From Prevotella sp. (GTDB lineage: Bacteria > Bacteroidota > Bacteroidia > Bacteroidales > Bacteroidaceae), in contig JAFPVC010000062.1 in assembly GCA_017413085.1 (NCBI GenBank), positions 1 through 64,000 on the forward strand: a stretch of 64,000 nt of DNA, written 5' to 3'. The notes under the pieces were generated by a model that was given only the letters and a program-made list of their open reading frames with translations, made no database searches and was not told the origin of the DNA. The translations under genes were made by a program, and so were the position numbers. Position 1 is the first letter of the stretch; every line of letters begins with the position of its first letter. Shown piece after piece: positions 1 through 64,000 of this stretch.

Positions 1-37
1 ACAAATCACGTGCTCTGGCCAACTGAGCTAAAGAGGC
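1..37 (-). tRNA. tRNA-Thr(UGU), 5' part, cut by window edge
   Basis: Read on the minus strand, the acceptor 5' strand GCCTCTT, the TA at positions 8-9, a D-arm GCTC/GAGC, the anticodon stem CGTGA and loop bases TT-TGT follow one another with canonical tRNA spacing. The last visible bases are the anticodon TGT, giving tRNA-Thr. The 3' half lies outside the window. The gene starts directly after the SRP RNA, so both may come from one precursor. Confidence 0.9.
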
Positions 38-155
38 AGGTGGGCAAGCTACTTACATCGCACCGCTACAACCAAGTACCTTTGCTACGTTCCCGTCCTG
101 GAGGATTCCGAGGGAGCTGGTCGTGCAAGACTTGCCCATGTAACATACCTACGTT
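38..155 (-). ncRNA. ffs: Small signal recognition particle RNA (4.5S-like)
   Basis: The minus strand carries the SRP domain IV signature GGACGGGAACGTAGCA followed by AAGGTA, with the flanking helix strands GTCTTGCACGACCAG and CTTGGTTGTAGCGGTGC. A terminal stem pairs GGGCAAG (131-137) with CTTGCCC (42-48). This RNA scaffolds Ffh in co-translational membrane targeting. Ends are approximate: the 5' end is set by the promoter box at 171-178 and the 3' end by the tRNA immediately downstream. Confidence 0.85.
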
Positions 156-170
156 TTTCGTAAGCGGTTG

Positions 171-207
171 CAAAGTTACACAAAATATCTCATATAAGAG
201 GCAAAAA
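171..207 (-). promoter_or_regulatory. Bacteroidetes-type promoter for SRP RNA/tRNA
   Basis: The minus strand reads TAACTTTG at 178-171, a perfect TAnnTTTG -7 box, with a TTTTTGC -33-like element about 22 nt upstream (201-207). Transcription would start near 165 and run into the SRP RNA. Confidence 0.7.
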
Positions 208-285
208 GACAAGAAAACACATGTACATTTAAGGTTTATTAAGACATTACACCCAATAAAACGCTCACAAACGAAATAAAATGAG

Positions 286-293
286 TAACTTTG
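286..293 (+). promoter_or_regulatory. -7 box TAACTTTG abutting the start codon
   Basis: A perfect TAnnTTTG box ends 4 nt before the ATG at 298. The predicted transcription start falls on or next to the start codon, implying a leaderless or nearly leaderless mRNA. No clear -33 element is visible. Confidence 0.6.
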
Positions 294-297
294 TAGC

Positions 298-846
298 ATG
301 ATTTCACCAGATGAATACATACAGCTCAAGGCATTTGCAAGACAGGACGGCTTTTTCCTCGGATGCCTTTGGATTTTCACGCTCGGATGCCTGGTAGGCA
401 GCGTGACGCAACCAGAACTGCAGATAGGTTTCGTGGCAGGAGCAATGACCACGCCGTTTGCAGCATACTTCATGTTCCGCCACTACCGCGACCGCATACT
501 GCGAGGCGTAATAACATTTAAGCGCGCATTTGCATTCAACGCCTTCATGGTGGCGTATGCTGCTATCATCATAGCCGCAGCAACATTCATCTATTTCTAC
601 TTCATCGACGGCGGCGCACTGCTGGGACACCTGCAGAGCACACTCAACACACCAGAGATGAAACAGGCGATAGAGCAAACGGGGATGAATGCCGACAACA
701 TTGACACACAGATGGCGATGTTCTCGCAGTCGCGCCCGATAGACCTTGCCTTCGGGGTGTTCTTCAATGCACTGCTCAGCGGCTTGCTGCTCGCACTCGT
801 AATAGGAGCCATAGGCAAGAGGCAGGCTGCCAACCAGAGAATGTGA
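298..846 (+). CDS. DUF4199 family membrane protein
   Basis: A 182-residue integral membrane protein with about four hydrophobic segments (roughly residues 19-37, 41-60, 78-102 and 150-172). Length, topology and its place directly before a dolichol-phosphate-mannose-synthase-like glycosyltransferase match the DUF4199 family of Bacteroidetes, which has no established function. The linkage suggests a role in envelope glycan or lipid metabolism; that is inference. The start is the ATG at 298, immediately after a TAACTTTG promoter box. Confidence 0.8.
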   Translation: MISPDEYIQLKAFARQDGFFLGCLWIFTLGCLVGSVTQPELQIGFVAGAMTTPFAAYFMFRHYRDRILRGVITFKRAFAFNAFMVAYAAIIIAAATFIYFYFIDGGALLGHLQSTLNTPEMKQAIEQTGMNADNIDTQMAMFSQSRPIDLAFGVFFNALLSGLLLALVIGAIGKRQAANQRM

Positions 847-922
847 CGCACGGCAGAAGCCACAAGAGCAAACGGCTGCCAACGAAACAAAAAACAAAAA
901 CGTAATTAACCGACAAAGTAAA

Positions 923-1882
923 GTGGATATATCTGTTGTAGTACCTCTGTTCAACGAGGAGGAATCAATACCCGAACTCTACGCATGGATAAAACGCGTA
1001 ATGCAGGAGAACAATTTCAGTTACGAGGTGATATTCGTAAACGACGGTTCAACCGACCACTCATGGGAAGTGATAGAAAAACTTGCGGCTGACGACAGTC
1101 ACGTGCACGGAATCAAGTTCCGCCGCAACTACGGCAAGTCGCCAGCACTCTACTGCGGCTTTGAGCTCGTGAAGGGCGACGTAGTGATAACCATGGATGC
1201 CGACCTGCAGGACTCACCCGACGAGATTCCAGAGCTATACCGCATGATAAAGGAAGACGGCTATGACCTCGTGAGCGGCTACAAGCAGAACCGCAAGCAG
1301 GGCGACCCCCTGTCGAAGACAATTCCGACGAAGCTGTTCAATGCCACGGCACGCAAGGTGAGCGGCATACACAACCTGCATGACTTCAACTGCGGACTGA
1401 AAGCCTACCGGCAGGATGTGGTGAAGAACATTGAGGTATACGGCGAGATGCACCGCTATATGCCATACCTTGCAAAGAATGCAGGATTCGACAAAATAGG
1501 AGAAAAGCCCGTGCACCATCAGGCAAGGAAATTCGGAAAGTCGAAATTCATGGGATGGAACAGATTCGTCAACGGATACCTTGACTTGATTACACTATGG
1601 TTCCTGTCAACCTTCGGACGCAAGCCCATGCACGTGTTCGGTTTCCTGGGCAGCCTGATGTTCTTCATCGGCTTCATTGCAGCCTGCGCAATCGGCATAG
1701 ACAAACTATGGGCTCTGTCGCACGGGATACCGCAGAGGCTCGTAACCGACTCTCCATACTTCTACATCTCGCTGACGATGATGATTATCGGTACACAGCT
1801 GTTCCTTGCTGGTTTCGTGGCCGACTTGGTAAGCAGGTCATCACAGGATAGAAACAAATACCAAATAGCAGCACGATTGTAA
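923..1882 (+). CDS. Glycosyltransferase family 2, polyprenyl-phosphate sugar transferase-like
   Basis: A 319-residue protein with an N-terminal GT-A domain: opening strand ISVVVPLFNEEESI, the nucleotide-sugar loop NDGSTDHSW and the acidic metal motif MDADLQDSPDE. Two C-terminal membrane segments (about residues 235-260 and 275-300) follow. This architecture is that of the DPM1/GtrB group, which transfers a sugar from a nucleotide donor to undecaprenyl or dolichyl phosphate at the inner membrane. The start is a GTG with no obvious Shine-Dalgarno site. Co-oriented with the DUF4199 gene 76 bp upstream, probably as one operon. Confidence 0.88.
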   Translation: MDISVVVPLFNEEESIPELYAWIKRVMQENNFSYEVIFVNDGSTDHSWEVIEKLAADDSHVHGIKFRRNYGKSPALYCGFELVKGDVVITMDADLQDSPDEIPELYRMIKEDGYDLVSGYKQNRKQGDPLSKTIPTKLFNATARKVSGIHNLHDFNCGLKAYRQDVVKNIEVYGEMHRYMPYLAKNAGFDKIGEKPVHHQARKFGKSKFMGWNRFVNGYLDLITLWFLSTFGRKPMHVFGFLGSLMFFIGFIAACAIGIDKLWALSHGIPQRLVTDSPYFYISLTMMIIGTQLFLAGFVADLVSRSSQDRNKYQIAARL

Positions 1883-1919
1883 GGCACAACGCTTAATTAT
1901 AGGTCAGAACAAAAAAAGA

Positions 1920-2408
1920 ATGAGAATAAAAGCCTGCATACTATCACTGGCAGTACTGCTGACTGCATGTTCATCCATTGACTGTCAACTGAACGGAACG
2001 GTTTACTGTCATTTTGAAATACAGTCGGAAGACGGCCAAAGCGCAACGCTAACCATGCCGTTGAGCGTGACACTGAACAGGGCCGCGACATACGGTGACA
2101 CGGTATACATAAACAGTCAGGACAACGTAAGCCAGTTTGACGTACCGCTGAGTTATGCCGCAAACACAGACAAAATCACACTGACACTACACAATGGCAC
2201 TGAAAGCACCATACAAGACACCGTAAGCATAACCAAAACCAACGAACCGTATTTCGAGTCTGCCGACTGCGCACCACGCTTCAACCACACACTGGAAAAC
2301 GTCAGCAGCACAAACAACTTCATAAAAGAGATAATCATAAACGATAGCAAGGTAAGCAATAATGCCAACGTCACGAACATATACATACGCGTTATCAGTA
2401 ATAATTAG
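1920..2408 (+). CDS. Small lipoprotein, DUF6452-like
   Basis: A 162-residue protein with a lipoprotein signal: basic start MRIK, hydrophobic core and lipobox LLTAC, so it should be acylated at Cys17 and anchored in the envelope. The mature part is a predicted beta-rich domain. The last 47 nt overlap the next gene in another frame. The pairing with the DUF6048-like gene is the usual Bacteroidetes arrangement as I recall it; the family assignment was not checked by a profile search and no function is known. Confidence 0.72.
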   Translation: MRIKACILSLAVLLTACSSIDCQLNGTVYCHFEIQSEDGQSATLTMPLSVTLNRAATYGDTVYINSQDNVSQFDVPLSYAANTDKITLTLHNGTESTIQDTVSITKTNEPYFESADCAPRFNHTLENVSSTNNFIKEIIINDSKVSNNANVTNIYIRVISNN

Positions 2409-3069
2409 CCTGCTGACGGTCTGCAACATACACGCTCAAAACAAGAAGGAGAGCAGCGCAGAAGAGAAAGACACCATCCAGCTGTTTCGCGGCGCGGCAG
2501 TGTCATACGACCTGGCAGGAACCGTAATGCGCATGGTGAGCGACTACGGGCAGTTTGAAGCAGGCCTGCACGTTAACCTGCGCAACAAATATTTTCCGGT
2601 AATAGAACTCGGACTTGGTTCTGCACTTCACAAAACCGACATCGTTACCGGTGTGGAGACAAAGGTGAACGCACCATACTGCAGACTGGGATGCGACTTC
2701 AACGTGTCAAAGAACAAGCACGACATATACCGTGTGATGGTGGGAGCAAGGTATGGCCTGACATCATTCAAGACAGAAGCCAGCGGCAACATAAGCGACC
2801 CGTATTGGCGCGACGCACTCCCCTACTCCGTCAACATAGACAAATGCTTCTGGCACTGGACAGAATTTCTCTTTGCCGTAGACGCACAAATATGGGGACC
2901 AGTAAGACTCGGCTGGAGCGTAAGGTATAAAATGAAAATCGGAAGTTCCAACACAGGCTACGACACACCGTGGTATATACCAGGCTACGGCAAAAACGGC
3001 AACAAGTTAGGCGGAACATTCAACATAAAATTTGAACTGGGACGTAAAAACAAAAAGCCACGCGAATGA
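2362..3069 (+). CDS. DUF6048-like outer membrane beta-barrel protein
   Basis: A 235-residue exported protein. The signal peptide runs from MPTSR through a hydrophobic stretch to a cleavage site near HAQ at residues 24-26, which supports this start although it lies inside the preceding gene (47-nt overlap, likely translational coupling). The rest alternates aromatic and polar residues with short strand-turn patterns such as GLHVNLRNKYFPVIELGLG, typical of a small outer membrane barrel. No enzymatic motif is visible. It overlaps apbE by 4 nt (ATGA). Confidence 0.75.
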   Translation: MPTSRTYTYALSVIISLLTVCNIHAQNKKESSAEEKDTIQLFRGAAVSYDLAGTVMRMVSDYGQFEAGLHVNLRNKYFPVIELGLGSALHKTDIVTGVETKVNAPYCRLGCDFNVSKNKHDIYRVMVGARYGLTSFKTEASGNISDPYWRDALPYSVNIDKCFWHWTEFLFAVDAQIWGPVRLGWSVRYKMKIGSSNTGYDTPWYIPGYGKNGNKLGGTFNIKFELGRKNKKPRE

Positions 3070-4073
3070 CACACAAAACAAGATTCATACTAAAGGCTGT
3101 TGTGCTGATGACCGCCGTCATCACCCTACATGCGTGCAAGACTGCCGAATATCACAAGAATTCAGGCTTCATCTTCGGTACGTCATACAACATAACCTAC
3201 CTTAATGAGAACGACCTTCAGAAAGACATTGACTCAGTGCTGCAGAAAGTAGACTACTCACTGTCGCCATTCAACAAGCAGTCGCTCATCACGGCAATAA
3301 ACGAAAATCGCGACACGGTGGTCGACACCTACATGCGCGAAGTATTCACATTGGCTGAAACAATAAACGCTGACACGCATGGAGCATTCGACATTACCGT
3401 AGCTCCACTGGTAAACGCATGGGGCTTTGGATTCAAAAACGGCAAGATGCCTACCGACAGCGATATAAAGGAAATATGCTCACACGTAGGTTTCAACAAG
3501 GTTAGACTGACCGACAACCATATTATAAAAGACGACACGCTGACAATGCTTGACTGCAGTGCAATAGCCAAAGGCTATGCAGTGGACAAGGTAGCCGAGA
3601 TGCTTGAAGACAGAGGCAGCAAAGACTACATGGTTGAAATCGGCGGCGAAATAATATGCAAAGGTATGAATCCGCAAGGAAGGCAATGGATGGTGGGAGT
3701 AATCAAACCAGAGGAAGACTCACTGTCAACCAACGGAGAACTGCAGACGCGACTCGAACTGACCGACATTGCAATGGCCACATCTGGCAACTACCGCAAC
3801 TTCTACTACAAGGGCGGCAGGAAATATGCACACACCATTGACCCAATGACAGGATACCCCGTGCAGCACAACATACTATCGGCTACCGTCCTTGCGCCCA
3901 CATGCGCAATGGCAGATGCCTATGCTACATCATTCATGGTAGTGGGACTGAACGAAGCAAAGAGAATACTGGATCGCCACAGCGACATGATGGCATACAT
4001 CATCTACACCGACGAACAGGGGGCTTACTCCGTATGGTATTCACCAGCGATGAAGGAACACATTGAAAAGTAA
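3066..4073 (+). CDS. apbE: FAD:protein FMN transferase (ApbE lipoprotein)
   Basis: A 335-residue lipoprotein (lipobox LHAC) of the ApbE family, which covalently attaches FMN to threonines of periplasmic flavoproteins such as Nqr/Rnf subunits. Visible family motifs are GAFDITVAPLVNAWGFG, DCSAIAKGYAVDK, the glycine-rich VEIGGEI, SGNYRNFY and the C-terminal HTIDPMTGYP and CAMADAYAT, which supply Mg and FAD ligands. Length is normal for the family. ATGA overlap with the upstream barrel gene indicates an operon. Confidence 0.95.
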   Translation: MTHKTRFILKAVVLMTAVITLHACKTAEYHKNSGFIFGTSYNITYLNENDLQKDIDSVLQKVDYSLSPFNKQSLITAINENRDTVVDTYMREVFTLAETINADTHGAFDITVAPLVNAWGFGFKNGKMPTDSDIKEICSHVGFNKVRLTDNHIIKDDTLTMLDCSAIAKGYAVDKVAEMLEDRGSKDYMVEIGGEIICKGMNPQGRQWMVGVIKPEEDSLSTNGELQTRLELTDIAMATSGNYRNFYYKGGRKYAHTIDPMTGYPVQHNILSATVLAPTCAMADAYATSFMVVGLNEAKRILDRHSDMMAYIIYTDEQGAYSVWYSPAMKEHIEK

Positions 4074-4082
4074 CACGTTTAG

Positions 4083-4739
4083 ATGCTGAAAGCAAAAACC
4101 ATAGCAAACATACCCTTGTTTATCGGACTGACACAGAACGAACTGGACGACATTGTAAGGACAGTCCATTTCGACAGTCACCACCACAAAAAAGGCAATG
4201 ACATCATCAAGGAGTATTCAGCATGCAACGACCTGACAATCGTAACACGCGGCAGAGTGGCTATCAACACCTACAGCGATAACCGTTCCTATCACATAAT
4301 AGAGTATGAAAGAGACCCACTGATAATAGAACCCGACAAACTATTCGGCATGGCCACCCACTACCGTTCCACATACACGGCACTGACGCCATGCGACACA
4401 CTGACAATACACAAGGACAAACTGCTACACTTGATGAAATCGCACATCATAGTCAGGCTGAACTATCTCAACATCATCTGCCACAAGACGCAGCTCCTTG
4501 AAAACCAGTTATGGCATAACAACCCGACAGACCTCAAGGCATGTGTCACTACCTTCATACGACAACATACAAAAAGACCTACAGGGAAAAAGACCGTATA
4601 CATAAAGATGGTGCAGCTGGCAAGAGAAACAAACCTGTCACGTTTAGAAGTCTCAAAGGCACTGAACATGCTGCAGGATGAAGAGAAAATCATACTAAAA
4701 CGCGGCATAATAGAAATACCAGAACTGCAGTTGCTGTAG
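4083..4739 (+). CDS. Crp/Fnr family transcriptional regulator
   Basis: A 218-residue regulator. The N-terminal part (about residues 5-120) has the beta-roll layout of a cyclic-nucleotide-binding domain without the conserved cAMP-binding arginine motif, so the effector is unknown. The C-terminal part (about 150-218) is a winged helix with the recognition-helix pattern LARETNLSRLEVSKALNML. No Fnr-type N-terminal cysteine cluster is visible. It follows apbE by 9 bp and may regulate linked redox functions, which is inference only. Confidence 0.85.
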   Translation: MLKAKTIANIPLFIGLTQNELDDIVRTVHFDSHHHKKGNDIIKEYSACNDLTIVTRGRVAINTYSDNRSYHIIEYERDPLIIEPDKLFGMATHYRSTYTALTPCDTLTIHKDKLLHLMKSHIIVRLNYLNIICHKTQLLENQLWHNNPTDLKACVTTFIRQHTKRPTGKKTVYIKMVQLARETNLSRLEVSKALNMLQDEEKIILKRGIIEIPELQLL

Positions 4740-4812
4740 AAGAAAGTTGATACACAAACAGAAATGACATACAATTCCAATATAAATACTGTTAAACAAT
4801 TATATAACCCAG

Positions 4813-6855
4813 ATGTCAAATCCCTTTTTTGAGAAATACACCACACCACACGACACCGTGCCATTCACGGAAATCAAGTTAGAGCACTTTGAACCGGCGT
4901 TCCTCGAAGGAATACGCCGCGATGACGAGCAGATAGAAAAGATAATAAACAACCCGGAGTCACCAACGTTTGACAACACCATAATCAACGAAGGCATGGA
5001 CGAGGAATACTACTCGCTGCTGGGCAATGTGTCTAACGTATTCTTCAACTTGCTCTCATCCGAAACCAACGATGACATGGAGGCTCTGGCACAAAAGATA
5101 CAGCCAGTACTCACGAAGCACCACAACGACGTGTCGCTGAACGAGAAACTGTTTCAGCGCATCAAGGCTGTTTACGACAACCACCGCCCACTGACCAAAG
5201 AAGAAGAGATGCTTCTCAACAAGACATACGACGGCTTCGTGCGGTCAGGTGCGTTGCTCAACGAGGAAGACAAACAGAAACTACGCGCACTGACCGAAGA
5301 AGGCAGTCTGTTGTCACTACAGTTCTCACAGAACCTACTGAAAGAAAACAAGGCATTCACACTGCACATAACCAACGAAGCCGACCTTGCCGGACTGCCC
5401 GACACGCAAATAACCGCAGCAGCTATGGCTGCCAAGGAAAGAAACCTTGACGGATGGGTGTTCACTCTTGATGCACCGTCATACGGGCCGTTCATGCAGT
5501 ATGCCAAGAACCGCGAACTGCGCCGCCAGCTATATATGGCACGCAACACCGAATGTACACACGACAACGACTCCAATAACCTTGAAATATGTAAGCGTCT
5601 TGTTAACATACGACGCGAGACAGCACAGTTGCTGGGCTACGAGACATTCGCAGACTACGTATTGAAGAAGCGTATGGCGTCAAACGTGGCCAACGTATAT
5701 GACCTGCTCAACAAACTTATTGAAGCCTACAAACCCACTGCTATAAAAGAGCGTGACGAGGTGAAGGCAATGGCAAAACGCATGGAAGGCGACGACTTCA
5801 AGATGCAACCATGGGACACGGCATACTATTCACACAAACTGCAACTGGAGAAATACAACGTAGACGCAGAGATGCTGCGCCCATACCTTGAATTGTCGAA
5901 GGTCATAGGCGGTGTATTCGGATTAGCCAACCGTCTGTATGGCATCACATTCAAGGAAAACAAAGACATACCCGTTTACCATCCCGACGTGAAAGCCTAC
6001 GAGGTATTCGACAAAGACGGAACGTTCCTCGCCGTGTTCTATGCTGACTTCCACCCACGCAAGGGCAAGCAAGGCGGTGCATGGATGACATCATACCAAG
6101 AACAGTTCATAAACCAGAAAGGCGAGAACATTCGTCCGCACGTCAGCGTAGTGATGAACCTGACAAAGCCAACTGACGACAAGCCGGCACTGCTGACACT
6201 TGGTGAGGTAGAGACATTCCTGCATGAATTTGGCCACTCGCTGCACGGTATGTTTGCCAACACGCGTTTCGAATCTCTCTCAGGAACCAACGTATGGTGG
6301 GATTTCGTGGAACTGCCGTCACAGTTCATGGAGAACTTTGCCATGGAGAAGGAATTCCTGCACACCTTCGCCTTCCACTATCAAACTGGCGAGCCAATGC
6401 CTGACGAACTGATAGACCGACTCATCGCCGGACGTAACTACAACGTGGCCTCGGGCTGTCTGCGCCAAGTGAGTCTCGGACTGCTCGACATGGCATACTA
6501 TACGAAGAAAGACGAGTTTACCGACGACATAATACCATTTGAAAAAGAAGCATGGAAAGACGCCATCATTGGCAAGCAACTGCCCGAAACATGCATGACG
6601 GTGCAGTTCTCCCACATAATGGCTGGCGGCTATTCTGCCGGTTACTATAGCTACAAGTGGGCCGAAGTGCTTGACGCTGACGCCTTCGCCGTATTCAAGA
6701 AAGAAGGAATATTCAATCAGGCCACCGCACAGCGCTTCCGCGACTGCATACTATCAAAAGGCGGCACTGAACATCCAATGACATTATACAAACGATTCAA
6801 GGGCGGCGAACCTACCATTGACGCACTATTAGAAAGAAACGGAATAAAGAAATGA
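4813..6855 (+). CDS. M3 family zinc metallopeptidase (peptidyl-dipeptidase Dcp-like)
   Basis: A 680-residue peptidase with the zinc motif HEFGH at residues 471-475 (FLHEFGHSLHGMF), a downstream glutamate-rich helix containing WDFVELPSQFMENF, and the substrate-clamp region AGGYSAGYYSYKWAEVLDADAF near the C-terminus. This is the thimet oligopeptidase/Dcp family that degrades short peptides in the cytoplasm or periplasm. No signal peptide is apparent at the chosen ATG, so a cytoplasmic site is more likely. The stop codon overlaps the dCMP deaminase start (ATGA). Confidence 0.93.
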   Translation: MSNPFFEKYTTPHDTVPFTEIKLEHFEPAFLEGIRRDDEQIEKIINNPESPTFDNTIINEGMDEEYYSLLGNVSNVFFNLLSSETNDDMEALAQKIQPVLTKHHNDVSLNEKLFQRIKAVYDNHRPLTKEEEMLLNKTYDGFVRSGALLNEEDKQKLRALTEEGSLLSLQFSQNLLKENKAFTLHITNEADLAGLPDTQITAAAMAAKERNLDGWVFTLDAPSYGPFMQYAKNRELRRQLYMARNTECTHDNDSNNLEICKRLVNIRRETAQLLGYETFADYVLKKRMASNVANVYDLLNKLIEAYKPTAIKERDEVKAMAKRMEGDDFKMQPWDTAYYSHKLQLEKYNVDAEMLRPYLELSKVIGGVFGLANRLYGITFKENKDIPVYHPDVKAYEVFDKDGTFLAVFYADFHPRKGKQGGAWMTSYQEQFINQKGENIRPHVSVVMNLTKPTDDKPALLTLGEVETFLHEFGHSLHGMFANTRFESLSGTNVWWDFVELPSQFMENFAMEKEFLHTFAFHYQTGEPMPDELIDRLIAGRNYNVASGCLRQVSLGLLDMAYYTKKDEFTDDIIPFEKEAWKDAIIGKQLPETCMTVQFSHIMAGGYSAGYYSYKWAEVLDADAFAVFKKEGIFNQATAQRFRDCILSKGGTEHPMTLYKRFKGGEPTIDALLERNGIKK

Positions 6856-7268
6856 ACGACAAACAACAGTCTTTAGACACAAAATACCTGCGCATGGCGC
6901 GTATCTGGGCTGAGAACAGCTATTGCAAACGCAGGAAGGTCGGAGCACTGGTGGTCAAGGATCACATGATTATAAGCGACGGATATAACGGAACGCCGAG
7001 CGGTTTCGACAACGTTTGCGAAGAGAACGACGTGTCGTTCCCATACGTGCTGCATGCCGAAGCCAACGCCATAACGAAGCTGGCACGCAGCAACAACAAC
7101 AGCGACGGCGCAACTCTCTACGTCACTGCGTCGCCGTGCATCGAGTGTGCAAAGCTAATCATCCAGTCAGGCATCAAGCGCGTGGTATATGGCGAAGCCT
7201 ACCGCCTTGACGACGGACTGAAACTACTAAAACGTGCAAACATAGAAGCTGAACTGTTAGAACTATGA
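6852..7268 (+). CDS. dCMP deaminase family protein
   Basis: A 138-residue zinc-dependent cytidine/deoxycytidylate deaminase. The catalytic HAE (residues 68-70) and zinc cysteines PCIEC (Cys96, Cys99) are intact, and the DGYNGTPSGFDN segment is typical of dCMP deaminases that make dUMP for thymidylate synthesis. It overlaps both neighbours by 4 nt, so expression is translationally coupled to the M3 peptidase and the S41 protease. A ComEB-like role cannot be excluded, but no competence genes are near. Confidence 0.92.
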   Translation: MNDKQQSLDTKYLRMARIWAENSYCKRRKVGALVVKDHMIISDGYNGTPSGFDNVCEENDVSFPYVLHAEANAITKLARSNNNSDGATLYVTASPCIECAKLIIQSGIKRVVYGEAYRLDDGLKLLKRANIEAELLEL

Positions 7269-8860
7269 ACAACAAAACACGATACATGCCCCTGATTATG
7301 GCGCTCTGCGTCATTGTCGGAATACTCATCGGCACTTTCTATGCCAATCATTTCTCCGGCAACCGCTTGAACATAATCAACACTGGTTCCAACCGTCTGA
7401 ACAACCTGCTCCACATCATCGACGACCAGTATGTTGATACCGTCAACATCAACAGTCTCGTGGAAAAAGCCATTCCTCAGATTCTTGCAGAACTCGACCC
7501 TCACTCCGTCTACATCTCGTCAAAGGACGCACAGACTGCGAGCGACGACCTGAAGGGTTCATTCTTCGGCATTGGCATTGAGTTTACAATACGCGAGGAC
7601 ACCATACACGTACAGAGTGTGATTGATGGCGGACCTGCGCAGAAGGCCGGACTCATCGCCGGCGACAAGATTATCAGCGTTGACGGCAAACCATTCGTAG
7701 GCAAGCAAGTAACCAACGAGGAGGCTGTACACAGGCTCAAAGGCCCAGACAAATCGAAAGTTACCGTCGGCATACTGCGCTACGGCAACACAAAACCTCT
7801 CTCGTTTGAGATAACACGCGGCGAGGTAAAGACAAAGAGTGTAACCGCCACATACATGATTGATGAGAAGACTGGTTACATACGAATAAAGAATTTCGGC
7901 GAAAACACCTACGCCGAAATGCTCGTGGCACTCGCGCAACTGTCGTCTAACGACATGAAGAACATCATCATTGACCTGCGCGACAACTCCGGCGGCTATC
8001 TTGAGGCAGCCGTGCAGATGGCTAATGAGTTCCTGCCAAAAGACCGTTTGATAGTCTACACCGAGGGACGAAAGCAAAAACGCAAGGACTACCGCAGCGA
8101 CGGCCACGGTTCGTATCAGAATATGCCACTCGTAGTGCTCATCAACGAAGCATCAGCATCGGCAAGCGAAATCTTCGCCGGTGCAATGCAAGACAATGAC
8201 CGCGGCACTATCATTGGTCGCCGCTCATTCGGAAAAGGCCTCGTGCAGCAGCAAATAGCCTTCCCTGATGGTTCAATGATACGACTTACAATAGCACGCT
8301 ACTACACACCGTCAGGACGTTGCATACAGAAACCCTACACCCCCGGCACCGACGACTACCAGAACGACCTCGTCACACGCTATGAGCACGGAGAGTATTT
8401 CAACCAAGACAGCATCAAGCATGACGGCCCGCAATATAAAACTCTGAGCGGACGTGTGGTATATGGCGGCGGCGGCATCACTCCCGACATATTCATAGCC
8501 GAGGACACGACAAACGTCACCTCCTACTTCCGCGAGGCCAGCATGACAGGACTGATTCTGCAGTTTGCCTTTACCTATACCGACGAGAACAGGCTAAAGC
8601 TTAACAACTTCAAGGAAATGCAGGCCATGGCCGACTATCTCGTGAAGCAGAATACCGTGGAACTCTTTGCAGGCTATGCAGACAAGCACGGACTCAAACG
8701 CCGCAACTTGATGATTCAACGCTCACACCACCTGCTTGAGACCCACATCAACTCACGCATCATCTACAACATGATGAACGAACAGGCACTCATAGAATAC
8801 GTCAACAAAGACGATCGAACGGTTCAGGCTGCGCTCAACCATTTCTACAAGAAGAAATAG
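7265..8860 (+). CDS. S41 family C-terminal processing peptidase (CtpA/Prc-like)
   Basis: A 531-residue serine protease with an N-terminal membrane anchor or signal (about residues 9-28), a PDZ domain (about 90-180, with GIGIEFT and GLIAGDKIISVDG) and an S41 core. The catalytic dyad is Ser299 in SASASEIF and Lys324 in FGKGLVQQ, 25 residues apart as in Prc. Such tail-specific proteases act in the periplasm on unfolded or C-terminally tagged proteins. The segment after residue 390 is an additional helical tail common in Bacteroidetes versions. Last gene of the run before a gene-free region. Confidence 0.94.
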   Translation: MNNKTRYMPLIMALCVIVGILIGTFYANHFSGNRLNIINTGSNRLNNLLHIIDDQYVDTVNINSLVEKAIPQILAELDPHSVYISSKDAQTASDDLKGSFFGIGIEFTIREDTIHVQSVIDGGPAQKAGLIAGDKIISVDGKPFVGKQVTNEEAVHRLKGPDKSKVTVGILRYGNTKPLSFEITRGEVKTKSVTATYMIDEKTGYIRIKNFGENTYAEMLVALAQLSSNDMKNIIIDLRDNSGGYLEAAVQMANEFLPKDRLIVYTEGRKQKRKDYRSDGHGSYQNMPLVVLINEASASASEIFAGAMQDNDRGTIIGRRSFGKGLVQQQIAFPDGSMIRLTIARYYTPSGRCIQKPYTPGTDDYQNDLVTRYEHGEYFNQDSIKHDGPQYKTLSGRVVYGGGGITPDIFIAEDTTNVTSYFREASMTGLILQFAFTYTDENRLKLNNFKEMQAMADYLVKQNTVELFAGYADKHGLKRRNLMIQRSHHLLETHINSRIIYNMMNEQALIEYVNKDDRTVQAALNHFYKKK

Positions 8861-8896
8861 CACAAAACCTGTACACGACATACACAATAGTATATA

Positions 8897-8961
8897 AACA
8901 CAGCAGCACCGCATACACTCCACTGTAAAACGAAGTGACCGTCATGCGGTGCTGCTGTGTT
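8897..8961. repeat. Long perfect inverted repeat (18-bp arms)
   Basis: The arm AACACAGCAGCACCGCAT at 8897-8914 is matched exactly by its reverse complement at 8944-8961, with a 29-nt loop. It lies 37 bp after the S41 protease stop. There is no T-run directly after it, so it is not a textbook intrinsic terminator; it may still block readthrough or stabilise the 3' end. Confidence 0.85.
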
Positions 8962-8998
8962 GTATAGCTGCTGTATTGTATAACTGCTGTGTTGTATA
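8951..8998. repeat. Three tandem 16-bp repeats
   Basis: Copies at 8951-8966, 8967-8982 and 8983-8998 follow the pattern [G/A]CTGCTGT[G/A]TTGTATA, differing at one or two positions. The first copy shares bases with the right arm of the preceding inverted repeat, so the hairpin arm appears to have been duplicated in tandem. Confidence 0.85.
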
Positions 8999-9107
8999 AC
9001 TATTGCTTTACACACCGTCCCTTTAAGCACGTAAAAACACCTCACAGACAAGGACAGCGGATTTCTGGAGTCATAGGCTTTCCCAGGGTGGCAAGCCATG
9101 AGAAAGC

Positions 9108-9210
9108 CACAAAAAAAAACGAAACGCCCACATCTCACGATGTAAGCGTTCCAATCTCAATAGGTATTAGCTTTTTTTGTTTAAGGTAAAAAGATTGTAT
9201 TCAGGATAAC
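9108..9210 (-). ncRNA. Candidate small RNA with own promoter and terminator
   Basis: A perfect TAACTTTG box on the minus strand (9216-9223) predicts a start near 9210. About 60 nt downstream is a GC-containing hairpin (AACGC..ACATC / GATGT..GCGTT, 9123-9150) followed by a long T-run (9111-9119 read on the minus strand). The intervening ~100 nt has no convincing ORF. This is a promoter-to-terminator unit in a region where neither flanking gene needs one. I do not recognise the RNA family. Confidence 0.45.
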
Positions 9211-9215
9211 GATTG

Positions 9216-9242
9216 CAAAGTTAAGGTATTTTTACCATACTT
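9216..9242 (-). promoter_or_regulatory. Promoter of the candidate small RNA
   Basis: TAACTTTG at 9223-9216 on the minus strand with CTTG about 20 nt upstream, close to the Bacteroidetes TTTG-N19/20-TAnnTTTG consensus. It points into a region without protein-coding genes. Confidence 0.6.
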
Positions 9243-9327
9243 GCAAGTTTTTCAGACATTTTTTTACACGGAAAATTGTGTTTTAACATTCTTTTACAAC
9301 TGTGTAGGCACACAATATTTTACACCT

Positions 9328-9954
9328 TTATTTTTTTCTCTTTATCATGTATTTTATCATGAAATAAAGCATCGCAATTATCACTGCCAACAGTATGGCA
9401 TATTTAATATAATCGCTATATTCTTCTATCTTGCCATTCAATTCATCTTTCGTCACAAAGGTGTGCAACCACCAACCTAATGCTGCCAGTATGCAGTTCC
9501 ACACACCTGCTCCCAACGTAGTAAAAAGCAAAAATCTCCAATAGTTCATACGTGCCAGTCCAGCAGGAATCGATATTAGATGGCGTATGCCGGGCACCAA
9601 GCGCCCGGTGATGGTGGCCACAGCTCCATGGTCGTCAAAATACCTCTCTGCCTGTTCCACTTTCTTTTGGTTTAGCAAACACATCTTACCCCACTTGCTG
9701 TTAGCAAAGCTGTATATAATAGGTCTGCCAAGATAGTAGCCCGCAACATAATTGACTGTGGCACCACAGTCGGCACCTATTGTGGCAAACAATATTACAA
9801 GCCACACATTCATCGCCCCCTCAGCCGCATTAAAGGCAGCAGGAGCAACCACGAGTTCCGAGGGCACTGGTATCACAGTGCTCTCAAGCAGCATAAGGAA
9901 ATAGACCCAACCGTAGTTGAGGTTATCCAATGCATAATTAAAAAATTCTGACAT
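9328..9954 (-). CDS. DedA family membrane protein
   Basis: A 208-residue polytopic membrane protein of the DedA/SNARE-associated family. Visible family features are the re-entrant acidic motif FLESTVIPVPSELVV, the GATVNYVAGYYLGRP helix and the arginine motif GRLVPGIRHLISIPAGLARM. DedA proteins are linked to lipid carrier (undecaprenyl phosphate) recycling and membrane homeostasis; which lipid this one moves cannot be read from sequence. Last gene of the glnS-TPR-dedA minus-strand operon, 47 bp after the TPR gene. Confidence 0.92.
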   Translation of the reverse strand: MSEFFNYALDNLNYGWVYFLMLLESTVIPVPSELVVAPAAFNAAEGAMNVWLVILFATIGADCGATVNYVAGYYLGRPIIYSFANSKWGKMCLLNQKKVEQAERYFDDHGAVATITGRLVPGIRHLISIPAGLARMNYWRFLLFTTLGAGVWNCILAALGWWLHTFVTKDELNGKIEEYSDYIKYAILLAVIIAMLYFMIKYMIKRKK

Positions 9955-10001
9955 TATTATAAAATTAACTTATTATACTCAACGGCAAACATACCACTTT
10001 C

Positions 10002-11243
10002 TTAAAAAGGCATGTCATCATCTCTCTGCGGAATGAAACTCTTATAATACTCATATTCATCCTGTTTGCCCAGTTGTCTACTACATTCCGCCAACACCTC
10101 CACAAGATTAGGCGGAAGCGTCATGCGTCCGCCCTCATTCTGTTCCTGTATGCAGGCCTCAAACAAAATCCTGAACAGTCTGTATGTGGCATCCACAAAG
10201 CCCATCTCAAACATCAGCTGCCCGACGTCAAGGATAACCATGATGTCATAGTCTGCCTTCTCAAGTGCGGCAGTAAACTGTCTTCCAACCTCACCTGCAT
10301 CGCCCTTTTCCAGTGCTATCGCACCCAGGAGTATGTGAGGGCGCGGATTCTCAGGATAGAGAGAAACCACCTTTTCAAACACGTTCGACGCTTCATCAAA
10401 CTGTTTCTTTTCCAACAGACAACAGGCCTTATACATCAAGGCGTCCTCATTGCCGGCATCAAGCGCAAGCGCATACTGCGCACTCTGCAGTGCATCATCC
10501 ACGCGTGCCATCTGATACTGCACATCGCACAGTTGAATCCACGTCACTACGCTGTAGGCATCATCGTCTATGGCCTTATTCAACGCATCTGCGGCCTGCT
10601 GAAGGCGACCCGTGGCATGGTATATTCTCCCCCACGTTTCCCAATATTCAAACAACATCTCCGCAGGAGCCTGACTGTATCCTCCCATCCATCGCTCAGC
10701 CTCTCCGAAACAGTCGTAATCACAGAGCAACATGGCTACATCCAATGGGAAACACTCCAGCACATCGCCCTGACAGTCCTCCTCGTCTTCTTCGTCATCT
10801 GTGTATCCCACAGCATCCACGCCTCCAGTCTGCGCATCTTCCTGTAGCCTGGCATACTCCACGGCAAGCATGTCAAACGCCTGCTGTCTCTCATCCTTCA
10901 ACAGCAGTGCCTCGGCCTTAATCAATACAGTTTCTGCCGAGTTGTCATCGCCCAACTGGTCTATATAAGCCTGCGCCTGTCCGGCATCCTTGTATTCCGT
11001 CAGGCATGTACGAGCCAGAAGCTGCAGTGCAAGCACTTCGCCCGGCGATTGCTGCAGGCAATATTCAGCCGCCCCAACGCTGGCATCGATATCCTTCTTT
11101 ATATTGTAGTACTCAGCAATATCTATCAGGTCATCGGTATCGAAATAGGCATGCTCACCGCTGGCCACAGTCTGCTCGTAGCACTGCAGCAACTGCTTAA
11201 ACTCAGACGACAGTATGTATCTCCGAAATTCAGTCTGCGACAT
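10002..11243 (-). CDS. Tetratricopeptide repeat protein
   Basis: A 413-residue soluble protein made of helical TPR-like repeats, seen for example as AYSVVTWIQLCDVQYQMARVDDA, DAGNEDALMYKACCLLEKKQ and LYPENPRPHILLGAIALEKG (about residues 210-320). No signal peptide is present. An acidic linker DDEEDEEDCQGD sits near residues 150-160. It probably acts as a protein-interaction scaffold; partners are unknown. It starts 4 bp after glnS ends, the conserved Bacteroidales arrangement. Confidence 0.85.
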   Translation of the reverse strand: MSQTEFRRYILSSEFKQLLQCYEQTVASGEHAYFDTDDLIDIAEYYNIKKDIDASVGAAEYCLQQSPGEVLALQLLARTCLTEYKDAGQAQAYIDQLGDDNSAETVLIKAEALLLKDERQQAFDMLAVEYARLQEDAQTGGVDAVGYTDDEEDEEDCQGDVLECFPLDVAMLLCDYDCFGEAERWMGGYSQAPAEMLFEYWETWGRIYHATGRLQQAADALNKAIDDDAYSVVTWIQLCDVQYQMARVDDALQSAQYALALDAGNEDALMYKACCLLEKKQFDEASNVFEKVVSLYPENPRPHILLGAIALEKGDAGEVGRQFTAALEKADYDIMVILDVGQLMFEMGFVDATYRLFRILFEACIQEQNEGGRMTLPPNLVEVLAECSRQLGKQDEYEYYKSFIPQRDDDMPF

Positions 11244-11247
11244 TTCC

Positions 11248-13008
11248 TTATTTCTTCCATGTATCTTTCAGACCCACGGTCTTGTTGAACACAAGATGGT
11301 CGGGCGTAGAGTCGTAGTCGGGCGTGTAGTAGCCTATACGCTGGAACTGCAGATAATCAAGCGGCTTGCGCGTGGCACACCATTTCTCAACGTATGCTTT
11401 CTTCACCTCAAGGCTTTCAGGGTTGATGAAGTGGCGCATATCGTCAGCGTCTATACGGTCCTTGCCCTGCTCCTTAGAATAGGCTGCCACCTCGTCACGC
11501 GGGTTTTCCACCATCCACAGGCGGTCGTAGTTTCTCACCTCTGCCTCAAGGCAGTGACGGCAACTCACCCAGTGTATGGTCTTACCCTTTATCTTCATGT
11601 TTGAGTTTGCCTGCCCTGTCTTCGTCTCTGGTATCAGCTCGGCATATATCTCGGTGATATTTCCGTCAGCATCTTTCTTGCAGCAGTTTTCTTCCGGGCA
11701 ACGTATTATATAGGAATTCTTCAGGCGCACCTCCTTGCCTGGACCGAGACGGAAGAACTTCTTCGGAGCATCCTCCATGAAATCATCGCGCTCTATCCAC
11801 AGTTCGCGACTGAACTCTATCTCGTGTGTGCCGTCGGCCTCGTTCTCTGGGTTGTTCTGTGCCTCATACACCTCTACCCCATCCTCAGGGAAGTTGGTGA
11901 TTATGAGTTTCACAGGATTTATCACCGCACTGACACGCTGCGCACGCTTGTTCAAGTCATCGCGCACGGCACTCTCGAAGAGTGACATCTGGTTCAGTGC
12001 ATCAAACTTCGTGTAGCCTATCTTGTCGATAAAAGCCTTTATGCCCTCCGGACTGTAGCCACGGCGGCGGAACGCACTGATGGTCGGCATACGAGGATCG
12101 TCCCATCCATTGACTATTCCCTCGTTTACGAGTATCAGCAGATTGCGCTTCGACAACAGTATATGCGTAAGGTTCAGTTTGTTGAACTCTGTCTGGCGCG
12201 GACGGTTGTCATCCAACGGTTGGTCGTCGCCGCCACACTCCTTTGCCCAGTCAACAAAAAGGTCGTACAATGGGCGGTGGCTCGTAAACTCAAGCGTACA
12301 GAGCGAATGGGTCACGCCCTCCCAATAGTCACACTGTCCATGTGTAAAGTCATACATAGGATATGCGTTCCACTTTGAGCCGGTGCGCCAGTGTGGTATA
12401 TTGAGCGTGCGATATATGATAGGGTCGCGGAAGTGCATGTTGTCGCTTGCCATGTCTATCTTTGCGCGCAGCACCATCTTGCCCGGCTCTACATTGCCGC
12501 TGTTCATCTCCTCAAACAGTTTGAGACTCTCCTCTATTGGGCGGTCGCGGTATGGTGATGGTGTGCCGGGCGTTGTCGGCGTGCCCTTCTGCGCAGCTAT
12601 CTGCTCTGCCGTCTGCTCATCAACGTATGCCTTGCCACGCTTGATGAGTTCCACGGCAAGATCCCATAGCTGTTGGAAATAGTCCGAGGCATAGAGTATC
12701 TTGCCCCACTTGAAGCCCAGCCACTCTATGTCGCGCTTAATGGCCTCCACGTATTCAGTGTCTTCCTTCTGCGGATTGGTGTCATCCATGCGCAGGTTAC
12801 ACACACCGCCGTATTTCTGGGCAACGCCGAAATCAAGGGCGATGGCCTTGGCATGGCCTATATGCAGGTAGCCGTTAGGCTCTGGCGGGAAACGTGTCTG
12901 CACGCGCCGGCCGTTCTTGCCCTCTGCCAAGTCCTGCTCTATAATCTGTTCTATGAAATTGAGTGACTTCTTCTCTTCGTTCTCTGTCGAAATTATTTTC
13001 TCTTCCAT
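11248..13008 (-). CDS. glnS: Glutaminyl-tRNA synthetase
   Basis: A 586-residue class I aminoacyl-tRNA synthetase. RFPPEPNGYLHIGHAKAI carries the HIGH motif (residues 49-52), LLSKRN is the KMSKS equivalent, and DDTNPQKEDTEYV and TNFPEDGVEVYEAQNNP are GlnRS-type segments in the catalytic core and the C-terminal anticodon-binding beta-barrels. It charges tRNA-Gln directly. Its own -7 box TAACTTTG lies at 13035-13042, leaving a leader of about 22 nt. Confidence 0.96.
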   Translation of the reverse strand: MEEKIISTENEEKKSLNFIEQIIEQDLAEGKNGRRVQTRFPPEPNGYLHIGHAKAIALDFGVAQKYGGVCNLRMDDTNPQKEDTEYVEAIKRDIEWLGFKWGKILYASDYFQQLWDLAVELIKRGKAYVDEQTAEQIAAQKGTPTTPGTPSPYRDRPIEESLKLFEEMNSGNVEPGKMVLRAKIDMASDNMHFRDPIIYRTLNIPHWRTGSKWNAYPMYDFTHGQCDYWEGVTHSLCTLEFTSHRPLYDLFVDWAKECGGDDQPLDDNRPRQTEFNKLNLTHILLSKRNLLILVNEGIVNGWDDPRMPTISAFRRRGYSPEGIKAFIDKIGYTKFDALNQMSLFESAVRDDLNKRAQRVSAVINPVKLIITNFPEDGVEVYEAQNNPENEADGTHEIEFSRELWIERDDFMEDAPKKFFRLGPGKEVRLKNSYIIRCPEENCCKKDADGNITEIYAELIPETKTGQANSNMKIKGKTIHWVSCRHCLEAEVRNYDRLWMVENPRDEVAAYSKEQGKDRIDADDMRHFINPESLEVKKAYVEKWCATRKPLDYLQFQRIGYYTPDYDSTPDHLVFNKTVGLKDTWKK

Positions 13009-13034
13009 ATTTATCGTATGTTATTATTTGTATG

Positions 13035-13042
13035 CAAAGTTA
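13035..13042 (-). promoter_or_regulatory. -7 box TAACTTTG upstream of glnS
   Basis: Perfect TAnnTTTG on the minus strand, 26 nt before the glnS ATG. It would drive the glnS-TPR-dedA operon. Confidence 0.6.
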
Positions 13043-13137
13043 ATCAAAAAAAATCACATATCACGTTTTTTTCACGAAAAACATCCTCCACACGGCATTA
13101 TTAAGCCATTCTGTCATATCCACAAGGTCGGTTGCAT

Positions 13138-14427
13138 CTACTTTACGCTTTCGTTAAGGTTGCGGCGCAGGAAGAATTCGCGCGTCCGCATAAAGAACAG
13201 GCCCACGCCTGCGGCATTGACCATGGCAACAGCCCAGAAAGCCGAGGCATAGCCCATGTGTTCAGCTATCACGCCACCTAGTAGCACGCCAAGTCCCATG
13301 CCCACGTCCCACGACACGAGTATGGTACTGTTGGCCGTGCCACGCTTGCTGTTGGGTGCAACGCAGATGGTCATATTCTGAAAGGCCGGCCACATGTGGC
13401 CGTTGCCAAGTCCGATGAGTATTGCCGAACCGTAATATCCCGTCATGGTTATCACCTCGCGCAGTCCACCGTCGGCAAACCCGTCAGCCAGTGTTGGCAG
13501 CAGTATGAACAGCGTATAGCCCACAAGCGATATCACCATTCCCGAAGCGGCATTATGGGTCAGCAGTCCACGGTGCAGAGCCTTGCGTCCCTGCAGACGG
13601 CTCAATATCAGTCCTATGGAGCAAAGCATGAAATACGTGCCTGTGCCGCCCGTGATGCCCAGCGTCTCCTTGCCGTAGATGGCAAGATAATTACTCAGCA
13701 CGCCGAAGCAGAAGCCGAACGCCACCATGTTGAGTCCTATCAACCAGCCGCGTGTCAGGAAAAAGCGGTCCCAGGAAAGCGAAAAGTGAAGAGGCACTCT
13801 TCGTTCTTCACTTAATCCTGCAGGATATTCCTCATTCTTCATTCTACATTCTTCATTCTTCCTGACCTTCACCGTGCTATCAATGGCGAAACCCGTGAAT
13901 GCTGCAGCAAGTGCCACCCAGAAGAGCAGTTCGAAACTCCCTGTGGCATGATACAGCCAGATGCCTATAGACGGTGCTATGGCCATCGACAGGTTGTTGC
14001 TCATTCCATACAGTCCTATCCCTTCCGTGCGGCGGCTTGACGGCAACACGTCAATGGCAACGGTGGAGTTGGCAACGGTGAGCGCACCGAACGGACCACC
14101 GTGCAGGGTTCTGACGACAGTAAACATAAGCAGGGTACCGGCAAGCAGATAGCCGGTAAAGAACACGGCAAAAGCGCCATAGCATATCATCAGCACCGTC
14201 TTACGTGGGAAAGTGTCAACCACAAAACCGCTGAACGGTCGAAACATCAGTGCCGTTACGGTGTACCCGGCAAGCACGGTGCCTATGACATCCTTTGTCG
14301 CACCGAAATTCTCACTCAGGTAGAGCGGCAGAAGCGGCGTGAGCACGTAAAAGGCAAAAAACAGCATGAAGTTTGCTGCCATCACCTTGCAGTAATTGGC
14401 ATTCCATAGCCTGTCTTGATGTTTCAT
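13138..14427 (-). CDS. MFS family transporter
   Basis: A 429-residue transporter with 12 predicted membrane helices and the MFS loop signature GYTVTALMFRPFSGFVVDTFPRK between helices 2 and 3. The substrate is unknown; the drug:H+ antiporter type is plausible. I start it at MKHQDRLW (14427). A longer in-frame start at 14445 would put the TAACTTTG promoter box inside the gene. The central loop between helices 6 and 7 contains a repeat-derived insertion (encoded at 13796-13862) giving a run of N-E-E-like residues. The promoter ends 5 nt before the ATG, as in a leaderless mRNA. Confidence 0.9.
   Translation of the reverse strand: MKHQDRLWNANYCKVMAANFMLFFAFYVLTPLLPLYLSENFGATKDVIGTVLAGYTVTALMFRPFSGFVVDTFPRKTVLMICYGAFAVFFTGYLLAGTLLMFTVVRTLHGGPFGALTVANSTVAIDVLPSSRRTEGIGLYGMSNNLSMAIAPSIGIWLYHATGSFELLFWVALAAAFTGFAIDSTVKVRKNEECRMKNEEYPAGLSEERRVPLHFSLSWDRFFLTRGWLIGLNMVAFGFCFGVLSNYLAIYGKETLGITGGTGTYFMLCSIGLILSRLQGRKALHRGLLTHNAASGMVISLVGYTLFILLPTLADGFADGGLREVITMTGYYGSAILIGLGNGHMWPAFQNMTICVAPNSKRGTANSTILVSWDVGMGLGVLLGGVIAEHMGYASAFWAVAMVNAAGVGLFFMRTREFFLRRNLNESVK
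13796..13862 (-). repeat. Intergenic-type repeat inside the MFS gene
   Basis: The plus strand reads ATTCTTCATTCTACATTC and further variants, a quasi-periodic repeat resembling the ATTCTTCAAT type found between genes elsewhere in the window. It is in frame and encodes residues such as RKNEECRMKNEEY in the cytoplasmic loop between the two halves of the transporter. Confidence 0.6.
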
Positions 14428-14432
14428 AGATG

Positions 14433-14440
14433 CAAAGTTA
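14433..14440 (-). promoter_or_regulatory. -7 box TAACTTTG of the MFS gene
   Basis: The box ends 5 nt before the chosen MFS ATG at 14427, so the transcript is predicted to begin at or within a base or two of the start codon. It is divergent from the promoter at 14449-14480, only about 33 bp away. Confidence 0.6.
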
Positions 14441-14448
14441 CACATTTT

Positions 14449-14480
14449 TTTGCATATTTGGATAAAAAAAACTAACTTTG
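14449..14480 (+). promoter_or_regulatory. Full Bacteroidetes promoter of the cyclo-ligase gene
   Basis: TTTG at 14449-14452, a 20-nt spacer and TAACTTTG at 14473-14480 match the -33/-7 consensus. The box ends 4 nt before the ATG at 14485, again predicting a leaderless message. Confidence 0.7.
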
Positions 14481-14484
14481 CGCC

Positions 14485-15045
14485 ATGGACAAGAAAGAAT
14501 TGCGTAAATTAATAAGAAATCTCAAGGCGCAACACAGCGAAGAAGACCTTATGCTGGCCTCGCACCGCATTTGTGACGCCGTCATGTCTTTGCCACGCAT
14601 GAATGATGCCGACTCGATACTGCTTTACTGGTCACTGCCCGATGAGGTCTGTACTCACGGGCTTGTAAGACGCCTCTACTCCGAGGGACGCACCGTCCTG
14701 CTGCCGAGGGTTAAGACCGACACGGAACTGAGCCTGCACCTTTATGCCGGCGACGGTTCCATGCGGCAGGGTGCCTTCGGCATAATAGAACCCACCACGC
14801 CCGAGCTTTCCGATTCAGAGTTGTCATCTATTGTCACGCCGCACACGGTAGCAATAATTCCTGGAGTGGCTTTCGACCGGCAAGGCCACCGTCTGGGTCG
14901 TGGCCGCGGCTACTACGACCGTATGCTGAAGCGCCCACCGCTGACCGCCGCTTACAAAACAGGCATCTGCTTCCATTTCCAACTGCTTCCGCTACTGCCC
15001 ACCACCCCCTATGACGTCATCATGGACGAGGTGGTTCATTCATAA
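14485..15045 (+). CDS. 5-formyltetrahydrofolate cyclo-ligase
   Basis: A 186-residue protein of the 5-FTHF cyclo-ligase family, which converts 5-formyl-THF and ATP to 5,10-methenyl-THF in one-carbon metabolism. Family features visible are LLYWSLPDEVCTHGL for substrate binding and the glycine/arginine motif GRGRGYYDR near residues 148-156 preceded by GVAFDRQGHRLG. Length is typical. It has its own promoter directly at the start codon and an intrinsic terminator at 15081-15129, so it is monocistronic. Confidence 0.94.
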   Translation: MDKKELRKLIRNLKAQHSEEDLMLASHRICDAVMSLPRMNDADSILLYWSLPDEVCTHGLVRRLYSEGRTVLLPRVKTDTELSLHLYAGDGSMRQGAFGIIEPTTPELSDSELSSIVTPHTVAIIPGVAFDRQGHRLGRGRGYYDRMLKRPPLTAAYKTGICFHFQLLPLLPTTPYDVIMDEVVHS

Positions 15046-15080
15046 ACCGAACACACGTTTCGTTAACATCCATTAATAAA

Positions 15081-15129
15081 ACAGACGTTAATACTTTATA
15101 CAAAAGTGTTAAAGTCTGTTTTTTTTTTT
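15081..15129 (+). terminator. Intrinsic terminator after the cyclo-ligase gene
   Basis: ACAGAC (15081-15086) pairs with GTCTGT (15114-15119), extended inward by TTAATACTT/AAGTGTTAA with minor mismatches, and is followed by a run of about ten T residues. Confidence 0.8.
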
Positions 15130-15151
15130 GCACAATGTGAATAATTGTTAT

Positions 15152-15159
15152 TACCTTTG
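15152..15159 (+). promoter_or_regulatory. -7 box TACCTTTG before the O-antigen-ligase-like operon
   Basis: TAnnTTTG match 50 nt before the TTG start at 15210 and after the terminator of the preceding gene. It is the likely promoter of the 15210-22109 operon. Confidence 0.55.
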
Positions 15160-15209
15160 TATCCGCTTTCATCAGAATTAAAGATTATAAAAACTGTAAA
15201 ATTAAAGTT

Positions 15210-17228
15210 TTGAATAGCGGGAAGACGATAACAACAATCACATTCATTTTGTATCTTCTGACGTGTGTGGCGGCAACCATCGACACACATCTGTTCGTGT
15301 ATCCCTCACTGTCGCGCTCGCTGCTGATGGAGGCGGGACTGCTTGTTTGTGGCCTTGCAGTCTGCCTCACGCAGATATTGAAGTTTCCCACAGATTACGC
15401 AGATTGCACAGATAATTCAAATAAAAACCGTTTAGCCAGTGCAGCCCAGCGCAGCGAAAGCAAGATCTGTTCAATCCGTTCTATCCGTGGTTGTAAACTC
15501 CTTCACCTTTACGTGTTTGCATGGGTGGTGTATATCCTTGTTCACGGATGGCTGTCGCCCGTCGCCGAGTGGTACCGCATCACGTATCTCTGCGTTACTC
15601 TGCTAAGCATCATCACGCTGTCACATGCCGTCAGTGCAGGACAGTTCACTCGCCGTCACATCGTCAGCGGACTTATGCTTGTTGCCGTGGCGCACGTCAT
15701 GGTCGTCTTTGCCCAGTGGCTGGGCTTCATGGATTCTGAGAACCCGCTCTTTCCAATTACTGGCTTCAACGACAATCCTAACGTCACGGCAATGTATCTT
15801 GTAGGAGTGATGCCGTTACTCTTTCATAGATTCACCAAAAGAGAAACAAACCGTCCGCATGGGGTTCCCTCCCTACGGTGGAGGGTATTGGGAGGGGCTT
15901 TTATCATTCTTGCAATCCTTCTTCTTCGCTGCCGCACAGCGTATATCGGTCTGGCGGTGGAGATATGCGTGTTCCTGTTGATTAAGTTCTTATTTTCTCC
16001 CACAGAGAGAAAGGTTGAAAAACTAAAAAGTGGAAAGATTGAAGTGTCCAGCAATAAAGAACTTCCACTTTTAAATTCTTCCACTTTTAAATTTTACAAA
16101 GTCTGCATTGTCTGTGGGACAATAATTATAGCAGCCATCTCCGTGGGAAAACTCTATAACATGAAGCGCGACAGTGCCGACGGCCGCCTGCTCATCTGGC
16201 GTTTGTCCGCACAGATGATAGCGGAGCAGCCATTAGGACACGGCTACGGCCTCTTTGAGAAGCACTACAACCTCAGACAGGCGGAATACTTCAGGAACAA
16301 CGGCGGCACGGATACAGAACGGCGCAACGCTGCGTTTACCTGCATGGCATACAACGACTATCTGGAGCACGGTGTTGACGGCGGTATCATCGGCATGGCG
16401 TTCCTCATTGGCTTCTATGCCCTGGCCATCCGCAGGGCATACAAGCAAAGAGACACCGCAGCAACAGCCATCCTCACCGCCTTTGCCGTGATGTCGCTCG
16501 TGAATTTCGTCACGGCGGGCATCCAGACGTGGTTGCTGGTGATTTGTGCGGTCAGCATGATACAGAAGCCCTTCCCTCCGCCCTCCCCTATAGGGAGGGA
16601 ACCGCTGCGCAAGGAACCCCTCAGTTTTTTTACAGTGCCATTGTTGAAAAATACCTTGCACAAGTTTCGTCCGGATGGAGCTCCCTCCCTATGGGGGAGG
16701 GCGGTGGGAGAGGCCCTTGCTCTTTTCTTCACCGTCAGTATGGTGATGTCGCAGATAACCTTAAAGAAACTCAACGACAGGCTGAAAGACGGCGACCCAA
16801 TCCCCGACATGGAGTTTGCCGCCCTGCAGCCGCATATACGCACGTCGGAGGCATACTGGCGCATAAGGGCACGAAACAAGATGCGGATGCAGGATTACAG
16901 AGATGCTGTGCCGTGCGTGGAACGTGCCATGCAGTACAGTGCCTCGCCTAATCTGTGCTACATGGCTCATCAGTGCCACACGGCATTGGGCAGTGAGAAA
17001 AGTGGTATGCTGTATATATACAATGTATACGACACCCAGCCTTCATTGCTATTGCCGAAACTTATCCTCATGAGGTATCACGACTGTCGTGGCGACACAG
17101 ACGCAGCAACGGCATACGCCCATGAGATAACCGTCACTGCGACGAGAAACGACACGAAGATAACTGAGGCAATAAAAAATGAAGCATATAACTATATCAA
17201 CAATTTAAACAACAAACAACTACAATGA
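15210..17228 (+). CDS. O-antigen ligase/polymerase-like membrane protein with four repeat insertions
   Basis: A 672-residue protein with about ten or more membrane helices and the Wzy_C-type region RCRTAYIGLAVEI and GRLLIWRLSAQMIAEQPLGHGYG, typical of O-antigen ligase/polymerase (WaaL/Wzy) relatives, followed by a soluble helical C-terminal domain (about residues 525-672) with TPR character. Four segments, encoded at about 15387-15490, 15851-15898, 16011-16097 and 16571-16713, are translated intergenic-type repeats. All lie in loops between helices and keep the frame open. Start is a TTG (no ATG is near); an ATG further in would lose the first helix. It overlaps the next gene by 4 nt. Confidence 0.8.
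   Translation: MNSGKTITTITFILYLLTCVAATIDTHLFVYPSLSRSLLMEAGLLVCGLAVCLTQILKFPTDYADCTDNSNKNRLASAAQRSESKICSIRSIRGCKLLHLYVFAWVVYILVHGWLSPVAEWYRITYLCVTLLSIITLSHAVSAGQFTRRHIVSGLMLVAVAHVMVVFAQWLGFMDSENPLFPITGFNDNPNVTAMYLVGVMPLLFHRFTKRETNRPHGVPSLRWRVLGGAFIILAILLLRCRTAYIGLAVEICVFLLIKFLFSPTERKVEKLKSGKIEVSSNKELPLLNSSTFKFYKVCIVCGTIIIAAISVGKLYNMKRDSADGRLLIWRLSAQMIAEQPLGHGYGLFEKHYNLRQAEYFRNNGGTDTERRNAAFTCMAYNDYLEHGVDGGIIGMAFLIGFYALAIRRAYKQRDTAATAILTAFAVMSLVNFVTAGIQTWLLVICAVSMIQKPFPPPSPIGREPLRKEPLSFFTVPLLKNTLHKFRPDGAPSLWGRAVGEALALFFTVSMVMSQITLKKLNDRLKDGDPIPDMEFAALQPHIRTSEAYWRIRARNKMRMQDYRDAVPCVERAMQYSASPNLCYMAHQCHTALGSEKSGMLYIYNVYDTQPSLLLPKLILMRYHDCRGDTDAATAYAHEITVTATRNDTKITEAIKNEAYNYINNLNNKQLQ
15387..15490 (+). 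repeat. Repeat insertion 1, CACAGATT type
   Basis: The arm CCCACAGATTACGCAGATTG is mirrored by an imperfect inverted copy ending AATCCG-TTCTATCCGTGG, around a core with GTGCAGCCCAGCGCAGCG. Each arm is built from ~9-nt units of the AGATT type. It is translated as hydrophilic sequence between membrane helices of the ligase-like protein. Confidence 0.7.
15851..15898 (+). repeat. Repeat insertion 2, CCCTCC/GGAGGG type
   Basis: CCTCCCTACGGTGGAGGG is a compact inverted repeat inside a short in-frame segment encoding PHGVPSLRWRVLGGA. It is related in sequence to the larger insertion at 16571-16713. Confidence 0.55.
16011..16097 (+). repeat. Repeat insertion 3, AAGTGGAA/TTCCACTT type
   Basis: AAAAAGTGGAAAGATTGAAG on the left is answered by CTTCCACTTTTAAATTCTTC on the right, giving an inverted repeat around CCAGCAATAAAG. 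It adds a charged loop (for example KVEKLKSGKIEVSSNKE) between two membrane helices. Confidence 0.65.
16571..16713 (+). repeat. Repeat insertion 4, CCCTCCCC/GGGGAGGG type
   Basis: Two palindromic cores, CCCTCCCCTATAGGGAGGG (near 16580) and CTCCCTCCCTATGGGGGAGG (near 16681), bracket about 80 nt. The whole is read through in frame and translated into a Pro/Arg-rich loop after the last membrane helix of the ligase core. Confidence 0.65.
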
Positions 17229-18061
17229 CCAAAAGAAAGACAATCCTGCAGATGTTCCTGCTGTGCTGTCTCGGTGCAAGCGCACAGACGGCAGCAACGC
17301 AAGGTGCTGACGGTATTTCCTATGCCGTAAAGCTGAAAGCTGCAGAGGAAGCCATGGCCGTACGGCTTACCTACAACATGCGACGCGAGGCTATTCCGTC
17401 GCTCGAACGTTTCATGCTCCAGAGGGAGAGGTGGAAGGAAAAGTGTGACAGTCTGTACCCGAACAACCTGCAGTTGCGTGTAAAGTACAAGGTTAGAATT
17501 GACCGCATCTATCGCGATTCGGTAAACACCTGCATCATTCCCTCGCTCACCAACAAAGTTTCGGGCGAGAACGTCAGCAAGGCCCTCTATTGGCAGCAAC
17601 CCCTGCACCTCGATACGGCGCAGTATCATACCATTATGGAGGCAGCCCTCGACATGGCACGCCGCATATACGACAATCCGCATGTTGATGTGTGGGAGGA
17701 TGACATCAAGACCATCACTACCGTGCTCGACGAGAAACAGCAGAGGCGCTATTTCCATTTCAAGAATGCCCTTGCAGTGACACACGATATGGACAATTCA
17801 TGGAAGCGACTCGCCGATGCAGGGCTGACGGAGCAACTCGACAGCGTAGCGGCCATGAACCAGGCGTTCGACTACTACCATGAGCTGTACCGCATCAAGG
17901 ATATATATCGCAACCACGGACAGCAGCGGCGCAAGGCTACGGCAGAGCTTGACAAGCACAAGCCGCAGATGCTGAAAATGCTCGATGCTCTTGACAAGCA
18001 GAGCCGCATGGATGAAGAAGAGAAGAAAACACCGACGGTGGGAAAGGAGTTCGTATGGTAA
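17225..18061 (+). CDS. Exported helical protein of unknown function
   Basis: A 278-residue protein with a signal peptide (MTKRK, hydrophobic core, predicted cleavage after GASAQ at about residue 20). The mature protein is helical and rich in Arg, Lys, Glu and Gln, with segments such as MLQRERWKEKCDSLYPNN. I do not recognise the family. It starts within the stop codon of the ligase-like gene (ATGA) and overlaps the next gene by 7 nt, so it belongs to a tightly coupled operon of envelope or secreted proteins. Confidence 0.75.
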   Translation: MTKRKTILQMFLLCCLGASAQTAATQGADGISYAVKLKAAEEAMAVRLTYNMRREAIPSLERFMLQRERWKEKCDSLYPNNLQLRVKYKVRIDRIYRDSVNTCIIPSLTNKVSGENVSKALYWQQPLHLDTAQYHTIMEAALDMARRIYDNPHVDVWEDDIKTITTVLDEKQQRRYFHFKNALAVTHDMDNSWKRLADAGLTEQLDSVAAMNQAFDYYHELYRIKDIYRNHGQQRRKATAELDKHKPQMLKMLDALDKQSRMDEEEKKTPTVGKEFVW

Positions 18062-19539
18062 ACACTTTAATGAAGACGAAGACGAAAACGAAGATGAAGG
18101 CAACAACGAATTACGCGAATTTCACGGATTGCATAAAATATGCCCTGTTTCTTCTCCTTGTTACTATGTCTGTTAGCATAAGTGCCGCAGACAAGGGTGA
18201 CATTGAAGGAATCAAGCACGCCGTGCGCGTGCTCAAGGGCATAGACACGAACATGACGGTGGAGACCGCCGTCGCCACGCTGAGAACTGCTGCCGAGCGT
18301 GACACCGTGCCTTATGCCATGAATTCTCTCGGTCTTGTATATATGGCAGGCATAGGTGTGGAGAAAGACACCACTCTGGCCGTGGCATGGTTGGAACGTG
18401 CCGCCGATAACGGCTTTCTGGAGGCCAACCACAACCTCGGAATGCTATACAAGGATGCACCCTGCGGACACGGGCAGGACTTCGCCAAGGCCTTTGGCTA
18501 CTACAAGCGGGGTGCTGATGCCGGCTCTGTAATGTGTATGTATGATGCCGGCTACATGCTCTACAAGGGACTGGGCTGTCAGCAGGACTACGCCAAGGCG
18601 GCGGAAATGTTCCAAAGCGGTGCCGACAAGGATCACAGCCCCTGCCTGTATATGCTGGGGTTGTGCTACCGCAACGGCTATGGCACAGAGCAGGACGACG
18701 AACGCGCCATGTTCTTCCTGAAGCGTGCCGCCGCATTAGGATACAGCGCCGCCATCGAGGAGGTACGTCGTCCCCAGGCGGAGAACTGGATGCATGAGGT
18801 GTTCCTTGCTTGCGACACCTGCGGCAGCATACCACAGCGGATGCCCGACATACAGTCTGACATAAACGACATGACCATGCTCTCTGGCAGTTATCAGGGA
18901 TTCATTGTAATGTACGACTGGAGCGGACGCTACATCCTCGGTGAGAAACCTGTAACGCTCTCCATGGTCAATGACGGCAAGAACATGAGCGGTACGCTTA
19001 CGCTCGCTGCTGACACCGTGCCGTTCCGTGCATCGGTCATGGCTGATGGAAGGGTGTGCTTCACTGACGGCGGTGTGGAACTCAACGAACGCTACACCGT
19101 AGGTAGGAAGGTGCCGTACAGGATGGATACTGCGGCACTTGACGTATGGCAGGACAGGATTGCTGGAAGACTGGCACTCTACTCGCTGAAGCATAACGAG
19201 CCGGAGCGCCCGATGTATATCGAACTGGTACGCGGAAACGCTGTTGCTGGCAATGAGACAGATGAAAACGCGCGTTACACCCGTGTCACCGCCACACCGA
19301 ATCCTTTTGCCATACAGTTTGACGTTACGTTTGAACTGCAGGAGTCGTGCGGAGCGAAGCTAAAACTGTATGATGTGTTCGGCAAGCTGGCTTACAACTG
19401 TGACTTTGGAAAACTCAAAGCAGGGAAACACACGGAAACAATCATTCCGAACGTTATTGACGGTACGTATGTGCTTAACGTCACAGCCGGAAGCCGTGTA
19501 CTTCGCACAATAATTGTTAAAAAAGGAGGTGCGCAGTGA
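18055..19539 (+). CDS. Sel1-repeat protein with type IX secretion sorting tail
   Basis: A 494-residue exported protein. After a signal peptide (hydrophobic core YALFLLLVTMSVSISA) come Sel1/TPR-like repeats (about residues 80-230), seen as AVAWLERAADNGFLEANHNLGMLYKD and similar units, then a beta-rich region and a C-terminal domain of about 80 residues with the T9SS type A pattern (TPNPF, KLYDVFGKLAY, GTYVLNV, final TIIVKKG). It is therefore predicted to cross the outer membrane through the Por system. The n-region of its signal peptide is encoded by an ACGAATT-type repeat. ATGs at 18070 and 18091 are alternative starts. Confidence 0.78.
   Translation: MVNTLMKTKTKTKMKATTNYANFTDCIKYALFLLLVTMSVSISAADKGDIEGIKHAVRVLKGIDTNMTVETAVATLRTAAERDTVPYAMNSLGLVYMAGIGVEKDTTLAVAWLERAADNGFLEANHNLGMLYKDAPCGHGQDFAKAFGYYKRGADAGSVMCMYDAGYMLYKGLGCQQDYAKAAEMFQSGADKDHSPCLYMLGLCYRNGYGTEQDDERAMFFLKRAAALGYSAAIEEVRRPQAENWMHEVFLACDTCGSIPQRMPDIQSDINDMTMLSGSYQGFIVMYDWSGRYILGEKPVTLSMVNDGKNMSGTLTLAADTVPFRASVMADGRVCFTDGGVELNERYTVGRKVPYRMDTAALDVWQDRIAGRLALYSLKHNEPERPMYIELVRGNAVAGNETDENARYTRVTATPNPFAIQFDVTFELQESCGAKLKLYDVFGKLAYNCDFGKLKAGKHTETIIPNVIDGTYVLNVTAGSRVLRTIIVKKGGAQ
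18103..18132 (+). repeat. ACGAATT-type repeat arm in the signal-peptide region
   Basis: ACGAATTACGCGAATTTCAC resembles the arms of the elements at 32382 and 32965. Here it is translated (NYANFTD) between the basic start and the hydrophobic core of the export signal. Confidence 0.5.
19521..19529 (+). promoter_or_regulatory. Canonical Shine-Dalgarno before a GTG start
   Basis: AAAAGGAGGT ends 5-6 nt before the GTG at 19536. A full anti-16S match is unusual for Bacteroidetes. It also encodes the Lys-Gly-Gly at the end of the T9SS tail, so it may be coincidental; either way it supports the GTG start of the next gene, which overlaps the stop (GTGA). Confidence 0.5.
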
Positions 19540-20969
19540 AAAAGATTTTGACATTAGCAATACTTTTGCTAACTTTGCCGCTAATGACTAGCAATATCAC
19601 CGGCTATGGTGTAGCGGTGGCGCAGGACCTCATAAACGAGGATGGCTACGATTGTGATGATGAAGACTTAGGGCACTACATCAGTCCGATACCATGTGAC
19701 GGAGTTGAGACATGCCGTTCACGGTGTGAGAGCTGCGGTCACTATTATGACTGCGACGATATAGATTGCCACAGTATGTTTTGTGTTTACGTCTGCCCAC
19801 GGTGTAATCAAAGCATAAGTCCTATAGATATTTCAAAACATTTCTGTCAGGGGAGCAACAACTCCTCTGGTGGAGGTGGTGGAGGAGGAGGCAACGGAGG
19901 CTCTGGTGGCGGCGGGTCCGGTGGAGGTGGCCCAATGCCATCATCCCCACCAGAACCATTGCCACATGCTTCACCCTCAGCTCCTCCTGCATATCCTGAC
20001 AGCTATCACAGATGCCCGTGTCTGATGACATACGGCACAAAGTGTGTCTTGAAGCAAGTGGAAAGTTCCCCCTATTATTACGATGACGATGAATTCCCTG
20101 GCCTGACAGATGGAATAAGGCGTCATATAGCCAACCCTGAAACTGTTCAGCAAGGCAACAATGGCACCTGCGGTGCAGCGGCTATACAGAAATGGCTGGC
20201 AGCGAATTTTCCTGAGCAATATGCAGAATGTGTTTACAGTCTTGCACACAAAGGGTATTATGAACCTTGGAATTTAGAATTTCAGTTTGAAGATGGTGAG
20301 ACTAACCCCATGGGCATGACGGAAGAAGATTTGAATGCAGAAAATGGCATTAACCGAAATGTGCTTGAAAAAAAAGGCATTGATTACACTTATGCCGATG
20401 CCATCATGCAGTCTGCCATCCAAACATGGGTAAATACACAAGATGCATGGAATCAAATTGATGATTTTCTAGATTTAGGCGCAGTAAAGGTTGGATATGA
20501 CCCACGTGATGATAATGGTAAGGGTGGTGGCATGAACCATGACGCTATGGTCAACTTTATAAAAATGGTAGCTGGTGATGCTGCCATTGTTCAAGAAGTG
20601 AATCAGGTGACAGACTATTCCACAATGTACGACAAAATCCGCTACGAGTTGGACAATGACTTTGATTCATATACAGTGCTGGCAGGTGTAAATCTCAAGC
20701 ATGATGGTAAAAACTACTACTTTGAGGATGGTGGTGAAAAACATATACTTGAGATAACAGGCATAAACGCTGGTAAATATGATATATGGTCATACGGTTC
20801 TGATTATACCACTTCCAACACAAACAGGTTTAACGATATAACGGACTTTTTGATAATAAAGAACACGCAGAATGGAAAAATTGAGAAAGCCAATAGGAAA
20901 ACACTTACCTGCAATTGTAGCAATTGTTCTGGCGATGGCAGTAACTGTCGTAGCTGCATGTCAAGGTGA
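19536..20969 (+). CDS. Secreted Cys-rich protein with predicted papain-like/C39-like peptidase domain
   Basis: A 477-residue exported protein. Order: signal peptide (1 to ~29), a cysteine/aspartate-rich domain (40-104) with CxxC pairs like a metal-binding ribbon, a polyglycine linker (112-132), a proline-rich stretch (133-155), then a domain (about 200-440) with QQGNNGTCGAAAIQKWLA (candidate nucleophile Cys212) and EKHILEITGINAGKYDIW (candidate His403). This is the layout of papain-like or C39-like peptidases. It ends in a Cys-rich tail (CNCSNC, CRSC) lying wholly in the region shared with the next gene. It may be a secreted protease or toxin; activity is inferred from two motifs. Confidence 0.6.
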   Translation: MKKILTLAILLLTLPLMTSNITGYGVAVAQDLINEDGYDCDDEDLGHYISPIPCDGVETCRSRCESCGHYYDCDDIDCHSMFCVYVCPRCNQSISPIDISKHFCQGSNNSSGGGGGGGGNGGSGGGGSGGGGPMPSSPPEPLPHASPSAPPAYPDSYHRCPCLMTYGTKCVLKQVESSPYYYDDDEFPGLTDGIRRHIANPETVQQGNNGTCGAAAIQKWLAANFPEQYAECVYSLAHKGYYEPWNLEFQFEDGETNPMGMTEEDLNAENGINRNVLEKKGIDYTYADAIMQSAIQTWVNTQDAWNQIDDFLDLGAVKVGYDPRDDNGKGGGMNHDAMVNFIKMVAGDAAIVQEVNQVTDYSTMYDKIRYELDNDFDSYTVLAGVNLKHDGKNYYFEDGGEKHILEITGINAGKYDIWSYGSDYTTSNTNRFNDITDFLIIKNTQNGKIEKANRKTLTCNCSNCSGDGSNCRSCMSR

Positions 20970-21543
20970 ATACTGTACACGTCAGAAAAATTTCAAGATT
21001 GAGAAGATGTATATGACCCGCATCTCCATAGACAGTTTTCCTGCTGATCCCGCATTGATGTATCTTGTGGAATCTGCTATTTCTGATTGTCCACCAGAGA
21101 CAATCAGGAGTGATGGACGCTACAGGGCATTACCAGCATATTTTGGAGGCTCCATCGATACAATAGTAAGTGTAGAGTTCACGAACAAAGGAAATCAAAT
21201 TATGCCAACGCAGTTGCATTGGCATGATTCTGCGGATTCCCTTGATGCATCAATATATTTGTATAAGGAGGGTGAGACAATTGACTTTTCGGGGACTATT
21301 TACATAGCGGATTACCGATATCTTCCAAGATTGATGATAGAAGCTGCGGATTTCAGCACTTGCAGTTATGATACCTGTTATCGTTCACTTACTTATCTTG
21401 TCTGTTTCGACAAAAATTCTCCATTGGTAGAAAGTGGAACCGTAAAATGCAAGAATCGTGAGATAAAAATCATGGTAAACAACACCCCCCTGAAACTAAA
21501 GTATGCAAAGCCCATCCATCATTATGGGCCAGTTAAATATTAA
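20872..21543 (+). CDS. Lipoprotein of unknown function overlapping the peptidase gene
   Basis: A 223-residue protein with a lipoprotein signal: MEKLRKPIGK, a long hydrophobic core and a lipobox-like VVAAC. The signal supports the start at 20872, although that puts 98 nt inside the preceding gene in another frame. The mature part has repeated aspartates and several cysteines (CPPET, STCSYDTC, LVCFD) and no recognised motif. It could be an inhibitor or surface partner of the peptidase-like protein, by analogy with protease-inhibitor pairs; this is inference from position only. Confidence 0.65.
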   Translation: MEKLRKPIGKHLPAIVAIVLAMAVTVVAACQGEYCTRQKNFKIEKMYMTRISIDSFPADPALMYLVESAISDCPPETIRSDGRYRALPAYFGGSIDTIVSVEFTNKGNQIMPTQLHWHDSADSLDASIYLYKEGETIDFSGTIYIADYRYLPRLMIEAADFSTCSYDTCYRSLTYLVCFDKNSPLVESGTVKCKNREIKIMVNNTPLKLKYAKPIHHYGPVKY

Positions 21544-21551
21544 ATAAAATT

Positions 21552-22109
21552 ATGAGTTACAAAAAGATAAAAACAATAATGTTATGCTGCTTGTTTACGT
21601 TCGCCATACAGATTACTGTCAACGCTCAAGAGGACGAGAGATATAGCAGAATGTACAACAAGAATGTTCTGACAGGTAAAAAATGGACAGTAAACAGCAC
21701 CGTAAAGCAGAAACGCAAGAAATATAGTGAAAGATTAGACTCTATCACTATAGGAACACAGAAGATAGCGGCAAGAGCAGGAAACAAGTTGTCTGTTTCT
21801 CTTACGTTCGACAAAGACTCACTCACAATGATGGCAATATGTGAGGGTGACACAGCCTTAACGCGTTGTGCTTATTACTTGTCGGACAAGTATGACCATG
21901 AATTTGACTACTCAAAAGTGGGAAAAGATATTATGGGTAACATAATCAATTTTCAAGAACAGGTTGTTTCGAATGGTAGAATGAGAAAAAAGCATGAAGC
22001 GGCCAGAATCTGGGAAGTAAAAGATGATGAGATTATACTTGTCATGTTAGGGGTTTATAAAAAAATAATCAGGTTTAAGGCTGAATCGCTTAAACCAGAG
22101 GACAAATGA
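21552..22109 (+). CDS. Exported protein of unknown function
   Basis: A 185-residue protein with a signal peptide (MSYKKIK, hydrophobic core, cleavage near VNAQ at residue 25). The mature domain resembles small lipocalin-like or beta-sandwich proteins in its strand-turn pattern (LSVSLTFDKDSLTMMAICEGD), but no family is recognised. Last gene of the 15210-22109 operon, 8 bp after the lipoprotein gene, and followed by a strong hairpin. Confidence 0.65.
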   Translation: MSYKKIKTIMLCCLFTFAIQITVNAQEDERYSRMYNKNVLTGKKWTVNSTVKQKRKKYSERLDSITIGTQKIAARAGNKLSVSLTFDKDSLTMMAICEGDTALTRCAYYLSDKYDHEFDYSKVGKDIMGNIINFQEQVVSNGRMRKKHEAARIWEVKDDEIILVMLGVYKKIIRFKAESLKPEDK

Positions 22110-22120
22110 TTTAAAACAAC

Positions 22121-22161
22121 TTTTTCCCTCCAAACACACTACTTGTGCTTGGAGGGAAAAA
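22121..22161 (+). terminator. Hairpin terminator-like structure
   Basis: TTTTTCCCTCCAA (22121-22133) and TTGGAGGGAAAAA (22149-22161) are perfect inverted arms of 13 bp. An A-run on one side and a T-run on the other suit a terminator of the upstream operon. It ends 16 bp before the next ATG. Confidence 0.65.
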
Positions 22162-22177
22162 CAAACCAAACAAAATC

Positions 22178-24085
22178 ATGCGAAAGACAATAATCCTCGC
22201 CGTCATGCTGACGGCGATATTACCCTTGTGTGCTCAGGACAAACTGGCAGAGCTTAGGCGCACGTTGACGGAACACTATTCCAGCGACGCAGAGAAACAA
22301 CGCGCAGCTGCGTGGCTGCTCGACAATATGACTTACCACGGCACGGTGCGCAGTGAGTTGCAGGACGAATACTACAACAGGCTGACCTCCATTGAGCACC
22401 AAACCGTATATCCGCAGTGCGAACCGCTGATATACAGTCTTGCCGACAGCGTATATGCCGTGCAGAACAAAGGGTTCAAACGGGTAATGGACGCTGACGC
22501 CGTGACTGCGGAATACCTAATCGTCAATATAGACCACGCCTTCGACCGCTGGCGAAATGGTAATTTCGCACGACACCTGTCGTTCGCCGAGTTCTGCGAG
22601 TGGATTCTGCCCTACCGCCTCACTAACGAGAACCTGTGCGAGTGGCGCGAAAGACTTTACAGAGAATACAAGCGCGGTCTGGATGCCATCGGCCAGATTG
22701 CCGATAAAAGCCATTCCGCATACTGGGCGGCGGCACAGGTTAACGACATCATAAAGTTGGACAAGATTTTTATTCATGGCATTCCGCACCTCGGCGGTGT
22801 GAACCTGCCGACACCCGTATTGGCACGGCTGCGTATGGGCGAGTGCGACGACTATGCCTTCAAGTGCGCTTACGTGATGAGAGCCTGTGGAATACCCGTC
22901 AGCGTTGATTTTACCCCACAGTGGCCGACGCGTCCGCATGGACACCACTGGAACGTGGTACTAAACAACAACGGCAGGAGCATTCCATTCATGGGGTCGG
23001 AGAGCAATCCCGGCTATCCATGCAAAAGTGACTACACGTATGGCAAGGTCTATCGCTATACATACGAATACCAGAAAGAAAGCCTGTTTGAGAAGAACAA
23101 GGCGATAGGCGAGCCGGCTCCGTCGATACTGATGAATCCATTCATAAAGGACGTGACGGGCGAATACACCAAAGGAGTGGACGTGAGCGTAAGCATTAGC
23201 ACAGACAAGCACTTCGCATACCTTGCAGCTTTCAACAATCAGAAGTGGGCACCTATTGCGTGGGGGGAAACCTCAAACGGAAAGACAGTCTTTCGTAACA
23301 TCGGGCGTGGAGCGGTTTATCTGCCCGTAACGTGGGACGGCAAGGCTGTCGTTCCATCCAACTATCCCATACTTGTAAAAGAGAATGGCGAGACAGTGGA
23401 GGTCAAGCCAGACAAGAGCAACACCTTTACGTTGACCATGACGCGCAAGTATCCGAAATATGCCGTAACACACGTTTACAGTAAACGCATGGTGGACGGT
23501 AAGTTCCACGTATCAGACACGCCCGACTTCACCACTGCGGAGATTATAGCCGAGATAAAGCGCAACCCTGAAATGGAATATGACAGCGTAACGGTGGATG
23601 CGAAAGGCACTGTGCACCGCTACATACGCTACACCGCGCCGCGCCGCAGCCACTGCAACGTAGCGGAGATAGAGTTTTATGATGCAGAGGGAAAGAGATT
23701 GGTGCCACAGAGCGTCATCACCGACGGCAACGAGGATGCAGGTTTCAAGGCAGAAAGTGTCATTGACGGCGATGCCCTGACATACTACCAAACAAAGAAA
23801 TCGGACGACTGCACTCTTACCTTCGATTTTGGCAAGCCCGTTGCAGTAGCCAAGATTAAGTACCTGCCGAGGAACGATGACAACCACGTGACCGCAGGCC
23901 ATCGCTACCGTCTGGACTACTACGACCGTGACGGTGCACACACAGTAGGCGAGCAGACCGCCACGACGGACAGTGTGACATTCACAGATGTGCCCTCTGG
24001 CGCACTCTACATCCTGCATGACTTAACCAAAGGCAAGGAGGAACGCATCTTCACCTACGAGAACGGAAAGGTGAGATGGTGGTAA
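22178..24085 (+). CDS. Exported transglutaminase-like protein with C-terminal discoidin-like domain
   Basis: A 635-residue exported protein. I start it at MRKTIILAVML (22178), which gives a clean signal peptide cut after LCAQ; a GTG start 33 nt upstream would lie in the hairpin. A transglutaminase-like core holds RMGECDDYAFKCAYVMRACGIPVSVDF (catalytic-type Cys in GEC) and PHGHHWNVV (His). The C-terminal ~150 residues (from about 485) with CNVAEIEFYD and SVIDGDALTYYQT look like an F5/8 type C carbohydrate-binding domain. Likely a surface peptidase or protein-modifying enzyme acting on glycans or glycoproteins. Confidence 0.8.
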   Translation: MRKTIILAVMLTAILPLCAQDKLAELRRTLTEHYSSDAEKQRAAAWLLDNMTYHGTVRSELQDEYYNRLTSIEHQTVYPQCEPLIYSLADSVYAVQNKGFKRVMDADAVTAEYLIVNIDHAFDRWRNGNFARHLSFAEFCEWILPYRLTNENLCEWRERLYREYKRGLDAIGQIADKSHSAYWAAAQVNDIIKLDKIFIHGIPHLGGVNLPTPVLARLRMGECDDYAFKCAYVMRACGIPVSVDFTPQWPTRPHGHHWNVVLNNNGRSIPFMGSESNPGYPCKSDYTYGKVYRYTYEYQKESLFEKNKAIGEPAPSILMNPFIKDVTGEYTKGVDVSVSISTDKHFAYLAAFNNQKWAPIAWGETSNGKTVFRNIGRGAVYLPVTWDGKAVVPSNYPILVKENGETVEVKPDKSNTFTLTMTRKYPKYAVTHVYSKRMVDGKFHVSDTPDFTTAEIIAEIKRNPEMEYDSVTVDAKGTVHRYIRYTAPRRSHCNVAEIEFYDAEGKRLVPQSVITDGNEDAGFKAESVIDGDALTYYQTKKSDDCTLTFDFGKPVAVAKIKYLPRNDDNHVTAGHRYRLDYYDRDGAHTVGEQTATTDSVTFTDVPSGALYILHDLTKGKEERIFTYENGKVRWW

Positions 24086-24116
24086 TGCCAAAAGCGAGGA
24101 CATAAGTGCCACACAT

Positions 24117-24158
24117 ATCACTGTGTCACAGAAACGGCAGTTATCGTGACACTGTGAT
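24117..24158. repeat. Inverted repeat ATCACTGTGTCAC
   Basis: ATCACTGTGTCAC (24117-24129) faces GTGACACTGTGAT (24146-24158) with one mismatch and a 16-nt loop. No T-run follows. It lies 31 bp after the transglutaminase-like gene and shares the core ACTGTG with the tandem array downstream. Confidence 0.6.
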
Positions 24159-24284
24159 TTTGCGTACCGCCGAAATACTCGCGTATTTGAAAAAATCTTT
24201 CCCGCAGTTTCGTACAGCGGAAATATGGAGAGGTTTATCAACATATTGTTTGATAAGCAGTTAGGTTTTAGGACGTTTTTTAGG

Positions 24285-24394
24285 CACTGTAATTGGGGCC
24301 TAATTACACTGTAATCGAGGCCTAATTACAATGTAATCGCAACCTAATTACAATCTAATCGAGTGCTGATTGCAGTGTAAGAGCATATTGATTA
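24285..24394. repeat. Five tandem 22-bp operator-like repeats
   Basis: Units start at 24285, 24307, 24329, 24351 and 24373, each exactly 22 bp, with the pattern CA[C/A]TGTAATCG-N-CCTAATTA. Unit junctions create the palindrome ATTACA-N-TGTAAT, perfect at two junctions (24302-24314, 24324-24336) and degenerate at the others. A 22-bp period places the palindromes on one face of the helix, two turns apart. It sits between a gene end and a terminator, about 200 bp before the pheA leader promoter. Confidence 0.8.
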
Positions 24395-24400
24395 CAACGA

Positions 24401-24440
24401 AAAACCGCAACAAGTCCACAAAACTTGCTGCGGTTTTTCG
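24401..24440 (+). terminator. Intrinsic terminator before the pheA leader
   Basis: AACCGCA-A-CAAGT (from 24403) pairs with ACTTG-C-TGCGGTT (to about 24436), with an A-run before and a T-run after, so it can work in both directions. It isolates the pheA promoter from upstream transcription. Confidence 0.75.
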
Positions 24441-24588
24441 TTTTTTTCATGTTTAAACGGTATTTCAACCGTGTTTATGCTGTGCTAAAATCTCTAGATT
24501 GCACGGCGCGGACGACTGTTTCAAAAAGTCATTGTGTAAGCAAAATGGGCAAAAAAGTGTCAATGTGTATAAAAAAAACACTGGAAAA

Positions 24589-24620
24589 TTTGGCGGTTTA
24601 ATAAAAAATAAGTAACTTTG
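24589..24620 (+). promoter_or_regulatory. Promoter of the aromatic amino acid operon
   Basis: TTTG at 24589-24592, a 20-nt spacer and TAACTTTG at 24613-24620 form a full Bacteroidetes consensus promoter. Transcription from about 24625 gives a ~260-nt leader before pheA that contains the leader peptide and terminator. Confidence 0.8.
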
Positions 24621-24721
24621 CACTCGCAAACTCGCAAAGCGACCATGAGCCAGCTATGCAGACACTCATTGTTTGCTTCGTGCGATGTATTGCACTTGAA
24701 TTACGGAAAAAACGAAAAATT

Positions 24722-24790
24722 ATGAACAAGTTTTACGCATATTTCTATTACTTTTACTTTGCAGACACTGTGAAGCGGGAAGTTGCGTGA
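24722..24790 (+). CDS. Phe/Tyr leader peptide of the pheA operon
   Basis: A 22-codon ORF starting MNK and then FYAYFYYFYF: four Phe and five Tyr in ten residues (codons 24731-24760), then a short tail ending at TGA 24788-24790. Such a run of the operon's own end-product codons is the hallmark of ribosome-mediated attenuation. The peptide itself likely has no other function. Its last codons overlap the 5' arm of the antiterminator described in the next entry. Confidence 0.82.
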   Translation: MNKFYAYFYYFYFADTVKREVA

Positions 24791-24876
24791 TTAGTTCAAC
24801 TTAAAAGATTAAAGCAAAAACAAGATAATTTGCAAGGTCCCGCATAGTAACAAAATACTACGCGGGATTTTTATTT
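24775..24876 (+). promoter_or_regulatory. Attenuator: antiterminator and terminator upstream of pheA
   Basis: Terminator: TCCCGCATAGTA (24838-24849) pairs with TACTACGCGGGA (24856-24867) with one mismatch, followed by TTTTTATTTA. Competing antiterminator: GCGGGA-AG-TTGC (24775-24786) pairs with GCAA-GG-TCCCGC (24832-24843), ten pairs that consume the terminator's left arm. A ribosome stalled on the Phe/Tyr codons at 24731-24760 leaves 24775-24786 free and favours readthrough. A ribosome reaching the stop at 24788 masks it and allows termination. Pairings were found by eye, without folding energies. Confidence 0.78.
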
Positions 24877-24883
24877 AGAAGAC

Positions 24884-25714
24884 ATGAAGAGAATAGCTAT
24901 ACAAGGAGAATTGGGCAGCTTCCACGACATCACGGCCTGCCACTGCTTTGAGAGCGACCAGCGGCAGATAATCTGCTGCTCAACGTTCGAAGAGGTGTTT
25001 CAAAACATGAAACAGGATCCAACGGTCATCGGCATCATGGCCATCGAAAATACTATTGCGGGGTCGCTGCTCCACAACTACGAACTGCTGCGCGAGTCGG
25101 GCATGACAGTCGTGGGGGAATACAAGACTCACATAAGCCACTGCATCTGCGCCCTGCCGGGACAGTCGCTCGACACGCTCACTGAGGTGCACACCCACCC
25201 CGTGGCTCTGGCACAGTGTCAGCATTATCTCAGCCGCCATCCCAACCTGAAGATGGTGGAGGCGGAAGACACTGCAGGTTCTGCCAAGGAGATTGCAGCA
25301 AAGGGACTGCAGGGCGTTGCCGCCATCTGCCATGCCGACGCCGCAGAGATGTATGGGCTGGAGGTGCTGGAAAACCACATTGAGGACAACCCACACAACT
25401 ATACTCGTTTTCTCATAATGAGCGACCCAAGGAAGGCTGATTTCCTGCGTGCGCTGAACGAGGCAGACAAGTCGAGCATCGTGTTCTCGCTGCCCCACGA
25501 AGAAGGTTCGCTGTCGCAGGTACTGTCAATACTGTCGTTCTATAAGATAAACCTGACGAAGATACAGTCACTGCCCATCATTGGCAGGGAATGGGAATAC
25601 CTGTTCTATGTAGACGTGACATACGATGACCTGACACGCTATCGCCAGAGCATCGACGCCATCACTCCACTCACGCGCGACCTTATAATATTAGGTGAAT
25701 ATAAGGCAGCGTAG
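24884..25714 (+). CDS. pheA: Prephenate dehydratase
   Basis: A 276-residue single-function prephenate dehydratase converting prephenate to phenylpyruvate. The catalytic PDT domain (about 1-180) shows IQGELGSFHDITA, PTVIGIMAIENTIAGSLLHNYELL (substrate pocket) and NYTRFLIM with the essential threonine-arginine. A C-terminal ACT domain (about 195-276, SIVFSLPHEEGSLSQVLSIL) suggests allosteric feedback by phenylalanine. No chorismate mutase domain is fused; that activity is on the DAHP synthase downstream. First structural gene behind the Phe/Tyr attenuator. Confidence 0.95.
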   Translation: MKRIAIQGELGSFHDITACHCFESDQRQIICCSTFEEVFQNMKQDPTVIGIMAIENTIAGSLLHNYELLRESGMTVVGEYKTHISHCICALPGQSLDTLTEVHTHPVALAQCQHYLSRHPNLKMVEAEDTAGSAKEIAAKGLQGVAAICHADAAEMYGLEVLENHIEDNPHNYTRFLIMSDPRKADFLRALNEADKSSIVFSLPHEEGSLSQVLSILSFYKINLTKIQSLPIIGREWEYLFYVDVTYDDLTRYRQSIDAITPLTRDLIILGEYKAA

Positions 25715-25716
25715 AA

Positions 25717-25765
25717 AAAATTGAAGAGTTAAAAATTGAAAAATTGAAGAGAGAATTTGGAAGTG
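25717..25765 (+). repeat. ATTGAAGA-type repeat arm
   Basis: AAAAATTGAAGAGTTAAAAA and a second run of ATTGAAAAATTGAAG lie between pheA and the aminotransferase. Only one orientation of the arm is present here, unlike the inverted pairs at 26963-27411 and 28486-28610. Confidence 0.6.
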
Positions 25766-25790
25766 TAAATAATAAACTGTGAGATAAAAA

Positions 25791-26963
25791 ATGAATTACA
25801 ATATTTCCCCTGCAGACCGTCTGTCAACGGTACAGGAGTATTACTTCAGTCGTAAACTGAAAGAGGTTGCCCGCATGAACGCCGAGGGCATGGACATAAT
25901 ATCTCTGGCCATCGGTTCGCCCGACATGCCGCCGTCACCTGCCACCATCGACAAACTGTGCCGTGTGGCCTGCCGTCCCGACGTGCACGGCTACCAGCCT
26001 ACGGTGGGCATACCAGAACTGCGCAAGGCCATGGCTGGTTTCTACAAACGCTGGTACAACGTTGACCTTGACCCTGACACCGAGATACAGCCCATGATAG
26101 GCTCTAAGGAGGCCATACTGCATGTGACGCTTGCTCTGTGCAACCCCGGTGACGAGGTATTGGTACCTAATCCGGGATACCCTACATACACCTCGCTGTC
26201 GAACATTCTGGGACAGAAGATAGTAAACTATGACCTATTGGAGAGCAACGGATGGCAGCCAGACTTCGACCAGCTGGAGAAGATGGATTTGAGCAAGGTG
26301 AAAATCATGTGGACCAACTATCCAAACATGCCAACAGGAGGCGATGCGCAGCGCAAGACGTATGAGCGACTGGTGCAGTTTGCACGCGAGCACAACATCG
26401 TTGTCGTCAACGACAATCCTTACTCGCTCATTCTCAACGGCCATCCACAGTCTATACTCCAGATAGAGGGTGCGAAGGAGTGCTGCATAGAGTTCAACTC
26501 TATGTCGAAGAGTCACAACATGCCCGGATGGCGTGTCGGCATGGTAGCCACAAACAGCACATTCATACAGTGGATTCTGAAAATCAAGTCGAACATAGAC
26601 TCCGGCACATTTCGCGGCATACAGCTCGCAGCAGCAGCAGCATACGACAACGATGACGACTGGCACCGCGAATATAACTATGAGAACTACCGTCGCCGCC
26701 GCGAGATAGCCGAGCAGATAATGGATGTGCTTGAATGTAAGTATGACAAGCAGTCTGTGGGCATGTTCCTATGGGGACGCATTCCTGACCATTACGCTAC
26801 TTGCGAAGAACTGACAGAGCGCGTACTTCACGAGGCTCACGTGTTTATAACGCCCGGATTCATCTTCGGCAGCAACGGCGACAGATACATACGCATCTCA
26901 CTTTGCGCAAAAGACGACAACATGCGTGAAGCGCTGAGAAGAATAAAAGGGTTAAAGAATTAA
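25791..26963 (+). CDS. PLP-dependent class I/II aminotransferase, probably aromatic
   Basis: A 390-residue fold-type I aminotransferase. Lys240 in NSMSKSHNMPGWRVG is the PLP Schiff-base lysine; NPGYPTYTS, NYPNMPTGG and NDNPYSLIL are cofactor and substrate motifs, and a C-terminal arginine is in RYIRISL. It resembles aspartate/LL-DAP-type aminotransferases, but its place between pheA and DAHP synthase/tyrA indicates transamination of phenylpyruvate and hydroxyphenylpyruvate (or prephenate). Co-transcribed with pheA. Confidence 0.88.
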   Translation: MNYNISPADRLSTVQEYYFSRKLKEVARMNAEGMDIISLAIGSPDMPPSPATIDKLCRVACRPDVHGYQPTVGIPELRKAMAGFYKRWYNVDLDPDTEIQPMIGSKEAILHVTLALCNPGDEVLVPNPGYPTYTSLSNILGQKIVNYDLLESNGWQPDFDQLEKMDLSKVKIMWTNYPNMPTGGDAQRKTYERLVQFAREHNIVVVNDNPYSLILNGHPQSILQIEGAKECCIEFNSMSKSHNMPGWRVGMVATNSTFIQWILKIKSNIDSGTFRGIQLAAAAAYDNDDDWHREYNYENYRRRREIAEQIMDVLECKYDKQSVGMFLWGRIPDHYATCEELTERVLHEAHVFITPGFIFGSNGDRYIRISLCAKDDNMREALRRIKGLKN

Positions 26964-27411
26964 AGGATTGAAAAATTGAAGAATTGAAGTTGCTATGCAG
27001 ATGAAAAAGATTGTCATTGCAGACTTGAGCATGGACTTCGCTTTGCGCATAATTAATTTGTATAAATACCTGCGTAACGAAAAGGAAGAATATATCATGT
27101 CCAAACAACTGCTTCGCAGTGGAACCAGTATTGGTGCAAATATTGCGGAGAGTGAACACGCTCAAAGTAAGGCAGACTTCATTTCGAAATTATACATTTC
27201 CTTAAAAGAAGCAAACGAAACAAAATATTGGATTACATTACTCTCAAAATCAGAATATTTAAACATCACAGAGTATGATTCGGTAATGAAAGATTTGAGA
27301 ATAATAATAGGAACACTTGTAAACACAATAAAGAAAACAAAAGATAACACATTGGAATCGGAAGATTAGAAAAACTTCAATTTTTTAATTTTTCAATTCT
27401 TCAATTTTAAA
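26963..27411 (+). mobile_element. Putative cassette: four-helix-bundle gene between inverted ATTGAAGA repeats
   Basis: The left arm (about 26965-26991, GGATTGAAAAATTGAAGAAT then TGAAGTT) and the right arm (27371-27411, AACTTCAATTTTTTAATTTT then TCAATTCTTCAATTTT) are mutual inverted repeats of about 30-40 bp flanking a single gene. A version with the same arms and no gene lies at 28486-28610. Mobility is inferred; no transposase is present. Confidence 0.5.
26995..27369 (+). CDS. Four-helix-bundle protein (S23/23S rRNA intervening-sequence family)
   Basis: A 124-residue protein with the family pattern: DFALRIINLYKYL in helix 1, LLRSGTSIGANIAES between helices 1 and 2, KADFISKLYISLKEANETKYWI in helix 3 and a long last helix. 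The family was first known from ORFs in 23S rRNA intervening sequences and is related in fold to the Avd accessory protein of diversity-generating retroelements. Its molecular role is unknown. Here it interrupts the aromatic operon in the same orientation, flanked by inverted repeats. Start at 26995 or the ATG at 27001. Confidence 0.88.
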   Translation: MQMKKIVIADLSMDFALRIINLYKYLRNEKEEYIMSKQLLRSGTSIGANIAESEHAQSKADFISKLYISLKEANETKYWITLLSKSEYLNITEYDSVMKDLRIIIGTLVNTIKKTKDNTLESED

Positions 27412-27414
27412 GCT

Positions 27415-28479
27415 ATGGAATTAGAACTCGAACCACTTAACCTGCCAAGCGACACCAAACGTCCTTTCGTTATCGCAGGTCCATGCTCAGCAGAGACTGA
27501 GGAGCAAGTAATGACCACCGCCAAGCAGCTCGCCATAAAGGGTTGCCACATGTTCCGCGCCGGTGTATGGAAACCACGCACCAAACCGGGTGGCTTTGAA
27601 GGTCACGGTGAGCCAGCCCTCAAGTGGATGGCTGAAGTAAAGAAAGAAACTGGTATGCTGATAGGCACCGAGGTGGCTACACCTGAGCACGTAGAACTAT
27701 CAATAAAGTATGGTCTTGACATACTGTGGATTGGCGCACGCACATCAGCAAACCCATTCGCCATGCAGCAGTTGGCAGACTCTCTGAAGGGCATAGACAT
27801 ACCAGTGTTCGTGAAGAATCCCGTGAACCCTGACCTGGAACTGTGGATTGGCGCACTGGAGCGCATCAACCAGGCTGGCATAAAGAAACTGGCTGCCATT
27901 CACCGCGGTTTCTCATCATTCGACAAGACAATGTATCGCAATGCTCCAATGTGGCAGATACCTATCGAACTGCGCCGCCGCATACCTGAACTGCCTATCG
28001 TCTGCGACCCATCACACATGGGTGGCAAGCGCGAACTCATTGCCCCACTGTCACAGCAGGCACTTGACCTCGGCTTCGACGGACTGATGATTGAGTCGCA
28101 CTGCGACCCTGACAAGGCATGGAGCGATGCAAAGCAGCAGGTTACACCAGAGGTGGCAGACTACATCGTAGGCATGCTCGTAGCACGCGACAACACTTAT
28201 ACCACCGAGGGCATCAAACTCCTTCGCCAGCAGATAGACAAGATTGACAATGAACTTATGGATCTTCTTGCCAAGCGTATGCGTGTGTGCCGTGAGATTG
28301 GCCAGTACAAGAAGGAGCACAACATGCAGGTGCTGCAGACAGGACGCTACAACGAAATCCTCGACAAGCGCGGCGTGCAGGGCTCACTCACCGGCATGAG
28401 TCCTGAGTTCGTAAAGCAGGTGTTTGAGCACATCCACGAGGAGTCTGTACGTCAGCAGGTGGAAATCGTAAACCAGTAA
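27415..28479 (+). CDS. Bifunctional DAHP synthase / chorismate mutase type II
   Basis: A 354-residue fusion. Residues ~1-260 are a type Ibeta/KDO8P-like DAHP synthase (FVIAGPCSAET, GVWKPRTKPGGFEGHG, NPVNPDLELWIG, CDPSHMGGKR), which condenses PEP and erythrose-4-phosphate at the head of the shikimate pathway. Residues ~265-354 are a helical AroQ chorismate mutase (QIDKIDNELMDLLAKRMRVC and IGQYKKEH), which makes prephenate. The fusion supplies the substrate of both pheA and tyrA and may bring feedback control. It starts 3 bp after the right arm of the four-helix-bundle cassette. Confidence 0.94.
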   Translation: MELELEPLNLPSDTKRPFVIAGPCSAETEEQVMTTAKQLAIKGCHMFRAGVWKPRTKPGGFEGHGEPALKWMAEVKKETGMLIGTEVATPEHVELSIKYGLDILWIGARTSANPFAMQQLADSLKGIDIPVFVKNPVNPDLELWIGALERINQAGIKKLAAIHRGFSSFDKTMYRNAPMWQIPIELRRRIPELPIVCDPSHMGGKRELIAPLSQQALDLGFDGLMIESHCDPDKAWSDAKQQVTPEVADYIVGMLVARDNTYTTEGIKLLRQQIDKIDNELMDLLAKRMRVCREIGQYKKEHNMQVLQTGRYNEILDKRGVQGSLTGMSPEFVKQVFEHIHEESVRQQVEIVNQ

Positions 28480-28485
28480 ATAAGA

Positions 28486-28610
28486 ATTGAAAAATTGAAG
28501 AGTTGAAGAATTGAAGAAGTCTTTTCGATTAGAACTTCAATTTTTCAATCCTTCAATTTTTCAATCCTTTTTCAGTTTTTCAATTCTTCAATTTTTAAGT
28601 TTTAAAAAAA
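28486..28610. repeat. Gene-less inverted ATTGAAGA repeat
   Basis: Left arms AAGAATTGAAAAATTGAAGA and GTTGAAGAATTGAAG are answered by right arms AACTTCAATTTTTCAATCCT, TTCAATTTTTCAATCC and TTTCAATTCTTCAATTTTTAAG. Only about 20 nt lie between the arms, so it looks like the empty form of the cassette at 26963-27411. It contributes unwanted in-frame codons upstream of tyrA. Confidence 0.75.
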
Positions 28611-28621
28611 GTTTTAACGAA

Positions 28622-29416
28622 GTGAAAATATTAATTCTTGGTGCAGGCAAGATGGGTTCGTTCTTCATCGACCTGCTGAGTTTCGACCATGAGGTAGGCG
28701 TTTATGAGAAAGATCCTCGCCGCATGCGTTTCACATACAACTGCCAGCGCTTCACCGAACTGGAGGAGGTGCGCACGTTCCAGCCTGAGTTGGTCATCAA
28801 TGCTGCCACGGTGAAATACACCATCCCGGCATTCAACGAGGTATTGCCATATCTCCCCGACAATGTGATACTGAGCGACATCGCATCAGTGAAGACCGGA
28901 CTGAAGGAATTCTATGAGCAAACAGGCAAGCGCTATGTCAGCACCCACCCGATGTTCGGTCCAACGTTTGCCAACCTCAACCAACTGTCTGAGGAGAACG
29001 CCATCATCATCAGCGAGGGCGACTACATGGGACGCTGTTTCTTCAAAGACCTATACAGCCGTCTCGACCTCAACATATACGAGTACACCTTCGAGGAGCA
29101 CGACAAGACGGTGGCCTACTCACTGTCCATACCGTTCGTCTCCACATTTGTGTTCTCTGCGGTCATGAAGCATCAGGATGCGCCAGGTACCACCTTCAAG
29201 CGTCACCTGCGCATAGCCAAAGGCGTGCTCAATGAGGACGACTACCTGCTTCAGGAGGTTCTCTTCAACCCCTACACGCACGACCAGGTAGACCAAATAC
29301 GCGCCGAACTGAAGGAACTCCTTGAAATCATTGACAACAAGGATGCCAAGAAGATGAAGCAGTATCTCACCAAGATACGCGCCAACGTGAAGCGCGACGT
29401 TGAGGCATTGAAGTAA
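28622..29416 (+). CDS. tyrA: Prephenate dehydrogenase
   Basis: A 264-residue NAD(P)-dependent dehydrogenase converting prephenate to 4-hydroxyphenylpyruvate. The Rossmann motif LGAGKMGSFF opens the protein; STHPMFGPTFANL holds the conserved catalytic-type histidine region. I start it at GTG 28622 (VKILILGAGKMG). An in-frame ATG at 28511 would add 37 residues translated purely from the ATTGAAGA repeat and is unlikely. No ACT domain is fused. Last gene of the aromatic operon. Confidence 0.9.
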   Translation: MKILILGAGKMGSFFIDLLSFDHEVGVYEKDPRRMRFTYNCQRFTELEEVRTFQPELVINAATVKYTIPAFNEVLPYLPDNVILSDIASVKTGLKEFYEQTGKRYVSTHPMFGPTFANLNQLSEENAIIISEGDYMGRCFFKDLYSRLDLNIYEYTFEEHDKTVAYSLSIPFVSTFVFSAVMKHQDAPGTTFKRHLRIAKGVLNEDDYLLQEVLFNPYTHDQVDQIRAELKELLEIIDNKDAKKMKQYLTKIRANVKRDVEALK

Positions 29417-29423
29417 CTAATGA

Positions 29424-30335
<912 letters not shown>

Positions 30336-30339
30336 GGGA

Positions 30340-31494
30340 ATGAACCGTTTACTGTTATTTCTCACGATACTGGCCATCGCTGTGTCGCATGTATGCAGCG
30401 CACAGACAGCAGATACGCAGAGCCTTCCAAACCCCTTGAAATGGGAGAAGAAAAGCGGCACGGTAAAGAACCTTGCCGAATGGAACGAGCGCCGCAACGA
30501 AATTTCAAACCTGATACAGCAGTATGAGATAGGCACCATTCCCGAGGTGAAGCGCGAGCAGATAAAGGCGCGCATGGATAATGACACGCTCTTTGTCACC
30601 ATTACCGTAGGCAATGAATCGCTGACTCTCTCGTCGCACATCAAATATCCAGAAACCGGCACTGCACCCTATCCGTTGCTGATAGGCAGCAGCCGTATAT
30701 CACTGCCCGACACTTTGCTGCGCATGCGGCCTATGGCACTCATGAACTACAATGAGCGGCAGGTCAACGGATATTCGCAGTTCCGCGGCGACACATGCCG
30801 TACTAACTACGGTTTCGTAAGGCTGTACCCAGAACTCATTGACAACGGTGCATACAGCATGTGGGCATGGGGCTTTCAGCGCATCATCGACGGACTGGAA
30901 CTGCTTGGGCCAGAAGTGACGAAGATAGACACCAAGCACATCGGCGTAACTGGCTGTTCGTATGCAGGCAAGATGGCACTATTCTGCGGTGCCTTCGACA
31001 CACGCGTGGCACTCACCATAGCACAGGAGCCTGGAGGTGGAGGAGCGGCAGCATGGCGCGTGTCGCATACCATCGACGGAGTGGAAGACCTTGACAAGAC
31101 CGACTACCACTGGTTCAAGCGCAGCCTGTGGGAACAGTTTCACGGCGACAGCGTATATCAGTTGCCATACGACCACCACGAACTGTGCGCACTTGTATGT
31201 CCGCGCGCTTTCCTGATGCTCGGCAACACCGATTACAAATGGCTTGCCGACGAGTCGGGATATGTGTCGGTCAATGCAGCCATGAGAGTGTGGGAGCATC
31301 TGGGCATCGCCGACCGCATGGGCTATTCCATCAACGGCAACCATCCGCACTGCCGTTTGCCGGAGGAGCAGTTTCCCGAGGTACTCGCCTTCATCGACCG
31401 CTTCCTCTTTGAAAAGTCTGTCAGCACGGCGAACATCAGGAAAGCAGAGATGTTCGATGGAAAAGTGGATCTGGAGAAATGGATACAATTCTGA
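30340..31494 (+). CDS. Secreted CE15-like glucuronoyl methylesterase
   Basis: A 384-residue exported alpha/beta hydrolase with signal peptide (MNRLLLFLTILAIAVSHVCSAQ, last three residues at the cut). Ser207 in GVTGCSYAGKMAL fits the CE15 motif GCSRxGK with Arg-Asn replaced by Tyr-Ala. Further CE15 features are EPGGGGAAAWRVS and the late histidine in NGNHPHCRLP. CE15 enzymes cleave esters between 4-O-methyl-glucuronic acid of xylan and lignin alcohols. The altered nucleophile loop makes exact specificity uncertain. A strong terminator follows. Confidence 0.85.
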   Translation: MNRLLLFLTILAIAVSHVCSAQTADTQSLPNPLKWEKKSGTVKNLAEWNERRNEISNLIQQYEIGTIPEVKREQIKARMDNDTLFVTITVGNESLTLSSHIKYPETGTAPYPLLIGSSRISLPDTLLRMRPMALMNYNERQVNGYSQFRGDTCRTNYGFVRLYPELIDNGAYSMWAWGFQRIIDGLELLGPEVTKIDTKHIGVTGCSYAGKMALFCGAFDTRVALTIAQEPGGGGAAAWRVSHTIDGVEDLDKTDYHWFKRSLWEQFHGDSVYQLPYDHHELCALVCPRAFLMLGNTDYKWLADESGYVSVNAAMRVWEHLGIADRMGYSINGNHPHCRLPEEQFPEVLAFIDRFLFEKSVSTANIRKAEMFDGKVDLEKWIQF

Positions 31495-31543
31495 AAAAGC
31501 GGTCTTTTCTCTGTAAGCCAAAAACAATTTTGCAAGTACGAAA

Positions 31544-31584
31544 AATCCCCACATCGGTTCCGTTTCCGGAACCGATGTGGGGAT
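31544..31584. terminator. Strong bidirectional terminator between convergent genes
   Basis: Perfect 18-bp arms AATCCCCACATCGGTTCC and GGAACCGATGTGGGGATT (31544-31561 and 31567-31584) with a 5-nt loop, A-rich before and T-rich after. It separates the esterase operon from the 3' end of the polysaccharide locus. Confidence 0.85.
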
Positions 31585-31619
31585 TATAATTCTCAAATTC
31601 TCTAATTCTTGATTTACAT

Positions 31620-32363
31620 TTATAACTTTCCTGCTTTCGCTAATTCGCAGGCCTCGTAATATGTATCGAGGCTGCCAATATCAAAACGTCCTGCACTCAT
31701 GGGCCAAGCATGCATAGTGGTGTGCTCCACCATATAATGCGCCAAATTACCTGGCGCATCCTTGCCGCAACCATCCTCTACAGAGTGACGTACCAAGTCC
31801 AAATCCTTTTTCAGATAGATATAGAACGGTGGTACAGCCCAATGACTCTTTGGCACCTGCGGTTTCTCTTCCATGCCAAGTACCTTATTATTGGCATCCA
31901 GTTCCACCACTCCTGTCCTTTGTAGTTTCTCTATCGAAGGCTGCTCATGACACATAATGCAACTCGTCTGCTTCTCTTTTGCGAAGTCCACAAACTCTTG
32001 GAACGAGAAAAACAGCAGGTTATCCGCTGCCACGACCAATAAGTCATCATCGATGTGGAGTTTATCCATTGCAAACAACAAATCGCATACAGCTCCAAGA
32101 CGAGTATCGTTTGTCTCTGTCCCATCATCCACAATGGTAATAGGCTTGCTATAATGCAAGTCCTTCTTCCAGCCCTCGAAGATGCTTGCAAACTTATGGT
32201 TTGTGATGATAATATGCTCATCTATCTCAGGAATTCTGTCTATATCATCCAACATTCTTCCCAAGATGGTATTCTCCCCTATCTTCAGCAATGGTTTAGG
32301 GAAGTTCTTCGTCAACTCACCGAGCCTTGTCGCATATCCAGCTGCTATTACAACACATTTCAT
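31620..32363 (-). CDS. Sugar-phosphate nucleotidyltransferase
   Basis: A 247-residue NTP transferase. The GT-A signature is VVIAAGYATRLGELTKNFPKPLLKIG at the N-terminus, VAADNLLFFS carries the metal-binding Asp, and GMEEKPQ is the product-binding motif. It activates a sugar-1-phosphate to a nucleotide sugar; paired with the GHMP sugar kinase upstream it would complete a kinase-pyrophosphorylase salvage route. I start it at MKCVVIAAG (32363). A GTG at 32387 lies in the flanking repeat and is rejected. Last gene of the polysaccharide locus. Confidence 0.9.
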   Translation of the reverse strand: MKCVVIAAGYATRLGELTKNFPKPLLKIGENTILGRMLDDIDRIPEIDEHIIITNHKFASIFEGWKKDLHYSKPITIVDDGTETNDTRLGAVCDLLFAMDKLHIDDDLLVVAADNLLFFSFQEFVDFAKEKQTSCIMCHEQPSIEKLQRTGVVELDANNKVLGMEEKPQVPKSHWAVPPFYIYLKKDLDLVRHSVEDGCGKDAPGNLAHYMVEHTTMHAWPMSAGRFDIGSLDTYYEACELAKAGKL

Positions 32364-32381
32364 ATTTTTCTTTTTTTTCTG

Positions 32382-32577
32382 GAACACGAATTACTCGAAT
32401 TGCACGAATTATCCTATGTAGATGACAGTTCAGGTCAGAACTGCTTTACTGCAGTAAAGGTTGTTATTTCATCAAGCATCTTGAAAGCTAGCTTTCAGAA
32501 GTGCTTCTTGAAAATACCAACTTATCATCTACATTAATTCTTTTCTTATTCGTTAGATTTGTGAGATTCGTGTTCGT
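32382..32577. repeat. Structured repeat element R1, downstream of the GxxExxY gene
   Basis: The ends are inverted arms built from ~9-nt units: GAACACGAATTACTCGAATT on the left and GAGATTCGTGTTCG on the right. The core (32416-32534) is closed by ATGTAGATGA/TCATCTACAT and contains three hairpins: CAGTTC/GAACTG, CTTTACTG/CAGTAAAG and TGAAAGC/GCTTTCA nested in AAGCA/TGCTT. It is a direct repeat of R2 at 32965-33163, and identity continues into GTTTATAA beyond the right end, which supplies the GxxExxY stop codon. Confidence 0.85.
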
Positions 32578-32949
32578 TTATAATACTTTTCGCTCGTATT
32601 CTAATTCGTCAGGACATCCGAAATTAAACAAAAGTCCCAACTTATAGTTGGTGGCATGAAGATAATTGTAAACCTGAGACCGGTGAGCATCCTCTAACGC
32701 GCTTACCGCCTTCAGTTCTACGATTATCTTCCCAAAACAGACAAAGTCTGCTTTGTAGGTTTGCTTAAGTTCAATGCCATCATACTGAATCTTCAGTTCT
32801 TTCTCTCGCTCATACGGAATATTGCGTCTCTGGAATTCGATTTCCAAAGCCTCTTGATAGACTGCTTCTAAAAATCCGTGCCCAAGGCCATTATATACCT
32901 TGAACGCTGCTCCCATAATCTTATACGCCTCATCCTTATAAACTATCAT
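32578..32949 (-). CDS. GxxExxY family protein
   Basis: A 123-residue protein of the GxxExxY family: name motif GLGHGFLEAVYQEAL, then IPYEREKELKIQYDG, KADFVCFGKIIVELKAVSAL (Asp-(X)n-Glu-x-Lys, a PD-(D/E)XK-nuclease-like core) and QVYNYLHATNYKLGLLFNFG. The nuclease-like fold is inferred from these residues; no activity is established for the family. Start is the ATG giving MIVYKDEAYK; a GTG 21 nt upstream lies in R2. It sits between direct repeats R1 and R2 within the polysaccharide operon, in the same orientation. Confidence 0.9.
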   Translation of the reverse strand: MIVYKDEAYKIMGAAFKVYNGLGHGFLEAVYQEALEIEFQRRNIPYEREKELKIQYDGIELKQTYKADFVCFGKIIVELKAVSALEDAHRSQVYNYLHATNYKLGLLFNFGCPDELEYERKVL

Positions 32950-32964
32950 GTTCGATTTGTTTTT

Positions 32965-33163
32965 GAACACGAATTACTCAAATTGTACGAATCTTTCAAT
33001 GTAGATGACAGTTCTGAGTAGAACTGCTTTATTGACCAATAAAGGTTGATATTTCATGAAGCATCTTGGAAAATTTGTTTTCAGAAGTGCTCCTTGTAAA
33101 TAATAACATATCATCTACATAAAATCAATTTGTTATTCGGTTGATTCGTGTTATTCGTGTTCG
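32965..33163. repeat. Structured repeat element R2, upstream of the GxxExxY gene
   Basis: Second copy of R1, about 583 bp away, same orientation. The core (32999-33120) keeps ATGTAGATGA/TCATCTACAT and the hairpin CAGTTCT/AGAACTG. The second hairpin is CTTTATTG/CAATAAAG, where R1 has CTTTACTG/CAGTAAAG: a C-G pair replaced by T-A, which preserves pairing. The third hairpin is GAAAA/TTTTC inside AGCA/TGCT. Its right end runs into the sugar kinase gene and provides that gene's last codons and stop. Confidence 0.85.
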
Positions 33164-34335
33164 TTTATAAATCTCGCACCGTCATCACTCTTACAGAAAT
33201 ACACCTTGAAGGTATTCTTATACTGTGGGAACTTGGAGAGGTATTTCTCTGTGATTTCCTTTTCTATCTGTTTCTTCTTCGTGGGATCAACGAGGGCAAT
33301 GCAGGCACCTTTGAAGCCAGCCCCAGAGAAACGACCGCCATAGATGCCGTCAGTGGTAAGCATGGCTTCGTAGATGGCTATCAGCTCAGGACTGCCACAC
33401 TCATAGTTGTGTATACTACTCTCACATGAAGCCTTGACAAGACTACCGAACCACTCCAGATTGCCCGACTCCCATGCAGTGATACCCTCACGCACACGTT
33501 TGTGCTCACCATAGAAATGCTCTGCCCTTCGAGCAAAGCGTGGTGGCATCTTGTCGCGGTTGCGTTTGTACATACTCTCTGGCACATCACGCAGGAAAGT
33601 CTTGTCATGTGTCTTCAGTGGCACATTCTCGTATGCCTGTACCGTCCATGCTGCCGTCTTACATTCTGTTACACGGAGGTTATAGTCAGATGATATCAGA
33701 CTGCGTGTCAGCCCACTGAAGAATATACCCAGTTCAAAGTCCGGCATTTCAGCAGGCTTGGGAATAACACGATATTCGTCACTCTCACAGTCCAGCATCA
33801 GCAGATGGTTCTTCTTTCCCAATGCTATACATGCCTGGTCAAGCAGACCATTGTTCAGTCCGATATACTCTCGTTCAGCCTCAGAAGCAATCTTCACCAC
33901 CTCAAATGGAGCCAACGTAATATTGTTCGCTTTCGCAAATGCCATCACATAAGCTATCAGCACCGCAGCAGAGCTACTGAGCCCACCCACAGGCAGCGAA
34001 CCTTGCACTACACCTGTGATGCCACGAGTCAATTTAAAGCGCTTACGGAGAGCATACTTTGCACCACGAGCATAGTCGCCCCACATATAGTCACGCACCT
34101 GTGATGGCTTGTCAATCTCAAAATCAACAATTCCTTCAAAGGTTCTCGACTCCAAATGCACATGGCTATCAGGCCACTTATTCGTGTCATTCGTGCGATT
34201 CGTGTTCGTTACATTAAACCACAAATCAACTCCTTTATCTATAGCAAAACCTGTCACCAGTCCATGCTGGTGATCCACGTGTGCTCCTAATGGGCAAACA
34301 CGATATGGGCTAAAAATATGATATTGGTAATCCAT
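33151..34335 (-). CDS. GHMP sugar kinase, galactokinase/galacturonokinase-like
   Basis: A 394-residue GHMP kinase. SPYRVCPLGAHVDHQHG is the sugar-binding signature, PVGGLSSSAAVLIAY the ATP-binding loop, and GGRFSGAGFKGACIAL motif 3. The CPLGAHVDHQ form resembles plant galacturonokinase more than classical galactokinase (GEHTDY), so galacturonate-1-phosphate is a plausible product. Residues near 45-55 (NTNRTNDTNK) are encoded by an inserted repeat arm, and the C-terminal NEHE-stop comes from R2. The downstream nucleotidyltransferase would use its product. Confidence 0.86.
   Translation of the reverse strand: MDYQYHIFSPYRVCPLGAHVDHQHGLVTGFAIDKGVDLWFNVTNTNRTNDTNKWPDSHVHLESRTFEGIVDFEIDKPSQVRDYMWGDYARGAKYALRKRFKLTRGITGVVQGSLPVGGLSSSAAVLIAYVMAFAKANNITLAPFEVVKIASEAEREYIGLNNGLLDQACIALGKKNHLLMLDCESDEYRVIPKPAEMPDFELGIFFSGLTRSLISSDYNLRVTECKTAAWTVQAYENVPLKTHDKTFLRDVPESMYKRNRDKMPPRFARRAEHFYGEHKRVREGITAWESGNLEWFGSLVKASCESSIHNYECGSPELIAIYEAMLTTDGIYGGRFSGAGFKGACIALVDPTKKKQIEKEITEKYLSKFPQYKNTFKVYFCKSDDGARFINEHE
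34180..34211 (-). repeat. ATTCGTG-type repeat arm inside the sugar kinase gene
   Basis: The plus strand reads ATTCGTGTCATTCGTGCGAT followed by TCGTGTTCG, the same ~9-nt periodic sequence as the ends of R1 and R2. It is in frame and encodes NTNRTNDTN in a loop shortly after the sugar-binding motif. Confidence 0.7.
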
Positions 34336-34347
34336 CTTCCTTAACTA

Positions 34348-34515
34348 TTACTGATTCTTTTTTATCTCATCCATAGCTGTGGATATTTCCTTCATGCTCA
34401 CTGCACCTCCCAACATCCTGTAGACATAAAGAGGAGTAATGCAGCCGAAGTCCATAGAGCATGACCTTGTTTCGTTCTCTATCAGATCACGAATACGTAA
34501 TACGATGTCATCCAT
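34348..34515 (-). CDS. Small protein of unknown function (55 aa)
   Basis: A 55-codon ORF starting MDDIVLRIRDLIENE and ending DEIKKNQ, helical and acidic. It starts 3 bp after the WbuC gene ends and stops 12 bp before the sugar kinase begins, which fits a translated operon gene and not chance. I do not recognise a family. It falls below common length cut-offs and could be missed by automatic annotation. Confidence 0.6.
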   Translation of the reverse strand: MDDIVLRIRDLIENETRSCSMDFGCITPLYVYRMLGGAVSMKEISTAMDEIKKNQ

Positions 34516-34518
34516 ATT

Positions 34519-34920
34519 TTACTTTAGTATGTCCACATCTGAGATTGGTTCATACTTTCCATTCTTCATTTCCAGAATCACCGTGCCTGATTCTAATGCC
34601 TGCACAGTGTGCCACTGGCCAGCTGGTATATTCAATGCCACAACGGGACCGTTAGGAGATAGCTCAATCCTATCCGTACAGATTCGCTCCAACTCATCAT
34701 AGTACTCTTCCACCAGCCTGCCACGTAAACATACTACTGTTTCTGAAGTATTCTGGTGTCTATGAATAGGTAATGGCGAGCCTGGTTCTATCGCATTGAG
34801 CATCCTCTGAGAAGTGTCCTCATCGGTGTCGCGTAGATCCAAATTCATGCGAAGCCTTGGCGACACCTTTGCCTTAGCCGTAAGATCATCAAGTAATGCT
34901 TGTGTAATCTTCATATCCAT
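34519..34920 (-). CDS. wbuC: WbuC family cupin-fold protein
   Basis: A 133-residue cupin-like protein matching WbuC, a family of unknown biochemical role found in O-antigen and capsule loci. RMLNAIEPGSPLPIHRHQNTSETVVCLRG carries the cupin metal-ligand histidines (HRH) and glutamate, and LNIPAGQWHTVQAL the second cupin motif. Start is the ATG at 34920 (MDMKITQ); a TTG one codon upstream is less likely. It lies between the initiating transferase and the sugar kinase. Confidence 0.88.
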   Translation of the reverse strand: MDMKITQALLDDLTAKAKVSPRLRMNLDLRDTDEDTSQRMLNAIEPGSPLPIHRHQNTSETVVCLRGRLVEEYYDELERICTDRIELSPNGPVVALNIPAGQWHTVQALESGTVILEMKNGKYEPISDVDILK

Positions 34921-34938
34921 CAATTTATAAATTAAAGA

Positions 34939-35973
34939 TTACTTCTTCAGCGAAGCCAGATACTCTTCGTGTAAATGATAATACTTCATCTTAAATAAAA
35001 CATATGCTACTGCCAAAATCAAAGCAGCTGCTACGAGATATATCCAGTGCGCCAATATGGTATTGGGGCACAGATAGATAAAGCCCAGACTCACCACTAG
35101 CTGCATAAACATATACAGTAAAGAAACCACCACATGGCTCATCTTCAGCTCATTCGCCATCAGTTGATAAGCGTGCTTTCGATGTGCCTGCCCCAGATTT
35201 TCATGCAGCATAATACGATGGAATATCGTCATACTTCCATCAATGCCATACACTAAGAAGAATACAATCCATGTCACATCCTGTGTAACCAGCATCAGTT
35301 TGCCTAACGCGAACAAGATAATGAATGCAATACCGATCGAACCTACATCACCTGCAAAGCACTTTGCTTTTCCCTTCGGGCGGAAGTTGAAGATGCTGAA
35401 TACTATCAAACCAATGATGGCAACAATGAGGTACGATTCATCTATAAATCCCATCGTGTGGTTCAGCAATGCAATTGGCAAAAGCATTGCAAATCCGTAA
35501 GCGGCAGTTATGCCGTTGATTCCATCCATGAAGTTAATGATATTGGTGGCCCCCACACAGAAGAACAGCGCCACCAGCGCTATCACCACCTGCCAGAACC
35601 ATGCACCTTGAACCATGCCCCCTGAACCGAGATTAATACTCCAGAACATCAGCAATATCGAAGCTATCTGCACCACCATGCGCAATGAGTCTGGCAACGA
35701 GTGAATATCATCCGCAAAGCTGATACCGGCCACCATCAACAAGCCCACAAGGAATGGAATGTAATGGGTAAAATCCTGCCCTTGCACAACCATCAGCACG
35801 GCCCACGCAATCATGCTCAGGCTAAAAATAATACCGCCTCCCCTGAGTACTATAGTACTATGGCTCGACCTTTCGTTCGGCTTATCAATAATATTACACT
35901 TATCCGCAATGCGGAAGTAAATCAACTCAGTTGCCAACAGCAGCACAAAAATAATTATATAAGTCATCCACAT
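34939..35973 (-). CDS. Undecaprenyl-phosphate glycosyl-1-phosphate transferase (WecA/MraY family)
   Basis: A 344-residue polytopic membrane enzyme. Family motifs are DKPNERSSHSTIVLRGGG, DDIHSLPD (catalytic Asp pair), NFMDGINGITAAYG and KCFAGDVGSIGIAF, plus a C-terminal HRIMLHENLGQAHRKHAYQ segment. It transfers a sugar-1-phosphate (probably a HexNAc or its derivative) to undecaprenyl phosphate and so starts repeat-unit synthesis at the inner membrane. It follows the capD remnant directly; an active CapD-type dehydratase often supplies its substrate in such loci. Confidence 0.92.
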   Translation of the reverse strand: MWMTYIIIFVLLLATELIYFRIADKCNIIDKPNERSSHSTIVLRGGGIIFSLSMIAWAVLMVVQGQDFTHYIPFLVGLLMVAGISFADDIHSLPDSLRMVVQIASILLMFWSINLGSGGMVQGAWFWQVVIALVALFFCVGATNIINFMDGINGITAAYGFAMLLPIALLNHTMGFIDESYLIVAIIGLIVFSIFNFRPKGKAKCFAGDVGSIGIAFIILFALGKLMLVTQDVTWIVFFLVYGIDGSMTIFHRIMLHENLGQAHRKHAYQLMANELKMSHVVVSLLYMFMQLVVSLGFIYLCPNTILAHWIYLVAAALILAVAYVLFKMKYYHLHEEYLASLKK

Positions 35974-35985
35974 AATCCCAAAATA

Positions 35986-36212
35986 TTATTTCCCTTTATC
36001 CAACGCTTCATACACTGAGTGATTACTCTTGAATTCAGGAACTATCTCCTTCATCTTGGTCACTGTTGCCATATTATCATACCGCTTAGATATATCCAGT
36101 ATGTGAATAATCCCGAGAAAAGGACTATGATACTATCTACAAGAAACAAGCACCAATAAGGTAGCGATTTCTTATTGAAGTACCAGTTTAAAAGCATATT
36201 CAAAAAACTCAT
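35986..36212 (-). pseudogene. Internally deleted CapD-like sugar epimerase/dehydratase
   Basis: From the ATG at 36212 the reading frame encodes MSFLNMLLNWYFNKKSLPYW and a hydrophobic segment (LFLVDSIIVLFSGLFTYWIY), the membrane N-terminus of CapD/FlaA1-type proteins, then reaches a stop. In another frame the last ~30 codons read YDNMATVTKMKEIVPEF and then KSNHSVYEALDKGK, the family's characteristic C-terminus. The two ends are joined near 36105 by a deletion of most of the gene (full-length members exceed 600 residues) with a frame change. Product: none functional. Confidence 0.8.
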
Positions 36213-36241
36213 ACTCAAAACAATATTATACGATTAATTCC

Positions 36242-37348
36242 TTAGCCCGCAGCAATATAGACTGAGGTTTTTCGTATATCTCTCTTCTTCCTCCACTTCC
36301 ATACCTTATGATACACCAGCCAAATAGGAGTCCAAATCACTTCTGATGGGTAATGCAACAGCAGATGGGTGCTATGCGCTATCTGCCTACGCAACTTAAA
36401 GAAGTACTTATATGTATATCGTGAATCTGTATATCCGAAATTTCCAGTCTGCACTATCTCATTCAGCACAAACCTTCCCTCATTCTCATTCATCCCACAT
36501 ATCAGATACTTTTCCTCCAGCCCAAGTTGAGTGTGCAGTATCCACATCATCGCTTCTGCAAACCGCTGCATCCTGAATGACTTCAATGACTTTCCTATTT
36601 CTGCTTTTTCTGCTATTTCTGCAGGACAGTTCTTCAGTACGAAGTAATAATCAATAATCTGCCTTAGACCAATCCCCTCAAACAGAAAATGCCTATAGAT
36701 ATGAGTCAGAATAAAGATTCTATTAAACTCTAAAGAAGGAACTGAGAATCCCTTATCCTCTAAATAGACGAAACTGTCAGCCCCAAAGCTATTGTACCAT
36801 CGAGTGAGTTTCCTGTCATCCAATAGGTTTCTCATCAGGGTAGGCCTATGATGCAGCTCTACTTCTGTATCTTTAAAGTAGTCATAATGAAACCGATGAT
36901 AAGCCACATCCTCTGTTGGATGAGTACGCTGCACATAGTCGCAAACCTTCTGATAGCCACCCTTCACCCAAATATCTATATCACCACTCTGACGATAAGG
37001 AGCCTGTTCACCATAAAGCGTTGCAATTCCCTGCCCCTTTAAAATGGCTGCATCTAGCCCATCCTTTTTCAGTTGGCTCCAGATTTCTCGGGTTTGCTTA
37101 TCAACTACTAAGTTCTGTTGTCGAATCTGTTCAGACACCCCTATCCACTCTAACAGCAGCATCTGTGAAGGTCTTTGCGTCTCTGGCAACTTTTGCACGC
37201 CCCAAAACGCAATTCCTGAAACTGCCTGCCTTGCAGACTCATCAAAGAGTTCTTCCCACTCCTTAGACGTAGGAACCCTTGATAAGCAATCACGAGCCCC
37301 AAGCGAAACCTGCAGCAGTTCTACAAACAAATCCAGCATATAACTCAA
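36242..37348 (-). CDS. Nucleotidyltransferase family protein (NTP_transf_5-like)
   Basis: A 368-residue protein. The central region AAILKGQGIATLYGEQAPYRQSGDIDIWV shows the DxD metal motif of the uncharacterised NTP_transf_5 family, followed by HFHYDYFKDTEVELHHRP. Members are frequent in Bacteroidetes and Gram-positive capsule loci; the substrate is unknown. The C-terminus is basic (WKWRKKRDIRKT). MLDLFVELL, three residues in, is an alternative start. It separates the capD remnant from the epimerase gene. Confidence 0.8.
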   Translation of the reverse strand: MSYMLDLFVELLQVSLGARDCLSRVPTSKEWEELFDESARQAVSGIAFWGVQKLPETQRPSQMLLLEWIGVSEQIRQQNLVVDKQTREIWSQLKKDGLDAAILKGQGIATLYGEQAPYRQSGDIDIWVKGGYQKVCDYVQRTHPTEDVAYHRFHYDYFKDTEVELHHRPTLMRNLLDDRKLTRWYNSFGADSFVYLEDKGFSVPSLEFNRIFILTHIYRHFLFEGIGLRQIIDYYFVLKNCPAEIAEKAEIGKSLKSFRMQRFAEAMMWILHTQLGLEEKYLICGMNENEGRFVLNEIVQTGNFGYTDSRYTYKYFFKLRRQIAHSTHLLLHYPSEVIWTPIWLVYHKVWKWRKKRDIRKTSVYIAAG

Positions 37349-37357
37349 AGAGAAAGT

Positions 37358-38305
37358 TCACTTCTCAAAGCTCTTGATGGTCATCTTCAAACCATCCTTT
37401 GCTTTTACTGGCAACTGTTCAACACCCAAAGCTCTTTTGATTTTGGAATTTGAGCTAACATAGTTTTCCGTCAACTTCTGCAAACGCTCAGCATTCAGTG
37501 GTAAATGCAAAGCACCACCTATTTTAGCCACACCTTCCATCAATGCACGAGGAATCCGCCAGATATGTGCCTTCTTACCCATTGCAGAGCAGATAATATC
37601 AATCAGCTCATTGGTGCTTACTGCCTCATCATCATTAATGTTATAGATACCCGACTCAACTTTTTCAGTCAGCAACCCTTTGATGATAAAACACAGATTA
37701 TCTATCGAAGTAAAGGAACGCTTATTCTCAAAGGCACCCAGTGGCCAGGGAATTCCTTTGCTCACCACACCATACAGCAAGTTCAGATTACCCTTGTTGC
37801 CTGGGCCGTGAATCATACACGGACGCAATATATATGTTTCCTTCCCTAATTTGAGTCTTTCATCTTCCTTTGAACGGATATACTCCTCTGCCGCTATCTT
37901 GCTTTCTCCGTAAGGACCTTTAGGCGAAGGTACAACATTCTCATCCACATATTCACCTTCCACTCTATCAGCAGCAGCCTTCACTGAACTAAAGAAAATA
38001 AACTTCTTTGCCTTCGACTTCAGATAATAATCATATATCTTCTGTGTCAAGCCTGTATTTACCTTAAAATATACATCTGCTGCACTCTGGTTCTTCGTGT
38101 CATGTGCTTTACCAGCCAAATGAATGATTGCATCCACTTCTGGTATTCCATCTTCCTTGTCAAGATAGTCCCAAGAGAAAGTATATCTCACGCCCTCTTT
38201 TGCAGGACTAATGATGTCAAGCCCGTAAATGGTATGCTGCTTTGAAAGAGCCTTCACCAAATTGCTACCCACAAATCCATGAATGCCAGTTATCAATATT
38301 TTCAT
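37358..38305 (-). CDS. NAD-dependent epimerase/dehydratase (extended SDR)
   Basis: A 315-residue SDR with the Rossmann motif ITGIHGFVGSNL, the substrate motif HLAGKAHDTK, an SSVKAA serine and the catalytic YGESK (Tyr-x-x-x-Lys). It resembles UDP-sugar 4-epimerases/reductases acting on nucleotide or lipid-linked HexNAc. In such loci a gene of this type often pairs with a WecA-like initiating transferase to set the first sugar. It overlaps the GT4 gene upstream by 4 nt. Confidence 0.9.
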   Translation of the reverse strand: MKILITGIHGFVGSNLVKALSKQHTIYGLDIISPAKEGVRYTFSWDYLDKEDGIPEVDAIIHLAGKAHDTKNQSAADVYFKVNTGLTQKIYDYYLKSKAKKFIFFSSVKAAADRVEGEYVDENVVPSPKGPYGESKIAAEEYIRSKEDERLKLGKETYILRPCMIHGPGNKGNLNLLYGVVSKGIPWPLGAFENKRSFTSIDNLCFIIKGLLTEKVESGIYNINDDEAVSTNELIDIICSAMGKKAHIWRIPRALMEGVAKIGGALHLPLNAERLQKLTENYVSSNSKIKRALGVEQLPVKAKDGLKMTIKSFEK

Positions 38306-39423
38306 TTTTTGATTAGTTCGTTATATATATTTAAATGTCTTTCAATTACCACGTCTAGCGAGAATTCTTTTTCCGCTTTCTCTCTTGCAGCTTTGCTCAT
38401 CTTTTGTCTGAGTGCAGCATCATTTATCAACAATCGCAGTTTCTCAACTAACGGCTCCACCTCTTTTGGTGCAATCAGAAAACCATTCACGCCATCATCC
38501 ACGGTATCTTTACAACCGATAGACTTTGTTGTAATGATTGGCCTACCGATAGCAGTTGCCTCAATCAGGGACTTAGGCAAGCCTTCCATGTAATATGATG
38601 GGAACGCCACTATATGGCTCTGTTGCAACAGTTCCTTCACATCCGTTCTGTATCCTAACCACTGTATGTACTTACCATCACAAACAGCATCAAGTTGCTC
38701 CTTGGTAATAGCGCCCGGATGATCATCTATGCCACCTACCAACAGGACCTCAACTTTATCCTCATATTTTGAACGCAATTTTTCTGCCGCTTCCGTAAGA
38801 ATGAAAATACCCTTTTCTACTATCATTCTGGCGGTAAGGATAACCTTCACCTTACCCTCGTTAGGTTCGGGCGTATAGCAGAACTCCTGCAGGTTCACAC
38901 CAGACCCTTTGATGAATCGTGCCTGACTATCATCGATGATGCCCTTCTTAACATACATTGCACGGTCTTCATTGTTCTGGAAGATAACTAGAAGGTTCTT
39001 CCTATTATGTGAGAACTTCAGCACCTTTGGCATCACCTTAGCCAACATCGACTTGTTGTCCTCAGCGAAGAACCCTCCAAGCCCACTTACTGCATTCACC
39101 ACACCGTTCACCTTGGCAAACTTTGCTGCCAACGTTCCCCACAGGATAGTCTTCATGCCTACATGATGCACCACATCGGGCTTCTCTCGCTTATACAGGT
39201 TATAGAGGAACCACATAGTACCAAGTTCCTCTTTAATGTTCATACCGGAGCGTGACATTGGCAGGTTGATAGTCTTCAAACCAGCAGCCTCAATATCCTT
39301 CAGCTTTCCTGTGTCCGCAGTCACTATGGTCACATCCCATCCCGCCTTCTGTGCAGCCAAAGCCACAGGCAAACGATGCGACAGGAAGAACCAATCAACA
39401 TTAACTATAATAAACAATTTCAT
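38302..39423 (-). CDS. Glycosyltransferase family 4
   Basis: A 373-residue GT-B glycosyltransferase. The N-terminal acceptor domain starts LFIIVNVDWFFLSHRLPVA; the C-terminal donor domain has TARMIVEKGIFILTEAAEKL, the glycine-rich LVGGID and the GT4 signature SYYMEGLPKSLIEATAIGRPIITT (EGLPxxLIEA). Such enzymes often add the second sugar (for example FucNAc) to the lipid-linked precursor beside an SDR and a WecA homologue. ATGA overlap with the epimerase gene. Confidence 0.92.
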   Translation of the reverse strand: MKLFIIVNVDWFFLSHRLPVALAAQKAGWDVTIVTADTGKLKDIEAAGLKTINLPMSRSGMNIKEELGTMWFLYNLYKREKPDVVHHVGMKTILWGTLAAKFAKVNGVVNAVSGLGGFFAEDNKSMLAKVMPKVLKFSHNRKNLLVIFQNNEDRAMYVKKGIIDDSQARFIKGSGVNLQEFCYTPEPNEGKVKVILTARMIVEKGIFILTEAAEKLRSKYEDKVEVLLVGGIDDHPGAITKEQLDAVCDGKYIQWLGYRTDVKELLQQSHIVAFPSYYMEGLPKSLIEATAIGRPIITTKSIGCKDTVDDGVNGFLIAPKEVEPLVEKLRLLINDAALRQKMSKAAREKAEKEFSLDVVIERHLNIYNELIKK

Positions 39424-39430
39424 CTCCCAA

Positions 39431-40627
39431 TCATCTATGAATTATCAGATGTTTTACATGCCTCACTATATTCTGCAGTCCTAGTCTCCATAACCAATAC
39501 CTCCCTGCATTCTTTATGCGAACCTTCATCGAATACGGAGCATACTTTGCAAAGAATGCCTTTGCCTCCATGTTGTTGGCATCCTCAAATAACTTCTCTC
39601 TATTCTGTTGCACTGTCAGGGTGTTCTTCCTCTCCATACCTCTTGACCTCTCCACTGGATATGTCACAATCCTGACATTATCCCTTACGCTATTCAAAAA
39701 CTCCTCCCCTTTCTGTGTCCACACATGTACAAGTGTTGATCCCCTGTTGTCATCCAGCTTCGTATATCCTGTTTCCCAGATATCTCCAAGCGTAAAATCG
39801 CTCACCCTCTGTATTGTCTGATAATGGCATATCATACAAGAACGCCTTGAAATCTTTCCGCTGAGAAACATACGTAACCACTCATCCGACTCACTGCCCC
39901 GGCGATAGACATCCTTGCCTTTTTGCCTGTCATCATGCGTAAGGTAATGTGCCATCGTACAATATAGGAATCCCCGTTTCTTATCACGGAAAACGACATC
40001 AGAAATACCCCCTTCCTGGCCCTTTTTGTATTCCACATACTTCTTGAATATCAAAGGGGATGGAACAGACTTACATACCACATCAACAGTGACAAGCCTT
40101 TCATAGTCTCTACCGAGAAATTTAATCAGTCCATTGATTTGGCAAGGCGTTCCACTGAAGCATACCCATCTACCTTCATTCAAAAGGTGCTTGACATGGC
40201 TATAGCAGTCACCTATCTCGCTTTGCACATACTTAGAGTTACGGAACCGAGCAAGGTCTTCCATAGTTTCTACACAGCCATGTACGACCCTCAGATCTTC
40301 CGTCATCACAGCACCAAACACAACACCTCCACGTCGTATTACTTCTTCAGCTATAGCCGTAAAGGCTCCTCCAGAGGTCGATTGGTAACGTACAGCATCG
40401 TTTTTGTGCTGCAGGACAAATGCCTCTTTCAATGCGTTCTCATTATACGCAGGATGAAGTCCAGGGCATGCTTTCTCACATGCTCCACACTCCACGCATT
40501 TCTCTGCATCCACTACAGGATGCAGAAAACCCTCATGGTTTGGAAGCATACTGATGGCCTGTTTCAGGCACTTGTTAGCGCAAGCACCACATCCGCAGCA
40601 CTGTTCCCAATTTACAAGTTTCGGCAT
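39431..40627 (-). CDS. Fe-S protein, coenzyme F420 hydrogenase beta-subunit-like (copy 2)
   Basis: A 398-residue protein with two N-terminal 4Fe-4S motifs, CCGCGACANKC and CVECGACEKAC, then the FrhB-type core (GRWVCFSGTPCQINGL, SCMICHYQ). F420 itself is unlikely here; Bacteroidales capsule loci often carry this family beside polysaccharide pyruvyl transferases, and its reaction is not established. A redox step on a lipid-linked sugar or pyruvyl group is possible. It starts 3 bp after the PPT gene; a GTG one codon upstream of the chosen ATG is possible. Confidence 0.86.
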   Translation of the reverse strand: MPKLVNWEQCCGCGACANKCLKQAISMLPNHEGFLHPVVDAEKCVECGACEKACPGLHPAYNENALKEAFVLQHKNDAVRYQSTSGGAFTAIAEEVIRRGGVVFGAVMTEDLRVVHGCVETMEDLARFRNSKYVQSEIGDCYSHVKHLLNEGRWVCFSGTPCQINGLIKFLGRDYERLVTVDVVCKSVPSPLIFKKYVEYKKGQEGGISDVVFRDKKRGFLYCTMAHYLTHDDRQKGKDVYRRGSESDEWLRMFLSGKISRRSCMICHYQTIQRVSDFTLGDIWETGYTKLDDNRGSTLVHVWTQKGEEFLNSVRDNVRIVTYPVERSRGMERKNTLTVQQNREKLFEDANNMEAKAFFAKYAPYSMKVRIKNAGRYWLWRLGLQNIVRHVKHLIIHR

Positions 40628-40630
40628 CAC

Positions 40631-41806
40631 TTATGCGTTCAAAGCGTTGACCAAATAGTCCATCAACTCCTTCCTGCGCTGAGCCACACGCTCTAACACA
40701 TCCTTGAAATCGATACCGTCTCCTATACATCTGTTTACGTCCTCGCTGCCATCCAGCATTCTGCGCTCCAGACCAGTAAACTTCAGGAGCGTATAAAGCC
40801 TGTCATTGGCAGAGAATTTACTGCCGTCAGGCCATCTGCGGAAAGCAAAGAACTTGGTAGAGTTCAGTATGCTGAACACACAGCAGTGGAACGAGTCCGT
40901 ACATACATACTGAGCATTGCGTATCAGGTTCACAAACTCTGCAGGTCCCACATTAAACGGCTTCTCATCCACCACATCCTCATCGTATGATATGTATGTC
41001 GCGCCATGCAGCAGTCCTATCACCCTGCATCCCGTCGCCTTACTCAGTTTCTTCACAAACTCCCTCTGCTCAGGGTTGTCACCCATCAGATACATCAGTA
41101 TATACTTACCCTCAGCAAAAGGCTTCTCATCCTGTATGTGCAACCACTCCTCAGCCGTCAGCATCATCGTGGGGTCACACACCACCTTAGCCTCTCTTCC
41201 ACTCTCCTTCTTCACTATCTCAGCACCGCTATCCTCTCTCACGCTTATGTGCTCTATGCGCGACAGGTATCTCTTAGCGTGCTTATGCAGACGGGCAGGT
41301 ATTTCAGGCACACCGAATGAAGTAGAGAAGGCTATCTTCTTCACATTGTCAGGCACAAACTCCAGAGTGTAGTAGCATCCCACTATGTTCGATGGTCTCC
41401 ATAGCTGGTCGCTACCCACCACCACTGCATCCATCTCCGCAGCCTGCTTTCTCAGTGCATCCCAGCCCTTCGCCATAGGCAACATCTTGTTCCATTTCTT
41501 GTTGAAGTCCTGGTACATCTTATGCCTCACCTGCATATCCTGTGCAAAGTGGTCCGACGAAGCCCCCACCTGTTTCCTTGAGCGGCTCGTCAGGTTAGCA
41601 AACAGGTACTTCGCCTCTACGGGGTCAAACAATCTGCCAGCATAATACAGCAACTTCTTAATAAAGATGCTCCTATGCACACCCTTTATTTCAAATATCC
41701 TGGCATCATACCCTAACTTCTCCAGCGTATATTGCGTAGCATACGTCTGCAGGGCACTGCCAAAATTATCCTTATATGTTACAGCTGCTATTCCTATTCT
41801 CTTCAT
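40631..41806 (-). CDS. Polysaccharide pyruvyl transferase family protein (copy 2)
   Basis: A 391-residue PPT-family protein. N-terminal AVTYKDNFGSALQTYATQYTL, the central VVGSDQLWRPS (GSDQxW motif) and the later TDSFHCCVFSILNSTKFFAF (SFHxxxF) are all present. Family members transfer pyruvate from PEP to form a ketal, or transfer sugars, on surface polysaccharides. Directly followed by the Fe-S protein gene, the same pair as at 50684-52914 but in the opposite gene order. Confidence 0.9.
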   Translation of the reverse strand: MKRIGIAAVTYKDNFGSALQTYATQYTLEKLGYDARIFEIKGVHRSIFIKKLLYYAGRLFDPVEAKYLFANLTSRSRKQVGASSDHFAQDMQVRHKMYQDFNKKWNKMLPMAKGWDALRKQAAEMDAVVVGSDQLWRPSNIVGCYYTLEFVPDNVKKIAFSTSFGVPEIPARLHKHAKRYLSRIEHISVREDSGAEIVKKESGREAKVVCDPTMMLTAEEWLHIQDEKPFAEGKYILMYLMGDNPEQREFVKKLSKATGCRVIGLLHGATYISYDEDVVDEKPFNVGPAEFVNLIRNAQYVCTDSFHCCVFSILNSTKFFAFRRWPDGSKFSANDRLYTLLKFTGLERRMLDGSEDVNRCIGDGIDFKDVLERVAQRRKELMDYLVNALNA

Positions 41807-41809
41807 TTC

Positions 41810-42886
41810 CTATCTGTCTATATATTCAGACTTCAAAAAATCTATCCACTCCTTATTTATCTTATCCTTATTCAGTATCTGGTACAACTCTGATGCCTTC
41901 TGTCCTATCTCATTTGCTTTTTCGGGATTGTCTGCAATAAAATTCATTCTCTCTACCAAGCCGTCAATATCACCTATATCTACAAGAAGTCCGTTTTCGC
42001 CATCCTTTATAAGGTCTATAGCTCCAGACACCTTGGTGCATATACAAGGCAAACCGAGACACATAGCCTCTATCATTGCGTTCGACATACCCTCACGCTG
42101 AGAAACCAGACACATCATTTCCGCATTCAGTATGTCCTCATGAATGGTTTTACTTGCTCCTGGTATCGCAACCTTATCCCCCACTCCTAACGTTTCTGCC
42201 AGTTCTTTCAGTTCTTCCCCTTGTGGTCCGTTGCCGTAAATCGTAAGTGTATAATCAGGGTGATTCTTTGAGAATATTGCAAAAGCCTTTATCAGTACGT
42301 CATGATTCTTCTGTGGCATCAATCGGGCTACTGACACTATCCTCTTTTTCTTTTCTACCTCCAATGCCTTCCCCACCATTTCCTTTGGCAGGTTTACGGG
42401 GTTATATATGATATGAGTTCGTTCCTTCAACGCTCCATCAAAGAATTTCTTTATAGTATCCGTTTGAACAAGTATTCTGTCAGCCAATCTATAGACTAGT
42501 TTCTCAAACTGTTCCATTATCCAATACTTGTTCACCCCATGTGGGTCATTTCTTTCTGCCACTATTGTCTTCACTCCTAAGCCTAATGTGCATAGCAGCA
42601 CTCTGATGTTGAATGGCTCCAAGAAAGACAATATCAGGTCAGGTTTCTCTCGCTTTACCAATTGCCTGAACCATCTCATTCTCTTTATATCGCTTGCACC
42701 TCCAGCCTCTTTAGTCAGATTATACCACTTCGCCCTGTGGTCATACTCGTAGAACTGAGGTACATCAGCCCATGTTACAAGAATCACCTCATCATACGTA
42801 TCGCAAAGAGGGTATGACAGGTTCGCACATACCCTCGCTGCTCCTCCTTGCGCTAATGTTGCAAATGAAAGAATTATTTTTGACAT
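41810..42886 (-). CDS. Glycosyltransferase family 4
   Basis: A 358-residue GT-B enzyme. FATLAQGGAARVCANLSYPL is the glycine-rich opening of the acceptor domain; SVARLMPQKNHDVLIKAFAIF and SQREGMSNAMIEAMCLGLPCICTKVSG (ExxxxxxxE with EGMSNAMIEA) are donor-site motifs. Donor and acceptor cannot be read from sequence. Only 3 bp separate it from the PPT gene. Confidence 0.92.
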   Translation of the reverse strand: MSKIILSFATLAQGGAARVCANLSYPLCDTYDEVILVTWADVPQFYEYDHRAKWYNLTKEAGGASDIKRMRWFRQLVKREKPDLILSFLEPFNIRVLLCTLGLGVKTIVAERNDPHGVNKYWIMEQFEKLVYRLADRILVQTDTIKKFFDGALKERTHIIYNPVNLPKEMVGKALEVEKKKRIVSVARLMPQKNHDVLIKAFAIFSKNHPDYTLTIYGNGPQGEELKELAETLGVGDKVAIPGASKTIHEDILNAEMMCLVSQREGMSNAMIEAMCLGLPCICTKVSGAIDLIKDGENGLLVDIGDIDGLVERMNFIADNPEKANEIGQKASELYQILNKDKINKEWIDFLKSEYIDR

Positions 42887-42910
42887 AACGCGTTCTTCTT
42901 TTTTATATAC

Positions 42911-44230
42911 CTATTCCTCTCTTGCAATGCTTTTGTTATTTTTCACGCTTTGCTTATTTGTCTTTCTTATGTCTATCGGAAATTTCTTTCCTTTACCAAT
43001 CAACTCTCTGAATTCATTCTTTGCCTTGTCTAACATATCGTAGTAATAGCTTAAGTTATTGTTATGCACTATTGCATTACCAGAATAAGTCACTGAGATT
43101 GGCGGTAATCCGTCTGGAGCATTCAGCTTACATTTATTTATTTCTATCTTTTTGCATTTTTTAAATCTAATAGGATACTTTTTCCTACACTTCACATCGC
43201 AATTCCTTATAGTCACAGCTCCTATCCATGGTGTCTTAGCGCCATCTTTCGTCTTTCCAGTCGTAGCTTTAAATCCTCCTTCACAATCCCTCACTATAAC
43301 ATTCTCTATCAATATATTATCTACAAAATCATGTCTTTTAGGCTCTATATCTATAGCATATTCTGGTGCCGTTCCACACACATTCGTTATTGTGCAATTC
43401 CTAACAGTTACTCCATTAGCCTTAGTAATGGAAATTCCCTGCCTACGTCCACCATCTAATTTGCAGTTCTCTATTATAACATTCTTTGAGTTACCTCCAA
43501 CATATATGCAGTCTCCCCAGCAGTCCTTGATAGTTAAATCTGATATGTTAGTTTTTATGACACCTGTTAGTCTAATACCCATCCCCCATTCACCTCCTTG
43601 TCCAGTATGGGTATGCTTGTCACCTATAATCGTGCCATTACCTCTTATTTTTATGTTCTCACCTTGCGCTTGAATAATATTATAACTCTTAAGGTCATTC
43701 GGAGCCAATCGAATAGTTCCTTTAATTATGAGGTCTGTATTACTACATACAGGCACACATACTTTTGCTTTATTCTCTGCTCTAACCTTATAGTCCCCTT
43801 TTTCTATCACTATTCTGTTTTTTACTCTTGGATTAGCCAATGCCACCACATCACGCAGAGAATTCACATAATCCAAATTAACGAATAGATTTGTTGATAT
43901 TTCTGGCACATTCCAACTTCCCTTTATCGTCACCCTATCAAATGCTTTTCCTTTGCATTCTATCTTTGTCATATTACCATCCAGGATACCGTTCTTTATC
44001 ACTCCTCCATTAAAGACTACAGTATTTCCTTTTGGGATTATACACTCTTTACCTTCCAGGTCAATGTCCTTATCTATTATTATCCTCTTCTCCCTATTTC
44101 TGCCAAGAACTGATGCATCTACCTTATCTGCCACAACAATCTCCTGTTCTTGGGAACTCGTCCCCGCATTTCCTGAGTCACATGACAGGAAGACTGCCAC
44201 AGAGATTATCATCAATATCCTTAACACCAT
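42911..44230 (-). CDS. Lipoprotein with right-handed beta-helix (pectate-lyase-like fold)
   Basis: A 439-residue lipoprotein (lipobox VFLSC, Cys18). From about residue 130 it shows parallel beta-helix rungs with repeated asparagine ladders (NVIIENCKLDGG, GVTVRNCTITNVCG, DNILIENVIVRDC, GAVTIRNCDVKC), the fold of polysaccharide lyases, epimerases and glycosidases. In a capsule locus such a protein may process or modify the polymer at the cell surface. Catalytic residues could not be assigned. Confidence 0.82.
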   Translation of the reverse strand: MVLRILMIISVAVFLSCDSGNAGTSSQEQEIVVADKVDASVLGRNREKRIIIDKDIDLEGKECIIPKGNTVVFNGGVIKNGILDGNMTKIECKGKAFDRVTIKGSWNVPEISTNLFVNLDYVNSLRDVVALANPRVKNRIVIEKGDYKVRAENKAKVCVPVCSNTDLIIKGTIRLAPNDLKSYNIIQAQGENIKIRGNGTIIGDKHTHTGQGGEWGMGIRLTGVIKTNISDLTIKDCWGDCIYVGGNSKNVIIENCKLDGGRRQGISITKANGVTVRNCTITNVCGTAPEYAIDIEPKRHDFVDNILIENVIVRDCEGGFKATTGKTKDGAKTPWIGAVTIRNCDVKCRKKYPIRFKKCKKIEINKCKLNAPDGLPPISVTYSGNAIVHNNNLSYYYDMLDKAKNEFRELIGKGKKFPIDIRKTNKQSVKNNKSIAREE

Positions 44231-44241
44231 CTTTACGTATT

Positions 44242-45165
44242 CTATATTCTTTTCTCTTTTGGCAATTTAATCCATGAGCCGAAAGTGTAGTCCCATTTCT
44301 CCGGAGTGAATGGAACTATCCCTCCATGATGGAAAAACGTCAACTCACCGAAATACGCCTTTCCATTAACCTCATAGAAATCAACACGCACTTGAGGCAG
44401 CCCCTTACTCAGTTTTGAAGCAAGCATTTTCATTTCATCAAAGCATACAGGTTTCTCAGGAGCGCTCTTGCCTGCATCATGATACTGATGAATATCAAGG
44501 TGATTAAAGTCTGCATCAAAATAATCAAACTTCACTTCCTCACCAGCCTTGCCTCTATCCTGAGAAATAAACATAGCTTTTACCTCGCCATCAAAACTGA
44601 AGAACTTATAATCTCTCAATTCTCCAGTCTTAGAGTCTTCCATATACTGCTCAGCAATAACTCTGCGGTGCACATTCTTATATGGCCACTCGCGCGTTAC
44701 CGCATAGTTGTCGCTCTTCAGACACTTGTTCAACTTTGCAATTGCCTTAGCCTTATTCAGGCTATCCTTATCTTTCACCACTATCACTCCCCCAGAGTCA
44801 TGGGTTGTTTTCAGAACGAACTGGTTAGGCAATTTGTCCCAATCTATTTCTTCCGGTCTTTCCCAATGTCCTATTGTCGGGATGATATATTTATCACCTA
44901 TTATGTTAGCAACATACTCCTTTGCAGCATATTTATCAACCATTGTGGTATATAACGGATTATGGTCATACAGTTTCTGCCAACACAGTTTTTCATTATA
45001 TGTCTGTGGATTATTCAAATTAAGTTTCTTACCAACATATAAACGGTAACGCATTTTGACATACCACTCATCATCTTTTATCCAATGTGCTAAAAGATAT
45101 AATATTTTGCTTCCAAGATATCTTGGTTGCTTCATTGTACGAATAATTCTTTCCGTTGTTGTCAT
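44242..45165 (-). CDS. TupA-like ATP-grasp family protein
   Basis: A 307-residue protein matching TupA-like ATP-grasp enzymes of polysaccharide loci. Seen are the N-terminal NPQTYNEKLCWQKLYDHNPL, ATP-grasp segments FVLKTTHDSGGVIVV and YKFFSFDGEVKAMFIS, and the metal-site strand RVDFYEVNGKAYFGELTFFHHGG. The family is thought to ligate an amino acid or acyl group to sugar residues (as in teichuronopeptide); the actual acceptor here is unknown. Encoded 2 bp after the GT4 gene. Confidence 0.9.
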   Translation of the reverse strand: MTTTERIIRTMKQPRYLGSKILYLLAHWIKDDEWYVKMRYRLYVGKKLNLNNPQTYNEKLCWQKLYDHNPLYTTMVDKYAAKEYVANIIGDKYIIPTIGHWERPEEIDWDKLPNQFVLKTTHDSGGVIVVKDKDSLNKAKAIAKLNKCLKSDNYAVTREWPYKNVHRRVIAEQYMEDSKTGELRDYKFFSFDGEVKAMFISQDRGKAGEEVKFDYFDADFNHLDIHQYHDAGKSAPEKPVCFDEMKMLASKLSKGLPQVRVDFYEVNGKAYFGELTFFHHGGIVPFTPEKWDYTFGSWIKLPKEKRI

Positions 45166-45167
45166 AA

Positions 45168-46250
45168 TTACACTTCCTCTATTAGATTAATATACTTACT
45201 AACGAATGATTCGCCTGATAAACTCTCTATGGCAATTTCTCGACTTCTCTTACCCATCTCCAAACGTTCATCTTTACTCAGATTACAGAAAATCTCCATT
45301 TTTTCTGCCATATCATCTACTGATTTGGGATCAAAAAGAAAACCATTTTCTTTATCATGCACTATTACTGCATTATCATTTACATCACTGCATAGAACAG
45401 GCTTCCCACAACTCATCGCTTCACATACTACATTAGGGAACCCCTCAAATAGTGAAGGAAGACAAAATACATCACATTGTTGATATTCCTCCAATATATT
45501 ATTCGATGGAGGATAAAAAACAAATCTCTCACTCAGTCTGTCCTCTTGTCTAAGTTTTTCAACCTCTTCCTTATAGTTTTCCTGCCCAAACGATGTACCC
45601 CCATACCATTTCACGAATATGTTGGTTCCATGACTGATTGCTATATTGACAGCCCGCATAAAACGCTCTATATTCTTTTGTTTAGCAATTCTACCCACAA
45701 CAAGAATATGTATTCCATCATGCTCTGTTTGATTCTTTGATGGACAAAAATATTTCGTATCCACAAAATTTCTTATCGTCACTGTTTTATTTTGTAACGA
45801 AGAAAAGTTCCTATTAATCAAATCCGTCTGTTCTTGAGCATTTGAAACAATATAATCAGCCCAATGATACAAGAAGAATTTTATCTTCTGATTACGATCT
45901 ATTTTTTGGAGTACTGCACGTTCAGAAACTATTACTTTGCTTCTTAATCCTAGTATCTTAAGAAAACATGAAGCCTTATTAGGACCACCCAAATAAGATA
46001 TGACAACATCTGGTTTAAAACAATTTATTACTTTTTTAATTCTCCAAAATTTCCGAAAAACATCTTTGGCATGTATCTGCTCATACTTTATGCCATTAAT
46101 CTCCAAGTCTTTTCTATAGAAATCTTTCTTATGATACCAAACGAAAAGGACATCGTAGCCTTTACATTGCAGCAAGTTGGCAAGTCCAACTAGCTGTCGC
46201 TGTGCTCCGCCAGAACCAAGACCATCTATCAAACATAATACTTTCTTCAT
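45168..46250 (-). CDS. Glycosyltransferase family 4
   Basis: A 360-residue GT-B enzyme. LCLIDGLGSGGAQRQLVGLANLL is the N-terminal glycine-rich loop; VVGRIAKQKNIERFMRAVNIA and PSLFEGFPNVVCEAMSCGKPVLCSD (EGFPN) form the donor site. I start it at MKKVLCLIDG; an upstream in-frame ATG at 46274 (MVRMKRNS) is possible. Upstream lies a short region of decayed coding sequence. Confidence 0.92.
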   Translation of the reverse strand: MKKVLCLIDGLGSGGAQRQLVGLANLLQCKGYDVLFVWYHKKDFYRKDLEINGIKYEQIHAKDVFRKFWRIKKVINCFKPDVVISYLGGPNKASCFLKILGLRSKVIVSERAVLQKIDRNQKIKFFLYHWADYIVSNAQEQTDLINRNFSSLQNKTVTIRNFVDTKYFCPSKNQTEHDGIHILVVGRIAKQKNIERFMRAVNIAISHGTNIFVKWYGGTSFGQENYKEEVEKLRQEDRLSERFVFYPPSNNILEEYQQCDVFCLPSLFEGFPNVVCEAMSCGKPVLCSDVNDNAVIVHDKENGFLFDPKSVDDMAEKMEIFCNLSKDERLEMGKRSREIAIESLSGESFVSKYINLIEEV

Positions 46251-46280
46251 ACTATTTCTCTTCATGCGAACCATTATACT

Positions 46281-46490
46281 CCCGCCAACATGTTGAATCT
46301 TGTCTCACAACCCTACCAGAAATACCAAGGAATAACACTATTAATAATTTCTCATTGCAAAAAATTTCGCCAAGCTTAGATGTATATAATATACCACTGG
46401 TAAACCAAACAAAGCATCGTATTATACTTCACTTTTGACCTACTAAACAATTCTATTCTGTAAAAATCTCTTAATTCCTTTAATTTCAAG
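46281..46490 (-). other. Possible decayed coding sequence
   Basis: The minus strand holds two short open stretches in different frames: one reads LKELRDFYRIELFSRSKVKY and continues NTMLCLVYQWY before a stop, the next reads LGISGRVVRQDSTCWREYNG. They look protein-like, sit between two intact genes of the operon and lack a start and a common frame. I cannot name the ancestor. Confidence 0.3.
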
Positions 46491-46525
46491 GTAGTTTTAT
46501 AAAATATATTGTTTATTTTATTCTT

Positions 46526-47785
46526 CTATAAGTGTGAAGAAATCAAAGTAAATGGATTTGTATATAATATAGAAATATCTTGAAATTTCACGAGAGTCAT
46601 TGAAACAATATAAAGTTTTCTTATTAAAAATAATGGCATCAAATAAATCAATATATTGTACTTGTTTTTTGTACCCATTATATTAAGCCATAAAAAAGCA
46701 ATAAACACCTCAGAAATTGTTGCAAAACGTCCACCTAAAGATGGTACAGGCATCACAAAATTCACTATACTCATAAAGATTAATGTAAATTGATACATAG
46801 ACTTAACCTTTTCGGGTAGATAAGTTTTTGTTTTATTCATAATAAGTATGAAGAGTACATTGTCATATATAATATTTATACTAGTCAGGAATGTTTTGGT
46901 TAAAGAATTTCTCTCAAATGTTGTTTCAACTGTATATGCTTCTATCATCCCAGACAGGAAACTTGGAAGATAATTCGTCGCATCACGAATAATGTAGATT
47001 GAAAAACCAGAAAACAAAACACTAAAAAAATACGAGTATTTCCAAAAACTTTTATCTCTATAAAAAGAGGTTAGTAAAATTACAGGGTACATGAAGAAAA
47101 AAGCGCGATGTATTAAAGGTAATACAAAAAGTAAAACCATGTATACAACCTTCCTATTGTATAAAAATTGCAAGACTCCATAAACACACATCCACGCGGC
47201 TGTCGCAAAACGTAAAACAGAAATGTTTGCTATCGTATTTAAACTAAATAACATACATATCATCAAACACACTATACTATTATCAAATGCTGGACTGTCA
47301 ACAAGAAAACGAAAGGACTTTAACTGAAAATATGAAAACACTAATGCTGCAGACATAAAAAACACATGGTAATTGTCCGAAACAAAATGGACAACGAAAG
47401 ACAAAGTCGCAAAATACAAATCATGAATCTCTGTTCCAATAAACAGAAAATATTCTGAACAAAAATCCACATAGTCACTAATTGTATATATATTTGTATT
47501 TTCAAAACGGAAACGCCATTTCGCCGCATCATTATGTTCCCACACATCCAAATTATCTGCAATTACTGTGAAACACAAACCATATATCAAAGCAAAAAGG
47601 AAGAATACTACGAATGATGACCTTGTATTTATTCGCTTCAATGAATAAAGGAAAGAAATGAATGGAGATATCATGAAGGTCATAATTTTAATCACGATGT
47701 CCATCGAATCTTCCTTTAGCCACGTATTTTCTTTATATACTTCTATCATAGGTATATTATTACATATTAGTTTTTTATAATACAA
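46526..47785 (-). CDS. EpsG/Wzy-type polysaccharide polymerase
   Basis: A 419-residue protein with about ten or more membrane helices and the EpsG-like periplasmic loop after helix 1-2 (DNLDVWEHNDAAKWRFRFENT). It is the only polymerase-type membrane protein inside the locus and should join lipid-linked repeat units in the periplasm. The region is AT-rich. Alternative starts at 47749 (MIEVYKEN) and 47704 (MDIVIKIM) would give a shorter N-terminus. Confidence 0.78.
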   Translation of the reverse strand: MYYKKLICNNIPMIEVYKENTWLKEDSMDIVIKIMTFMISPFISFLYSLKRINTRSSFVVFFLFALIYGLCFTVIADNLDVWEHNDAAKWRFRFENTNIYTISDYVDFCSEYFLFIGTEIHDLYFATLSFVVHFVSDNYHVFFMSAALVFSYFQLKSFRFLVDSPAFDNSIVCLMICMLFSLNTIANISVLRFATAAWMCVYGVLQFLYNRKVVYMVLLFVLPLIHRAFFFMYPVILLTSFYRDKSFWKYSYFFSVLFSGFSIYIIRDATNYLPSFLSGMIEAYTVETTFERNSLTKTFLTSINIIYDNVLFILIMNKTKTYLPEKVKSMYQFTLIFMSIVNFVMPVPSLGGRFATISEVFIAFLWLNIMGTKNKYNILIYLMPLFLIRKLYIVSMTLVKFQDISILYTNPFTLISSHL

Positions 47786-47805
47786 AATGGCATAACATAA
47801 ATTCT

Positions 47806-48696
47806 TTATTTATTTCTTTTAGATTCAAGGAATTCTGCATATTTACCAGAATCTTTCTTGAATTTATCTAAATTTCTATAATGATTATATAATACTTTTA
47901 TTCCTAATAATGGTTTTTTCTTAAAATGATTAAAATAAAATCTGATGAATGAAATCTTTTTCCACTCTAGATGTCCTATATACCCTAAATATACTCTTGT
48001 TTTATAGTTGTGGTCTATGCGGCTCATCCATGCATCAATTTTGCTTTTTTGATTAGTTAAACCTTTATTAGATGTCGTATACACATATAATTTATCAGGT
48101 ATCACCTTACATTTTTTTGCCAAATAACCTACATAATAGGAAAACATCATATCATTTCCATTTATTGTTTCTTCAAAAGATATTCCTTGATACTCTACAA
48201 AAAGTCGCCGCGTCATTTTTGCCCATGGAGTCTTATAGAAACATCGTAACTTAAAAAAAACTTCTTCATTATCAAGGCTGTCCTTTACCAATCTATTCAA
48301 TTTATTGGTTCCTATTGGAGTCGCTTTTAAAGTCTTTGTATCAACACTTTCTGCATTAAAATACAAAACATCCAGATCACTTTCCCTATATTGATCTAAA
48401 ATATGTAGAAATCCTTTATTATAGAAATCATCACAATCAGCGAATAGTAACCACTTACCTTCTGCATGTTCTAAGCCTACATTACGAGCCCTGCCAGCAC
48501 CCTTAGACCGTGAGGCATCAAGAAGTATCACCTGAAGATTCTTACGTTCTTTTAAAGTAGGTTTCTTTCCTTCCTCACTATTATCATCCACAACTACCAC
48601 CTGAACATCATCACGTTCGGGTATGCTATCCACACACCTTTGCAATAAATCTGGGCAATTTTTGTGGGGTATTATAAAACTATAATTTATATTCAT
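47806..48696 (-). CDS. Glycosyltransferase family 2
   Basis: A 296-residue GT-A enzyme. YSFIIPHKNCPDLLQRCVDSI opens the fold, VVVDDNSEEGKK is the nucleotide loop, and LLFADCDDFYNKGFL holds the DxD metal motif. The C-terminal half is basic and helical. It transfers a sugar onto the growing lipid-linked repeat; specificity is unknown. Confidence 0.9.
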   Translation of the reverse strand: MNINYSFIIPHKNCPDLLQRCVDSIPERDDVQVVVVDDNSEEGKKPTLKERKNLQVILLDASRSKGAGRARNVGLEHAEGKWLLFADCDDFYNKGFLHILDQYRESDLDVLYFNAESVDTKTLKATPIGTNKLNRLVKDSLDNEEVFFKLRCFYKTPWAKMTRRLFVEYQGISFEETINGNDMMFSYYVGYLAKKCKVIPDKLYVYTTSNKGLTNQKSKIDAWMSRIDHNYKTRVYLGYIGHLEWKKISFIRFYFNHFKKKPLLGIKVLYNHYRNLDKFKKDSGKYAEFLESKRNK

Positions 48697-48724
48697 ATAT
48701 TCGTAATATTATAATTCAAATAAT

Positions 48725-49747
48725 CTAAAACCTACCTATCATCCAACTAAATTTTCTATATTGAAATACTCTTACCAATCCTAAACTAATCAACAAAGCT
48801 ATGACAACTAGAGAGACAAACATAATTGATGGCACTGCTTCTAAATTAGGACACAACACCTGCCATAAGACTATTAGTGTCTTAATTATTATCCAGTGTG
48901 TTAGATATATTACTAAAGAATTTCGTCCTAAATATTCTAATATGTCATTCCTATCTATCATCTTGCTTATATACCAGACTATTAATGTTCCAGAAATTGC
49001 ACCTATTAAGAATAATGGGATTTCATACGGATATAAAGATAACTTTGAAGTAATTCTAGGTAAATGCATATCATAGTGAACCAATATACACATATACATC
49101 GCATATACAATGAGTGAAGAGATGAATGTCCACAAACCTATACTAAGTTTCTTCATATACATTCCTATAAACATAAATATCACCAACCCTAAAGAATGGT
49201 ACATACACCATGGTTCTATGATTTTATATGTGCTTAGAACCGAAGATAGCAGCATCAAAAACAACAAAAATACAAAAACATGCCACCCCCATGAGTCGGA
49301 ATGATAAATCTTTTTTATTTTCTGATTATTGATTAACGAATATGCAATTAGTTTTGCGAAGAATAAAGACGTCAGAAACCAAACGCCACCAAATATAAGA
49401 ATTCTCCCTAGCATCTTCACCAACTTCAATAATGTGAATTGGTGTGTTAACATTAAATCAATAGAATGTATTAGCAAATAAAATATTACGGCTGGCACTA
49501 ATAAAGTTTTTATGTTTTGTCTTAGGAAACTCTTGAAATCCTTATTGTAATTACTGCAAAATCCTGTCACTACAAAAAAAGCCGCCATAAAAAAGGGAAC
49601 ATATAGTTTTTCTATATAATCAGTTTGTTCGGGCAAATATTCATATTTTCTCATCAAGCCAAACACATGGTGCAAAACAACTATTATTATCAGGATTCCT
49701 TTGCATACATCGATATAATGTAAACGTGTGCTATTTCTCATTTGCAT
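48725..49747 (-). CDS. Acyltransferase family 3 membrane protein
   Basis: A 340-residue polytopic membrane protein of the acyltransferase-3 (OafA/NodX-like) family. RLHYIDVCKGILIIIVVLHHVFG carries the conserved membrane histidine, followed by about ten helices and TGFCSN in loop 1. Such enzymes O-acetylate surface polysaccharides from acetyl-CoA. A second member is encoded at 55200-56183. 2 bp from the GT8 gene. Confidence 0.88.
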   Translation of the reverse strand: MQMRNSTRLHYIDVCKGILIIIVVLHHVFGLMRKYEYLPEQTDYIEKLYVPFFMAAFFVVTGFCSNYNKDFKSFLRQNIKTLLVPAVIFYLLIHSIDLMLTHQFTLLKLVKMLGRILIFGGVWFLTSLFFAKLIAYSLINNQKIKKIYHSDSWGWHVFVFLLFLMLLSSVLSTYKIIEPWCMYHSLGLVIFMFIGMYMKKLSIGLWTFISSLIVYAMYMCILVHYDMHLPRITSKLSLYPYEIPLFLIGAISGTLIVWYISKMIDRNDILEYLGRNSLVIYLTHWIIIKTLIVLWQVLCPNLEAVPSIMFVSLVVIALLISLGLVRVFQYRKFSWMIGRF

Positions 49748-49748
49748 A

Positions 49749-50687
49749 TTAAATCTTTCTATAATTTCTTTGTTTAACCTTTTTGTGCAACATCTTTCTT
49801 ATTATTCTCCTTATATGAATCAATATCGTCGACTTATTGAAAATATGAGATATCTCCATTTCATAATTGCTTTTCCACCGTGTCCTTGAACGATATTCAT
49901 AATATACTTTTCTAAACGGATGTTTACATTCAAAATGCCAAGGCTTAACATCGGTATAATGTATTATACAGGGATCGTATATAGCTTTCTCTATCTCGTC
50001 TGTATTTTCACATGGAACACACTCTCTCCCTATTCTGTAAAATGCTTCCTGTACATTATATCGTTCTGGCAACAATTTCTTATAATCCTGCAGAACTACA
50101 TTTAGAACATCCTGGTCAGGATAAGATAATTTGTCTGGATTTTCCTTAATATATTTTATATACTGTAGTGATAGATTATGTTCACGCCAGTATTTTAAAT
50201 TAATTAAAAGTACTCCAGAGTTAAAATATCCTTTTTCTTTTGGATATCCTAAACGATTCCAGAAACTGGAACTATTAGTTTGATTTACAACAGCACCTAC
50301 CGCATAATCGGCTATATCTGTTTGCCATAAATCTTTTAAGTTGTGTCTCACCACTATGTCTCCATCAAGATATAATATTTTATCTATATTTGATGGAAGA
50401 ATATTTTCGAGTAGTAATCTATAATATATTGATACTGGGAAACAAGCTCTTTTTACTATCAGATATTTTTTTATATCGTCTATTTGTATCAAATAGAAAG
50501 ACAGCGTAGTATTTGAATATTTTTTTTCTATTTCTTCTCTTAAAGCCTCCTTTTGACTTTCTGTTACACTTCCATCAATAATCAAATGAAAATTCAGTTT
50601 TTCATCCTGATTATTTATACAGATTGATGAGAACATAACTCCCGTCGGAATAACAAAACGAGAGTCCGTACATGTTAAAATATTCAT
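49749..50687 (-). CDS. Glycosyltransferase family 8
   Basis: A 312-residue GT-A enzyme. LTCTDSRFVIPTGVMFSSICIN is the GT8 opening, KILYLDGDIVVRHNLKDLW holds the DxD (DGD), GYFNSGVLLINLKYWRE is typical, and HYTDVKPWHFEC provides the late metal-ligand histidine. GT8 members include LPS galactosyl/glucosyltransferases. 4-nt ATGA overlap with the PPT gene. Confidence 0.92.
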   Translation of the reverse strand: MNILTCTDSRFVIPTGVMFSSICINNQDEKLNFHLIIDGSVTESQKEALREEIEKKYSNTTLSFYLIQIDDIKKYLIVKRACFPVSIYYRLLLENILPSNIDKILYLDGDIVVRHNLKDLWQTDIADYAVGAVVNQTNSSSFWNRLGYPKEKGYFNSGVLLINLKYWREHNLSLQYIKYIKENPDKLSYPDQDVLNVVLQDYKKLLPERYNVQEAFYRIGRECVPCENTDEIEKAIYDPCIIHYTDVKPWHFECKHPFRKVYYEYRSRTRWKSNYEMEISHIFNKSTILIHIRRIIRKMLHKKVKQRNYRKI

Positions 50688-51754
50688 GACAAATTTTTAA
50701 TTAAGAATTGCTGAGAGTTCTGTCTAAGAATATCTAACTTTTCCGTTACACTTTTATAATCTATATCCTCAAATTTTGGTTTTTCTCCTTTTTCTACAAC
50801 TCTATCCGTCAAATCTAATAATTCCAATAAATTTAAGATGCGTTCATCCCCACCATCATATAATCTCGTGGCATAAAAAGGAACATTTGTAACAAGTGCT
50901 ATAGCTATGCCATGAAAGGAATTTGAAACAAGACACTGAGCGTTTTTTACAAGTGCCACAAATTCGGAAGGAGAACAGGAATATACATTTTCACTGTCTT
51001 TGAAACTATTGCTATGCATATCCGCTGTAATAACCTTTGCATTTATCTGCTTAGCTATAGCCTTCGCAAGTGTATAAATATACGAATCGCTACGTGCTTG
51101 CCTAACCAAAATATATCTGTCATTTATAATAGGATTAAACCATTTCTCGTATACTTCATATGGAACCATTAATGTCGGATCTAATACTATCTCTGTTTTT
51201 TCTTTGATATAGTCAGCTAACTTCTTTTCCCTAACGGAAATAGCCTTAAATTCTTCTACTGCCATCTTCATCAAATCTTCACCAATCTCGGAGAAGATAA
51301 CATCACCAGCACTTGCAGCATAACTAATAAACTTTACATTTTCATTATGTCTTAGATTTCCATACCAAACAGTATCCTTCTTATTAAATTTTTCACACCA
51401 AATCTGATCACTACCAAAGACTATCACATCAAATTCGTCAACACATTCCTCAATATCATCCTTCGTACATAAGTTTTTGGTTAACTGGTAGTACTGTTTT
51501 TCAAACTCTACGAACTTTGCATATCTACTTTTTCGTAAAGGATACTGCCTTACGATGTAAGAGAATGCTGACAACGGATGTTTAACTAAATATTTAAAAT
51601 TTATTTTAGGTACTTTTGTTGTGAGATAGACAGGACGATAGTTTAGAATCTTCACATCATGACCTAACGATTTCAAATATTCTTGCAATGCGTAGCATTG
51701 TAACACCGCGCCAAAATTATAACTACAATGAAATGTTAGTATTCCTATTTTCAT
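50684..51754 (-). CDS. Polysaccharide pyruvyl transferase family protein (copy 1)
   Basis: A 356-residue PPT-family protein. It opens ILTFHCSYNFGAVLQCYALQEYL, with VFGSDQIWCEKF (GSDQxW) and SNSFHGIAIALVTNVPFYA (SFHG) later. I start it at MKIGILTFHC (51754), overlapping the Fe-S gene by 4 nt; the longer open frame is only the other frame of that gene. Transfers pyruvate or a related group to a repeat-unit sugar. Confidence 0.9.
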   Translation of the reverse strand: MKIGILTFHCSYNFGAVLQCYALQEYLKSLGHDVKILNYRPVYLTTKVPKINFKYLVKHPLSAFSYIVRQYPLRKSRYAKFVEFEKQYYQLTKNLCTKDDIEECVDEFDVIVFGSDQIWCEKFNKKDTVWYGNLRHNENVKFISYAASAGDVIFSEIGEDLMKMAVEEFKAISVREKKLADYIKEKTEIVLDPTLMVPYEVYEKWFNPIINDRYILVRQARSDSYIYTLAKAIAKQINAKVITADMHSNSFKDSENVYSCSPSEFVALVKNAQCLVSNSFHGIAIALVTNVPFYATRLYDGGDERILNLLELLDLTDRVVEKGEKPKFEDIDYKSVTEKLDILRQNSQQFLIKNLS

Positions 51755-52914
51755 AAGCTCTTCTTTATTTTTCTTTTTATCCTGGAAATAATTTTTATTA
51801 CACTCTTGATTTCCGCTTTCCAACCGATAAATCCATACTTCCTAATTGTTTTGTAGAAACCACTATTTATATAATCTTTTTCAAAGTGAATTCGTTTCGG
51901 ATTTATTTTTGATGGGGACTTCAGATTGGGTTGCATCAGTTTAGCTACAGTCGTTTTGAAATTCTGTAATCCATCTTTTATTGCCTCAAATATCTCTCGT
52001 CCTTTTTCTGTATTAATCAATAACAGGCTCTCACCTTTGTTGTCATTATTAATCTTTGGAAAATAATTTTCTTTATCCCACATATCCGCAAGAGTCAAAT
52101 CAGAAGGACGAATAGTATTACAAAAATAGCAATTACCACATGAATGTCTGAACATTATATGAGCATAGAAGATTTTTGTAAATAAAGTACTATCTATCAC
52201 CTTTCCATTCGCTAACCCAAAAGTCTCAATATGCGCTTTCCATCCATATTTTAACTTATTGCGAAAATCAACGGATACTATCTTACTCGAGTATTTCTTC
52301 TCTATGTATTCCAAATAATCATGCCAAATGAATGGGCTAGGTACGCCATGACACACTATATCAACAAGAATTAGATTATTACGCAGCTTTTTTCCTATGT
52401 ATGAATTTAATCCGGCAGTTTGACAAGGGGTTCCTGAGAAAAGAACTAACAATCCATTTCTTAAGTCCTCCTTAACCTGCTTGAATACACCAGTCAAATC
52501 GCTTTGGACATATTTGCTACCGCGGAATTCATCACGCTCTATTTTAGTAGTAGCACGCTTATGCGCTACACGGAAATGATCTTTATAACCCGCACCATAT
52601 ACTACGCCCCCTTGCTCCATGACATAATCGCTAATGGCAGCAAATACCGCACCTGAACGGGATTTCATTACCTCATACATATCTTTATGGCGAGCACCGT
52701 AAACATCTGGCATGGGTAAGTTCAAAGATTTATCATAGTCTCCGTTAAAGGCACAGACCTTATCACACAAACCACAATCAACGCACTTAGTCTCAGCTAC
52801 CTTAGGGTAGAAGAAGCCAAATGCATCTGGCAGCATCGTAATGGCATCATGTGCACATACATTAGCACATGCAGTGCATCCACAACACTTACTTTTATCC
52901 GTAATATTTATCAT
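51751..52914 (-). CDS. Fe-S protein, coenzyme F420 hydrogenase beta-subunit-like (copy 1)
   Basis: A 387-residue protein with N-terminal ferredoxin motifs CCGCTACANVC and CVDCGLCDKVC, the FrhB-type LLVLFSGTPCQTAGLNSY and the cysteine cluster HSCGNCYFCNTIRPSDLTLADMW. Related to the protein at 39431-40627. Together with the adjacent PPT gene it forms the first of two PPT/Fe-S pairs in the locus. The terminal KIISRIKRKIKKSL is strongly basic, possibly membrane-associated. Confidence 0.87.
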   Translation of the reverse strand: MINITDKSKCCGCTACANVCAHDAITMLPDAFGFFYPKVAETKCVDCGLCDKVCAFNGDYDKSLNLPMPDVYGARHKDMYEVMKSRSGAVFAAISDYVMEQGGVVYGAGYKDHFRVAHKRATTKIERDEFRGSKYVQSDLTGVFKQVKEDLRNGLLVLFSGTPCQTAGLNSYIGKKLRNNLILVDIVCHGVPSPFIWHDYLEYIEKKYSSKIVSVDFRNKLKYGWKAHIETFGLANGKVIDSTLFTKIFYAHIMFRHSCGNCYFCNTIRPSDLTLADMWDKENYFPKINNDNKGESLLLINTEKGREIFEAIKDGLQNFKTTVAKLMQPNLKSPSKINPKRIHFEKDYINSGFYKTIRKYGFIGWKAEIKSVIKIISRIKRKIKKSL

Positions 52915-52917
52915 TAC

Positions 52918-54450
52918 TTAGAACTTCTTTCTTATTTTATTAACTGCAGCCGTCAACAATGCACGTTCATTAGCATTACAACCCACATAATATATGACAA
53001 CTATACCACACAACAGACACAGACATACATTCAAGATGAATGTGTAGAAATTTTCTGGCAGATAAATATATACTAACACTGGTATGGGTGCTGATAACAA
53101 AACAACTATACAGCATTTAAGAATTACATCACGCAAAAATATACTTGGCTTAAATCCTTTAACAGTTAATGGTAACATATACATTCTTGCTAAAAAAGCC
53201 AGTATTTCCACCACAATAGCTACTACGACAACTATTTCAGGCATCATACCGAAACTGAGCAATATGTAACAGAAAGGAAGGTTTAGTAGTAATATTCCAC
53301 CTACTACCAATTGATAATTTCTAACGTTTCCTGTTGCATTCTGAGCTGTCATCAATGATCTAGATACTGAAGTTATAATCATAGATATCAGCGTTAATTG
53401 TATAAATGGTACCGTATGATCTGGTATCTCTTTCAGCCACAGATGCAATATATAATCCGTATTTATAATAACAGGTAACGCCAATATAAACAATAGATAA
53501 AAGGAGAAACGAGACCCTCTATTGACCAACTGAAACATAGTTTTTAATTCTCCGCGCGAATATGACTGGGTTATCTGTGGATTCATTGCCATCATAAAGT
53601 TAGACGCAAACTGATTTACAGCATGATCAACCTGATTTGCTACTGCACGAGCCGCATTCACCGTTGGCCCAAAGAATAAGTTTAATACTATATTGACTCC
53701 GTGTCCTTTTAAAACAAATGCACCATTTCCCACCAAATGCCAAACAGAATAGGATAACATGTGTTTGAATAGAGGTTTGTCAAATACCCGGATATATGTA
53801 CATTCTTGAAAATTTCTCCTGCAATAAACCTGGTATGCATAACGTACCGTAAACTGAACAACAAGAAGCATGAACGCATAGAACACAAGTCTATCTATAG
53901 GTGACCAACTTACAAGGAAAGATATAGCAAGTATTGCTAATCCCTGATATATGCTGACATAAGCAAAGGCTTTCATTCTCTCATGAGCTACTATAGAAGC
54001 ATTATAGGGCACTGTTATAAGGCTCATACAAAAGTTGAACACTGAGAACTGGAAGCACCAGTTTGCAGCCTCTAATCTCTCTGGTGGAAGTACCATTATG
54101 TTATTAACATACCATACTCCAATTACTTCCGCTAAAACTGCAACTATAATAGCAAGCCCCCACTGAATTGACAAGGCTGTAGAGAACACTACCTTCTGGC
54201 GTTCCATATCTCCTTTTCCCATTTCGTAATTGAGGAATCGAGAGCAGGCACTGGTCAATGCTGCACTTATGAGTGCAAACATAGATACGAAACCACCTAC
54301 GACATTGTATATACCATAGTCTGTTACTCCCAATGCATTAAGAATAACTCTGCTCGTATATAGCGAGATAAGCATCAGAAATAACATTCGGAAATACAAC
54401 AATAGTGTATTCTTTGCTATTCTTTTATTATTTGCAGAAGTTGAAGACAT
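52918..54450 (-). CDS. Oligosaccharide flippase (Wzx, MOP superfamily)
   Basis: A 510-residue membrane protein with 12-14 predicted helices. The start NNKRIAKNTLLLYFRMLFLMLISLYTSRVIL is characteristic of Bacteroidales Wzx-like flippases. It moves the undecaprenyl-linked repeat unit across the inner membrane. A 33-bp segment covering its first codons is duplicated at 56192-56224, a footprint of locus rearrangement. Confidence 0.93.
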   Translation of the reverse strand: MSSTSANNKRIAKNTLLLYFRMLFLMLISLYTSRVILNALGVTDYGIYNVVGGFVSMFALISAALTSACSRFLNYEMGKGDMERQKVVFSTALSIQWGLAIIVAVLAEVIGVWYVNNIMVLPPERLEAANWCFQFSVFNFCMSLITVPYNASIVAHERMKAFAYVSIYQGLAILAISFLVSWSPIDRLVFYAFMLLVVQFTVRYAYQVYCRRNFQECTYIRVFDKPLFKHMLSYSVWHLVGNGAFVLKGHGVNIVLNLFFGPTVNAARAVANQVDHAVNQFASNFMMAMNPQITQSYSRGELKTMFQLVNRGSRFSFYLLFILALPVIINTDYILHLWLKEIPDHTVPFIQLTLISMIITSVSRSLMTAQNATGNVRNYQLVVGGILLLNLPFCYILLSFGMMPEIVVVVAIVVEILAFLARMYMLPLTVKGFKPSIFLRDVILKCCIVVLLSAPIPVLVYIYLPENFYTFILNVCLCLLCGIVVIYYVGCNANERALLTAAVNKIRKKF

Positions 54451-54523
54451 ATCATTTTGATATAAAAAAGAGGAGAAGATATGATTTTTCTATACAAACC
54501 TCATATTTCACTTTGCTTTCTTG

Positions 54524-55066
54524 CTATTCTATCTTCAATTGTCTCTTATGAATAAACTTACTTTCATCTAGCGAAAGTAACAACTCTTTCTTCTTTTCCT
54601 TACTCAGACCTTTAAAGTCCGTATTATACTTTTTATTCCTCTCAATATATTCTTCTATAGAGCAAACATACCTTGCAGGATTGCCTGCCACCACGACATT
54701 GGAAGGGATCGATTTTGTAACGATGCTACCAGCAGCAATTAACACATTATCTCCTATTGTAACACCTGGCATGATAAGGGAGTTATTACCTATATACACA
54801 TAGTCACCGATGGTAACTTTTCCGAAAATATCAAATTTAGGATACCATCTACGAGCCGCTCTAGCCCCTCCATGGGTGTATAACTTTACCCCCGCAGTTA
54901 TTGCGCAATGAGAACCAATCTTTATAAAATATGGCTCTGCAGAAGTCCAAAATCTGGATGAAATATAATTACTCTCCCCCATAGAAACTCCAGCATATCT
55001 AGCTTGTTTTTCCATTGACCAAAAAATCGTCTGATATGCAGAAATAATTTTCTTAAATATTTTCAT
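54524..55066 (-). CDS. Left-handed beta-helix acetyltransferase
   Basis: A 180-residue hexapeptide-repeat acyltransferase: IGSHCAITAGVKLYTHGG, VTIGDYVYIGNNSLIMPGVTIGDNVLIAAGSIVTKSIPSNVVVAGNPAR, followed by a basic tail. The histidine in YTHGG is the likely catalytic base. It acetylates a sugar hydroxyl or amine of the repeat unit in the cytoplasm. Encoded just upstream of the flippase. Confidence 0.9.
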   Translation of the reverse strand: MKIFKKIISAYQTIFWSMEKQARYAGVSMGESNYISSRFWTSAEPYFIKIGSHCAITAGVKLYTHGGARAARRWYPKFDIFGKVTIGDYVYIGNNSLIMPGVTIGDNVLIAAGSIVTKSIPSNVVVAGNPARYVCSIEEYIERNKKYNTDFKGLSKEKKKELLLSLDESKFIHKRQLKIE

Positions 55067-55199
55067 ATTACGTTTTTTAAAAAATGACTTATGTTGTTTT
55101 TAATCACTATGTATTCTTGTTTTTTCTAAATTTCTCACTTTTCTCTTGTCATTTTGCAGAAGAATATATACATATACTAGTTGAGGCGTTTTCTTTATG

Positions 55200-56183
55200 T
55201 TAGTATATTCCCAAATAGTAATGATATCTTAATGGTAAAATCTTTTTTATTATCTCTATCAGCACAATTGAAATTATCAAAACAACTAAGAAGTATACCG
55301 TCCAATTTTGAGTCATATTCATAACTATGCGTGTATATTTTACGACATGGATATGTAGCAGATATAAAATAAAAGAATGCTTTCCTAAATATACTATTAC
55401 ATTAGCGATTTTGCCATTTATACTATCATATAATTCCTCCATGCGAGCAGATAGTAATAGGTAGCACATTCCTGCAGAAAAAATAAATGATGTTAGCTTA
55501 TACCCTGCACCATTTCCGTAATTTTCTATAAGGTATAAGCTTTCATAATACGAAGAAAAAAGCCCAAATAGCATTACTACCAATGGCGGTATAAGACCAT
55601 ACTTTCTATCTGATTGTGATAATCTACATCCTATTACAAAAAAACATAGCCAGTACAAACAAGAACCATAACGTATTATAAGAGACAGATGTATTCTCTC
55701 TATAATGTACACATAGGTAATGAAGCCAACTGAAATAAAACTTATTATATAAGGAATTGCCCACCCCATTGTTCTATTACCTAGCCTATATCGCTGCAAT
55801 AATGGAAGAAGCAGGTAAAACTGTATTATAACAGCAATAAAATAATACACACTATAACCACAACTGAATAAGCGTAAAGGAGCTTGAATTAACTTTCCAT
55901 GCATTATCCCCAGAATAAACCAAGGCAGTGACCATATTAAAACAGGAATATATACCTTGGGTATTTGCTTTCTCCAAAAAGAATACATCTGCTCTTTCGT
56001 CTCAAGAACTTTCTTATAAAGGAAAAATCCAGACAAGGCAAAGAAAATTGGAACAGCACAATTAAGGATCTGCCTAACAAATAAATTAAAAGAGGAATCC
56101 GAATGGGGGTATGTATGTATAGCTAAAACCATAATGATGGCTATGCCACGAAGAGCCTCAAAATATTTTATTTTCTTTGTCAT
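55200..56183 (-). CDS. Acyltransferase family 3 membrane protein
   Basis: A 327-residue polytopic protein. KIKYFEALRGIAIIMVLAIHTYPH contains the family signature with its conserved arginine and membrane histidine; FFALSGFFLYKK is loop motif 2. About ten membrane helices. Probably O-acetylates the polymer in the periplasm. It is the first gene of the polysaccharide locus proper in the direction of transcription. Confidence 0.88.
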   Translation of the reverse strand: MTKKIKYFEALRGIAIIMVLAIHTYPHSDSSFNLFVRQILNCAVPIFFALSGFFLYKKVLETKEQMYSFWRKQIPKVYIPVLIWSLPWFILGIMHGKLIQAPLRLFSCGYSVYYFIAVIIQFYLLLPLLQRYRLGNRTMGWAIPYIISFISVGFITYVYIIERIHLSLIIRYGSCLYWLCFFVIGCRLSQSDRKYGLIPPLVVMLFGLFSSYYESLYLIENYGNGAGYKLTSFIFSAGMCYLLLSARMEELYDSINGKIANVIVYLGKHSFILYLLHIHVVKYTRIVMNMTQNWTVYFLVVLIISIVLIEIIKKILPLRYHYYLGIY

Positions 56184-56191
56184 ATATTATG

Positions 56192-56224
56192 ATAGTGTAT
56201 TCTTTGCTATTCTTTTGTTATTTA
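56192..56224 (-). pseudogene. Stub of a second flippase N-terminus
   Basis: On the minus strand this reads NNKRIAKNTL before a stop, and 31 of 33 bases match 54402-54434, the start of the flippase gene. Nothing else of a second flippase remains. It lies immediately upstream of the acyltransferase start codon, inviting the reading that the left part of the locus was exchanged by recombination at this conserved start. Confidence 0.6.
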
Positions 56225-56393
56225 CGCTATTATTTGCCAATTTTGAAAAAATGAAAGTTGAAAAGTGAAAAGTGAAAAGTTTGCTTGTAACGGTTAAAGG
56301 TTATCGTTTAAAGAATTGCGAAGACCTGAGAGCTCGGAGTAGGGTTAGAGTTGTTTTAGAGCAGATGTTAGAGAAATGCGTTGGAACTTATAT

Positions 56394-56939
56394 TTACTCG
56401 TTAATTATTGACCTTAATACTTCAATGTCAACAGAATATTTTTTGTCAGCAAGGTAGGTAAGTACGTCTTGTAACTTGTCCACTTCTGGCGACTGACGTA
56501 AAGACCTACATAATTTCAATATTCTAGGGTCTTTTTGAGTTGACACACTATCTTTTGTTTGTTCTATCAGTTTGGCAAGATCTGAAGGCAAACCAAAATT
56601 TTCCATCTTCATTCCTATCGCATCCACATTTGCTTTAATGAAAGTCTCCATTGCCTTGTGTTCTTTCCCAACTTTTATAACATACTGATGCTTATCTTTA
56701 TGTTTCAAAAAGGTAAGGTTATCCGTTCTTCCTATCTCTTCAAAGTTCTCTATATAGGATATTTTCCTTTTATCATTGTCTATAATACCAACTGCGAATG
56801 AATCTTTATATTTTCCTTTCTCCATTTCCCTTGCCACTTCATTGCAACTATGTTTATGATTTACCTTAGCATCCAGCAATGAACCAACAAGAGTGGTGTC
56901 AATAAAACACTCTGGCATTATCTCATTATACTTCATCAC
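56394..56939 (-). CDS. TOPRIM-like partner of the AAA ATPase (unrecognised family)
   Basis: A 181-residue soluble protein. The N-terminal ECFIDTTLVGSLL (acidic residue before a helix) and SFAVGIIDNDKRKISYIENF (DND after a hydrophobic strand) resemble the E and DxD metal positions of TOPRIM domains, as in partners of OLD-like or AAA_15 ATPases. The remainder is helical. It overlaps the ATPase gene by 14 nt, so the two are translationally coupled. A nuclease effector role is inference. Confidence 0.55.
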   Translation of the reverse strand: MMKYNEIMPECFIDTTLVGSLLDAKVNHKHSCNEVAREMEKGKYKDSFAVGIIDNDKRKISYIENFEEIGRTDNLTFLKHKDKHQYVIKVGKEHKAMETFIKANVDAIGMKMENFGLPSDLAKLIEQTKDSVSTQKDPRILKLCRSLRQSPEVDKLQDVLTYLADKKYSVDIEVLRSIINE

Positions 56940-58101
56940 CTAGCCTTTCTATATTAAAGAATGCATCTACGCCATCTTCAAACATATCCTGAACGTCAAC
57001 CTCTGTGGCTGTTCTAACGATAGAGCCTTTTTCAGAAGACTGAATATAGAATAAGCCGAAGTCATAATCTTCTCTTTCTAGTAGGATATCCAAAACATAA
57101 GGGCTATGGGTAGAAATGAAAAGTGTATTGCCATCATCACGCTTTAAAAGTTTCAAGAGCGACCTCATAAGAGTTTGCTGTGTTGGTGGAAAGAGATTCT
57201 CCTCTGGTTCCTCAAGAAAAACTTCACAGTGATGTGTTCTTGATATATTGAGATACCTTCCTAAGGTCCAGTTTGTCATTTCAGGGTTCGGTATATATTC
57301 CATGTCCAAACTTTCTTTTGCATTAGCTTTTCCATAATTTGGATTCTTCATGTAAGAATTACCCATATTCTTATCATAGTAATCTATTAGCGAGTCTATC
57401 AACTTATCACGTTCTGATTTATGCTTCACAGAATTATCCTCTCGCTCTCTATAGTTATTACTCGTAATATTGACCAAATGAACATACAACGGAATCAGTG
57501 ACTGAAGACCACTAGACACATTCGTAAATGGAAGATAATGTCCATCAGCCATCTTGACAAAGTCCTTATCATTCCCCTCGTCATAATGGTATGCCACGTC
57601 AAGGTTAAGTATCTCCTTATCATTGTCAACAGATTTTCTAGCATCAGACCAATCTGCCATAAAATCTTGAATATTTTCAGCTACTGATTTAACCTCAAAC
57701 CAATTCGGAATAACTGCAACCAAGTTTCTTTCCGCTGGAATGTAACTCACTTTTGGTCGTTTGTATTCCCATCTTCTATCTTTCCATTTATAGGCAAAAC
57801 CATGTATCTTGTCATATGAGAATTTAATAAAATCAGATTCGTATCCTATGTACGTATTCTCTTGCATATAGCCATTCAAGCGATGAAAGTTCTCAAGTTC
57901 CTCTACAAATACCCCATTTTTCTCAAATCTATGAGCATTTTGTTCTATTTCAATACGTTTCTCCACCCACGTACAAAAGCAAGAAACCTTCAGTACACAA
58001 CTTTTGCCAATACTTTGCTCACCAACGATAACATTAACATCTTTGAGCACAATATCAGCTTCCTTTATCGGTCCAAAGGCACGTATTATAATCCTCTTCA
58101 T
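56926..58101 (-). CDS. AAA family ATPase (AAA_15/OLD-like)
   Basis: A 391-residue ABC/SMC-type ATPase. IIIRAFGPIKEADIVLKDVNVIVGEQSIGKSCVL holds the Walker A (GEQSIGKS), FLEEPEENLFPPTQQ the signature and Walker B region, and LFISTHSPYVLDILL the switch histidine. The coiled-coil insert is short. Such ATPases with a small coupled partner are common in phage-defence modules (PARIS-, Septu-, Gabija- or Abi-like); no exact system could be assigned. Confidence 0.82.
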   Translation of the reverse strand: MKRIIIRAFGPIKEADIVLKDVNVIVGEQSIGKSCVLKVSCFCTWVEKRIEIEQNAHRFEKNGVFVEELENFHRLNGYMQENTYIGYESDFIKFSYDKIHGFAYKWKDRRWEYKRPKVSYIPAERNLVAVIPNWFEVKSVAENIQDFMADWSDARKSVDNDKEILNLDVAYHYDEGNDKDFVKMADGHYLPFTNVSSGLQSLIPLYVHLVNITSNNYREREDNSVKHKSERDKLIDSLIDYYDKNMGNSYMKNPNYGKANAKESLDMEYIPNPEMTNWTLGRYLNISRTHHCEVFLEEPEENLFPPTQQTLMRSLLKLLKRDDGNTLFISTHSPYVLDILLEREDYDFGLFYIQSSEKGSIVRTATEVDVQDMFEDGVDAFFNIERLGDEV

Positions 58102-58146
58102 ATCGTATTTTTTTTCTTGGTATATTCGATTTATATCTTTTGTTAT

Positions 58147-58503
58147 TTAACTTATATTTATTCCGTCTTTTATCAATAACTGTTCAATAATAGGTTCTAC
58201 AGCTTCTTTTGCTTGCTTGCCCAGTTGAATCAAGTGTTCCTTTTCTGTTTCGTTCATCTTAGGGATTTGGCGAATAGAAACACATATATCTGTATAACAG
58301 TATTCTACCGCTTCATCAATAGTTTCTTTATGAACAGTTCCTTCCAAAAGTTCTTTGTCAAACAAATCCTTGTATTTCTTTAGGATTGCAGACTTGAAAA
58401 GTTCAAAGATCATTTTCTCTCCTTGGCTCTTTGCCTTTTCAATCAGCAAGTCTGTCTCTTTTAGAATTGCATCTTCGAGTTTTTTATATTTAGTATTGTT
58501 CAT
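58147..58503 (-). CDS. Helical protein of unknown function
   Basis: A 118-residue protein, mostly helical and charged (KLEDAILKETDLLIEKAKSQ, EAVEYCYTDICVSIRQIP), without recognised motifs. I start it at MNNTKYKKLE (58503); the longer frame reads back into repeat-like sequence. It lies 45 bp before the AAA ATPase and 19 bp after a small ORF, in the same orientation. Confidence 0.55.
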   Translation of the reverse strand: MNNTKYKKLEDAILKETDLLIEKAKSQGEKMIFELFKSAILKKYKDLFDKELLEGTVHKETIDEAVEYCYTDICVSIRQIPKMNETEKEHLIQLGKQAKEAVEPIIEQLLIKDGINIS

Positions 58504-58522
58504 CAACTTCTTGTTTATATGT

Positions 58523-58810
58523 TTATGTATGAAGGAACGCCATAGTCCCATGAACGAAGGCTGATGTTTGAAGTAGGATGGATGATGTGATTCTTGTTGT
58601 ATGCTTATACAGCCCAGCATCTAGTGCCTCCTTGATGAAATCCGCCTCGACATTCATCAGGCTTGCTATTCTATCGCAGTTGACCTTTGGTCGAGCTTGC
58701 TCACGCTCTGGATAGTGAGCGAGCTCCCTCTCCACTCGCTTAATCGCAGCCTTCAATTCAATGTTATCGGGATTAAATATCGCTTCGTATCGTGGATTGA
58801 GTTGAATCAT
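58523..58810 (-). CDS. Small protein of unknown function next to the KAP NTPase
   Basis: A 95-codon ORF starting MIQLNPRYEAIFNPDNIELK, 8 bp after the KAP gene. The first ~70 residues look protein-like (CDRIASLMNVEADFIKEALDAG); the last ~25 read like translated intergenic sequence, so the C-terminus may be eroded. Its DNA contains a palindrome around GCTCGCTCAC/GAGCGTGAGC that is partly shared with 63740-63810. Confidence 0.4.
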   Translation of the reverse strand: MIQLNPRYEAIFNPDNIELKAAIKRVERELAHYPEREQARPKVNCDRIASLMNVEADFIKEALDAGLYKHTTRITSSILLQTSAFVHGTMAFLHT

Positions 58811-58818
58811 AGAGGTGA

Positions 58819-61800
58819 TTAGGCGACAATCGTTTTTAATTCATCTGCAATCTCAGCGAATCCATCCATTGCAACCATTTCTTTAACTATAGGCTCAGCT
58901 ATGGAGGTGTCCTTGCGCAATATAGTAAGGTAGAAGTCTTTGTGACTTACAATGACAGCAGTACATTCTGCTTCCTTACCAATTGGCTTAATGAAGTGCG
59001 TCATCAATCCGCGAGCGGTATTCTGATCCATATCTGCACCCAGTAGCGGCAATAACTTGCCAAACCACAAGAATTTCGCCTTTGTACTATTGGTCTTCGA
59101 CAAATGGTCATTCATCATAGAATGAAGATAACTCCTCAACGTACCTTCGTCAGCATGTTTCAAAACAATTTCCAGCAAACCTGCATCCGTCACCTCATTA
59201 TGGTCATACAGCCATTGTAGCATGGTCACAGCTTCATTCGTCAGAAGTGCTACTGCTTGAGGCATATACTCCGTTCCAAGAAAAGTTTCCACAAATGCTT
59301 TCCAATAGCCATCCACCACCAGTTTCGTAACAATGCTATAGTTTTGTTGAACCTGTCTGGCACCAGCCAGAAATCCGTTCTTCTGGCATTCTATTGCTCC
59401 CACACCCAGCATAATCACGCTATCTGAGAAATTTCCTGGATTGTCTCGATAGGAAGAAAAGAAACTCTGATGCACATAGTTCTTCACACCCTTCACATAC
59501 TCATTCTCTGCATTCATCTCGCCCCACTCAATAGCAGACCAGCGGTTAAACTGCTTCAGCAGCTGTTCCTGTTCCAGACCCAATGCCTTCTGCAATTCCG
59601 CCATGTGCAGAGCTGCATACTTCGTATCAAGCTTATTGCCCGCAAGATGCTCTACACAGTAGATATTCAACTTCCTGTATGCACTCCCCTCCTTGCCGGT
59701 ATGTTTCAGCAGGTCGGTATATTCAAAATACCTGTCCATACACCCACATATCCTGGGTAGCATTTTATCATCTATCGCACTCAGGTCTTTCCCGTCTGCC
59801 AGCGACATCGCCATCACGTCTTCCAAACCCACAGGCAGTTTCTCTGCCCACGGAGCAGGCTTTGTATTCAGATACCCAGCAACTGTCTCTTTGCTGAATC
59901 GCACCTTCAACACGTCTTCGCCCTTATCAAGCACCCGGTGCACATATGCTGCAATAGTGATATTATCCTTGATACCGTCAGCAGCAATTGTCTCAGACAG
60001 ACCGTCAATAAGTTCCGACAGGTCATATTCCTCATCATTCTTAATGTAGTCTACCACCGTTGCCACCTTTTCATTTCCGCTCATGGCTCCATTCGTCAGA
60101 TATTCGTTGAGTTCCTTCGTCTCGCAGGTCAAACCATAGTGCTGATATGCTTCCTCTGCCTCACAAACATATTGTACGAACTGCTCTGCATTACAGGTCA
60201 CAATCTTATACCATTCCTTATCGTCAAACTTCACTTTGGCTGCCTTCAACTCCTGTCGCAACTTGTCCTGTGCCTTGAAGTAAGCCGCTCCGTCCGTCAC
60301 TACAACACCTTGCATAGCTTTTGCATAAGCCTTCGCCAATTCGTTCACACGCTTCTCTGTGGCATGATTAATCAGTATGGTCAATATCTCATCAAACTGA
60401 TGTTTGTCATACCGACTCGTTACCTTTATATTGGCCAACATGTCCCATTTTTTCCGGATATGCTCTTTCATGTCTTCTGCCAGTTTTACACCATCTAGCG
60501 AAGCCAAGCTCCTCACGGCATTGTCAACTGTGGCAACATCTACATCATTTAGCACATCTTCCAAAACAGTCAGGAGATTATCTTGTCCGGCATATTCGCC
60601 AAGAGCACCTCCAGCTTCAATAAGTCGTTTCAACTCATTACGTAATGGCAATTCCCCTGCCAGTTTCTCATCATCCAATCCGTAGGCATACTGGCACAAC
60701 TCTATGCGCACCTTCTTTTGCTTCGGATAAAAGGCTCTAATCTTATCAAACAGTCCCTCACTCAGCAGTTGTACATCCTCACTATCGCCCTCATAGTGGA
60801 TATAATCTTTTTTCAAGGCATAAAGCGCCAGATTCTGCAATCTATATTTCGCCGTATCACTCCATTGCATCCGTAGTGCCACCAGTTCGTTCACAAATCT
60901 GATGACAGTCCGTGGATTAGGTTGTGGATTCAGGTGAATAAACACTTGGCATATATGTTCCCTGTCGTGTTCGTCCGCACCGAATGCTGCATCGAAATAG
61001 GTATAGAACAGCTTCTTATAGTCCGTTATCACAGGCTCCGGCACGTGGTAGGTAATGGGGAACGTCTTGCTGATAAACTTTTTTATGCGCTCCATATCCT
61101 CTTTTTTAACATCACCACTCTCTTCACTCCCATATATAGCCTGACAAAGATGCTTGTAATCATAGGGTATCACTGTCCAGATATTCTTGAACTCACCGCC
61201 TGCGAAGAACGTATAGATGCTCGACCACAGCTGCATCACCTTTTCCGACGGCAAACGGTCCATATTGTCAAACACAATGATAAGCTTATTGAACTTCTGC
61301 TTCGTGCTCCCCAGATAGTCAGACATCGCCCGCATCCAGTTCTTAAACTCTGCCACCGACGGCTCCTCACTGCTGGTGTATTCTTCGTCGATGGTATCAT
61401 CCTCTCGCTGACTTATCAGTTTCAGTGTTCGGTCCCAATTACCATCCTTGCAGCGATAGAAGATAGATAAACCAAGACCTAAGATAACAGGCAACAAGTC
61501 CATTAATACAGCCACCCAAAAGGGGAAGCCATCCACTTCATTAAGAAGGACTCCCGATATCACGGTCAAAACAGCAAACGAAGCCACCAAGCATATACCC
61601 CAAACCGCAGCACCAGCCAACTTTGGAATAGACTTGCGAATAGTCGTCGTTTTGTTCGAGAGCAATAGTGACAGTTGGTTCTTCCAAGTATCCTCGTTCA
61701 CCTTGCCGCTGCGCATCGGTATCTTTACTTTCCCTTGCAGTATCTGCTTATCTATCAGGTGACTCGTCATCGTCTCCAGTATCGACCTGCGTTGCAAGTC

Positions 61801-62088
61801 CTCCTGATGTCCCCATGCGTCGTAGGTGAAGGTATAGTAGCCCTCCTTTGCCAGTTCATCCTCTACCATCCGCACCACATTCGACTTACCCGTACCCCAG
61901 CCGCCTTCCAATCCAATGATGCGAGGCATCGTGTTCTCTGCCTGCCCTTCCATTGCGGTCTTGGCATCAATCCTTCTCACATAGTCGCACACGCTATGAG
62001 CCAGCCGCTCCTGCGAGTGGCCTTCAAAGCAGTCCTTCCCTACAGGCTTGTCGGGGATGAAACGTGGATATTTGGTAGTGTCTTGCAT
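58819..62088 (-). CDS. KAP family P-loop NTPase
   Basis: A 1089-residue NTPase. Walker A GLEGGWGTGKSN (residues 59-70) is interrupted before Walker B (LIIVFDNMDRLPSEK, about 270) by two membrane segments (about 158-182 and 189-211), the KAP hallmark. A long helical C-terminal region (about 400-1089) has no recognised domain. KAP NTPases are membrane-associated and occur in phage-defence and signalling contexts. I start it at MQDTTKYPRF; the frame upstream runs through tRNA-like sequence. Confidence 0.88.
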   Translation of the reverse strand: MQDTTKYPRFIPDKPVGKDCFEGHSQERLAHSVCDYVRRIDAKTAMEGQAENTMPRIIGLEGGWGTGKSNVVRMVEDELAKEGYYTFTYDAWGHQEDLQRRSILETMTSHLIDKQILQGKVKIPMRSGKVNEDTWKNQLSLLLSNKTTTIRKSIPKLAGAAVWGICLVASFAVLTVISGVLLNEVDGFPFWVAVLMDLLPVILGLGLSIFYRCKDGNWDRTLKLISQREDDTIDEEYTSSEEPSVAEFKNWMRAMSDYLGSTKQKFNKLIIVFDNMDRLPSEKVMQLWSSIYTFFAGGEFKNIWTVIPYDYKHLCQAIYGSEESGDVKKEDMERIKKFISKTFPITYHVPEPVITDYKKLFYTYFDAAFGADEHDREHICQVFIHLNPQPNPRTVIRFVNELVALRMQWSDTAKYRLQNLALYALKKDYIHYEGDSEDVQLLSEGLFDKIRAFYPKQKKVRIELCQYAYGLDDEKLAGELPLRNELKRLIEAGGALGEYAGQDNLLTVLEDVLNDVDVATVDNAVRSLASLDGVKLAEDMKEHIRKKWDMLANIKVTSRYDKHQFDEILTILINHATEKRVNELAKAYAKAMQGVVVTDGAAYFKAQDKLRQELKAAKVKFDDKEWYKIVTCNAEQFVQYVCEAEEAYQHYGLTCETKELNEYLTNGAMSGNEKVATVVDYIKNDEEYDLSELIDGLSETIAADGIKDNITIAAYVHRVLDKGEDVLKVRFSKETVAGYLNTKPAPWAEKLPVGLEDVMAMSLADGKDLSAIDDKMLPRICGCMDRYFEYTDLLKHTGKEGSAYRKLNIYCVEHLAGNKLDTKYAALHMAELQKALGLEQEQLLKQFNRWSAIEWGEMNAENEYVKGVKNYVHQSFFSSYRDNPGNFSDSVIMLGVGAIECQKNGFLAGARQVQQNYSIVTKLVVDGYWKAFVETFLGTEYMPQAVALLTNEAVTMLQWLYDHNEVTDAGLLEIVLKHADEGTLRSYLHSMMNDHLSKTNSTKAKFLWFGKLLPLLGADMDQNTARGLMTHFIKPIGKEAECTAVIVSHKDFYLTILRKDTSIAEPIVKEMVAMDGFAEIADELKTIVA

Positions 62089-62126
62089 ATAAAGAATATT
62101 GAGCTTAAAAAAGTGAAATAAAAAAG

Positions 62127-62215
62127 TGGGCTGTGTGGGAATTGAACCTCGGGCTTCTACCATATCTATTACTTTCAATGACTCCGACTCTACTTTTTGG
62201 GGTTTTGCACAGCCC
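62127..62215 (-). other. tRNA-like remnant
   Basis: The minus strand begins GGGCTGTG (62215-62208) and ends CACAGCCCA, an 8-bp acceptor-like stem 89 nt apart, with a T-loop-like GGTTCAATTCC before the 3' strand. The T-stem (CGAGG vs CCCAC) does not pair and the D and anticodon arms are not convincing. A degenerate tRNA or an integration-site copy of a tRNA 3' end is possible. Confidence 0.3.
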
Positions 62216-62785
62216 AGATGAAGCCCCAACCCACCTTAACAAAAATCTTCCTGTAGTTTCCATACTGTCTATCATTTTATTCATGTTAATACCAACCGTA
62301 AAATACGCCATACTGAACTGAAAGAAGGTTGCAGCAGGACATCCAAACAGCATTGTCGAAATCAAATCCAGAACAAATACGATCTAATTTTAAAATATTA
62401 ATAACTCACGAGAATTATTCTTATCTTTTTCTTTAATTTGAATGTTCTGACTGGCAGTATCGAACTGCATCACTTTTGCGACCACCTGTGCAATCAGATA
62501 TTTGTTTCAAGTCATTAGCCAGAAGCCAAGCTCCTGTCATCTTGCCATTACTTTTGTTAAAGGATGTTTATTATTGTAGAATTTTGTTTTCTAGTTAAAC
62601 AAGGGTATTTTCAACTTCTCTCAAAATTCCTCAGAACAGGCCGACCCCTGATTTTTCTCGATTTTCTCTCAATATCCTCTCAAACACCCTTTTAGTCACC
62701 TCAACCAGCCTCCTTAAAATTAACATTTCTTTACTCTCAATGGATAAGAAATCTTAACGCTCTTGCATATTTGAGTAAAAAGTGG
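62216..62785. other. Gene-free stretch with a second tRNA-like segment
   Basis: No supported coding sequence. At 62445-62524 (minus) TTCTGGCT and AGTCAGAA could form an acceptor-like stem 80 nt apart with a GCAG-TTCGATA-CTGC T-arm-like hairpin, but no clear D-arm. The remainder is AT-rich with polypyrimidine runs and no recognised signal. Confidence 0.35.
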
Positions 62786-62793
62786 TATCTTTG
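62786..62793 (+). promoter_or_regulatory. -7 box TATCTTTG with no intact gene downstream
   Basis: TAnnTTTG match with CTTGC about 19 nt upstream, 7 nt before an ATG (62801) that opens a 30-codon ORF ending at 62893. The ORF (MSGKGSISRMSDE) quickly runs into a GATGGAAGAAGGAAG simple repeat, so this looks like the 5' end of a lost plus-strand gene. Confidence 0.4.
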
Positions 62794-62880
62794 TATAGAA
62801 ATGAGCGGAAAAGGCTCAATTTCCCGGATGTCTGATGAATGTCGTATAGATGTTAGATGGAAGAAGGAAGATGGAAGATG

Positions 62881-63087
62881 TTACTTTTCGTAATATCCTT
62901 TATTGCTATACTGTGACCAGCGGAGATACATTTCCTGATAGTGATCTTTGATGAATTCTGATATTCTGGCTATCTCTCGGTCATTGAGGATGCCACGGTT
63001 TTGAAGTACTGCATCGCCATTGCTCTTGACGAAAAATTTTGCTGAGCCACCCTCTGTAAGTTTGCTATCGCTAGCATGAACATGCAT
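62881..63087 (-). pseudogene. DUF4160 family protein, N-terminally truncated
   Basis: From MHVHASD the protein reads GGSAKFFVKSNGDAVLQNRG and then IARISEFIKDHYQEMYLRWSQ, the DUF4160 pattern. The usual first ~15 residues before HVHA are still discernible upstream in frame (FYLYFTSFCVVEC, to about 63130) but without a start codon after the preceding TGA, so the gene is probably broken or depends on the internal ATG. DUF4160 and DUF2442 genes commonly pair, possibly as a toxin-antitoxin unit. Confidence 0.6.
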
Positions 63088-63135
63088 ACACTCTACTACA
63101 CAGAAAGATGTGAAATAAAGATAAAAACTTTTGTA

Positions 63136-63441
63136 TCAGACATATGCTACACGTACACTTTTAATTGGTTTTAAGAAATCATCGCAGTCAATATAAAGTC
63201 CATCCAAAATGGGTTTTAGATCGATATATTCCTCTTCTGGTTCTGAATTATGACGATATTTGGCTTTTACCACTAAATAACCATCTTCCCATTTCAGTAC
63301 ATCAGTGTATCGCTCTAGGCTATATGGAGCCTTGAAACGGATATTATACCCACCGTAATTGAAGGTTGAAAAGCCACCTGCATTGCTGAGGATTGCCTCA
63401 TGATTATTGTCGGCAGATATGTTTGATAATGATGCTACCAT
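63136..63441 (-). CDS. DUF2442-like protein
   Basis: A 101-residue protein. The C-terminal ~60 residues (LKWEDGYLVVKAKYRHN, EEYIDLKPILDGLYID, FLKPIKSVRVAYV) follow the DUF2442 pattern seen next to DUF4160 in Bacteroides relatives. The function is unproven. It is upstream of the truncated DUF4160 gene, in the same orientation, so it may be the surviving half of the pair. Family assignment is from memory of the pattern. Confidence 0.6.
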   Translation of the reverse strand: MVASLSNISADNNHEAILSNAGGFSTFNYGGYNIRFKAPYSLERYTDVLKWEDGYLVVKAKYRHNSEPEEEYIDLKPILDGLYIDCDDFLKPIKSVRVAYV

Positions 63442-63508
63442 ATTATTGTAATAGAATTGTGTGAAGATTTAGAAAGATGAGGGAAGAACTTATGTTCAGG
63501 GTTAATGG

Positions 63509-63841
63509 TTAATGACATGTATTTTTGTTTACAGTTGAAAGTTTACTATTTATTGTTGACGTCTGACAGAAAAAGGGAAAATGTAAGATGAGTGATGTTT
63601 TGAGAAACAAGGGGACAGGTTCCTGTTTCATTTTATCTATATCTGAAGGGCAGCCATAATCCTCATAGCATTCGCTTTGCAGAATTTCTTTATGACCCTG
63701 TTCCAACAAGTCTTGTGACTCAACATCTATCTCATGTTTAATTTCATTGAGCCTGCTCACGCTCGGGAAAGCACAAGTCGTAACTTGACCCTCCTCTCGC
63801 TTAATCGCAGCCTTGCGCATCGCCTCGTATATCCATTGCAT
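63509..63841 (-). CDS. Doubtful ORF, partly repeat-derived
   Basis: A 110-codon frame starting MQWIYEAMRKAAIKREEG. Its 5' DNA shares AAGGCTGCGATTAAGCGAG and GAGCGTGAGCA with 58690-58760. The last ~30 codons are translated simple repeats (AACTTTCAACTGTAAAC type). I treat it as decayed sequence that happens to stay open; a short real gene in the first half is possible. Positions 63442-63508 hold no feature. Confidence 0.22.
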   Translation of the reverse strand: MQWIYEAMRKAAIKREEGQVTTCAFPSVSRLNEIKHEIDVESQDLLEQGHKEILQSECYEDYGCPSDIDKMKQEPVPLFLKTSLILHFPFFCQTSTINSKLSTVNKNTCH

Positions 63842-63896
63842 CGTATACTCAGGACTTTACTCTTCTTGTCCCCTACTTCTTTGGGGCCTCGATCTG

Positions 63897-64000
63897 CTAC
63901 TCGTGAGCAGTGAACCAGGCTTGTACCTTGGCATCGTCGATACTGCCATCGGGCTGGCGCAAGGCCGCGGTTTCAGGCCTTGGTATATAAGCCACTATGA
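63897..64000 (-). CDS. 3' end of an unrecognised gene, cut by window edge
   Basis: The minus strand from the window edge reads VAYIPRPETAALRQPDGSID and continues DAKVQAWFTAHE before a TAG at 63899-63897. Composition and codon use look coding. Only about 34 residues are visible and I cannot assign a family. Confidence 0.5.
   Translation of the reverse strand, partial: IVAYIPRPETAALRQPDGSIDDAKVQAWFTAHE

Follow-up and report, generated by a model that had tools for sequence, protein, structure and literature searches.

GxxExxY nuclease genes framed by locus-specific iterated repeats: a candidate selfish family in Prevotella and beyond

A GxxExxY gene between two palindromic elements

The stretch of Prevotella sp. 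DNA analysed here, referred to as the window, is 64,000 nucleotides long (contig JAFPVC010000062.1). Between a galactokinase-like gene and a nucleotidyltransferase it holds an insert in which two direct repeats, R1 (32382-32577) and R2 (32965-33163), surround one GxxExxY gene. These repeats had been reported in a preliminary description of the window, and both repeat search and BLAST bear them out, with 82% identity between R1 and R2 over 211 query positions. In each repeat a core of ~120 nt separates a left arm, with three 9-nt words, from a right arm in inverted orientation; the 9-nt-periodic ACGAATT-type words that had been noticed at the inverted ends are recovered as inverted pairs (I2-I4) of 28 nt that are 75-79% complementary. 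The features are as follows.

32382-32577, plus strand: R1, palindromic element without a gene, built of an arm, a structured core and an inverted arm and lying downstream of GxxExxY; from repeat search, BLAST and folding
32382-32410, plus strand: R1 left arm, three 9-nt words
32416-32534, plus strand: core of R1, a four-way junction made up of a closing stem and three hairpins that abut; from folding, model search and covariation
32548-32575, minus strand: inverted right arm of R1, separated by two bases from the GxxExxY stop codon; inverted pairs I3 and I4
32578-32970, minus strand: GxxExxY gene (TIGR04256, PF13366 PDDEXK_3), ATG start probably at 32949; from ORF, profile matches and predicted fold
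32965-33163, plus strand: R2, second palindromic element, upstream of the GxxExxY gene; from repeat search, BLAST and folding
32965-32993, plus strand: R2 left arm, three words
32999-33120, plus strand: R2 core; from folding, model search and covariation
33135-33162, minus strand: R2 right arm (inverted); inverted pairs I2 and I7
34177-34210, minus strand: solo ACGAATT-type triplet in the galactokinase-like gene, in frame (peptide TNTNRTNDTN)
18106-18130, plus strand: solo ACGAATT-type triplet

As RNA, R1 folds with -65.9 kcal/mol compared with -36.6 ± 3.9 for its shuffles (z -7.5), its opposite strand gives a z of -5.5, and R2 as single-stranded DNA reaches a z of -7.6; for R1 as RNA and for R2 none of 200 shuffles folded as well. 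The core is closed by the stem ATGTAGATGA/TCATCTACAT and contains three hairpins, as the preliminary description had it, and the compensatory change in hairpin 2 and the altered loop of hairpin 1 that it listed between R1 and R2 are both present. Two details had been overlooked: the base of hairpin 3 extends as GTTG.TATTT/AAATA.CAAC, and the GxxExxY gene runs on the minus strand. Since the hairpins abut except for three bases, the core forms a four-way junction. The cassette has no Rfam 15 match at the gathering score and no match in plasmids (E 1e-5). The only Rfam match of the window is a Bacteroidales small SRP RNA at 38-144 on the minus strand (114.5 bits).

The GxxExxY ORF (32578-32970) opens with a GTG, but this codon falls within the arm of R2, and the ATG at 32949 makes a more natural start. 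It is the sole ORF of at least 60 aa between the repeats. Its product matches TIGR04256 (GxxExxY) with 144.4 bits (cut-off 35) and PF13366 (PDDEXK_3) with 140 bits. Among 24 aligned proteins D75 and K87 of the D...ExK active site are invariant and E85 is nearly so; members fetched from the minus strand lack their first codon in these alignments, and the window protein is complete. The closest of the solved structures compared with the predicted fold is Cas4 (4ic1), and a PADLOC scan returns only a weak Cas4b match (E 0.00089). In line with the nuclease-like core attributed to GxxExxY earlier, and judged by profile, active-site residues and predicted fold, the protein, at ~130 aa, is a small Cas4/RecB-type PD-(D/E)XK nuclease. 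A match to the profile of T7 endonuclease I, which acts on Holliday junctions, is weak (E 0.39-0.51), and a junction resolvase is not claimed. The protein has no match in phages (E 1e-5); GxxExxY matches occur in 95 of 150 genus genomes and, in a set of 80 loci, in many phyla.

Arms and cores across GxxExxY loci

Arms were sought by comparing up to 400 nt upstream of each gene with 400 nt downstream, and the threshold was placed at the 99th percentile of mismatched pairs. In the genus, 89 genes were compared (116 minus 20 duplicates and seven genes at contig edges; best-scoring loci rather than random draws). An inverted match above threshold was found for 54 of them, a direct match for 32 and either for 71, whereas random windows of the same loci gave 4 inverted and 2 direct matches in 500. 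A wide set of 77 genes (84 minus seven), drawn from the 80 loci, which represent one subfamily (pattern GPGLLE) and are likewise not random draws, spans Bacteroidota, Cyanobacteria, Acidobacteria, Planctomycetota, Chloroflexi, Proteobacteria and others; here inverted matches exceed the 99th percentile in 32 genes and the 95th in 44. The inverted-match threshold is not reached by 35 of the 89 genus genes and 45 of the 77 wide-set genes. Arms typically comprise about three words of 8-10 nt each, and this periodicity is seen both in the genus, where identity at lag 9 is 0.447 compared with 0.295 after shuffling, and in the wide set, where lags 8-10 are prominent.

By eye, the words vary from locus to locus (ACGAATT, CACAGAT, CGCAGAG, GACATAA, CGTAAAT and others), and the four GxxExxY genes of the genome from which the window comes are all framed by repeats, of different sequence in each case. 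Arm similarity tracks protein identity (Mantel r 0.445, 0 of 2000 permutations, n = 87), for loci chosen for an arm score of at least 18.5 and at least 95 residues, a choice that biases similarity within loci upward. Common descent may explain part of this correlation, and descent alone would also yield one. Among the ten GxxExxY loci at the kor junction described below, the right arm of the same locus is the best partner of the left arm in only two, and it beats the right arms of other loci in 84% of comparisons. The general feature of these loci is a pair of locus-specific iterated arms, and the core is the minor part; R1 and R2, palindromes with a core between two arms, belong to the same family.

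Two loci of the same genome, L008 (G000:C13:2210-5551) and L010 (G000:C56:139293-142634), hold their GxxExxY gene within tandem arrays of ~100-120-nt units (AATTCGTGGT and GACAAC words). Elsewhere (L069, G125:C68) two GxxExxY genes lie in tandem, and a 564-nt stretch is repeated there with 97% identity at an offset of 495 nt.

A model built from five cores and run on the 150 genus genomes recovered at least 13 distinct cores in at least seven genomes; these counts are lower bounds, since at most 23 candidates per genome were scored (at most 12 in the order-wide search below). When the 13 cores are aligned with the model, 92.6% of cells pair and 26 of 46 pairs change on both sides. Compensatory cells number 97 against a shuffled mean of 33, and the covariation score reaches 0.442, compared with 0.163 for shuffles (0 of 500) and 0.063-0.097 with the partners slid; one of five measures, further pair types, is not extreme and was reached by 46 of 500 shuffles. 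A plain MAFFT alignment still places compensatory changes in 19 of 40 predicted pairs. Base pairing in the core is under selection, as had been proposed from R1 and R2 alone, and the pairing positions do vary with compensation. The proposal had placed this pairing in RNA or single-stranded DNA; the pairing stands, with no clear preference for RNA over DNA. G-U cells show no clear excess over A-C cells (17 versus 9 in the plain alignment, 24 versus 13 in the fitted one), and so the core data leave it undecided whether the folded molecule is RNA or DNA.

Cores cluster by GxxExxY genes, a prediction of the preliminary description that the model search supports: 10 of the 12 judgeable cores lie no more than ~750 nt from one (two in the window, three each in G049 and G137, two in G177), the cores of G110 and G113 have none in the 1.5 kb fetched on each side, and that of G036, at a contig end, was left out of the count. 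In the window, G137 and G177 cores flank a single gene on either side. Of six upstream cores, five run antisense to their gene. The gene-plus-structure cassette suggested earlier is upheld in this clustering but not in the role of the core as the defining partner of the gene, since the core was found in at least seven of 150 genomes and the gene in 95. Most fetched GxxExxY loci have no core match; in the genome of the window the core accompanies only one of the four genes, and none of the 80 many-phyla loci matches the core model with an E value of 1 or less. A different 198-nt direct repeat lies on both sides of the GxxExxY gene of L068 (G027:C36:398684) and folds likewise, with a closing stem and three hairpins; the core model gives it only 21 and 16 bits.

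Outside the genus, a search of 295 genomes of the order with the R2 model gave four matches other than its own (31.7-40.8 bits). They are hairpin-rich by eye, some beside tRNA-like sequence, with no GxxExxY in the fetched stretch, and are taken as chance.

Dispersed copies and variable junctions

The genome of the window contains 43 ACGAATT-type triplets, compared with one for the reversed pattern, and only four of the 43 lie less than 1 kb from a GxxExxY gene; several belong to short palindromes with a small core, which span 74-83 nt from one triplet to the other. The triplet at 34177-34210 adds ~11 residues to a loop of the galactokinase-like gene and was not seen in 19 relatives, whose loop varies at this place. 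Across 60 genus genomes the count ranges from 0 to 103. The clade of GxxExxY proteins found at the kor junction (at least 58% identity) is present in ten of these genomes, with a broken gene in one (G032); the median is 37.5 triplets in these ten and 0 in the other 50 (p 3.5e-6), and nine of the ten, compared with seven of the 50, have at least ten triplets (p 6.8e-6). Shared ancestry of related species, which inherit gene and repeats together, inflates this association and its p-values.

The rule of one word to one enzyme is not strict, and the triplet-rich genomes that lack the clade count against it. G038 has the clade yet one triplet, and G058 lacks the clade yet has 103. The 22 genomes without a match in the search for the kor clade have at most eight triplets each, G007 and G023, with a weaker match to the family, among them. 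In the seven triplet-rich genomes without the clade, no ACGAATT run was found at the 17 of their 19 GxxExxY matches that were fetched, one of these loci (L411) having a single ACGAATT word in each arm; inverted arms of other words (score above 18.3) occur at 14 of the 17, with flanks slightly longer than in the genus test and six of the loci already present under other names in the earlier set.

The insert of the window is absent from related genomes at the same place: no GxxExxY match was found in the fetched stretch of the galK junction in 19 relatives, in keeping with the suggestion that the cassette is perhaps mobile. The transferase lies on the same side of the junction in 13 of these relatives, with a gap of ~110 nt or less in 11 and other inserts in two, namely an ORF similar by likeness to DUF559 (L174:948-1439) and one similar by likeness to the IVS protein (L177:950-1500), each with repeats of its own.

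A second junction was defined by joining the flanks of another GxxExxY copy of the same genome, which lies between two oxidoreductase genes that we take to be korA and korB (G000:C58:5793-6294; relatives L284-L332). In 51 genomes with 52 such junctions, the gap is at most 38 nt in 21; ten junctions hold GxxExxY, three a PF05635-type gene, one a DUF559 gene and five, by eye, gene-less palindromes. The kor junction is thus a hotspot at which unrelated repeat-framed small genes or gene-less palindromes occupy one intergenic gap. All ten GxxExxY genes run in the direction of the kor genes, and their proteins fall within one 15-row clade (support 100/99), in which genome place was read for the ten only; they do not make up one clade alone (four changes on the tree).

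Genes of other families are framed in a similar way. Iterated repeats, such as AATTGATAATTGACAATTG in L177 and AGTTAAGAATTAAGAA in L308, frame genes of PF05635, the 23S rRNA IVS protein (L308 by scan; L177, L319, L321 and L342:1000-1460 by likeness), and L308, L319 and L321 sit at the kor junction. Repeats of CCCCTCGGGGGC or CCCTAAACAGGGGG surround DUF559 genes at both junctions, kor (L324, by PF04480 scan) and galK (L174, by likeness), and repeats similar to these occur at the kor junction of L316 with no clear ORF.

In G177 the gene block is 99.5% identical over 379 nt between two paralogous sites, and the adjoining flanks are 85-93% identical; the gene has plain arms at one site and arm-core-arm' on each side at the other. 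Because the block is more alike than its flanks, the gene has probably moved or been converted recently, and arms appear exchangeable for whole palindromes. By eye, the flanks inspected show no recognisable target-site duplication.

A proposed REP/RAYT-like selfish family and its alternatives

The nearest parallel is with REPtrons and the REPIN-RAYT system, described as a palindrome-framed gene with dispersed gene-less inverted pairs, an enzyme-specific repeat family and a patchy distribution (PMC3116915, PMC6006769). Like REPtrons, the GxxExxY gene is flanked by putatively cognate palindromes that also lie dispersed in the genome. Unlike them, its product is a PD-(D/E)XK nuclease rather than a HuH Y1 transposase, no Y1 gene lies between R1 and R2, the repeats are arms of about three 8-10-nt words, and the gene itself is also found at new sites. 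With roughly even confidence we propose that the window holds one copy of a widespread REP/RAYT-like selfish family built on a Cas4/RecB-type nuclease, with R1 and R2 as gene-less members. The proposal draws on the observed arms, their periodicity and match across the gene, the correlation with the protein, the dispersed copies, the insert-free relatives, the selection on core pairs, and the predicted fold and conserved active site of the enzyme; the arms are most likely read by the GxxExxY protein.

Mechanistically, the nuclease would recognise the iterated words of its own arms and the ends of the scattered gene-less palindromes. The arm-core-arm' palindromes would be extruded as a hairpin or a cruciform, which in R1 and R2 would take the shape of a four-way junction, and a cut at or beside the arms would open the extruded palindrome. 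If the break were repaired from another copy, or the released hairpin inserted elsewhere, palindromes and occasionally the gene could spread, with new copies often landing in gaps between genes. The dispersed palindromes would be non-autonomous partners of the framed enzyme.

The main rival holds that arms and cores are moved in trans by another enzyme (a Y1 transposase, another transposase or a reverse transcriptase), with GxxExxY as one of several passengers. It takes this rank because unrelated small genes share the same junctions in similar repeat dress: repeat-framed PF05635 and DUF559 genes occupy both the kor and the galK junction, which suggests shared machinery other than GxxExxY. Y1_Tnp matches were found in 9 of 11 genomes searched, including all seven that bear cores (that of the genome of the window is weak, 23.9 bits at a cut-off of 23), and the seven genomes rich in ACGAATT triplets have no matching GxxExxY among the fetched loci. 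A common mobiliser, however, would keep the arms alike across loci, whereas the arms vary with the protein that they adjoin. At the 14 of 18 Y1 loci compared, the strongest inverted match between the flanks is never an iterated arm of these words, and the core model run on all 18 gives one weak match of 20 bits that by eye lies in coding sequence. The Y1 loci L341, L343, L353 and L356 have flanking inverted repeats unrelated to the arms (e.g. TGCACAGCGGAACCGACCCTATTGTGCA in L356), and strong direct repeats lie beside L339 and L340. We regard the passenger reading as somewhat unlikely, but the one most deserving attention beside a nuclease-driven family.

Like the 23S rRNA IVS, the cassette is short, carries a single small gene and has inverted ends. 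A 23S rRNA IVS has been described as a selfish element with an ORF (PMC4990558). An IVS-like parasite acting at the RNA level, whose inverted arms pair in the transcript and loop out the gene for trimming by the host, could be tolerated between co-transcribed genes and spread by rare recombination. The uniform direction of the ten kor-junction genes would fit, and PF05635, framed at the same junction, is the IVS-encoded family. An IVS element, however, has its PF05635 protein inside a 23S rRNA gene, whereas the window has a PF13366 protein between two protein genes; the G-U and A-C counts of the core (17 versus 9) do not favour RNA, the better-folding strand of the window core is antisense to the gene, and the dispersed gene-less copies and the correlation with the protein are left unexplained. 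This makes such a parasite improbable.

The strong covariation of a core beside a Cas4-like nuclease, antisense to the gene in five of six upstream cases, could also point to a functional RNA partner of GxxExxY (a guide, retron-like or defence RNA); but such a partner is harder still to credit, given a core in at least seven genomes of 150 and a gene match in 95, the missing Rfam match, the small G-U excess and the different element of similar shape at L068. Ordinary repeats that arose by chance or drift with no tie to the gene, as low-complexity AT-rich words and variable loops might suggest, are disfavoured by the controls to the point of being barely credible (54 of 89 genes pass the threshold, compared with 1% of mismatched pairs and 4 of 500 random windows; Mantel 0 of 2000; covariation 0 of 500 shuffles).

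With only the PF13366 ORF between R1 and R2 and no transposase, the insert differs from a classical insertion sequence. BrickBuilt MITEs of Porphyromonas gingivalis, also from Bacteroidales, have inverted ends and internal repeats, a likeness by description only, and no link to GxxExxY was found in the available parts of their descriptions. The preliminary description knew of no system of this form, and none was found in the open-access literature, preprints not covered: neither the arms and dispersed partner repeats of GxxExxY (TIGR04256/PF13366) nor five arm sequences nor PDDEXK_3 turned up there, and mentions of GxxExxY were only incidental. Both the enzyme and the architecture of the repeats would make the system new, and its logic would parallel that of REP/RAYT. 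More tentatively, and with clearly less confidence than for the family itself, we suggest that GxxExxY elements form a separate, transposase-free mobile class. A Cas4-like nuclease would read private 8-10-nt words and copy palindromes via hairpin or four-way-junction intermediates, with its own word in each lineage and several independent word-enzyme pairs per genome, a logic that may extend to PF05635 and DUF559.

GxxExxY is a family of unknown role in many phyla. If each copy serves a private repeat family, this would explain both that role and many dispersed repeats in Bacteroidota, perhaps beyond. The family would then offer a natural series of small word-specific nucleases whose words can be read from their own flanks, and it would mean that the REP/RAYT way of life arose twice, independently, the second time around an enzyme other than a transposase.
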